Assembly: GCA_018303405.1 (NCBI GenBank)
Contig: JAGVYD010000007.1
Coordinates: 1-47,014, forward strand
Direction: 5' to 3'
Origin: Candidatus Woesearchaeota archaeon
GTDB lineage: Archaea; Nanobdellota; Nanobdellia; Woesearchaeales; JABMPP01
Length of the DNA stretch: 47,014 bases
The position numbers and the translations under genes are program-made. Within the stretch, counting starts at the first letter, position 1. Each line of letters opens with the position of its first letter. Of this stretch, positions 1-47,014 are shown in pieces. The notes beneath the pieces are model-generated. The model searched no databases and had not been told where the DNA came from. It saw only the letters and a program-made list of their open reading frames with translations.

Positions 1-7760: not shown

Positions 7761-8864
7761 TTAGGCAGCATCTTTCTTTGCATCCTGCGCAACTGAGCCG
7801 ACCGCCTGCAAGGCTTCATACTTGGCCGCGTCCCTGATGGCAATAAGGATTTCCTTAATCCTGAGCTCCATCTCCTTCGCAAGGTCCCTTGGTATCTGGT
7901 GTTCTTCAGCCAGCTTTTCCTGGTCACGGTACATCTCATTCAGGATCCTAATCATGCCAAACATTATAAAACCAGACCTGAGCACCGCGCCCATGCCCTC
8001 CTTAAAAGCAGTTTCCACCATCTTGAAGATCTCATCTGATTTCTTATTCAATTTATCAATGAAATCAGTTATGTGCTGTGGCTCCAGGAATTTTGGCTTT
8101 TTCTTATCCATATACTGTTCATCAGCCAGTCTTCGCAGCTCGACTATGTCCTCCACAATCTTTCTCCTGAGGCGCACAACTTTTCCATAGTCCCTTATGA
8201 CATCCTTAACGCCCCACCTGATCATCAAATACTTCCCGAGGCTGGCAGATTCATCTTTTATCGTTGATATATACTTGCTCATCAAAGTTGCCGCATCCTC
8301 CCTTTCAACACTCTTAATCATATTCAATAAGTAACCATAATCCTTTTTCAGCAATTCCATGGTCTCGCCTATAAGCTCATCTCTATGGTGCCTCACTGAA
8401 TTCCTGGCCCTTTTGACAGCATTTATCATCTGCTGCAATTGCTCGCGCGATTCCTTCACTGTTATGCCTTTCAGCTTTTTTTCAAAATTATTCTGTATTT
8501 TTCGAAGGTAAACATCATAGCTTCCTGAATTTGGCAGCTTTCTCAAGAGGCTGTCCATATAAAGGAACAATCCCACTGTCAGAAAATAGTAATACTGCAC
8601 CGCAAAGTGGCCATTCTTGACCATGTAAGAATCATTGACTTCAATATTTGATAAATCATGCAAGTGCTCGAGCTTTTCATTTTTTTCAAATGCCTGGAAT
8701 ACTTTTTGTGCACTGTGCACAAATTTAGGGGTTTCAATGGAGCGCAAATGGAACAGGTTGATAAACCCCATAACCCCTTCAAGTTTGCTGGTTGCCAATT
8801 TTATCTTGAATGGGCCATAAGTGTGCAAAACAAAATGCCTATGCAACATATCAGTATCTGCCAT
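7761..8864 (-). CDS. Helical cytoplasmic protein, last gene of operon A
   Basis: A 367-residue, largely alpha-helical soluble protein that I cannot assign to a family. The first 110 residues are mixed, with an aromatic patch QYYYFLTVGLFLYMDSLL near 88-105 that could touch the membrane or pack in a core. The rest is charged helix with coiled-coil character (about 120-345) and an alanine/lysine-rich C-terminus. The ATG at 8864 is preceded by AAGGTGAGATA, a good Shine-Dalgarno. It starts 56 bases after the membrane-anchored coiled-coil gene and closes leftward operon A. It may be a cytoplasmic partner of the membrane proteins encoded upstream; that is inference from the operon. Confidence 0.75.
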   Translation of the reverse strand: MADTDMLHRHFVLHTYGPFKIKLATSKLEGVMGFINLFHLRSIETPKFVHSAQKVFQAFEKNEKLEHLHDLSNIEVNDSYMVKNGHFAVQYYYFLTVGLFLYMDSLLRKLPNSGSYDVYLRKIQNNFEKKLKGITVKESREQLQQMINAVKRARNSVRHHRDELIGETMELLKKDYGYLLNMIKSVEREDAATLMSKYISTIKDESASLGKYLMIRWGVKDVIRDYGKVVRLRRKIVEDIVELRRLADEQYMDKKKPKFLEPQHITDFIDKLNKKSDEIFKMVETAFKEGMGAVLRSGFIMFGMIRILNEMYRDQEKLAEEHQIPRDLAKEMELRIKEILIAIRDAAKYEALQAVGSVAQDAKKDAA

Positions 8865-8920
8865 TATCTCACCTTGTCCTTTGGTTGTTAACTTATTTTT
8901 CTTTATATATATTTTTTGAT

Positions 8921-10993
8921 TTAAGCTGCCTTTTTTGGAATTTCGGGCAGCTTTTCAGGCTTTTTCTGAATAATTACGGGAGCATTCGCATTCACTGCCC
9001 CTGGAAGCTTAGCCTGTGGCTGGTAGTCAGCAGCCATGGCGGATATTAACTGATTATAATCAACAGCCTTCGGAATCCTCTGCCTTATGTTTTCCAGGAC
9101 TTCATCCTCAAATTTAAGGTCATGGGTCACATAATCCTCAAGCTCTGCCATCTTGTCATTGTAAAATCCAATGAGCCTCTGAGCCTTGTTCTGATCGGCA
9201 AGGCTTCGCTTGATTTCTTCGTGCAGCCTCACGAAATATTTGCCTGCATAGCCCCTGAGGCCCTCATATCCGCCCGCCTTGCCCTTCTGGGTAAAGGCCA
9301 GCTTGAACTTGTCCCTGTTCAGGCGCTTGCCGTACTCCTTCAGTATGTTGTCAACTTCACCCAGCTTCGCCAGCCTGTCAAATTCTTTCTCAGTCATCAG
9401 GCCTTCACGGAAAACGTATTCCCGCTTGGCCAGGCTTACAGCATCAGGATGCCTCCTGATTTCAGCCTGTGCATGGTCTTTGAGCAGCCTCAGCCTCGCA
9501 TCCAGCTCTTTCTCAAGGTACATTGCATTTGCCCTAAAATCCTCATACATTTCATGGGCAGCCTTTCTGTCCAGCTGCCTTAAGATAAGCTGCTGCCCGT
9601 AAAAGCCAATTATATGGAAAGAATGCCTTTGCCCCTCATAATCATGGATTATGGTCTTTTTGGCTGCCTGAATCTTTTTGTTTATCACATTATACATGCC
9701 CTGCGTTTCTGCTGCAGTTGCCTTGTCTTTCAGGTTTCTTCCTTCAAGCTTGTGGTAAAACCCCCCAAAAACTGCGCTTGCTTCCCTGGATGTGAAGCTT
9801 TCCCGTTCCAGTTCTTCCCGAATCCTTTGCATTGGAGGCAGCAGGTCCTTCTCAGCCTTTACAACAACATCAAGATACTGCCTTATGTCCTTCACAATCA
9901 TCTCAAGGTTATGGAAATGAGGTATAAGCTCCTGCGCAATATGATTTGCAGCCTCATACCATCTGATTTCATTCTGCAAATCCTCATTGAGCTCCCTGTT
10001 GAATTTTTTCAGGTAGTTTTCGATATATGCATCATCAATAATTACCATATTTCCCGTGATTCTGCTTTTTGCATCATCGGCAAACCTGTCAAACCTATTT
10101 TTGCCATCTTCATTCCTCATTTCATGGGCCAGCAGGCTTTTCAGCTGCTTGTAGGCATTTTCCTGGAAGGACAATGCACGCTGCAAATACGGGACAATTT
10201 CACCGGCACTCATCTGGCCATCCCGCAAAATCCTTTCCAGGTGCGGCTTAAGCTGACTGAAATTTTCGATTATTTCCTTGGGATGCTTTATCTCCATCTG
10301 TTCCTTCAGGACATTTTCCTTCACTCTTTCAAGCGCTTTTTTAAGCGGTGTTTCCTGCGACTCTATGCTGTCAAGAGCCTTGAGAATTTCCACATTTATT
10401 GCCTTGATCGCAAGGGCAATTTTGCCTGACCCGTCCATCTTTTCCGCAGGATTCGCATTTTCTGCCTTGGAGATTAAGGGCGCCGATTCCTGCCCGAATT
10501 TCACAACCAATGCCTGCTTCTGCTTTATCAGGTCCGCCATCCTTATCAGGTGAGAATCTTTTTTCTCCTCAGCTTCTTTTGCCGTATCAACATTGTGGAT
10601 TGGGCTGGCAAGCATCCTTCTTTTTCCAAACCCGTAAGCACCTGCGCCCACCAAAGCCAGTCCTATAACAGCACCAATGCCCGCCATCTTTGTGGTGCCA
10701 GAGCCACTCTCTTTGCCCGCGCCTGTTTCTATCTCAGTAATTGCTGAGGCCACGCTCTCCTTAATTGCCACAATCCTTTGATCTGCATTGGCAGCATATT
10801 GTCCATTGTCAAGAATCTGGTGAAGGGTTCGCAAACCATTTGCATCATCATTGGTCCTCAGCTGATTTCTCAAGGACAAGGCAAGATAGGCATATTCCCC
10901 CTCATAATTGGCTGCGGCAGAATTTGCAATGGCAAGTATGATTACCATTAATGCCGCGAAATTCAAAATCCCCAAACTTTTCTTGCTCATCAT
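8921..10993 (-). CDS. Signal-peptide, single-pass membrane coiled-coil protein
   Basis: A 690-residue protein with an N-terminal hydrophobic signal (about residues 5-27, ending near ANSAAANYE), a short extracytoplasmic segment of about 75 residues, and one glycine-rich membrane helix near 105-124 (MAGIGAVIGLALVGAGAYGF). The positive patch GKRRM follows, so the remaining 565 residues should be cytoplasmic. That part is a long series of charged helices with coiled-coil character and a lysine/proline-rich end. No family is recognised. The start is ATG 10993 or the adjacent second ATG, behind GATGATGA. It follows the multi-pass protein gene by 31 bases within operon A. The topology suggests a membrane scaffold presenting a large cytoplasmic coiled coil. 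Confidence 0.8.
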   Translation of the reverse strand: MMSKKSLGILNFAALMVIILAIANSAAANYEGEYAYLALSLRNQLRTNDDANGLRTLHQILDNGQYAANADQRIVAIKESVASAITEIETGAGKESGSGTTKMAGIGAVIGLALVGAGAYGFGKRRMLASPIHNVDTAKEAEEKKDSHLIRMADLIKQKQALVVKFGQESAPLISKAENANPAEKMDGSGKIALAIKAINVEILKALDSIESQETPLKKALERVKENVLKEQMEIKHPKEIIENFSQLKPHLERILRDGQMSAGEIVPYLQRALSFQENAYKQLKSLLAHEMRNEDGKNRFDRFADDAKSRITGNMVIIDDAYIENYLKKFNRELNEDLQNEIRWYEAANHIAQELIPHFHNLEMIVKDIRQYLDVVVKAEKDLLPPMQRIREELERESFTSREASAVFGGFYHKLEGRNLKDKATAAETQGMYNVINKKIQAAKKTIIHDYEGQRHSFHIIGFYGQQLILRQLDRKAAHEMYEDFRANAMYLEKELDARLRLLKDHAQAEIRRHPDAVSLAKREYVFREGLMTEKEFDRLAKLGEVDNILKEYGKRLNRDKFKLAFTQKGKAGGYEGLRGYAGKYFVRLHEEIKRSLADQNKAQRLIGFYNDKMAELEDYVTHDLKFEDEVLENIRQRIPKAVDYNQLISAMAADYQPQAKLPGAVNANAPVIIQKKPEKLPEIPKKAA

Positions 10994-11024
10994 TTTCTTA
11001 TCATCATCTCTTGTTCTGTCAATC

Positions 11025-12464
11025 TCATTTGAAATTCCTATAGCCCTGCGCTGAGCAGCTTCCGCTCCTTAGGTCCAACAGAATCTCGAACTGGGTTTGC
11101 ATTGGAAGGCTCTTGATGTACCTCCTTTCATCACTGGTGTAGCATTCTTTCTCTCCAGGATTGAGGGTTGCCAAGCTGGTTTCTGCTCCCATGTCAGGCG
11201 AATCCACGCCAATTGCATCATTCCTTTTATCAGGCCAGTCAATCAGTATCTGGTCAAGCTCTGACATCCATGCTTCGCATTTGCCAACCATTTCATATTC
11301 CTTGCTCTGCGTCGGGCCAGGCTCCAGGTTGTTTGCATTTTCCCTGTATTTCAGCGTGCCGTCGCTCAATTTCTTAAGCAAAGTGTCAAAGGTGTCAGTT
11401 TTTCTAAGGACTATGAATTTGCATTCCTGTGCAGCGCCTTCGGCGATTTGCTTCAGCCTGGCATCGATTGTGGCTTCAGAATATACTGTTACAGGCGGCG
11501 TTTTTCCAAGGTCCTTCAGTTTTTTAACATATACAGCATAGGCATCAGAAAATTCCTTTTCGAGCACTTGGCACCTGGTCAGGAAATCCCTGTTTGCAGG
11601 AGCGTTCTCATAATCCGGTGTCCTCGAATTGCTTAGCCAGGCGCTAAGGTCAGAATTGACCTGCCTCAATTTCTTGAGGGCGTCAGCATAACTGTCATCA
11701 TTGATGATGGGCGCCCTGCATTCAATCCTTGCCCTGTCCTTGTAAATACCCAATTCCTTTTCCAGCTCAATTATGTCTTTTTCCAGCTGGGCTTTTTGGT
11801 CGGCAGTCAGGCCATCGCCCTTAACTGCCTTGCCTCCTGTCGCTTCGCTTATTTTCTCGGCGACTTTGCTGCTTACAATAGTCGGGCCGCCAAAGTCCGG
11901 AACCTTGAAAGTTTCTTTTCCAAAACTCGGCAGACTCAGTTTTTTTCCTGTGAAAAAGATGCTGCCAACATTGAAAAGTATTACAGCCACTATCACTGCC
12001 AAGATCAACGAGAGGAATTTGCTTTTTATGCCCATCCTTTGGAAGAGGAAATACAATGCTATTATGACGAGGAAGAACAACAAATTCTTGGCAAATGGTA
12101 TGAAAAAGGAAACACTCAGGCCAGCCCTTATGACTGCAATAGCCATTGCTGCGCCAACTATTATTGCCAAAGCCCGAACGGCTCTGCCAGCTCCTCCTTG
12201 TTTGATATCTTCACCCCAAAATTTTGATAGCCCAATATAGACTATTGCAACAAATATTCCAGTAAATATCAGAAAATCAAAAAACTGCGCATATTTGTCA
12301 TAAATTGGAAGCCCTGTGGAACTCGTTGCATCTGTCCCTTCAACTCTGATGCCAACCAAGTTCCCGAGATCCTCCAATTGTGCGAGGACAGGAGTCAAAG
12401 CCAGGGCAAGCGCAGCTACAAGGACGAGCCACTTCGCGTTTTTAGCCAATCTGTTTTTTATCAT
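11025..12464 (-). CDS. Multi-pass membrane protein with signal peptide and soluble tail
   Basis: A 479-residue protein. Residues 1-29 form a signal-like helix ending PVLAQ. Four further hydrophobic helices follow at about 62-82, 95-118, 128-146 and 152-171, and then a hydrophilic region to the end, with coiled-coil stretches (about 215-245) and six or more cysteines. The N-terminal sequence LAKNAKWLVLVAALALA closely resembles that of the 1089-residue protein in operon B (ARNAKWAMLLVIAAIALV), linking the two operons. The ATG overlaps the stop of the upstream regulator gene by four bases and is preceded by GGAGGG. Function is unknown; pore or channel-like proteins of secretion or conjugation systems can share this layout, but no homology is claimed. 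Confidence 0.8.
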   Translation of the reverse strand: MIKNRLAKNAKWLVLVAALALALTPVLAQLEDLGNLVGIRVEGTDATSSTGLPIYDKYAQFFDFLIFTGIFVAIVYIGLSKFWGEDIKQGGAGRAVRALAIIVGAAMAIAVIRAGLSVSFFIPFAKNLLFFLVIIALYFLFQRMGIKSKFLSLILAVIVAVILFNVGSIFFTGKKLSLPSFGKETFKVPDFGGPTIVSSKVAEKISEATGGKAVKGDGLTADQKAQLEKDIIELEKELGIYKDRARIECRAPIINDDSYADALKKLRQVNSDLSAWLSNSRTPDYENAPANRDFLTRCQVLEKEFSDAYAVYVKKLKDLGKTPPVTVYSEATIDARLKQIAEGAAQECKFIVLRKTDTFDTLLKKLSDGTLKYRENANNLEPGPTQSKEYEMVGKCEAWMSELDQILIDWPDKRNDAIGVDSPDMGAETSLATLNPGEKECYTSDERRYIKSLPMQTQFEILLDLRSGSCSAQGYRNFK

Positions 12465-12982
12465 CTTGCCCTCCTTTGCAAGGCTTTAATCAAGAACTCT
12501 GACCCAAACAGGATTGTCCCGGACTGTATCATGCCTGAAATGTGATTGTCCCTGGACAAAATCCCAGAAACAAATTCATCATCGGACATCACTCCTAATT
12601 TATCCTCCTTGAATATTTTGGCAGCCGCAGCTTTTGCCTGTTCAAGACTGTGATGACCTGTCACTACCAAAATTCCATTCTGATGCTTTAGAACAAGCCT
12701 TGTGAGTTCGGACAGTTCTTTTACATCTTTTTCATCGGTTGATGCAACAAAACATGCCAGATGAAACGCAGATGTCTTCCGAAGATTGATATCATAGAAA
12801 AGTCCAGTGCCAAGCTTTTCTGCAACAACAATCCCCCCTTTTTCCATTTTTTTGAGGGACTTGTAAGAGCCGGCCGGGCTAATCTTCAGTTTTAATCCAA
12901 TCTCCCTTGTGGTAAATCTAGAGGCATAATTCTTTATGAGAAATGCAATAATTTTCTGGTCATTGTCGCTTATGGCAATCAT
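12461..12982 (-). CDS. Winged-helix regulator with degenerate nucleotidyltransferase-like tail
   Basis: A 173-residue protein, first in operon A. Residues 1-65 are a winged helix-turn-helix (FTTREIGLKLKISPAGSYKS, wing near GTGLFYDINL). The rest resembles the C-terminal part of archaeal proteins that fuse such a domain to a minimal nucleotidyltransferase, ending in the family-like SGTILFGSEFLIKAL. The catalytic GS and paired aspartate motifs are not visible, so the second domain is probably inactive and serves dimerisation or sensing. The gene sits behind a promoter with two inverted repeats (13011-13036) and overlaps the next gene by four bases. It is a good candidate for the repressor that binds the palindromes shared across the 13-23 kb block; this is inference. 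Confidence 0.75.
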   Translation of the reverse strand: MIAISDNDQKIIAFLIKNYASRFTTREIGLKLKISPAGSYKSLKKMEKGGIVVAEKLGTGLFYDINLRKTSAFHLACFVASTDEKDVKELSELTRLVLKHQNGILVVTGHHSLEQAKAAAAKIFKEDKLGVMSDDEFVSGILSRDNHISGMIQSGTILFGSEFLIKALQRRAR

Positions 12983-13388
12983 ATTTAGTTATTACTTTTT
13001 CTCAATAATATACTATTTTTAGTAATTAGTCTACTATATAATGGTATTATATATAAATTTTTTGCTATAGGGTATTTTTTTTTGTATTTTAATAAATAAA
13101 AAAAGTAGTGAATTGTATGAAAAATAAAATTTGATAAATTAATTTAATAATAAGATATAGATTATAAATTGATATATGTTTACTATAAGTGAAGAAAAAC
13201 CTGCACTATGGTTTTTTATATGAAGACAATAATCATATCATATTTTTGCTATGCCTCTATATACCTTATATTGCTAAAGTATTAATATTCAAGAGCCCTT
13301 TTATCGTCTATAAAATACGAGCAACTACACTCAGGATAGTTGGTAGGCCTTTGAGCCCTTATTTTTTTTCTTACAGTGGACCGAAAGA
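12983..13388. other. AT-rich intergenic region
   Basis: Apart from the operon A promoter at its left end, this 400-base stretch is AT-rich and I see no convincing gene. A 78-codon rightward frame at 13189-13425 ends inside the next promoter and is not protein-like enough to call. Confidence 0.5.
13011..13060 (-). promoter_or_regulatory. Promoter and operators of operon A
   Basis: On the leftward strand, a TATA-like TTTATATA lies at about 13052-13060, predicting a start near 13029. Two inverted repeats cover that point: TACTA-TTTT-TAGTA (13011-13024) and TAGT-CT-ACTA (13027-13036). These resemble palindromes at the three other promoters of the block. Repressor control is likely from their position over the start. 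Confidence 0.5.
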
Positions 13389-13434
13389 CTTAAATACTTG
13401 TAAAAGTATATTAGTATACAAATAGATATACTAA
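13389..13434 (+). promoter_or_regulatory. Promoter with 8-bp inverted-repeat operator
   Basis: CTTAAATAC (13389-13397) is a TATA element predicting a start near 13419. A perfect inverted repeat covers it: TTAGTATA (13411-13418), an 8-base spacer, and TATACTAA (13427-13434). The segment CTTAAATACT-GTA matches the operon C promoter at 22977 nearly exactly, showing shared design. Confidence 0.65.
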
Positions 13435-13458
13435 GGTTAATTAGATAGGTTGAGAAAG

Positions 13459-13725
13459 ATGATAACTATGCTACAACCAAACCAATCCTCAAACAGAGAA
13501 TCAAATCTTGTTAGGATTATTAATCAGACAAATGCAACAACCCTTCACAATGGGAGTGCTTATCATCCGATTCTTGACGTAAACGATAATCCGGAGTATT
13601 TTGCGAAAAGGAGACATGTTACTTACAGCCCACCAAATTTCGAATCTCCTGAAGAACAAGAGGATTACAGTAGTACATCACCACACGGTGGATATTGGTA
13701 CATTCCCCATCCAGTAAGGGCTTGA
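13459..13725 (+). CDS. Small hypothetical protein of the regulated block
   Basis: An 88-residue hydrophilic protein without membrane segments, rich in asparagine, serine, proline and aromatic residues, ending in GGYWYIPHPVRA. I recognise no family. The frame reaches a TTG at 13450; the ATG at 13459 has AGGTTGAG five bases before it. Support for a real gene is its dedicated promoter and the operator matching those of the neighbouring operons. It runs convergently toward the end of operon B. A small regulator, inhibitor or secreted peptide are all possible; the sequence does not decide. Confidence 0.5.
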   Translation: MITMLQPNQSSNRESNLVRIINQTNATTLHNGSAYHPILDVNDNPEYFAKRRHVTYSPPNFESPEEQEDYSSTSPHGGYWYIPHPVRA

Positions 13726-13772
13726 TTTAGACTAAGATCTGAGACTAACAACTATGCGTTATTATAGCTTGC

Positions 13773-16001
13773 TTAATCTTTATCGCTCACAGGAAGCTCT
13801 TCCCATTGCGATTCAACAAGGTCTGCTTCAGACTCGGGAGCATTAGCCGTAGCAACATCGACCCGCAATGGATTCATTGGGAATTTACCACCATATGGCC
13901 TGGGCCCATAGTCATAACCATGTATCTCCTGGCCAATCAAATCAAAATATTGATTCATTCTCTTTGAATAATGTGTTCTGGACAAGACTGTGTCAATCAT
14001 GTATATAGCCAGGCCTCTGGTGCTTATGTGCGGGTCATCATCCGGGTCAAGAATATCAGAATTTATCCCATCCGTTGTCCAATGATAGAATATCCGGCCA
14101 GGATGCTTCCAACTTTTGTATCTCGCATCATTTGTGACATGGCTGTGTTCCAATGCCCTTAAATCAAAGCAAGGATTCAGATTAGATGGCCTTCTTTCAT
14201 CAATCCATGGTCGGTCATACTGCCCTGAACTGCCAAGATATGAGTATTGCCCATCAGCTTTATTCAATAAGTACATTGTGAACGACCTTGCCTCGCGCAC
14301 ATTCTCTAAGGAAACTTGCACAGTTGTATCAATTCTATTTAGCCCTCTGTGAGGCCTTGCTGCACCTTCATGCTCTCCATGTTCTCCCTCAATATGCTCT
14401 TCGGCCTCATCATGTTCCTCAGTTAGTGTATGGCCTTTAATCCTCGGGGTTATCTTATGCACTCTTTTGTGCATCCTGGCCAGCACATAATCATAAGCAT
14501 TCATGCTATAAGGGTGGTATCTTCCATCCCTAAGATCATCCCTGAATGCATCGAATTCTCCATCTATCCACATTGCCACGTCAAGCAGTTTTTGGTACAT
14601 ATGCGTGTGCTCATCATAAAATTTCCTGTGGGGATCATTGATGTACCTCTCTTGGTCCGGAATACTGTATTTCTCTATCAATTCTCTTCTCTTCTCGGCC
14701 ATATCCGCCTCAGAAACGCCATGGAGCCGCCATCTTTTTTCTGAATTCTCAAGCAATTGCCTTTTGTATTTATCGGCAAGAACAACAACCCTGTGTTGTA
14801 CATCATCATATTCCACTTCAAGGGGCATATTATACTCATCCCTGCCCCAGCTCATTTCATGAGGCAATTTGACAAAATTGCCACCATGTGCCCTCACAGC
14901 TTCCCTAATAATATCCTCTGTCTTCCGGTTTCGTCCTGTGCTCCACCTGCCAAGCCTTCTCTCTTCCCGGGTAGGCAGAGGCGCATTTGGCTGATTTGGA
15001 TTATAAGTATCCCCTCTTAGATCCTCATCATAATCCGGGCTGTAGATTACACGGTAAGTTCTCCTGCACACAATGTGCTGCTTGGTGTGCACTTTGTCCA
15101 AAAATGTTGTCATGCTCTCAGCCAGATTATCAACTTCATTTTGCCAATAGAAGCTGAATGCCCAATCTGATTGTTTCCTGAGATCCTGCTCATATTTGCC
15201 AATTTCAATCTGGAAGACTTCATTTACCATGTCAGTATATGCCTTTTCCAACGCGTCCAGATTGGTCTTAATTTCTCTATCATAAGTTTCCTTGCCAAAC
15301 TCCCGAATTAAGCCATTCTTATTGGCCGCGTATAGTTCCCTGCACGCATTAATGACCTGTGATACAAGTTTTTTATGGATGTCCTTGAATTCATCTGCAT
15401 ACCTATAACCATATATCCTAAGATATTTTTCAATTCCATCATAATAGAGAATTTTATGCTCTTTTGGAATTCTGAACGGGAAGAACCTCGTCTCCTTCCT
15501 ATCACCGGGCAGCTCAAAGTCAAATTTGACCCATACAGGTTCCATTGCTTCAATCGGAGGCTGCGTTCTGTCCAGCTTCTTCCTGCCAACAATATTGCCT
15601 TCATTATCAAATATTTCAGTAAGCTTGTCGAAGTCTATCTGGTATTTTATGATAGCCCTCTCATAATGAGTGTTGATTCTATCAGTGAAAGGCCCCACAA
15701 TAGTGGTTGATTTATGCTCAACGTCATTCTTTAACTTGTTCCAGTCCTCACCCCAGATTTCTTTTTCTATTTTTTTCAAAAGGTCCATCCTGGCAGAGCC
15801 AACATCAAACAATCCCATAAATTTCAGTTCCCTGATTAGCGGCCCCAGTGAAGGCTCAACATCTTCTGTAGTGTCTTTTGCATTGCGGACAAACCGGAAT
15901 TTTACATTGTTCCAGAGCCTAATTGGCATTTCCTGAAAAAGAGACCTGAAAATGCCTGCCAAGTCCTTGTGAGATTCCCCTCCTCCTCCAGGTTCTGCCA
16001 T
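13773..16001 (-). CDS. Large soluble protein, paralogue of the tail of the 1089-residue membrane protein
   Basis: A 742-residue hydrophilic protein with no membrane segments, last in operon B. Its C-terminal half is collinear with the cytoplasmic tail of the 1089-residue protein encoded two genes upstream. Shared blocks include DEYxMP (about residue 388 here, 909 there), LD...W....LR.G.Y (about 473), and N-ARY...GR.FY.T...I.S....P.IST.G (about 624-662). An insertion rich in histidine and glutamate (about 525-550, EEHDEAEEHIEGEHGEHEG) is unique to this protein and might bind metal. The ATG at 16001 (MAEPGGGG) is preferred over a GTG at 16010 because GAGAAGTGA precedes it. It may compete with or complement the membrane protein's tail in the same complex. 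Confidence 0.8.
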   Translation of the reverse strand: MAEPGGGGESHKDLAGIFRSLFQEMPIRLWNNVKFRFVRNAKDTTEDVEPSLGPLIRELKFMGLFDVGSARMDLLKKIEKEIWGEDWNKLKNDVEHKSTTIVGPFTDRINTHYERAIIKYQIDFDKLTEIFDNEGNIVGRKKLDRTQPPIEAMEPVWVKFDFELPGDRKETRFFPFRIPKEHKILYYDGIEKYLRIYGYRYADEFKDIHKKLVSQVINACRELYAANKNGLIREFGKETYDREIKTNLDALEKAYTDMVNEVFQIEIGKYEQDLRKQSDWAFSFYWQNEVDNLAESMTTFLDKVHTKQHIVCRRTYRVIYSPDYDEDLRGDTYNPNQPNAPLPTREERRLGRWSTGRNRKTEDIIREAVRAHGGNFVKLPHEMSWGRDEYNMPLEVEYDDVQHRVVVLADKYKRQLLENSEKRWRLHGVSEADMAEKRRELIEKYSIPDQERYINDPHRKFYDEHTHMYQKLLDVAMWIDGEFDAFRDDLRDGRYHPYSMNAYDYVLARMHKRVHKITPRIKGHTLTEEHDEAEEHIEGEHGEHEGAARPHRGLNRIDTTVQVSLENVREARSFTMYLLNKADGQYSYLGSSGQYDRPWIDERRPSNLNPCFDLRALEHSHVTNDARYKSWKHPGRIFYHWTTDGINSDILDPDDDPHISTRGLAIYMIDTVLSRTHYSKRMNQYFDLIGQEIHGYDYGPRPYGGKFPMNPLRVDVATANAPESEADLVESQWEELPVSDKD

Positions 16002-16060
16002 TTTATTCACTTCTCATTTGTTTTTTCGGTTCTTTCTATCATTTTCTTACTAACACCTAT

Positions 16061-18223
16061 TTATTTTTGTTGGATTACTTTGGATCCTTCAATTTGTGGG
16101 GAGGGACCAATAGGGGGTTTCTTTGCAATTTCATTTGCCTTTGCAACGGATTCCGGGATTATCTTTTCCATGGTTCCCGGTGTATTGATGCCTCCCTGTT
16201 GCCAGGCATTTCCAGCCTGTTCATTCACCTTGGCACTTTTTTCCATCTCCACCAACAGCTCTGTAAGCTTTTCTACGTCAAAATGCTCCTGTACCAATTT
16301 CCTGACATTTTCACCAACACTTGCGAAATGCACCTCAATTTTCTGAAGCAGGGCCACCAAATCCTCAATCATGGCAAACTTGTTTTGCAAATTCCTGTAC
16401 ATTTTGCCAAACTGGCCCCCTATGTCATCTGCGATCAATTTTATGTTTCGATATGCTTCAATCTGAACCCTCGCCACAATCGCTGCATCATGGTATTCAT
16501 TCTGGGAAGTTGTTGCACCCATAAGCTGTCCAGCATATGCCTGCCATTTTCCGGCAAGTGAAAAATCACTTGATATTCTCTGGAGGCTTGGCACCCAATC
16601 ACCTTTAGGCATTGCATCAAATTTTTTCCGGAATTCCCCCATGCCAAACCATCCATCAATCAGCATGAGCTCCAATTTTTTTGCGATGGGCTTCCAAGTC
16701 GCTATAAATTTTTTCTCCCTAGCATCAACTCTTTCAAGGAAGCTTTCAACCTGCCTTTTGCTGGAAGAAAGCCTCTCTTCAACAAGGGCCCGCATTGTGA
16801 CTATCCCTTCAACCATGTCCTTTTCCAAAATATTGATCCTGGACTGCAGGATCTCCTCAATTGACTTTTCAACATTATTTGAAATCAGCATAAGCTGCTT
16901 TTTCCTGCTCAAGAACAAATTTCTCAATCCCTGCACCCCCTGTGAAAAAGCCTCCAGCACCTTTTCCTTGTTGTTCACTTCTGCAGCAATCACCGACTCA
17001 ATCTCTTTCATCCAGGCCTGGATATCATCCCTGTGCCTTTGCCGGATTTCAACAATCTTATCAGCGACTTTTTGGTCTGCAAATTGTTTTATAATATATT
17101 GCGATTCAGCTTTGGCATTTCTGGCAACAGCCAGGAAATCCTTCCAGTCATTTTGCTGGTAGCCCTTGGCAATCAGGGCCTGCAGCCCCATCTTTGTTTT
17201 GCCATCTCTCCTGTCCACATAGGTGCCTGGTCCCAAATATCTGTATTTGTCAACATAAAACAGCAATTTCCTTATTGTCTGATCCTTTTTCAAGTCTTCT
17301 GCCAGCACATTATCCTTGAACTGCTGCAGCAGGCCTGAAAGAAGAGCCTTTACCCTATTGACATAATTAAACAATAATTGCACATACTGGCTTGTTGTCC
17401 CGGTCTCAGAGCTGAATTCTGCGAGCCATTTTTCCAATTGCAGGATAAATTCGTCAAGCAAAACAATTTCTTTTTCCACATTATCATATTTTCTCTGCAT
17501 GTCCAGGACTGTTTTCAGTTTCCTGACAAGAATCGCATCATTTATCCTGTATTTTGCCTGGAGCTCCTGCTCAAGGTGCTGCACATAGACAAACAGATTT
17601 TCCCGGATATGCGGGGCATTCTGGTTGCCGGGCTTAAGATCCGCCTTATTCATTTCCCGCAATTCCTTCAACTGCTCCCTGAGATAGGCATTTTCTATAC
17701 TGCTGATGACCTGAACCAATCTTGCAATGCGATTTGCCAGGGCAACATCAGGAACTCTTCTGATGCTCTCCATCAAAGGGCTGTTTCCGCTTTCCACTTC
17801 GTGCGAAAGCTCGTTCCTGAAATAGCCTGAAATTGTTTCCTCAGACTTTACCCTGAGCATGCTGTGCAATTTCAGCAGCAGAATAGCTTCATTTTGCTCT
17901 ATACTCTTCAATTGTCTTATCTCATTTTCAAGAGGCCGGTCGTATCTGCCTATTTCCGGTGCCATGGCTTTCAGGTAGCTGATGAATTCCTGCGGGCTTG
18001 AATTGTAGTTTCTTTTCGCTTCCAGAACCATTCCTAGGCCAATTGTGGCCTTATGTGCCCTTATTGCCAGAGCAGGGTCTGTCAGTATGACTGGCAAATC
18101 ATCGTTGGTTATCTGTTGCAAGAGGGTTTTCAAATGCTCTTCCAACTCCCTTCTCCTGTCTTCATACATCTTTGTCAATTCAGGCCATCCCATTCTGGCT
18201 CCCTTTTCTTTTGTTTCGGCCAT
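16061..18223 (-). CDS. Large coiled-coil protein of operon B
   Basis: A 720-residue, nearly all-helical cytoplasmic protein without signal or membrane segments. Charged helices and coiled-coil stretches run through most of it, with a short glycine/aromatic break near residue 340 (YRYLGPGTYVDRRDGKT) and a proline-rich tail from about 670. No family is recognised. The frame extends to a GTG at 18232, but the ATG at 18223 (MAETKEKG) lies just behind the stop of the membrane protein gene, implying translational coupling. It resembles the cytoplasmic part of the 690-residue protein of operon A in style but not detectably in sequence. A scaffold or filament-like role beside the ATPase and membrane protein is inference. 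Confidence 0.8.
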   Translation of the reverse strand: MAETKEKGARMGWPELTKMYEDRRRELEEHLKTLLQQITNDDLPVILTDPALAIRAHKATIGLGMVLEAKRNYNSSPQEFISYLKAMAPEIGRYDRPLENEIRQLKSIEQNEAILLLKLHSMLRVKSEETISGYFRNELSHEVESGNSPLMESIRRVPDVALANRIARLVQVISSIENAYLREQLKELREMNKADLKPGNQNAPHIRENLFVYVQHLEQELQAKYRINDAILVRKLKTVLDMQRKYDNVEKEIVLLDEFILQLEKWLAEFSSETGTTSQYVQLLFNYVNRVKALLSGLLQQFKDNVLAEDLKKDQTIRKLLFYVDKYRYLGPGTYVDRRDGKTKMGLQALIAKGYQQNDWKDFLAVARNAKAESQYIIKQFADQKVADKIVEIRQRHRDDIQAWMKEIESVIAAEVNNKEKVLEAFSQGVQGLRNLFLSRKKQLMLISNNVEKSIEEILQSRINILEKDMVEGIVTMRALVEERLSSSKRQVESFLERVDAREKKFIATWKPIAKKLELMLIDGWFGMGEFRKKFDAMPKGDWVPSLQRISSDFSLAGKWQAYAGQLMGATTSQNEYHDAAIVARVQIEAYRNIKLIADDIGGQFGKMYRNLQNKFAMIEDLVALLQKIEVHFASVGENVRKLVQEHFDVEKLTELLVEMEKSAKVNEQAGNAWQQGGINTPGTMEKIIPESVAKANEIAKKPPIGPSPQIEGSKVIQQK

Positions 18224-18228
18224 ATTAA

Positions 18229-21200
18229 TCACTTAGGTGCCTCCTGTTTTGCCGGATTCAGCGACTCGTCGCTGTAATAAATGCCTGGCTCTGGCCCACC
18301 GGAATCCTTTACAAACCATGACAAATATTCATTAACTATGTGCTCATCCTGTATGGTGTTCTCAAAGTAAAACTTAAGGAACTTGGATATTCCCAATGTG
18401 CTGATTCCAGGATAAGGTGTGGTGTATTCATAACTGCGAATTGCTTCGTTGCTTGTTTCGTAAAATCTTTTTCGGCCAAGGAACTGTACATGGTAACGTG
18501 CAGGATTCTTGAAATATTCCAAGTCAACAGCCGGATGGGAAATATCAGGGAACTCAACTCTGCCATTACTTATGGCCTTCCTGACGTTTCTAAAGGCCCT
18601 TCCTTCAGCATCTCCATGCAGGAAAGCATGCTCATAGTCTGAGAATGTTCTGCTCGCGCCTCTGTAAGTGCCATATCTAAGCTCTTCAATCCATCCAATC
18701 CACTCAATGTCAAGGTACTTCAGTGGATTTGTGAACTTCTCAAACCATGAAATTGTCGGCATCCTATATTCGTCACCTTCAAACACTGGCTTGACTCCCC
18801 TGATATAAGGCTGGCCATGATTTCGCCTGAGCCATTCCTTTGCATCTGCCACAGTCCTGTACTTGCCAGTCAAAGCTCCCATGTTAATTTCATTCAAATC
18901 ATCAAGGAAGTAGCCGTCCCAGCTAACTTCATCCCTATCCTTGACACTTTTCAATTCTTCCACTTCTTCTGCAGCCTCTTCTTCAACTTGCTCAAGGGCT
19001 TCCCCTCTCTCGTCAGCCCTGAATGTCTCCATATTATTTTCTGATGTCCTTCTTCTTATATCTTGCATGAGATTCTCGCGCAGATCTGCCTCTTCTCTCC
19101 ACTTTATACCATCAACGGGCACAGGATGCACCTTGACTGTGTTAAGCCCTGGGCGATGCGCTTCTCTTCCTTCATCGTCACCTGTCACTTTTTCAAATGT
19201 GAAGTCAAAATAATAAACAGGCGCGCTGTTGCGGGCCATTAAGTATGTGTGCGTGTACATGCCACAGTATGCATACTGATCGGCAACCAGCTTTCTTCGT
19301 GCATTAACCCGTATCAGCAGTCCGTATTTTCTCATGGCTTCAATATATTCCTTGTATTTGCCCGTGATATTCGGGACAATAGACTGCCTGAAATCACGCA
19401 AGACCCTCTCCTTGATGTTGGTGGCTCTCGCAGTGACTTCTGTAGCTTCAGAGCCAGTCCTTAACTGGGAAAGAGTCAGCTCGGACTGCAGCCTTTGGAG
19501 CAGTGAGAATGTATACCTGAATGTCTGAGTCGCCCCTTTTATGTTGGAGGTATTACCATAATTCAGGTATTTTGAATCGCCATCCACTTCATCATAATAA
19601 AAATTCTTGTATTTCATGAATTTGACATTGAACATCCTAAACCTTCTCCTGAAATCATCTGCGTCGATGTTTGTCGGGCTCAAAGGCTGGGTTTCATCAA
19701 TCTTCTTAACCGGGAACACTTCGCATCTTGGTCCTGATTCGAATAGCACAATCTGAGTCCTGAACCTGTTCTGGGACGTATCTTTGCCAAGCCTTGCACT
19801 GTTTGGCCTTGGGACCCCTTCCTGGCCGTATATCTTCCTCATCAGCTCATAATTCTGAATTACTGCGCCGTGCTTGCCCTTGAAAACCTGCAGCCTGAGG
19901 AGATAATTCATGAGAGTGAACAGCTTTTCCCTGTTATGCAGGAATTCCAATGGGAAAGTGTTTCCTGGCTCATAACCGCCGGTTAATCCGAATTTTGTCA
20001 AGGCACGACCCGTTGGATCATTAATCCCCCTTAACCCTCTTCCAACATGGCGCCAGGCCCACCTCTTCAAATCTTCCATTATTCGGCGCCAGCCCTTGTT
20101 TTCCTTATGTGCCTTATCGCCTGATTTCGTTGCCATGCCTGCACCAATCGCCACGATGAAAAGCAACCCGCCAAACACCCAGGCAGAGAACGGCGCTATT
20201 GCATCTGCTGTAGAATCCTGGGCGCCACTCTTGAACCACCACCATCCCGCGGCTCCCAATAAAAGCACAATCCCCACCCTGATGGCCATCTTAGTCCTGT
20301 CATTCTGAATCCCATCTGTCTTGCTGTAGCCAATATATCCAGCCACACCCAGCGCCAAAAGAATAACAGAGCCTGTCAAAATCTGGCCATTGAACAATCC
20401 TGCAATTATGTCAAATGGAATTGCAGTGAATGCATACTCTTCAAAGGCAAGGTCAGCAAGCCATTCAGTGAGAAGGGACGCGAACAAAATATTGATCCAT
20501 GCCCACTTATCCTTGAAGGTGTCCTGCGCTTTCATTCCCTTGTAAATTACAAGACCAAACAGCACTTCACCAAAGAACACAGCGCTCTTGACAGTAATCC
20601 CATTATTGGCTATTGCTGATCCGGCAAGTATAGCAATGGTCCACTGTATTAATTTGAAATCAGTCCCAATTTTCCATGATGTCAGGAAGAAATATACAAG
20701 CAGGCTCAAGCCTATGAAAATGAAAATCTGCCTGCCCCGCAGTATTCCAAAGCCCTCGAAATTGGTGCTTTCGGTTGTCAGGTCAGGGGAGTACGATGTT
20801 GATACCCCTCTTTGTGCATTTTCCAGTGTTTCTACGGTATAGCAATACCTGCCTGATGTCAGGCTGTCTCCCTCCCTGTTCTGGACAACGCAATTGGCGT
20901 CCCCGAGGAGATAATACCTGATCTCTATGAGGCTATCCTGTTCCCATATGTACTTGTAAGTCTTTTCATCATATGGCTTGCCTCCGGTAAATGGCCCAAG
21001 TGCAATCGTTGATGCAATAAGCAGGGCAACAGCAAAGATTCCAAAGTTGCCCCATTTTCCAGTCATCTTTTGCTTAACCTGCGGGATGAACTGGGCAACC
21101 ACCATAATGAATCCGGTAATCAAGCCAAGATTGACAAGAACCTTCAGATGCAGGATGTTGCTTACCCATCCCATCTTCCAGATGTAATTGGCCTTCAAAT

Positions 21201-21498
21201 CCGGGTTCATGAATGCAAGCAGGACAGCGAATGCAACAACCCCTAGCTGCAGCATATTCCTGTACCTGTCTTCTTTAACCTCCATCAATGCAGCCCCGGC
21301 CAATAGAAGCGCAGCTATTATCGCAGCGTTGATTCCGGCATACTTGTATTTTGCAACAGCTCCCTGGATTCCGGTTGTCGCAGAATTGAGGGCATCCCCT
21401 ATCTGCGCAGATGCAAGCCCAATTGATACAAGCGCTATTGCAGCAATAACAAGAAGCATTGCCCACTTCGCATTCCTGGCAGATTCAGTGCTGCTCAT
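18229..21498 (-). CDS. Giant multi-pass membrane protein with soluble C-terminal domain
   Basis: At 1089 residues this is the largest protein in the block. It begins with a signal-like helix (ARNAKWAMLLVIAAIALV) and has about ten further hydrophobic helices up to about residue 460. An extracytoplasmic loop near 170-250 has two cysteines (DANC and GRYC) that could form a disulphide. Residues from about 470 to the end are hydrophilic and cytoplasmic; the last 230 (from about 860) are shared with the 742-residue protein at 13773. It overlaps the ATPase gene by 14 bases and starts behind GGAGGTGC. No family is recognised. It looks like the membrane platform or channel of a multi-component machine energised or regulated by the ATPase. 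Confidence 0.82.
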   Translation of the reverse strand: MSSTESARNAKWAMLLVIAAIALVSIGLASAQIGDALNSATTGIQGAVAKYKYAGINAAIIAALLLAGAALMEVKEDRYRNMLQLGVVAFAVLLAFMNPDLKANYIWKMGWVSNILHLKVLVNLGLITGFIMVVAQFIPQVKQKMTGKWGNFGIFAVALLIASTIALGPFTGGKPYDEKTYKYIWEQDSLIEIRYYLLGDANCVVQNREGDSLTSGRYCYTVETLENAQRGVSTSYSPDLTTESTNFEGFGILRGRQIFIFIGLSLLVYFFLTSWKIGTDFKLIQWTIAILAGSAIANNGITVKSAVFFGEVLFGLVIYKGMKAQDTFKDKWAWINILFASLLTEWLADLAFEEYAFTAIPFDIIAGLFNGQILTGSVILLALGVAGYIGYSKTDGIQNDRTKMAIRVGIVLLLGAAGWWWFKSGAQDSTADAIAPFSAWVFGGLLFIVAIGAGMATKSGDKAHKENKGWRRIMEDLKRWAWRHVGRGLRGINDPTGRALTKFGLTGGYEPGNTFPLEFLHNREKLFTLMNYLLRLQVFKGKHGAVIQNYELMRKIYGQEGVPRPNSARLGKDTSQNRFRTQIVLFESGPRCEVFPVKKIDETQPLSPTNIDADDFRRRFRMFNVKFMKYKNFYYDEVDGDSKYLNYGNTSNIKGATQTFRYTFSLLQRLQSELTLSQLRTGSEATEVTARATNIKERVLRDFRQSIVPNITGKYKEYIEAMRKYGLLIRVNARRKLVADQYAYCGMYTHTYLMARNSAPVYYFDFTFEKVTGDDEGREAHRPGLNTVKVHPVPVDGIKWREEADLRENLMQDIRRRTSENNMETFRADERGEALEQVEEEAAEEVEELKSVKDRDEVSWDGYFLDDLNEINMGALTGKYRTVADAKEWLRRNHGQPYIRGVKPVFEGDEYRMPTISWFEKFTNPLKYLDIEWIGWIEELRYGTYRGASRTFSDYEHAFLHGDAEGRAFRNVRKAISNGRVEFPDISHPAVDLEYFKNPARYHVQFLGRKRFYETSNEAIRSYEYTTPYPGISTLGISKFLKFYFENTIQDEHIVNEYLSWFVKDSGGPEPGIYYSDESLNPAKQEAPK

Positions 21499-22657
21499 TT
21501 AGCACCTCCTCTGCTTTTTTCAGGATTTCATCAGAAGGAATTTCATTGAATTCATAGCCGGAATAGGCAAGCTTAATCCATTTTTTCAAAATCGGCTCTG
21601 AAAAAGCATATTTGTTGTCCCTCTTCACCAAAATGTCAGCCTGCATCATCCTTTCCAAAAGGCTTTTTGTTACAGGGGCGCTCCTGTAGATACGCCTTGA
21701 AATTTCTGTCAGCCTTGGCTCCCTAAGGAAAGCAAGAATCTTGACAACAGTCTTTGGCATTGCCTCTCCGCGGGCGCGATAAAGATAATCATTCAGCATT
21801 GACTCAAGGTGCAAAAAAACCGAGGAATTTTTCAGAGTCATCTCAATCAAAAAGGACTTTTTGACATCATGCGTCTCGGAATACCTATTTGCAATGGCAT
21901 GAACCAGGAAAGGAATGCCTTCAGAAATCGCATGAATCTCATCAGCAACTTTATTGTCTGCTTTGCCAATAATCTTCCCAACCAATTCCTGGGTTTCGGC
22001 CTGGCTCAGACCATATACCCGCTCCTGTGCAAAATTCCTAAGGGATTTTTCCAGCAGCACCCTGCCAGAACTGGCCACAAGGTATGAAACATTCCTGCTG
22101 CTGAGCGGAATCAGGGACAAAACATCCCTGACCTGGCTGAAATTATTGAGATCAAAAATGTTCTCAAAGTCATCCAGAAGCATGACAACTTTCTTCCCTG
22201 ATTTTTTTGAAATTTCGTCAGCAAACCCAAAAGCCCTTTGCAGCATTGCCTTTTGGTCCGGTTTTATTTTTTGCAGCTCGTTACTCAAGAAGTCGACTGT
22301 ATCAGCAGCATTTTTTCCGAGCCTGTCCTTAATGGAAAGAAGATGGGAAATATCCTGGAATTTTACGTAGTCCTGAGAAATGGCGCCCAGGAACCAGAAG
22401 CTGATACCGCCAATAAGTTCGACAGAAAAGTTTTCAGGGGGTGTGCTTGTTCTGTTTAGGCCAATATAGACCGGCAATAGATCGTGATGCTTGTCCAGCT
22501 TATCCTTGATCTCCCATAAAAGGGTTGTCTTGCCCGCGTACTTCGGCCCAACTATGGCGGTGTTTTTTCCTTGTCTTGCATATTCACTCAGTTTGTCTGA
22601 GTAGAACCTTCTGCCGACATGGTGCTTCTGGTTTCTTGGGTTAGCCAAAAAAAACAT
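21485..22657 (-). CDS. Archaeal AAA+ ATPase with winged-helix tail
   Basis: A 390-residue P-loop ATPase of the archaeal ATPase/STAND-like class related to Orc-type AAA+ proteins. Walker A is GPKYAGKTT (residues 37-45), Walker B VVMLLDDFE (157-165), and sensor-1-like SYLVASSGR follows near 190. The lid domain (about 215-290) is followed by a winged-helix region (about 300-370, ending KYAFSEPILKKWIKL). It is first in operon B, behind a promoter with palindromes TAGTATACTA and CCAATTGG, and overlaps the next gene by 14 bases. Members of this class often accompany mobile elements or act in signalling, and the substrate is unknown. It is not a VirB4-, FtsK- or GspE-type motor as far as I can see. 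Confidence 0.88.
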   Translation of the reverse strand: MFFLANPRNQKHHVGRRFYSDKLSEYARQGKNTAIVGPKYAGKTTLLWEIKDKLDKHHDLLPVYIGLNRTSTPPENFSVELIGGISFWFLGAISQDYVKFQDISHLLSIKDRLGKNAADTVDFLSNELQKIKPDQKAMLQRAFGFADEISKKSGKKVVMLLDDFENIFDLNNFSQVRDVLSLIPLSSRNVSYLVASSGRVLLEKSLRNFAQERVYGLSQAETQELVGKIIGKADNKVADEIHAISEGIPFLVHAIANRYSETHDVKKSFLIEMTLKNSSVFLHLESMLNDYLYRARGEAMPKTVVKILAFLREPRLTEISRRIYRSAPVTKSLLERMMQADILVKRDNKYAFSEPILKKWIKLAYSGYEFNEIPSDEILKKAEEVLNEQH

Positions 22658-22698
22658 GCTGTCACTTTGTTGCTGCGTTTGCTGTAATATTAATTATT

Positions 22699-22740
22699 CC
22701 AATTGGACTATAATCAAATTAGTATACTATTATATAAAAC
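22699..22740 (-). promoter_or_regulatory. Promoter and operators of operon B
   Basis: On the leftward strand a TATA element (TTTTATATAAT, 22730-22740) predicts a start near 22708. The perfect palindrome TAGTATACTA (22720-22729) lies between TATA and start, and CCAATTGG (22699-22706) lies right at the start. This leaves a leader of about 50 bases before the ATPase ATG. Confidence 0.6.
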
Positions 22741-22976
22741 TTTTGTTTCTGTGATTTTGGCACACCCGTCCAAATTTGCCAGTCATTTTGTATCTTATAC
22801 AAAATGGAATATATTCTGATTAGTATAGATTATATATTTAAATTTTATTATTGTAGAAAACATATATTTTTTATTCCAATTGGTATATATTCTAATTAAG
22901 ATAGTATTTATAATTTTCCTTTTAAATACAATCTTCTCATTATTTTATTACTTATCGAGAGTAACAAAACGAAAAG
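22741..22976. repeat. AT-rich divergent control region with direct repeats
   Basis: No gene is seen. Two imperfect direct repeats of 23 bases lie at 22806-22828 and 22882-22904, both reading GGWATATATTCTRATTA followed by RKATAG. A second CCAATTGG occurs at 22876-22883 with the same left flank (ATTCC) as the one at 22699. The repeats are probably regulator binding sites serving the divergent operons B and C. Confidence 0.55.
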
Positions 22977-23004
22977 CTTAAATACTGGTAGTACGATATA
23001 CTAC
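22977..23004 (+). promoter_or_regulatory. Promoter and operator of operon C
   Basis: CTTAAATA (22977-22984) is the TATA element, with a predicted start near 23007. The inverted repeat GTAGTA-CGATA-TACTAC (22988-23004) lies between them, and another ACTAC follows at about 23012. It closely resembles the promoter at 13389. Confidence 0.62.
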
Positions 23005-23051
23005 TAAATACACTACTTTATGGTACTGACATTTGTTGGGGTGTGCGCAAC

Positions 23052-23222
23052 ATGAAACCAGCTGCTGAAAAAATCAGCATTAGCCTTGAATTTGAGACTG
23101 TTTCTAAACTACTTGCAAGGCTGGCCAAGCATCGGAACAGATTCCCCACAAAGAGCCATATCATAAGGCATGCAGTGCACGAATTTCTGAATCCGGACAA
23201 AAATGAGGGGGATGCGTCATGA
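23052..23222 (+). CDS. Ribbon-helix-helix protein 1 (56 residues)
   Basis: This tiny first gene of operon C encodes a probable ribbon-helix-helix DNA-binding protein. The strand segment KISISLEFETVSKLLARL is followed by a second helix with KSHIIRHAVHEFL, the usual order for this fold. GGGGTG precedes the ATG at 23052; an in-frame GTG nine bases earlier is the alternative start. Its TGA overlaps the ATG of a second ribbon-helix-helix gene, so the two are probably made together and might form a heterodimer. It lies directly behind the GTAGTA/TACTAC operator, so autoregulation is likely. Confidence 0.75.
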   Translation: MKPAAEKISISLEFETVSKLLARLAKHRNRFPTKSHIIRHAVHEFLNPDKNEGDAS

Positions 23223-23425
23223 AATTGAAGATGAGCATTACCCTGGACAATGAAACATTAAAACTCATTGAGGAGCAGGTAAATTCGCAGAGATTCAGGA
23301 ACAAGAGCCACGCAATTGAATTCGCAGTAAGAAAACTTCTGGAGCAAAAAATTGGCGATGCCAAAGGCACTGCGAAATCGCAAAAGTCGCTAAATGCCTA
23401 TCTGGAGGGTGATAGCCATGGCTAG
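23219..23425 (+). CDS. Ribbon-helix-helix protein 2
   Basis: A 68-residue protein with the CopG/ribbon-helix-helix pattern: strand KLKMSITLDNETLKLIEE, then a second helix with NKSHAIEFAVRKLLEQK, and a polar tail. It starts within the stop of the first ribbon-helix-helix gene (ATGA overlap) behind GAGGGGGAT, and its end overlaps the start of the next membrane protein gene. Such proteins bind DNA as dimers through the strand and usually repress their own operon. No toxin-like partner is seen, so a toxin-antitoxin role is less likely than control of the 13-26 kb block. Confidence 0.82.
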   Translation: MKLKMSITLDNETLKLIEEQVNSQRFRNKSHAIEFAVRKLLEQKIGDAKGTAKSQKSLNAYLEGDSHG

Positions 23426-24335
23426 CAGCAAACCCTCTGACCTGGGCGAACTTGTAAACCAGCAACAGGCACCTCCATCAAGCCATAAAGCCGGCGGCCT
23501 GGAAAAGGAAATACAGAATGAGCCCACTGACAGTGGATGGAATTTCAAGCAGGTTGCAAAAGATGTTGCCAAATTCTCACCTTTTGCCATTTTCAACTAC
23601 CTTGCATCCGGCGGCCTTGCCTACTTAACAGGCGGAGCCAGCTTCCTCAGCTCAACAGCTTCCTTGATGTCACCTATTGGCTATATGTTTGGCAGGCTAA
23701 TAGAGAACAGGAAGGCCAAAAAGAAAACAACATGGTACCAGATGCGAAAAGAACTCGGCACTGGCAATTTTGTGGGGAATCTTGCTTACTGGGTCTACCA
23801 GATCCCGGAATTCCTCAATATTTCAACAGCCACGTGGGGAGGCAAGATACTCAGGAGCCTGTCGTTCAATCCAGGAATGCTCATGCCCTTTATTGCACTT
23901 TACCAAACCGCTGTCTATCTTCGTGATAAAATCGGGACAAGGAACGCGCTTAAGGGATTATACAATGGAAAAATCTTCAGCTACATCAAAGAAGCATATC
24001 GCAATAAACTCAAGAAGGATTACTGGTCTGATGTAACAAAGACCTTTGCGACCCTGTTCCCAATCCACCTATACAGCCTCAATTTCGTTAAAATGCCTGC
24101 ACTGCGTGTGGGCATTGGCGCGATGAATGATATACTTTTCAGATTAATAGCCGGCAGGCCAGAGGGAAATGGCCAGCAGCTGAAAAATCAAAAGGTCGAA
24201 ACTGAGCAGCCTGTCCGGGCAAAATATGAGCCGCTGGGCAAGTACAAGGGCTTCAAGGAAAAGCTGGACCACTTTTTCAGGGCGCCAGGATACGAGCCCT
24301 TCAGCTACCAGCCGGCTATGAAGGGTGCACATTGA
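23418..24335 (+). CDS. Multi-pass membrane protein 1 of the trio (Mpv17-like end)
   Basis: A 305-residue protein with a polar N-terminus of about 55 residues and then several hydrophobic or amphipathic segments, beginning with FNYLASGGLAYLTGGASFL. The region from about residue 220 (DYWSDVTKTF) has a tryptophan, a proline-rich helix, an NF..MP..R motif and a final helix, recalling the C-terminal signature of Mpv17/PMP22 membrane proteins; this is a weak, unverified resemblance. The ATG at 23418 follows GGAGGGTGAT and overlaps the upstream gene. Two further proteins of similar size and layout follow at once, so the three are probably ancient paralogues forming a membrane complex. Confidence 0.75.
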   Translation: MASSKPSDLGELVNQQQAPPSSHKAGGLEKEIQNEPTDSGWNFKQVAKDVAKFSPFAIFNYLASGGLAYLTGGASFLSSTASLMSPIGYMFGRLIENRKAKKKTTWYQMRKELGTGNFVGNLAYWVYQIPEFLNISTATWGGKILRSLSFNPGMLMPFIALYQTAVYLRDKIGTRNALKGLYNGKIFSYIKEAYRNKLKKDYWSDVTKTFATLFPIHLYSLNFVKMPALRVGIGAMNDILFRLIAGRPEGNGQQLKNQKVETEQPVRAKYEPLGKYKGFKEKLDHFFRAPGYEPFSYQPAMKGAH

Positions 24336-24345
24336 GTGAGTTACC

Positions 24346-25164
24346 ATGGCAGATGAAGAACACAACCAAAACCTGGAGCATGAAGTGAATAACCAGGAAA
24401 GCAAGGGCTTCATGAAAAAAGCCATTGACACAACATTCAATTTAGCGGTAGCTGGCGGGGCTACAGCCCTGGGGCTTGCAACAGTCGGGCCTGTTGCACC
24501 AATTGTTGCTGCATCATTTGGAGGCGGCGGCCTGATTGGCGGCCTTATTGCCAGAAAAAAGAACAAGGAAAACAGGAAGCCAATATCAGAGATTGTAAAC
24601 TCCTCCCTGAAAACATACTCCGCAGTCAACACTGTCTTTTACCCAATGACTCTGCTTGGCAATGCAACATACCCTGTCGCGGCAAACCTGGGCGCACAGG
24701 CATTCGGAACAGGAATAGGAGAATACCTCGGCAGATCAGCCTGGGCACTAACTGGATTCAACGGCGCATTTGTAGGATTGTTCAAGGGGGCGTACCACCT
24801 TTTCGACAAAAAATTCAATCCCAAAGGAATAGGAAAGAGTATAGCTGATGGTTATGGGTCATTGGCAACCAGAATAGGGACTGTATTCGCGCCAGGCTAT
24901 ATCCTCGCGGCGAATGGAATACCGGACCTCAGCATTGGGCCATACACAGCGCCGACTTTTGCAGTAAATGCATTGCCAGTGGGAATCTACAACGAAATTA
25001 ATCCGCCTGGCCAGGCCAAGGAAGAAAAAAAGCCTGATTTCAGGTCCGCGGCATCCCAGATTTCACCCCAGCAGCTCCAGCAATACCAAAATCTGCTTGC
25101 ACAGAATCCGGGATTGGCCAAACAGCTTGCGCAGCAATATCGGGCATCGCCTGCTCCTGCATAG
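24346..25164 (+). CDS. Multi-pass membrane protein 2 of the trio
   Basis: A 272-residue protein with a polar N-terminus, glycine-rich hydrophobic segments (about residues 33-72, with FGGGGLIGGLIARKK), further segments near 95-145 and a helix pair near 175-215 containing PGYILAANGIPDLS. It aligns by layout, though weakly by sequence, with the proteins on both sides: a glycine-rich first hairpin, a basic patch, a Y/F-rich middle and a proline/asparagine-marked final hairpin. The C-terminal 45 residues are glutamine-rich and probably cytoplasmic. The gap to the upstream gene is 10 bases, with GAGTGAG as ribosome binding site. Function is unknown. Confidence 0.75.
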   Translation: MADEEHNQNLEHEVNNQESKGFMKKAIDTTFNLAVAGGATALGLATVGPVAPIVAASFGGGGLIGGLIARKKNKENRKPISEIVNSSLKTYSAVNTVFYPMTLLGNATYPVAANLGAQAFGTGIGEYLGRSAWALTGFNGAFVGLFKGAYHLFDKKFNPKGIGKSIADGYGSLATRIGTVFAPGYILAANGIPDLSIGPYTAPTFAVNALPVGIYNEINPPGQAKEEKKPDFRSAASQISPQQLQQYQNLLAQNPGLAKQLAQQYRASPAPA

Positions 25165-25175
25165 GGAAAAGCAAA

Positions 25176-26027
25176 ATGGCAGACCAACATCCACCACAAG
25201 AAGTGAAACATGATGACGAAAAAAAGATAGCGGAAGCTGCGAAGAAGCAAGAAGCGCAGAAAAAAGCAGCAGAGAAACAGGCAAGGCAGGCAGCAAAACA
25301 TTCTGCAGAGAGCCCAGCGGCCGATTCCCGCTCCAGACAGAATTTGGAATCAAGGGTCAATCACACCATCCTTGAGAATTTAGGAATTGGAATGTTGGAT
25401 GGAGCCAAGGTAGTGGCCAAGCCATTATATACTGCAGGCTGGATGACTGGCGGCGGACTCGTCAGCTATGCACTTGCCGGGCTGAGCCCATTTATCCTCG
25501 GCGGCGGCCTTGCAACAGGACGCTTTTTCCTGAACAGGGCAGCAAACAAGCCGTTTACTTTCAAGGATTTCAGAAAGGAATACGCAAAGGGGCTATTCAG
25601 TGGACTTTTATACTATCCTGCAGCAGTTGACATTAGCGCTACACCCTCAATTCCAATAAAGCTCCTGAAATTTTTTGGATATGGCGCGCCAACTTTCATG
25701 GCAGCTGACAATTTCGTGGACCATTTCTACCAGAAGTACCAGACACCATCAAGTCTGATTAGTGAGGTTAAAAAAAGGCCAATCGCGAAAATTGTCGGTG
25801 AAGGAATTGCCGACACAATCTCTGAAACCCCTGTCAGCTACTACAACTGGGTCAAGCAGACCAAAGGCATACTCCCGGCAATTGTTGCTGCAAACTGGAG
25901 TGCATCATACCCCATGGAAGCGAAGTATGGTGTCTCTGTCGGCACTGCATCTGCTTACAGGTATTTCACTTCAAAGGAAGCCATTGCAGCAAGGGATAGT
26001 GCAAAGAACAATAAGGCAGTGCATTAG
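25176..26027 (+). CDS. Multi-pass membrane protein 3 of the trio
   Basis: A 283-residue protein with a highly charged, alanine/lysine-rich N-terminal helix (about residues 15-45), then the hydrophobic hairpin GWMTGGGLVSYALAGLSPFI with GGGLATGRFFLNRA, more segments near 140-185, and a final hairpin containing LPAIVAANWSASYP before a conserved-looking last helix. It shares layout with the two preceding proteins and ends operon C. Translation probably begins at ATG 25176 behind AGGGAAAAG, 11 bases after the upstream stop. The eL35 gene follows on the same strand with its own promoter, so this stop marks the right edge of the unusual block. Function is unknown. Confidence 0.75.
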   Translation: MADQHPPQEVKHDDEKKIAEAAKKQEAQKKAAEKQARQAAKHSAESPAADSRSRQNLESRVNHTILENLGIGMLDGAKVVAKPLYTAGWMTGGGLVSYALAGLSPFILGGGLATGRFFLNRAANKPFTFKDFRKEYAKGLFSGLLYYPAAVDISATPSIPIKLLKFFGYGAPTFMAADNFVDHFYQKYQTPSSLISEVKKRPIAKIVGEGIADTISETPVSYYNWVKQTKGILPAIVAANWSASYPMEAKYGVSVGTASAYRYFTSKEAIAARDSAKNNKAVH

Positions 26028-26089
26028 GATAGGCATATCTCTTTACCCTATGGCAAGCTTTAAAAACACCCCTTTTTTCCATTAGCACC

Positions 26090-26353
26090 ATGAAAGGCGT
26101 AATTGTAAATTTCAGGGGAGGCAAGCACACGCAGACAAACAACCAGATGGTTGTGCTGCCAGAAGGTGTGACATCCAAGGACAAGGCTGTTTCGCTAATA
26201 GGCAAAAGCGCTGTCTGGACCTCGGCCGGGAAGAACAAGAAGGACATCAAAGGCAAGATAACCAATGTCCATGGCAGAAATGGCGCAGTCAGGGTTGTAT
26301 TTGAAAAGGGCATGCCTGGCCAGTCTGTTGGGCAAAGGGTTGAAATTAAATAG
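26090..26353 (+). CDS. rpl35ae: Large subunit ribosomal protein eL35-type (L35Ae)
   Basis: This 87-residue protein matches archaeal L35Ae, a small beta-barrel protein of the large ribosomal subunit. Typical features are the VIVNFRGGKHTQTNNQMVV start, the GKSAVWTSAGKNKKDIKGKI core, the glycine-rich loop NVHGRNGAVRVVFEKGMPG, and the end GQRVEIK. It is full length. A TATA element CTTTAAAA at about 26058-26065 is centred some 26 bases before the ATG, so the mRNA is probably leaderless. The gene is a conserved chromosomal marker flanking the unusual block, and is transcribed separately from it. Confidence 0.93.
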   Translation: MKGVIVNFRGGKHTQTNNQMVVLPEGVTSKDKAVSLIGKSAVWTSAGKNKKDIKGKITNVHGRNGAVRVVFEKGMPGQSVGQRVEIK

Positions 26354-26398
26354 CAATAGCAGCCTCCGATTTCTCGTATCAGTCAATTTCCATATCAG

Positions 26399-27601
26399 TT
26401 AAACCAGAAAATAAACCATGACAGGCACTGTGAGGCATGCCATTGCATGTGTTCTCGAGATTTTCTTGATGGCAGGAATCAGCCCAATGGCAGTCGATAC
26501 GATCATCACAACCAGTCCCAGAATGCCGGTCAGTGCCAATCCGATGAGGGCAATGAATGCTATTATTGTCCAGACTACTTTTTTATAGGGCATTTTTGTC
26601 ATAAGCGATGAAAAGACTTTTGCAACTGCAAGGCTCAGCCAAACTCCGATGCTGGCTGCTATTAATGCGGATGCAAGCATAAGCATGATGTCATTCATCT
26701 CCATCCTCCCCATCATTTCAGCCAGAGCCACCACAACCCCATTCCTTGCCTTGCTTATTGTGTAATATGTGGCGAGTGATAGAACAAAGTTGACCATGCC
26801 TATTGCGCCCATTAAAATCATAAATCCATGGTCGCCGAGCTTTCTGGTAATTTGCATTGAGATTACTGCTGCAGTGGATGCGCCAATGCCAGGAAGGACT
26901 GCCGTGATAAAGCCTGAAAACTGGCCTGACAGAAGCGCTTTCACACCTTTTTTCCAATCAATGTCAATTTTACTGCTTGTTTTTTGCGGAGGTATTTCCT
27001 GGTTGTCATTCAGGCTGATTAGAAGCGTGGATATCCCGAAAAGGCCGGAAAGCATTGGAAAAAGCGGGTCTTCCAGCATAGGCATGTCCAGTACAATCAT
27101 GCCAAGCAGGCCCGAGAGCAAAACAACAATTATTGCCCATATAAGGTTTTTCTCCCTGATCACCATAAATACCAGAATTACCAGCAAGAAATACCCAATA
27201 TACTCCACAATATAATCATAAATCTCCCCTATCAGCGCAATGGCAATGGGAAAAAGCGCTAAGCTTAGCAACAGGGCAAAATAGTTTCCAACAACAGTGA
27301 GCTTAATAGCCATATAGCCATTCCCCTGCAATAAGTATCGATGCCCGGGCAAAACACCCAATGCTGTGTTGGAATCAGGCGCGCCAAGGTAAATGGACGG
27401 GACAGCATCCAAAAAAACATGCGTTATTGACATTGCCACAAGAAATACGGCAATGTCCATCAATGTGAAGAAGGCAAGCAATTTTCTGTGAATTGCCAGA
27501 ATGAAGACACTTACCAAATTGACATGAATGCCCGGTGTAAGGCCTGTTATTATCCCAGCAAGAATCCCAATAACCAACGCTAAGACAGTTTGCCAAATCA
27601 T
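26399..27601 (-). CDS. TctA-family integral membrane permease (archaeal)
   Basis: A 400-residue, very hydrophobic protein with about ten to twelve membrane helices, matching the archaeal branch of the TctA/tripartite tricarboxylate transporter permease family (COG1784). Two glycine/proline motifs mark the family halves: GLTPGIHVNLV near residue 22 and AVLPGIGASTAAVIS near 236. No partner TctB or periplasmic TctC gene is nearby, which is usual for the archaeal forms, whose substrate is unknown. The frame extends to a TTG at 27607; ATG 27601 is preferred. It is cytoplasmic-membrane located and monocistronic as far as can be seen. Confidence 0.85.
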   Translation of the reverse strand: MIWQTVLALVIGILAGIITGLTPGIHVNLVSVFILAIHRKLLAFFTLMDIAVFLVAMSITHVFLDAVPSIYLGAPDSNTALGVLPGHRYLLQGNGYMAIKLTVVGNYFALLLSLALFPIAIALIGEIYDYIVEYIGYFLLVILVFMVIREKNLIWAIIVVLLSGLLGMIVLDMPMLEDPLFPMLSGLFGISTLLISLNDNQEIPPQKTSSKIDIDWKKGVKALLSGQFSGFITAVLPGIGASTAAVISMQITRKLGDHGFMILMGAIGMVNFVLSLATYYTISKARNGVVVALAEMMGRMEMNDIMLMLASALIAASIGVWLSLAVAKVFSSLMTKMPYKKVVWTIIAFIALIGLALTGILGLVVMIVSTAIGLIPAIKKISRTHAMACLTVPVMVYFLV

Positions 27602-27653
27602 CCTCAATTAATCCTATAAAAATTCTAATGATTAACTGCTTTTCAGCCGAAAA

Positions 27654-29492
27654 CTATCCGGAGATTTGAGCAATATCCTGCCTGGAGCTTAGCAAATCAT
27701 CGCATTCTTTTCTGATCATTAATGCGGTTTCATGCAAATCCACCTGGAATCCTGCAAGGTCATTCTTAAGATTGGCAACCTCATTGGAATTTAATGCTTT
27801 GTCATATGTTTTGGACTTTCTTTCAACTAGCTCGATGTATATATTGCCGCATGGAACAACATTCCTTTGCACAGACAACAGCAAGTCCTTTGCCTGATTT
27901 GTATAGCCCATACTGGTGCCATCGACATTTATCACTTCGTTCCGGATTTGGTAATCGTAGATAACACCATAGCCTGATTCCACAACATCTCCAGTTTGAT
28001 TTTCATAGGGCAGCTTATAAATTTCATTCTTGGATACATTATGGCTTCCGTAAAATAACTCCTTTGTGACTCCTGGTCTGAACTCAGGCTTAGCCTGGAT
28101 TGATTTTTCCAATTCATCGATATTCCTTTTTATCCATTGGGAATCATTGGCCTCATTCAGGCGCATAAATCCCACTAAATCTGCACTTTCCATCAATGTC
28201 AGGTTTGTTTGGTTGGTAATCACAAGCCTAATGTCCTGGGTGCCAAATGAGCTGTAGGTGTTTTTGTCCTCCCTCATGAAAATTATCCGCTTTCCCATCA
28301 CCTTATTTATGAATTCCTCAACAGCCAGGCGATGGCTGCAATCCTTGCAGGATACCGAAGTCCCGAGCGGGCACTTATCAACGATTTCCACAGCACGCGG
28401 CAGAATATCATCGATGTCAGTTCTAAACTGGTTCACTGCACTGAGGGACGCATATCTCTCAGAATAAAAATAATTATTTTTCACAGCCCATTCAGGGGAT
28501 AGCCTCAGGTAGAGATCCTCACTGCAATAAATATTGAAATTGTGGAATATCACCCCCTCATTTTCAGATGTTTTCCAATATCCAACCTTTTCATTGATCC
28601 GGCCCCTGCTGGTCTGATAATCCTCTTCTTCCAGCGTCACTTCCCAAGTACCGGCAGGCAGTATTCCCTCCTTCGGCCTTGGAAAAAAATGGAATGCCGC
28701 AAATTCCTGGTAATTTCTCAATATTGCAGCTGGATTATTTATTTTGGCCATCTGCACAATCCCATTTTCGAAGTAAATGCTTGTAACCTGGCTTCTCAGG
28801 TCGAATTCTTCTGTCCATTCACCCTGACCGTAGACTATCTCAACAATTGCCTTTAGGGACTCGGGAGTTATGCAGCTGCCGCAATCTGTGAAGCAGGCCC
28901 CGCATTTTTCACCCTGCTCGCAAATATCATTGCCGCAGCACGGGACAATAGGCTGGTGCGCACAAACATAATCGGTTTCAGGGCTGCACACATCCTCAGT
29001 GCATTTGTTGTTGTCATTGCATTCACTCTGGCAGCTGCTCAGGCTTTGTGTTTTCTTTGCCAGCTCCAGCATCTGGGTCGTGAATGTGTTGTAGCGGTCG
29101 CAGATTCCATCCAAATTCAGATCTGTGCAGCAGAAATCCCCGAATTTAGTGTATCCTTCGTCACACCGCTCGCCTAAAAATTTGCTGTGCAAGTAATGGT
29201 CGCACCTGCAGTCGCAGAATTGCTGGCTTCCGATTGTATAAGCAGCAGATGTAACGCTGTCATATGCTTTTTTAAGGCAACCGCCAAGGCAGACCCCTTC
29301 GCAATCTGAGCTCGCAGAACAATTTCTGCATTGAACCTCAAATATGGTCTCACCCTCCCTGAGCACCATTATTGTGGCCAGCAGGGCAATAAGGGAAACA
29401 ATGACTACATCAACCAAGATTTTTTTGCGCCTCTTTTTTTCCTCGTCCGGCGTCTCATCAAAAATACTCCTTCTCTTTTCATCCTCAGGCAT
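27654..29492 (-). CDS. Membrane-anchored cysteine-rich extracellular protein
   Basis: A 612-residue protein with a charged cytoplasmic N-terminus, one membrane anchor (about residues 27-45) and a large outer part. Residues 54-210 hold 24 cysteines, including a DLNLDGICD calcium-binding-like turn and the module CGNDICEQGEKCGACFTDCG, a repeat often seen in DPANN surface proteins. The rest is a mixed domain without recognised catalytic motifs; several N-x-T/S sites could be glycosylated. A TATA element near 29512-29522 is about 26 bases before the ATG, indicating a leaderless start. It is probably a cell-surface protein stabilised by disulphides; its ligand is unknown. Confidence 0.8.
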   Translation of the reverse strand: MPEDEKRRSIFDETPDEEKKRRKKILVDVVIVSLIALLATIMVLREGETIFEVQCRNCSASSDCEGVCLGGCLKKAYDSVTSAAYTIGSQQFCDCRCDHYLHSKFLGERCDEGYTKFGDFCCTDLNLDGICDRYNTFTTQMLELAKKTQSLSSCQSECNDNNKCTEDVCSPETDYVCAHQPIVPCCGNDICEQGEKCGACFTDCGSCITPESLKAIVEIVYGQGEWTEEFDLRSQVTSIYFENGIVQMAKINNPAAILRNYQEFAAFHFFPRPKEGILPAGTWEVTLEEEDYQTSRGRINEKVGYWKTSENEGVIFHNFNIYCSEDLYLRLSPEWAVKNNYFYSERYASLSAVNQFRTDIDDILPRAVEIVDKCPLGTSVSCKDCSHRLAVEEFINKVMGKRIIFMREDKNTYSSFGTQDIRLVITNQTNLTLMESADLVGFMRLNEANDSQWIKRNIDELEKSIQAKPEFRPGVTKELFYGSHNVSKNEIYKLPYENQTGDVVESGYGVIYDYQIRNEVINVDGTSMGYTNQAKDLLLSVQRNVVPCGNIYIELVERKSKTYDKALNSNEVANLKNDLAGFQVDLHETALMIRKECDDLLSSRQDIAQISG

Positions 29493-29588
29493 AACCTTAA
29501 TTATTTACGGCTTTATTTAAATATTGCCCTGATTTTGGACTCTGCCAAGATTGCAAAATTTTAATAACATACCTTCCATCATGGCCGT

Positions 29589-30050
29589 ATGACCGGCAAG
29601 ATAATGCTGCCCAAGGGCAAACCAATGCTTTTTTATTCGCTGCCTGTTTTGACTATTTTGATCATCGGCTTTCTTCTCTGGGCAAAACCAGGCATCACAG
29701 GGCTGGCAATTGCCGAGCCTCTTGCTCCTGAAAAAATAAAAGTGACTATCCATACAGCAGACAATGAGGTCCTGCCTGAGCTTGCACAAGTCACAGTCAG
29801 GATAGGCAATGATGCAAAAATTATCACAGCTGAGGAATTCGTACAGCTGTCTGGAGTGAATCCAGTGAGGGTACAATTGCTGGGTGAGGCAGATGCATAT
29901 GGCTTTACTGGTGCAAACCAATACAGCATAACTCTTGAACAGCTCGGGTTTGCAGATAAGTACCTTTTTTCAAGAACAGATTTGGAGGCATCTGTGACTT
30001 TTGGCGGCTCAGTGCTCAGAACTGCGAAAATCACAATAGGGCCGGATTAA
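29589..30050 (+). CDS. Small anchored or secreted protein with beta domain
   Basis: A 153-residue protein with an N-terminal membrane helix (about residues 13-32, LFYSLPVLTILIIGFLLWA) and an outer domain of about 110 residues with alternating beta strands (KVTIHTADNEVLPELAQVTV and following). No catalytic motif is visible. The TATA element TTTTAATAA at about 29558-29566 puts the transcription start at the ATG. It is transcribed divergently from the cysteine-rich surface protein gene and may serve at the same surface. Its hydrophobic-anchor-plus-small-beta-domain form is common among DPANN envelope proteins; no specific family is recognised. Confidence 0.75.
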   Translation: MTGKIMLPKGKPMLFYSLPVLTILIIGFLLWAKPGITGLAIAEPLAPEKIKVTIHTADNEVLPELAQVTVRIGNDAKIITAEEFVQLSGVNPVRVQLLGEADAYGFTGANQYSITLEQLGFADKYLFSRTDLEASVTFGGSVLRTAKITIGPD

Positions 30051-30133
30051 TGCCGTTGCCATTTTTTGCCCCTGACCCATTTTTTAGTCATAACTTATAT
30101 TTATTATACTTAGTTATATTTATTTTATTATAT

Positions 30134-30499
30134 TTAGTCATAGCCTGTAATAATTATCTTTTCAGCTAATACCTCTAATTCATTCCCAAACCTTGCCATC
30201 TCACCTTTTACTTCAATATTGGTCCCATTGGGCATCTTTAGGCTGCCTTCACCCTCCTTGAAATACACAACTTTGTAAGCCTGTCCGTATCTTTCCTCTT
30301 TGACAGCATACTGGATAGTCTTGTCGGTTTCCCTTGAATTGATGACCGTTCCAGAGAGGGTTATTTGCTTGCCGAGAAAGCTTTCCGCCCTTCCACTTTC
30401 AACACTTGGCACTTCTGCTGAGGCGGAAACATAATAGAGCCATGCCAGTCCAAGAATCCCGGTAACCAGGCTCATTGCAAGGAGGTTGCCTTCATCCAT
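30134..30499 (-). CDS. OB-fold protein with N-terminal membrane helix
   Basis: A 121-residue protein. Residues 6-26 are hydrophobic (a single membrane helix) and the rest fits a small OB-fold barrel of the nucleic-acid-binding type: LGKQITLSGTVINS, then YKVVYFKEG, then GTNIEVKGEMARFGNELEV. The frame is open to 30667, but that extension overlaps the divergent transporter promoter. A TATA-like TATTAATTTT lies about 26 bases before the ATG at 30499 (MDEGNLL), so I use that start. Related anchored OB-fold proteins occur widely in archaea; a nucleic-acid role is uncertain for an anchored form. Confidence 0.75.
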   Translation of the reverse strand: MDEGNLLAMSLVTGILGLAWLYYVSASAEVPSVESGRAESFLGKQITLSGTVINSRETDKTIQYAVKEERYGQAYKVVYFKEGEGSLKMPNGTNIEVKGEMARFGNELEVLAEKIIITGYD

Positions 30500-30633
30500 G
30501 CTTTTTCTAGGTTGGCTAAAATTAATATTCCTTCCTGTGAAAATCAGACCATTCTTCCGGGCATATTGGAAAAGTTTTGGGCCTGTTGCCCATTTAATGC
30601 GAAAAATAAATAAATACCGCAATGCAAAATACA

Positions 30634-31509
30634 ATGATGTCAGACCAAATTGGCGTAATTTTTGCAATCCTTGCCATGGTGCTTTGGGGTGCCGAAGAGC
30701 TGTTCCTGAAAAAAGCCATTGACGGATTGAAAAGCCTGACAGCTTATTTAATCAACACTCTTACCGGGGTGGTATTACAGGTTGCAATTGTGCTTTTCCT
30801 GTTCAGCGAAAAAATCAGGCTGCTAACTTTTCCTGAATTCTGGCTTGTCCTCCTCGCCAGCTTCATTGGGTTCCTGGGTTATGTTTTTTTATATCTGGCT
30901 CTTGAAAAACAGGAAGTTTCGCTTATTGCCTCGCTCGATGAAAGCTGGATCATTGTTTCGGTCTTGATTGCAATCATCTTTCTGGGTGAAAGGCTAAGCC
31001 TTGTCAATACACTGGCCATACTGGTCATTTTAGCTGGCGCAGCATTGGTAAGCCTGGATTTTTCCAAAATCAGGCGTATCAAGATGATATCTGGTGCAGG
31101 ATACGAGTTCATTTCCCTTATTTTTATCGGCACTGTCGTGCCTTTGGAAAAGTTTGTGGTAGACAGGATTGGCGAAGCAAACGCAATTTTCTATTTGGTT
31201 ATACTCGTTGTGCCAATGATTTTTGCCTGGAAGCTTTTTTTGCACCAGAAATTTGTCAGGCCTAACCCTAAAATGCTGGGGATTGCCATGCTATCAGGGA
31301 TTTCAGACGGAATAGCATTTGTATTTTATTTGCTGGCTATAAACAGGGCAACAGTCTCCATTGTCGCGCCGATTGTGGCTTCAAGCCTTGTGGTCACTGT
31401 AATCCTTGCCAGAATATTCCTGAAAGAAAAAATGACTGAAAAGCAGATTGTTGGGACAGGCTTAATCATGGCAGGCGTTTTGGTCTTGTCTGTTCTTTTT
31501 GGAGGGTAA
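30634..31509 (+). CDS. EamA/DMT-superfamily transporter
   Basis: A 291-residue membrane protein with ten hydrophobic helices in two repeats of five, matching the EamA (drug/metabolite transporter) family. Both halves end with the family-typical pattern: LIAIIFLGERLSLVNTLAIL in the first, and VILARIFLKEKMTEKQIVGT in the second. The frame starts at ATG 30622, but the TATA element TAAATAAATA (30607-30616) is centred about 26 bases before the paired ATGs at 30634 and 30637, favouring those. The substrate is unknown; family members export or import small metabolites. Confidence 0.88.
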   Translation: MMSDQIGVIFAILAMVLWGAEELFLKKAIDGLKSLTAYLINTLTGVVLQVAIVLFLFSEKIRLLTFPEFWLVLLASFIGFLGYVFLYLALEKQEVSLIASLDESWIIVSVLIAIIFLGERLSLVNTLAILVILAGAALVSLDFSKIRRIKMISGAGYEFISLIFIGTVVPLEKFVVDRIGEANAIFYLVILVVPMIFAWKLFLHQKFVRPNPKMLGIAMLSGISDGIAFVFYLLAINRATVSIVAPIVASSLVVTVILARIFLKEKMTEKQIVGTGLIMAGVLVLSVLFGG

Positions 31510-31642
31510 GCATTCCGGAATATCCCTCCCAATTTCGGTTTTCCTTCATACAAAGGAGGCACAAGCATAATCATAGAATTTCAAATAAGATTTATTATCC
31601 TTATAGATAAGCTTTTAATATTATGCTCTTTTCTGAATCACC

Positions 31643-33649
31643 ATGCCAAAAGCTAAATCTCCCGGTGGCAGCCCTGCTAAAGCAAGGAATGCAGAACCTG
31701 TTGGCCAAAAAAAGACCAAGGCATCAGTCAAGGCTAATAAGAAAGCCAAAGCCTTGGACGCCTCCAAGTCTATCTCCAATACACAGGAATCGCCTCTCAA
31801 ATTTGCTGATACTTCCAAAATTGCAGTTTCAGCCAGGATAATAGAACAGGTAATTGGCCAGGAAGAGGCTGTTAATGTCATCAAGAAAGCCGCTTCCCAA
31901 AGAAGGCATGTGCTGCTGATCGGCGAGCCAGGCACTGGAAAATCCATGCTTGGCCTTGCACTGGCTGAGCTTTTGCCAAAGGAAAAACTGGTTGATGTTC
32001 TTTCATTCCCAAATGCAAATGATGAAAACCAGCCTTTGATACGGACTGTACCTTCAGGGAAAGGCCGGGACATTGTAATGCGTGCACGGCTTGAGTCCAT
32101 GGGGCTTCTGAAAAACCAGAACATGCTTATGTTCATACTTGCGGTCGTGGCGATGATAATCCCCTGGTGGATCAGGTCACATTACAAATCAGACATAATG
32201 TTTGCCGCATTTTTTCTCGGGGGAATGCTTTTCCTCGCAATCTTTGTGATGTTCATTAATTTTAACAAGAAAAGCAGTGAAAAAGCGCTTGTTCCAAAAG
32301 TGATTGTGGACAATTACGATAAAAAGCAAACGCCTTTTTACGATGCAACTGGCGCGCATGCAGGCGCCCTTCTGGGAGACGTGCTGCATGACCCATTCCA
32401 AACAGGAGGGTTGGGCACACCTGCGCACGAACGCGTTGTTGCAGGCATGATCCATAAGGCCAATATGGGCGTTTTATTTGTGGATGAAATTTCCACACTC
32501 AAGCCGCATACCCAGCAGGAATTGCTCACGGCCCTGCAGGAAGGCAAATATTCTATCACCGGGCAAAGTGAGCGCTCTGCCGGCGCCATGGTCAGGACTG
32601 AAGCAGTGCCATGCAATTTTATCCTGGTAGCTGCCGGAAACTATGAAACCATAAAGCACATGCATCCTGCATTGAGGTCAAGGATAAGGGGCTATGGCTA
32701 TGAAGTGTATATGAAAGAGACAATGAAGGACACGCAGGCGAACCGCGACAAAATTGCAATTTTTGTCGCGCAGGAAGTGGTAAAGGACAAAAAAATCCCC
32801 CACTTCAGCAAGGATGCGGTTGATGCAATCATTGAGGAAGCCAGGCGCATGGCAAATAGAAAAGGCCACCTGACGCTCAGGTTCAGGGAACTTGGCGGCT
32901 TGATAAGGGCTGCTGGCGACATTGCAATTGAAAGGGGAAAGACACTGGTGGAAAAGGACCATGTGCCCAGCGCAAGAAACATTGCCAGGACACTGGAACA
33001 GCAAATTGCAGACAGCTATATCGAAAGGAAGAAGGAATATGAAGTCATAATCACGAAAGGCAAAAGAGTTGGCAGGGTCAATGGCCTTGCCGTGATTGGC
33101 GGCGGCTCAGCCTTTAGCGGAATTGTGCTGCCAATTGAAAGCGAAGTCACATCCGGAGGCAAGCAGCTTGAAATCGTTGCAACAGGAAAGCTGGGTGACA
33201 TTGCCAAGGAAGCTGTTAAGAATGTGCATGCAATAATCAAGAAATACTTTGGAGAATCCATTAAGGGCAGGTATGACTTCCATGTGCAATTCCTGCAGAC
33301 ATATGAAGGAGTGGAAGGCGATTCAGCATCCATCGCAGTCGCAACTTCAATTATCTCAGCGCTCAAGGGCGTTCCGGTGAAGCAGAATTATGCCATGACC
33401 GGCTCCCTGTCAGTGCGCGGGGAGGTCCTGCCTGTTGGCGGCGTCACTTCAAAAGTGGAAGCTGCCATAGAAGCCGGCATGGAATTTGTCATTGTGCCCA
33501 AGACAAACATGATGGACATAATCATAGACAAGGACAAGCTCAAGCGCATCAAGATTATCCCTGTAGAGACTATTGCAGATGTTCTCAAAGAGGCCCTTGA
33601 CTGGAATGGCAAGGAGCCAATATTAAAGAAAATAGCTGGAGCACGCTAG
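31643..33649 (+). CDS. lonB: Archaeal membrane-bound ATP-dependent protease LonB
   Basis: This 668-residue protein is a complete archaeal LonB, the membrane-anchored AAA+ protease that degrades damaged and regulatory proteins. After a basic N-terminus of about 55 residues, Walker A GEPGTGKS is at residues 94-101. Two membrane helices are inserted in the AAA domain (about 154-172 and 180-200), as expected for LonB, and Walker B LFVDEIST is near 275. The C-terminal protease domain has catalytic Ser561 (GDSAS) and Lys604 (VTSKVEAA), 43 residues apart as in other Lon proteases. A TATA element (GCTTTTAATA, 31611-31620) lies about 26 bases before the ATG, indicating a leaderless mRNA. Confidence 0.96.
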
Positions 33650-33785
33650 GCTATTGGCGAGCTGTTGCTTAGTTCATCCAAGACCATCCAACTACAGAAG
33701 ACCGTGAACCACCCTGAGGTCAAAGCTCTAGGTATATACCTCATATCCGCAAACTATTTAAAGCCCGGTCCAAAGGAAGTTCAAT

Positions 33786-34037
33786 ATGAAAAAAAGGAAA
33801 TCAATGGGCAAAAAGCCGGCTCTGCCGAGAAAGGCAGGGAAGGGAGGGAAGGCCAGGAAAGGCAGCCCCAGGCCAGGCAAATCAAGTGCCCCTGACAATT
33901 ATAGCCTTCTCAACTCTCCACATGTGGTGCCCACAAAAGAATGCCCTGTATGCGGCAGCAGAAACGTGCATTACAATAAAGAGCGCGCTGAGCTGGTATG
34001 TCGGGAATGCGGGGAAATACACGCTCAAATAGTCTAA
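33786..34037 (+). CDS. Small zinc-ribbon protein with basic N-terminus
   Basis: An 83-residue protein. The first 35 residues are very basic (lysine, arginine, glycine, proline) and probably bind nucleic acid. Residues 53-79 form a zinc ribbon, CPVCGSRNVHYNKERAELVC followed by REC, of the type found in transcription factor B N-termini and small archaeal ribosome- or transcription-linked proteins. The TATA element CTATTTAAA at 33755-33763 is about 26 bases before the ATG, so the mRNA is probably leaderless. Exact function is unknown. Confidence 0.8.
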   Translation: MKKRKSMGKKPALPRKAGKGGKARKGSPRPGKSSAPDNYSLLNSPHVVPTKECPVCGSRNVHYNKERAELVCRECGEIHAQIV

Positions 34038-34116
34038 AATGAAATAGCCTGGAAGGTGTGGTCATTTTCTGACATAATCAAACATAATGCATAATGGCAT
34101 TATCTTGCCTTTGTTC

Positions 34117-34692
34117 CTAATTGTTCATATTTCCTTTCAATTTCCTTATCCTGCGCGCAGCCAGGAATATCAGGAAAATTACAGCAATGAGCAATACCCA
34201 AACAGCATATCTGGCCACCTTCTGGCCATTTTCCTTTGCCGGAACATCATAAGAATAGATTTGCAGGCCCTCCTCATTAAGTATGACAACCTTTTCTTCA
34301 TCCGGATATGTCGGCAATGTCAAGGCAAAGTCATTTTCAGTGAGGATGGTCAATCCTCCGCTTATCTCGTCCTCATTATATTCGTGCAAGTAAATTTTCG
34401 CAGGTGAAATGAATTTTATGCCAAACAATTCATTGTCATTTTGGCCAAGGATTTTAAGGGAATAGCCCTGTTTTGGCTGAATCCTGTAATCAGGATAGTA
34501 GCCAAGCCTTGTTGTTTGGGAGGACAGGACTAATGAAGCTCCGGCATCAGATGCACTTTGGTAGTGGAATGTCATGATTCTTACTGTTTCCGGCCTTGCC
34601 TGGACCGGCGAAGCTGCTATGATTATGGCAATTGCCACGATAAAAAGGCAAGCCGCATTCTTCACATTTTTTGCACGGGAAAAAGGCTTCAT
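34117..34692 (-). CDS. Signal-peptide protein with C-terminal membrane anchor
   Basis: A 191-residue protein with a signal peptide (about residues 11-32, ending SPVQA-RP), an outer beta-rich domain of about 115 residues, and a membrane helix near 155-175 (YAVWVLLIAVIFLIFLAA) followed by a basic tail. It is thus a type I surface protein. Its ATG overlaps the stop of the upstream metallopeptidase gene (ATGA), so the two are translationally coupled and likely act together at the cell surface. No family is recognised. Confidence 0.78.
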   Translation of the reverse strand: MKPFSRAKNVKNAACLFIVAIAIIIAASPVQARPETVRIMTFHYQSASDAGASLVLSSQTTRLGYYPDYRIQPKQGYSLKILGQNDNELFGIKFISPAKIYLHEYNEDEISGGLTILTENDFALTLPTYPDEEKVVILNEEGLQIYSYDVPAKENGQKVARYAVWVLLIAVIFLIFLAARRIRKLKGNMNN

Positions 34693-35837
34693 TGATACCC
34701 CTCCAGTGCCCTTGCCATTGCATCTTCATTAATTGGGCCGTAGCTTGTATCAGACAAATCCCTCATAACCGAAGTGAGCGTGCCGCGGTAGTAATTTCCA
34801 AGCGTGCATCCTTTTTCACAAACCGGATTTATGCTCCATTTATTGCATCCGCTATAATCACAATTCGGGTAATCAGCCGGGTCATAGCCAGGATACTGGC
34901 TGTAATATGCCTCATCCTCATATTCCTCAGCCAGGTTGCCAATGGCATGGCCCAATTCATGCAAAATCACAGAACTCCTGTCACGCGTCGTGACCTTGAC
35001 AAGGTTCATGATGCTGCTCGACCTGGCAGTCCCCAAAAAGCCTTCGTTGTAAATCACAAGAACAAAATCATTGGGGCAATGCGAGGCAAGGCTGTTGACA
35101 ACTGATTCATCACACTTGATAATCCTGTTTTGGGCATTGCAGCTCAATGCCTCAATATCCTCAACCCTGAAATAATTCATCTTGTCATTATATCCTCCAA
35201 AAAATTCATGCCCCCTCAGCTCACTTATGTAGCTGTCTGAATCAGCGATAAAGTCATCAATATTCCCGTAGTTTGCAGGAATGACAACTATATCCAATTT
35301 TTTTTCCGGATCTCCGCTGTAATGCACATTTGTGCAGTCATCGCCGCTTCTCCTGTTCTCCGAAGTTATATCCTTGAAATCACCTTTATTTTCCAGCTTA
35401 AGCTCAACCTTCCTATTTTCCACTCTGATGCAAAAGGGATTAGACTCCTTTTGCAGCCTTAAGTCAGGAACCTCATAAGCATGGTATTCGCCTTCATAGC
35501 TGATGAAAACATTGGCATTCGAGAAGATATCCACAACTGCAGAAAGCCTGTTGTTCAGAAATTCATCGTATTGCCTCTTCCTATCGACAAAGCAAATTTC
35601 GTCAGCGCTGTTTGGCATTGAAAAGCTGATGGCCTCGACATTACCGATATCAGATGAGTCTGTTTTCAGCATTTTTGCAAGCCGGTCCCTGAAAACCAGG
35701 AGATCTGCCTCATTGCTGTCCTTGCCGATTTTGACCAGGTAAAAAGTGCCCAGTGCCCCTATTGCCAGAATCACTATTGCCACGCTGACATAAATCAGCG
35801 GAGTCAAGGCTTCCTGTCCTCTTTTATCCATAAACAT
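34689..35837 (-). CDS. M64-like zinc metallopeptidase with pilin-like N-terminus
   Basis: A 382-residue predicted surface zinc peptidase. The motif HELGHAIGNLAEEY (His293 to about 306) closely resembles that of M64 (IgA-peptidase-like) enzymes, with Glu294 as catalytic residue and a downstream acidic ligand. Before it, LDIVVIPANYGNIDDF is also typical of the family. The N-terminus KRGQEALTPLIYVSVAIVIL resembles archaeal class III (pilin-type) signals, with the basic-G-Q junction followed by a long hydrophobic helix. A TATA element at 35859-35868 is about 26 bases before ATG 35837, indicating a leaderless mRNA. It is coupled to the downstream anchored protein gene. The substrate is unknown. 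Confidence 0.85.
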   Translation of the reverse strand: MFMDKRGQEALTPLIYVSVAIVILAIGALGTFYLVKIGKDSNEADLLVFRDRLAKMLKTDSSDIGNVEAISFSMPNSADEICFVDRKRQYDEFLNNRLSAVVDIFSNANVFISYEGEYHAYEVPDLRLQKESNPFCIRVENRKVELKLENKGDFKDITSENRRSGDDCTNVHYSGDPEKKLDIVVIPANYGNIDDFIADSDSYISELRGHEFFGGYNDKMNYFRVEDIEALSCNAQNRIIKCDESVVNSLASHCPNDFVLVIYNEGFLGTARSSSIMNLVKVTTRDRSSVILHELGHAIGNLAEEYEDEAYYSQYPGYDPADYPNCDYSGCNKWSINPVCEKGCTLGNYYRGTLTSVMRDLSDTSYGPINEDAMARALEGYQ

Positions 35838-36065
35838 GTGAAAATATTCTGTTTATGGCTATTTAAATTTTGTTTATCCAGAGGCCTTGCCCGAAAACTC
35901 GCCTTCCGGCTCGGTTTGGACATCCGCTCAGCATTGCGGCTTCCCGCGAATTGCATTTTTCTCCTCCGCAACCCCGAAAAATGCATAATCCCTCCGGGAA
36001 TGTGCTTCGCAAAATTGATGCCCAAACTCACTTTTCTGACAAGACCTTATCCAGAAGAAATAACC

Positions 36066-37064
36066 TTATCGCCAGGCTACCAGCACATCGTCTGTCCTGA
36101 GGTACGGGTCGATTCCAGCATTTTTGATATCTGTCCTGATGCCATGTGTGCTTTCAAGTATCCCGAGCCAGGCAATCATTGCAGCATTGTCAACAAAAAA
36201 CTGGTTTTGCAGGACAAAGCTATTCGCACCCCTCTCCTTACACATTATCCTGGCCATTTCCTGAAGCCTCTTGTTGCATGCAACCCCTCCACCGAGCAAA
36301 AGTTCCTTTTTGCCAGTATGGGCCAAAGCGCGCTCGCTAACCTCAATCAGCATGGCAAAAACAGTCTCCTGCGCTGAATAAGCCAAATCCTCATTCCTGT
36401 ATTTTCCACTCTTGATTTTCTCCTTGATATTTGTCAGCAAGCCGCCGAAGGAAACATCCATTCCTTTCACCGTGTATGGCAATTCTATGTATTTCCTGCC
36501 TTTGGATGCAAGGCTTTCAATAATCGGCCCTCCTGGGAAACCAACACCCATCTCCCTGGCCAATGTGTCCAGGAAATTTCCTATTCCTGTGTCCAATGTT
36601 TCGCCGAAAATCCTGTATTTCTTTCCTTCGTATGCAATAATCTGGGTGTTTGCTCCAGAGGCGTAAAGAAGAATTGGGTCTTTTGCATCAGTCAGGAGCC
36701 TGCCGATTTCAAGGTGGGCAATGCAATGGTTCACACCAATGAGGGGGATGCTGTTCTGCACGGCAAGGCTCCTTGCTGCCATGGCACCGATCCTGAGGCA
36801 ATGGCCTATGCCGGGCGAGGCAGAATAACTAATGAGGCTGATATCCTTTATCGAGACTTTGGCGGTTTCCAGCGCTTCGCGCACAATCCTGCCGCAGTTT
36901 TCCGCATGGTGCAATGCCACTTTGTGGGGTATCATGCCGCCTGATTTGGTCGTGAAGCTGCTTTTGACATTGCTGAGCACTTTGCCACTGTAGGTGACCA
37001 CGGAGCCTCCAAATGTGTGCGCAGTGCTTTCAATCCCAAGGCAAAATTTATCCATTTTTTCCAT
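36066..37064 (-). CDS. kae1: tRNA threonylcarbamoyladenosine synthase subunit Kae1
   Basis: This 332-residue protein is Kae1, the catalytic subunit of the KEOPS complex, which transfers threonylcarbamoyl to A37 of ANN-decoding tRNAs. Recognisable features are the N-terminal GIESTAHTFGGSVV, the metal-binding NHCIAHLE (the HxxxH pair), the ASGANTQIIAY nucleotide loop, GFPGGPIIE, and near the end LLLGGGVACNKRL and FVDNAAMIAWLG. Length matches unfused archaeal Kae1, so the Bud32 kinase must be encoded elsewhere. A TATA element TTTATAAT (37087-37094, reverse strand) is 26 bases before the ATG at 37064, so the mRNA is leaderless. Confidence 0.96.
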   Translation of the reverse strand: MEKMDKFCLGIESTAHTFGGSVVTYSGKVLSNVKSSFTTKSGGMIPHKVALHHAENCGRIVREALETAKVSIKDISLISYSASPGIGHCLRIGAMAARSLAVQNSIPLIGVNHCIAHLEIGRLLTDAKDPILLYASGANTQIIAYEGKKYRIFGETLDTGIGNFLDTLAREMGVGFPGGPIIESLASKGRKYIELPYTVKGMDVSFGGLLTNIKEKIKSGKYRNEDLAYSAQETVFAMLIEVSERALAHTGKKELLLGGGVACNKRLQEMARIMCKERGANSFVLQNQFFVDNAAMIAWLGILESTHGIRTDIKNAGIDPYLRTDDVLVAWR

Positions 37065-37106
37065 AGGGATATGACATGGCGGGTTAATTATAAACCTTGC
37101 TAGAAT

Positions 37107-37607
37107 TTATTTTCCTGTTACCTTTTTGGACTTTATGAGCCTGTAAATACCCCTCTCAATTTTTTCAGGGTCCTTGACGTGAAACAGGTAAATGTTTGGA
37201 TTCGAGTCATCTGTGGTGCTTATGATAATCTGGCCGGCATTGCACATCCTGTCCCATAATCCCATTTTCATTGTAATGTCCTTTATCCTCTCATAAGGCG
37301 CGGAAATTTTCGTTATTTTCACAAGCTTGTACTCTGTTATCAGATGTGTTTCGAAAAAATAATACCTTGTGTGCATAAGCTTCACAATTTTCAGGGCTAC
37401 GGGCACGATCCCCAAGATAACAACTATCCCTGCCAATATGCTGATTTCAGTTGTGGCTGATATCTCAAATATGCCCACTGCGCCGAGCATGGAAAGTATT
37501 GCAAATGCCACCAGGGCTATCAATATGCCCAGCCCCAAATTCTTGATTACCGTAGGCAGCAAGGCATTGACAATGCTTGGCCTGACTGTCAGCAATGGCT
37601 TGTCCAT
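37107..37607 (-). CDS. Membrane-flanked bacterial-type PH-domain protein
   Basis: A 166-residue protein with two N-terminal membrane helices (about residues 20-44 and 50-72) followed by a small beta domain of the bPH2/DUF304 type (about 78-160), recognisable from YYFFETHLITEYKLVKITK and the following PYERIKDITMKMGLWDRM. Such proteins occur in bacterial and archaeal membranes and probably mediate protein contacts at the inner face. A TATA element in ATATATTTAATAGG is about 26 bases before the ATG at 37607, indicating a leaderless mRNA. Function is unknown. Confidence 0.85.
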   Translation of the reverse strand: MDKPLLTVRPSIVNALLPTVIKNLGLGILIALVAFAILSMLGAVGIFEISATTEISILAGIVVILGIVPVALKIVKLMHTRYYFFETHLITEYKLVKITKISAPYERIKDITMKMGLWDRMCNAGQIIISTTDDSNPNIYLFHVKDPEKIERGIYRLIKSKKVTGK

Positions 37608-37675
37608 AAGAACACATCACCATCTGCCTATTAAATATATTTTGTTTTTTGACGCCGAAAACCGGCAACCTGGAT

Positions 37676-38089
37676 TTACTTATCACCGGCATTTTCAACT
37701 GCAGAAATCATCCGTTCCAATTCCCTGGCAATTCCCCTGCATTTCTGGTCCAGCTGGTCCAGCTGGTCATTTGTAATATACCCAATATCCCTGCTCATCG
37801 TGCCTAATGCAATTATGCCGTTGGCTGATGCATTGGCATATGTCATGAAAAAAAGGAACTCCCTGCCCTCGCGAACCGCAAGAGCCTTTGAAATGTTGCT
37901 GACAACAGACAATGCCAATTTTCTGAGGAGGGGAATCATCACGTGCGCTTCATATTTTGGAAACTGCACCGTGAGCGTGTAAACTTCAACCGCCATGGAG
38001 TTGGCTTTTTCGGAAAGGCCGTTTTCCGGGATTTCATAAACTTCTTTGCTTTTCATCCACCAATCAAATTTCATTGCCTTATTATGCAT
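37676..38089 (-). CDS. Four-helix-bundle protein (S23/23S-IVP-like)
   Basis: A 137-residue all-helical protein that fits the four-helix-bundle family named after proteins encoded in bacterial 23S rRNA insertions. The pattern is VYTLTVQFPKYEAHVMIPLL, then SVVSNISKALAVREGREFLF, then a long final helix. The FPxxE and NI...R motifs are the usual family marks, though this copy is diverged. The family is common in Patescibacteria and DPANN genomes outside rRNA genes; its role is unknown, possibly RNA-binding. The ATG at 38089 is used; a second ATG five codons in is possible. Confidence 0.7.
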   Translation of the reverse strand: MHNKAMKFDWWMKSKEVYEIPENGLSEKANSMAVEVYTLTVQFPKYEAHVMIPLLRKLALSVVSNISKALAVREGREFLFFMTYANASANGIIALGTMSRDIGYITNDQLDQLDQKCRGIARELERMISAVENAGDK

Positions 38090-38166
38090 TTGGTGAGATT
38101 ATTCGCAGATTTTCCGTATGTTGCCCTGCTTATCACATTTTTTCCGGAAATGCAGAAAAGAGGATT

Positions 38167-38718
38167 CTATCTGACCATCCCGAACTTCTTGTTTTTCCGT
38201 GTCATTTTCAGGAAATTTTCGAGCCGTGTCCTGAACATTTTTGGATTTTTCCGATAATATTCTATGCCAGCAATCCTTATTCGCTTGTAATGGTCTGGGA
38301 AACTCCGGAAATTATTCCAGACTGTTTTGTCCTGCTTCAATGCTTTCATTATGTCCGGCCTGATCTTGATATCTTCAGAGGTGTCATTGTCATGGAAATG
38401 TGCAAGGCCTTCCGGAGCCATCTTGTTCTGTTTTATCATCATCCTGGCCCTTTCCATGTTCATCTGCGACATAGGGCTGCCTTTTCTCCTTGGAGTATAC
38501 CTTTGCGCAGTTGCATCCTTGTTTATTTTCTTGACTATGCTGTCAATCCAGCCAAAGCACAATGCCTCCTCGACTGCGTCGTTGTAAGGAATTCTCGGCC
38601 TGTTGCTTGCCTTGTTGTAGTAAATCAGCCAGATTTCCTTTTCCTTTTTGTAGTTCTTCTTCAGCCAGGAGCGCCATTGGCTTCTTTTTGTGAGGTAAAG
38701 TGTTTTGGTGATTTGCAT
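38167..38718 (-). CDS. YdeI/OmpD-associated family protein
   Basis: A 183-residue soluble protein of the YdeI/OmdA family. It has the N-terminal domain with WLKKNYKKEKEIWLIYYNK, the conserved block YNDAVEEALCFGWIDSIVKK and PRRKGSPMSQMNMERARMM, and a C-terminal basic helical domain ending in a lysine-rich stretch. Bacterial relatives are linked to stress or antimicrobial-peptide tolerance, but the molecular activity is not established. Such genes are often horizontally shared between bacteria and archaea. The ATG at 38718 is chosen as the first methionine after the upstream stop. Confidence 0.87.
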   Translation of the reverse strand: MQITKTLYLTKRSQWRSWLKKNYKKEKEIWLIYYNKASNRPRIPYNDAVEEALCFGWIDSIVKKINKDATAQRYTPRRKGSPMSQMNMERARMMIKQNKMAPEGLAHFHDNDTSEDIKIRPDIMKALKQDKTVWNNFRSFPDHYKRIRIAGIEYYRKNPKMFRTRLENFLKMTRKNKKFGMVR

Positions 38719-38733
38719 TCTCTTGAGAATTAT

Positions 38734-39045
38734 TTAACTGGATGGGATAATTCTTATTCCATCCTTTTCCTTTGTTAGCGTGCCATGCTTTCCTTCTGAT
38801 ATATTGAATTCATCAGCTATTTCACTCGGTATCCTGACTGCGATGCTGTTTCCCCATTTTGCAAATGTGATTTCTTTCGCTTTCCTCAATTTCCTGTATT
38901 TCTGTGCGAGTTCATTCAATTGCTTCATGTCCATGATTTCTTCCTGGCAATTCGGACATCTATATGCATCAAAATCTATTCCATCCTGCTCAATTTTTCC
39001 CCTTATCTTTTTCATTATGCCTTTTTGGCATGCCGGACATTTCAT
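38734..39045 (-). CDS. Probable antitoxin: zinc ribbon plus AbrB-type domain
   Basis: A 103-residue protein. The N-terminus is a YgiT/MqsA-type zinc finger with two CxxC pairs (CPAC and CPNC), and the C-terminal half is a SpoVT/AbrB-type swapped-hairpin DNA-binding domain (FAKWGNSIAVRIPSEIADEF). This mix is typical of antitoxins that also repress their operon. It starts one base after the stop of the 78-residue probable toxin gene, giving the toxin-first order seen in MqsR/MqsA-like pairs. It likely binds the palindrome in front of the toxin gene. Confidence 0.82.
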   Translation of the reverse strand: MKCPACQKGIMKKIRGKIEQDGIDFDAYRCPNCQEEIMDMKQLNELAQKYRKLRKAKEITFAKWGNSIAVRIPSEIADEFNISEGKHGTLTKEKDGIRIIPSS

Positions 39046-39046
39046 T

Positions 39047-39283
39047 TTAATTGCCTCTCTCCACTGTTTTTATGATAATATAATTTCCTAAATCTTCACC
39101 GATGCATATTATTGAGTCTTTTTTCCCTTTGCTGGCGAACTTTATACCTTTCTTTCCAAATCTTTTTGTTTGCCCTGTCATTATAGCATTATAAACCTGG
39201 TCTGGACATGCAATCTCCCTTTCCCTTCTGATTGCATGGACTGTTATGATTATTGGCTTGCCGTCAAAATAAATCTCGCTCAT
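39047..39283 (-). CDS. Probable toxin, DUF4258-like
   Basis: A 78-residue protein with the DUF4258-type pattern: a first strand, then TVHAIRREREIACPDQVYNA, a turn region and strands ending NYIIIKTVERG. These small proteins have a RelE/MqsR-like fold and are often the ribonuclease toxin of type II pairs with YgiT-type antitoxins, exactly the partner that follows here. The ATG at 39283 is downstream of a promoter with a palindrome. Toxicity is inferred from family and gene arrangement. Confidence 0.75.
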   Translation of the reverse strand: MSEIYFDGKPIIITVHAIRREREIACPDQVYNAIMTGQTKRFGKKGIKFASKGKKDSIICIGEDLGNYIIIKTVERGN

Positions 39284-39298
39284 TACGTATACACCTGT

Positions 39299-39322
39299 AT
39301 ATACATGTATATTATTTAAATG
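39299..39322 (-). promoter_or_regulatory. Toxin-antitoxin promoter with palindromic operator
   Basis: On the leftward strand a TATA-like ATTTAAAT (about 39315-39322) predicts a start near 39292. The perfect 14-base palindrome ATATACATGTATAT (39299-39312) lies between TATA and start, as expected for an operator of the antitoxin. Confidence 0.6.
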
Positions 39323-39432
39323 TTTTGGTTTTGATATACTATACTTTCAAGAATTAATAAGACTTTATTGTGAAAAGACGGAAGAATTGCGATTGGCAAA
39401 GGCTTTTATTGTAGGTTTCCAATATTGGTAGT

Positions 39433-39732
39433 ATGAAGATACAGAACTCAAAGAATAAAACGTTTCCCAAGAATAAATATGAGGTTATTTTTTTAGTGTT
39501 TGTAAGCTCCTTGGTAATATCATTAGTACTCACATCAATGCTTCTTGAATTACCTTCATTTATTCGCAATTTCGATAAGTGCTCGAATAGTGAAATCGGA
39601 TGTGGGATATTAGTCTACTCTTACTCAATTATTTTTCTGTATTGGACCGCAATTATACTGTTTGCATTTTCTATAATCCTTTTACCAACAATTTGGTTCT
39701 ATGCAAAGTACAGAGAATCAAAAGCAAAGTAA
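39433..39732 (+). CDS. Small two-helix membrane protein
   Basis: A 99-residue protein with two hydrophobic helices (about residues 17-42 and 62-90), a short polar loop with two cysteines (DKCSNSEIGCG) that probably lies outside, and a basic C-terminus. The TATA element CTTTTATT at about 39403-39410 is centred 26 bases before the ATG, which supports a real leaderless gene. It lies between the toxin-antitoxin pair and the end of the 23S rRNA gene. No family is recognised. Confidence 0.6.
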   Translation: MKIQNSKNKTFPKNKYEVIFLVFVSSLVISLVLTSMLLELPSFIRNFDKCSNSEIGCGILVYSYSIIFLYWTAIILFAFSIILLPTIWFYAKYRESKAK

Positions 39733-39867
39733 ATATGGATTGTGACAACTTTCCACATTCTCATACCTACCTCTCGACATTTCTCGACTAAAATTTCATT
39801 CCTCTATCAAGTCAAATCAAAAAATTACAAGAAATTAATGAATCAGACCATAGGCAAAGTATTGGAA

Positions 39868-42704
<2,837 letters not shown>

Positions 42705-42855
42705 ATTCCAAACTCTTTGCCTATGGTCTTTCATCAATAGGAACTGAGTGATTAATTCAGGCTATCTAGACCCTTCATACATTACGGGTTGCGTAACGTA
42801 TTGCATCTTGTCTCTCATTTGTGATGAGCATGATTTATGTTAAGTGAATATGAAA

Positions 42856-42962
42856 TGGACCCGTCGGGACTTTCAATATGCCCCCGAGGTCCGTGAGCAT
42901 AATTTTTGAACCCGAGGCCTCCGCCTTGCAAGGGCGGCGCTCTACCGCTGAGCTACGGGCCC
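42856..42962 (-). tRNA. tRNA-Ala(UGC) with a T-loop intron
   Basis: Located between 16S and 23S as in many archaea. The acceptor stem is GGGCCCG/CGGGTCC with discriminator A, and the anticodon loop CTTGCAA gives UGC. The T arm is interrupted: 5' exon ends TCGGGTTCAAA and 3' exon resumes TCCCGACGGG. Removing 42870-42904 (35 bases) restores the standard T-loop TTCAAAT. The intron contains the stem ATGCTC/GGGCAT, and TTCAA pairs with TTGAA next to the splice points, giving a relaxed bulge-helix-bulge. CCA is not encoded. Confidence 0.88.
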
Positions 42963-43118
42963 ATTGGTGATTATTATCATATTATGAATCGAGCTCTGTT
43001 CTTGCCATTTCAAATCTTGGAGATTTTTTATGATCAAAAACATCCCGGTTATATGAGGAATATGAAATGAGCCATGCAATATCCTGAAATTCTGCACAAG
43101 AAACACTTGAAAAGAAAA

Positions 43119-44476
<1,358 letters not shown>

Positions 44477-44646
44477 GATTATACGGTCGACTGTTTACTA
44501 TTATTGTTCTAGTACGTTAAATTTCAGAATTGGCATTGCATGGTCTCATTCATACTTGATTGTTGCATCAAGTACACACTGATTGTGAGAATGGGAGATG
44601 ATATTGCGGAAAGTGTACCGCAGAACCATGCAGGAAATTCGGCCCG

Positions 44647-44655
44647 TTTATAAAG
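44647..44655 (-). promoter_or_regulatory. rRNA operon promoter
   Basis: On the leftward strand CTTTATAAA is a good archaeal TATA element, predicting a start near 44625 and a leader of about 150 bases before 16S. The divergent metallophosphatase promoter lies about 100 bases to the right. Confidence 0.65.
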
Positions 44656-44776
44656 CTTTCTAACCCGTATATGAAATTTTTTAGGCAATCTCATGAATTT
44701 TAATACGTTGTTACTATATAATAATCACTATATAGTAGCGAAAGCTTTAAAAAGCTGGATTACGATGTGTAGTAAT

Positions 44777-45856
44777 ATGGGCAAATATGTGGCAATTATT
44801 TCAGATTTGGACGGGAAAGCCTCTGTACTGAGAAGGCTAAAATCATCTATACCTCATGGCTCTACTGTTATTTATGATGGTGATATCCACGGGGAACCTG
44901 ACAGGACTTTCAATGAAAAAATTGGCAGGCAGGTCAAACATGATGCAGTTGGGTATTATGCAGAATTACACAGGCAAAGCAGAGAACAGACACCAGAATA
45001 CATGCAATGGCAACGAAATTCTTATTATACAACCAAAGACACCCTAAACGAAATCATTGAATCAACTCTTTGGTCAGATCCAATCCTTGTCACGGGGAAC
45101 CGGGAAGTATATCAGTCTGACCTGTGGAATTATGATTCTGGAATGGAAAGCCCTTCAGACATTTTTCGAAACAGCAGCATCCCTTATGTCGAGAATTTAC
45201 CAATCCTCAAATCTTATAAAAATGGAAGGGAGACAAAAGATGAAAGGAATGCAGACACTGCAGTTGTAATAGTGCCTTATGTCCGGTCAAAAAGCCTGGA
45301 TGAAAAACTTTCCATGGCAAAGGGCATTGAGCCAACGGGCACAGATGCTGAAAAATCCGCTATCTATGAGCTGATAAGGGACGATGGGATTGTTGACAGG
45401 ATAAAATCTATAGACCCAAAAAACATTTTTGTCGTGATGCATGAAAATCCCAGCCCTGAATTATTCGCCCCCTTCGGAAAGCCATACGAATCTGACAACA
45501 AAAACCTCTATTCTGTTTTGGCCAGCGAAATGTCAGCCATCAAGAATTCCGGGAAGAGCAGGGCCACCAGGCTTCTGTTCATCTATGGGCATATTGGCCC
45601 GGACAAGGGGAAATTCTACAGGACGGTAAACCTCGACGGCAACAACATTGACACCCTGCACATGAAAGAGGGTGAAGAATTCCTAATCATTGATACAGAA
45701 TCAGGAGAGATTGTTGACGCCGGAACTGTAGGCTATGATGCCAATGCAGCGTTTGCCGAGATTGAATCGGATAGGGATGGCCAGGCAGTGCATGGCCTTG
45801 AGGCAGTAATTGCCGGAGCAGAAGGCGCATCCGGGGATTCCGGAAGCGCTGAGTAA
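44777..45856 (+). CDS. Metallophosphatase-like protein
   Basis: A protein of about 359 residues with calcineurin-like phosphoesterase motifs in degenerate form: VAIISDLDGKASVLRRL (motif I, aspartates in place of the usual DxH), VIYDGDIHGE (motif II-like), LVTGNREV (motif III, GNxE/H), FVVMHENPS (histidine) and FIYGHIGP (final GHxxP-type motif). The C-terminus is glycine/alanine-rich. The frame is open to 44693, but TTTAAAA at 44746-44752 is centred about 26 bases before ATG 44777, supporting a leaderless start at MGKYVAII. The substrate is unknown, and missing ligands may mean altered metal use. Confidence 0.72.
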   Translation: MGKYVAIISDLDGKASVLRRLKSSIPHGSTVIYDGDIHGEPDRTFNEKIGRQVKHDAVGYYAELHRQSREQTPEYMQWQRNSYYTTKDTLNEIIESTLWSDPILVTGNREVYQSDLWNYDSGMESPSDIFRNSSIPYVENLPILKSYKNGRETKDERNADTAVVIVPYVRSKSLDEKLSMAKGIEPTGTDAEKSAIYELIRDDGIVDRIKSIDPKNIFVVMHENPSPELFAPFGKPYESDNKNLYSVLASEMSAIKNSGKSRATRLLFIYGHIGPDKGKFYRTVNLDGNNIDTLHMKEGEEFLIIDTESGEIVDAGTVGYDANAAFAEIESDRDGQAVHGLEAVIAGAEGASGDSGSAE

Positions 45857-45917
45857 AGTCTAGCACTGTAAAATTAATATGTTAAAAAAGAAAATAGCGA
45901 GATGCCAAAACAATCCA

Positions 45918-46016
45918 TTACTTGGATCGTCTCCTTTTCTCCTTCTTCATCCTTTTGCGCTGCCACTTCCATCTCATCTGTTTTTTCTTTTTCCAGCGCC
46001 TTGAACTTCTTTTCAT
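45918..46016 (-). CDS. rpl41e: Tiny basic protein, probable ribosomal protein eL41
   Basis: A 32-residue reading frame, half of it lysine and arginine, starting MKRSSRRWKKKK and ending QRKRMKKEKRRRSK. Size, composition, tryptophans and the RSK end fit eL41, the smallest ribosomal protein, a single helix bridging the subunits. The ATG at 46016 is preceded by a strong Shine-Dalgarno GGAGGT with suitable spacing, and a TATA-like element lies near 46066-46074. Closeness to the rRNA operon is consistent. Usual archaeal eL41 is about 25-35 residues. It is easily missed because of its size. Confidence 0.7.
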   Translation of the reverse strand: MKRSSRRWKKKKQMRWKWQRKRMKKEKRRRSK

Positions 46017-46243
46017 TATACGACCTCCGATTGCATCAACTTTTTGTTCAACTAATATGTTCAGCTAATATAATGCTCCGTCCGGCAGCTGACCTCAGCT
46101 GGCACGGGAGCGTATTAATGGGATTTCGCTTTACTCCATCCCATAAACTCACTACACCTTTTTTCCACTTTACTATTTAATGCTCCGTCCGGCAGGAGAA
46201 ACCTTGCGGTTTCTGGCGCCGTACGTCGCATTCACTGCGTTCA
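46017..46243. repeat. Intergenic region with tRNA-Glu 3'-end copies and structured repeats
   Basis: Downstream of tRNA-Glu (leftward) the 13 bases CCGGACGGAGCAT that end the tRNA recur at 46180-46192 and 46073-46085; the two extra copies share 18 bases with each other. The outer copy forms a 38-base hairpin (46074-46111) whose ends GCTCC..GT/ACGGAGC mimic the tRNA acceptor stem, with an inner stem AGCTGA/TCAGCT. The inner copy is next to a stem AGAAACC/GGTTTCT (46197-46214). Confidence 0.6.
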
Positions 46244-46318
46244 TGCTCCGTCCGGGATTCGAACCCGGGTCGCGGCCTCGAAAGGGCCGCATGATTGGCC
46301 GGACTACACTAACGGAGC
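46244..46318 (-). tRNA. tRNA-Glu(UUC)
   Basis: The acceptor stem GCTCCGT/ACGGAGC with discriminator A, D arm with TAGTGTAGTCCGGCC, anticodon loop CTTTCGA (UUC) closed by CGGCC/GGCCG, and T arm CCCGGGTTCGAATCCCGG form a complete 75-base tRNA without intron. CCA is not encoded. The 3' end is repeated downstream. Confidence 0.95.
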
Positions 46319-46528
46319 AAATGACACGATCATTTGACACTCGAATTAGTCTTGAGGGGATTTCGCCTTGCTCAATCCCCTGAACTCCATTCAAGCGTGA
46401 TGAGCTTTACAACCCGATTCTCGGCAGCAAATCCATCCTTTCGAAGAAAGGACTTTTTTGGATGTTAATCCTCTCTTAAAAGGCTATTCGTTGACGGAAT
46501 ATAATAGGGGCCGTCTAGGCCCCTTTTA
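46319..46528. other. tRNA spacer with hairpins
   Basis: No gene is seen in this 210-base spacer. GGGGATT/AATCCCC lies near 46356-46380; TCCTTTC-GAA-GAAAGGA (46436-46452) is followed by a T-run on the plus strand and looks like an intrinsic-type terminator. GGGGCC-GTCTA-GGCCCC (46507-46523) lies just after the 3' end of tRNA-Ile on the leftward strand and may terminate it. Confidence 0.5.
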
Positions 46529-46638
46529 TGGGCCTGGCCGGATTTGAACCGGCGACCACCGGCTCTCTTCGAGCCGTTCATTGTAAATGAAGCGAGGCCA
46601 TATAAGACCGGCGCTCCACCAGGCTAAGCTACAGGCCC
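46529..46638 (-). tRNA. tRNA-Ile(UAU) with anticodon-loop intron
   Basis: Acceptor stem GGGCCTG/CAGGCCC with discriminator A; D region TAGCTTAGCCTGGTGGAGC is typical of archaeal tRNA-Ile. The anticodon stem CCGGT/GCCGG encloses CTTATA, then an insertion of about 36 bases (46565-46600), then A, giving a mature loop CTTATAA with anticodon UAU (codon AUA). TCTT pairs with AAGA beside the splice points, and the intron has the stem TTCATT/AATGAA, as in bulge-helix-bulge introns at position 37/38. The T arm is GCCGGTTCAAATCCGGC. The anticodon call depends on the exact splice sites. Confidence 0.82.
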
Positions 46639-46640
46639 GG

Positions 46641-46665
46641 AGCTGACCTCAGCTCACACGGGAGC
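46641..46665. repeat. Second copy of the AGCTGACCTCAGCT repeat
   Basis: AGCTGACCTCAGCT followed by CACGGGAGC occurs here and at 46087-46111, with two differing bases between the parts. It abuts the 5' end of tRNA-Ile, whereas the other copy is near tRNA-Glu 3'-end fragments. Confidence 0.6.
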
Positions 46666-46723
46666 TGGTACGACACTCGCGTTGCTCGGTCGTACGAACT
46701 GCGATTTCAGCATCTCTTCGATA

Positions 46724-46794
46724 TGCGGCTGCCGGGATTCGAACCCGGGTTACGTCCGTGGCAGGGACGTGTCCTACCGCTAGACTACAGCCGC
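46724..46794 (-). tRNA. tRNA-Gly(GCC)
   Basis: Acceptor stem GCGGCTG/CAGCCGC with discriminator A, D arm TAGTCTAGCGGTAGGACA, anticodon stem CGTCC/GGACG with loop CTGCCAC (GCC), and T arm CCCGGGTTCGAATCCCGG make a complete 71-base tRNA. There is no intron and no encoded CCA. Confidence 0.95.
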
Positions 46795-46886
46795 GCAACA
46801 TAGCAATATCATTCTCATCAAGCCAATTTGCATGTCAATTGCCACGAGAACGGTAATTGCCACTTTGGAAAAGAATACTAAATCTG

Positions 46887-46978
46887 TTTATAAAGGTTGG
46901 GGAAAAGAAGGCCTAGTAGAAAATCCCATCGGCGACAGCCGATGTTGTAGGCTATCAGCCTACAAAACAGCTCAGCTG
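46887..46978. promoter_or_regulatory. Palindromic TATA element and three hairpins at the window edge
   Basis: TTTATAAA (46887-46894) can serve either strand: leftward for tRNA-Gly, or rightward with a start near 46917. To its right are ATCGGC-GACA-GCCGAT (46928-46943), TTGTAGGC-TATCA-GCCTACAA (46945-46965) and CAGCT-C-AGCTG (46968-46978). A rightward structured RNA is possible, but the window ends too soon to tell. Confidence 0.45.
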
Positions 46979-47014
46979 CCTGCGTTCTTATGTGCCTTGA
47001 CCTTACATAGCTTC

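Follow-up and report, generated by a model that had tools for sequence, protein, structure and literature searches.

The locus studied here encodes a soluble protein and, two genes upstream, a giant membrane protein with a large C-terminal tail, and a preliminary description had claimed that the soluble protein duplicates part of that tail. This raises the question of whether the two are indeed copies of one another and, if so, what relationship a free copy would have to a tethered one. By "the window" we mean the whole stretch of DNA that was analysed, 47,014 nucleotides of a Woesearchaeota contig. The names attached to relatives are likewise those of Woesearchaeota, which places the window in this group.

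Organization of the gene cluster

Four genes form a run on the minus strand (13773-22657) in the order ATPase, membrane protein, coiled-coil protein, soluble protein. Neighbouring genes overlap or are separated by no more than about 60 bases, so that, as far as can be judged from the sequence, they are arranged as in an operon (Table 1). The ATPase gene is the first of the four, overlaps the membrane gene and encodes the best-conserved member of the cluster. The order of ATPase, membrane protein, tail (where this is a separate gene), coiled-coil protein and soluble protein recurs across the Woesearchaeota order. The coordinates, strand and lengths originally given for the genes of the soluble protein (742 amino acids) and the membrane protein (1089 amino acids) were right.

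Hydropathy analysis predicts that the membrane protein has a signal-peptide-like start and about 11 helices (residues ~54-456), followed by a basic stretch and the large tail. Because the stretch at the start of the tail is strongly basic, we take the tail to be cytoplasmic. We also considered whether the coiled-coil protein might be a third paralogue, and rejected this candidate, as profile comparison with all four regions gave E values of at least 0.06.

Table 1. Positions in the window of the cluster genes, their notable regions and the accessory and possible accessory genes
Feature	Position	Strand	Basis and remarks
P6: signal-peptide-like start, short outer part, one helix, long helical inner part	8921..10993	-	sequence, hydropathy
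P5: signal-peptide-like start, 4 further membrane helices, long C-terminal region	11025..12464	-	hydropathy; recurrent
Winged-helix protein, 173 aa	12461..12982	-	HTH_24 E 3.3e-4; homologues in other loci
Soluble paralogue P1, 742 aa	13773..16001	-	ORF; family of 18; no membrane helix by hydropathy
Shared C-terminal domain of soluble protein, residues ~395-700	13902..14819	-	profile-profile match
Charged motif D484 to S499, soluble copy (R662 lies elsewhere)	14505..14552	-	residue conservation table
All-helical coiled-coil-like protein, 720 aa	16061..18223	-	family of ~22; lies between membrane protein/tail and soluble paralogue
Giant membrane protein P2, 1089 aa	18229..21498	-	ORF, hydropathy; conserved across Woesearchaeota
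Shared C-terminal domain of membrane protein, residues ~855-1069, degenerate copy	18292..18936	-	profile-profile E 1.9e-27
Upstream part of cytoplasmic tail, residues ~520-854	18937..19941	-	hhalign E 1.8e-4; secondary structure
AAA ATPase of the ATPase_2 kind, winged-helix-like C-terminal region	21485..22657	-	Pfam ATPase_2 E 1.7e-5

Homology of the soluble protein and the tail

A direct BLASTP comparison of the soluble and the membrane protein is at chance level (best E value 0.36), and the match between them therefore rests on profiles. Family profiles built from 18 soluble and 20 membrane-type sequences align over 175 columns with a probability of 99.8% and an E value of 1.9e-27, far above the control, the family of the operon's coiled-coil protein, which gave E values of at least 0.06. 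Smaller, independent profiles of 3 and 4 sequences also match (98.1%, E 1.2e-13), and a profile restricted to four membrane proteins retrieves the soluble protein in its own genome (E 4e-6). In addition, when each of the two proteins was used to search 59 genomes of the order, an intermediate emerged, a membrane protein of genome G002, in which one and the same stretch is matched by the soluble protein (E 4.6e-7) and by the membrane protein (E 6.4e-16). At the level of sequence profiles, we therefore regard the homology of the two C-terminal regions as secure. The preliminary description was thus right about this relationship, and the boundaries (soluble protein, residues ~395-700; membrane protein, residues ~855-1069) lie nearly where it had placed them.

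Three blocks of residues had been put forward as common to the two proteins. The second and third (LR.G.Y and ARY...GR.FY...P.IST.G) are true homologous blocks. However, the likeness of the first, DEYxMP, is coincidental: the soluble protein has a conserved DENGxPLEV (residues 388-396) that precedes V396/V858, while the DEYRMP of the membrane protein (residues 909-914) is found about 50 residues downstream, within an insert that varies.

The shared blocks had been described for the C-terminal halves, and the similarity is apparently wider than this. A second match, detected by hhalign, relates residues 67-126 of the soluble protein to residues ~525-600 of the membrane protein (E 1.8e-4 over 57 columns), where the best of 40 column shuffles reached an E value of 0.84. 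At a lower threshold, collinearity holds over the full length of the alignment, which includes an HTY motif common to the soluble protein and the tail. Secondary structures are likewise collinear in two models that were predicted from separate alignments. Both models contain a helix of 35 residues (soluble 64-98, tail 523-557) and one of 13 residues (soluble 108-120, tail 576-588), followed by strands, long helices and then the shared domain, whose elements are a strand pair, two helices, a 20-residue helix (472-492 / 923-942), a shorter helix and a final two helices. These are single-chain models of moderate confidence (mean pLDDT 63.5 and 64.6), and their collinearity supports, rather than proves, homology in the upstream region. 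We consider it probable that the N-terminal half of the soluble protein is homologous to the upstream part of the tail, so that the 742-residue protein is apparently a copy of most of the cytoplasmic tail.

Distribution and age of the pair

Phylogenetic analysis of the shared domain separates the soluble copies and the tails into two clean clades (support 100/99), and the duplication is therefore old, having preceded the split of the sampled lineages. The domain occurs in 21 of 288 genomes of the order, and 18 of these 21 have exactly two copies. As to the remaining three, G002 and G063 have a single copy, on a contig that breaks off within the cluster. In G113 there appear to be two clusters (contigs C44 and C91), and the soluble gene of one of them is broken across frames. 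A survey of 371 genomes from the phylum found the domain only in the Woesearchaeota order, apart from one marginal match. The membrane part is also present in all 21 domain-bearing genomes. The nearly constant pairing is in keeping with subunits of one complex. Together with the synteny, it shows, as far as gene content can, that the two proteins are functionally linked, which is not the same as proof of contact.

Nineteen further genomes match the membrane part without the shared domain, some of them marginally. In five genomes where the ATPase and membrane genes lie on unbroken contigs, neither a soluble paralogue nor, genome-wide, a tail domain was detected. In G075, a 181-residue, minimal and eroded-looking tail gene (L072:8516-9061; hhalign E 2.7e-4) is situated between the membrane and coiled-coil genes, and no soluble paralogue is detectable. 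The pairing is therefore not strictly all-or-none. Two other loci have peculiarities of their own. In G145, whose assembly is 64% complete, a stop codon splits the membrane gene into two open stretches (L055:2194-5071). A contig labelled as belonging to the bacterium Omnitrophica (L092, MHFY01000038.1) carries the cluster ATPase and the membrane gene at 5862-7756; it is more likely to be mis-binned than to reflect gene transfer.

Repeated fusion and separation of the tail

It is correct that the same domain occurs twice in one operon, with one copy on the membrane protein; a constant difference between a tethered and a soluble copy, as originally described, does not exist. Roughly every second locus encodes the tail as a separate soluble protein, in a gene that directly follows a short membrane gene (e.g., in G060, G169, G271, G274, G196, G248, G227 and four GenBank loci), and in the others it is fused. 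Mapped onto the ATPase tree, fusion or splitting of the tail and the membrane part requires about six changes, a count that involves several weakly supported nodes. Recurrent gene fusion and fission is a classic sign of parts that bind each other. Since so many loci encode the tail separately, it need not be permanently tethered, and the repeated changes weaken any model that is built on a permanent tether.

These observations bear on the possibility that the soluble protein acts as a regulator or decoy, which would compete with the tail for a common partner (the coiled-coil protein or the ATPase), would thereby turn the membrane protein on or off and would not be a permanent subunit. The same domain is found both free and on a membrane protein, the soluble gene is the last of the operon, so that its dose could vary, and several clusters that lack the pair are presumably functional. 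However, the tail itself is free in about half of the loci, so that regulation cannot hinge on the distinction between free and tethered. Moreover, the pair is kept one-to-one, and the soluble copy is the better conserved of the two and has invariant residues of its own, beyond what a competitor would need. We therefore think a regulator or decoy unlikely.

Unequal conservation of the two copies

Some core positions are kept in both copies (D613/D992, G635/G1008, P657/P1030 and G663/G1036). In contrast, six charged residues, D484, R487, D488, D492, R494 and R662, are 94-100% conserved among the soluble copies, while no residue exceeds 35% in the corresponding columns of the tails; the tail encoded in the window has I, I, E, Y, T and L at these positions. 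Soluble copies alone also have the motif DENGxPLE before and the motif DYGPR after the shared domain. This asymmetry fits a soluble copy that would be active or bind a ligand and a tail copy that would have a structural, docking role, and it argues against subunits that are interchangeable and simply alternate.

A symmetric ring or lattice of the kind raised in the preliminary description, in which tethered and free subunits are equivalent and alternate, could account for two paralogous subunits at one each per locus, and for the AAA ATPase and helical rods that are encoded in the same operon. The strongly unequal conservation of the copies and their differing ends, with DENGxPLE and DYGPR in the soluble copies only, lead us to view such a ring or lattice as quite improbable.

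The same residues could be read in another way, namely that the shared domain is an enzyme whose soluble copy is active, the charged motif forming the active site, while the tail is catalytically dead and recruits substrate or enzyme to the membrane. The near-invariant cluster of D, R, D, D and R, together with R662, is indeed found in the soluble copies only. However, searches of Pfam, NCBIfam and PHROGs placed the domain in no enzyme family, it matched none of the solved folds, and charged residues can also bind nucleic acid or a partner protein. We think that there is only a slight chance that this explanation is the right one, although an enzyme paired with a dead enzyme could also be a detail of an assembly with two non-equivalent subunits.

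Accessory genes and surroundings

Two further genes are associated with the cluster in other genomes and appear to be accessory. A P5-type gene recurs within about 10 kb of the core cluster, and a winged-helix gene recurs near or just upstream of the P5-type gene, in a second operon. In the window, P6 comes next after P5. The C-terminal region of P5 is probably external. P6 is a possible accessory protein of the cluster, and no homologue of it was found by sequence; similarly, no relatives of P7 and P8 were detected. We do not claim that P2 and P5 have a membrane part in common, as the similarity beyond the signal peptide reaches only an E value of 1.2e-3.

The flanking genes are ordinary ones (PAC2, TctA, LonB and TsaD). 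Elsewhere in the window, a 140-residue protein (2638-3060) weakly matches the profile of the winged-helix protein (12461-12982). A Peptidase M64 match (34689-35837, E 1.4e-8) adjoins a 191-residue protein without a family, and positions 37676-38089 encode a protein of the 23S_rRNA_IVP type (E 5e-15), a helical family that is named after rRNA intervening sequences.

A proposed membrane assembly

Our preferred interpretation, to which we assign about an even chance, is that the tail and the soluble protein arose from one old gene duplication and are now unequal subunits of a single assembly that is bound to the membrane and linked to an ATPase. The 11-helix protein would act as an anchor or channel. 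The tail, covalently attached in about half of the loci and a separate subunit in the others, would bind its soluble paralogue on the cytoplasmic side of the membrane to form a pseudo-symmetric hetero-oligomer. The coiled-coil protein would link them, and the AAA ATPase would power or switch the assembly. Activity or ligand binding would reside in the soluble copy, the sole keeper of the charged motif, and the tail copy would contribute structure and docking. In this proposal, the contact between the paralogues, their stoichiometry, the role of the ATPase and the identity of the active copy are the elements that we infer. Candidate outputs of the assembly are transport, secretion, cell contact and surface assembly.

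A stronger form of this proposal would be that the cluster encodes an ATPase-driven membrane machine that is specific to Woesearchaeota and made of families not seen elsewhere, with an inner module that is an obligate pair of an active soluble subunit and a degenerate docking subunit, the latter repeatedly joined to and separated from its membrane anchor in the course of evolution. We put this forward tentatively, as a possibility that we would not yet favour.

Woesearchaeota, which are tiny uncultured archaea, belong to the DPANN, whose cultivated members are cell-contact symbionts (PMC11291902). How DPANN achieve contact and exchange is an open question, and a membrane assembly that is encoded by several conserved genes and has no known relatives is a natural candidate for cell-surface biology peculiar to the lineage; we do not claim a link to symbiosis. 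The tethered and free paralogues offer a concrete handle on this problem, consisting of two proteins and a short list of residues.

Comparison with known systems

Scans of eight cluster proteins against Pfam, NCBIfam, PHROGs and PADLOC gave no match above the cut-offs, and a Pfam scan of all 38 members of both families revealed no recurrent family. A sequence search of the PDB had no significant match. Foldseek comparison of the predicted models with the PDB and BFVD produced none at E <= 0.001, which is weak evidence, because the models are of moderate confidence and only these two collections were compared. A P2-based scan of genome contigs had no match, and viral contigs scanned with the ATPase alignment contained no copy of the ATPase family. 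With no viral copy of the ATPase and no fitting PHROG family, there is no sign of a virus. The PADLOC search for anti-phage defence gave chance-level matches only, and literature searches did not find a description of the gene cluster. By the tests that we ran, the ATPase and the winged-helix protein are the only core or accessory proteins that can be placed in a known family. Our claim of novelty concerns protein families and does not extend to a new mechanism.

One lead was provided by HNH_repeat (PF18780). A protein with three such repeats in G402, another genome of the class (L116:8871-9548), has LRKGRYHPEIKTYNDYL ... AFD, which is near the DLRDGRYHPxSxTxxDYxxA ... PAFD of the soluble family. 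Its neighbours (7554-8874) are a row of tandem HNH_repeat proteins with LRKGRYHPEIKTYNDYL, upstream of an SNF2-type helicase/methyltransferase gene. The best domain in this lead scores 22 bits, and about 0.1 chance matches are expected over 371 genomes. We set this kinship aside, as 0 of 18 soluble and 0 of 20 membrane-type members match PF18780 at E <= 0.1.

Polytopic proteins of the VirB6/TrbL kind are part of type IV secretion and conjugation systems, which the cluster resembles in a general way in its signal-peptide-like start, many helices, ATPase and rod-like partners. It differs from them in that the membrane proteins match neither VirB6/TrbL nor any other type IV secretion component in Pfam, NCBIfam, PHROGs or PDB sequences. 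No ATPase of the VirB4/VirD4 type was found among the window genes scanned.

The closest known relatives are those of the ATPase. Its family has an invariant GKT (Walker A) and, in nearly all rows of the alignment, a Walker-B-like hydrophobic stretch that ends in D-[DN]-FE. ATPase_2 (PF01637), a family of archaeal AAA/STAND-like ATPases, covers the ATPase alone and not the paralogous pair, and the score of 25.2 bits is under the Pfam cut-off of 33.2. Nevertheless, the two are alike in their Walker motifs and winged-helix-like C-terminal region, and the match (E 1.7e-5) suggests that the operon ATPase is a distant kin of ATPase_2.
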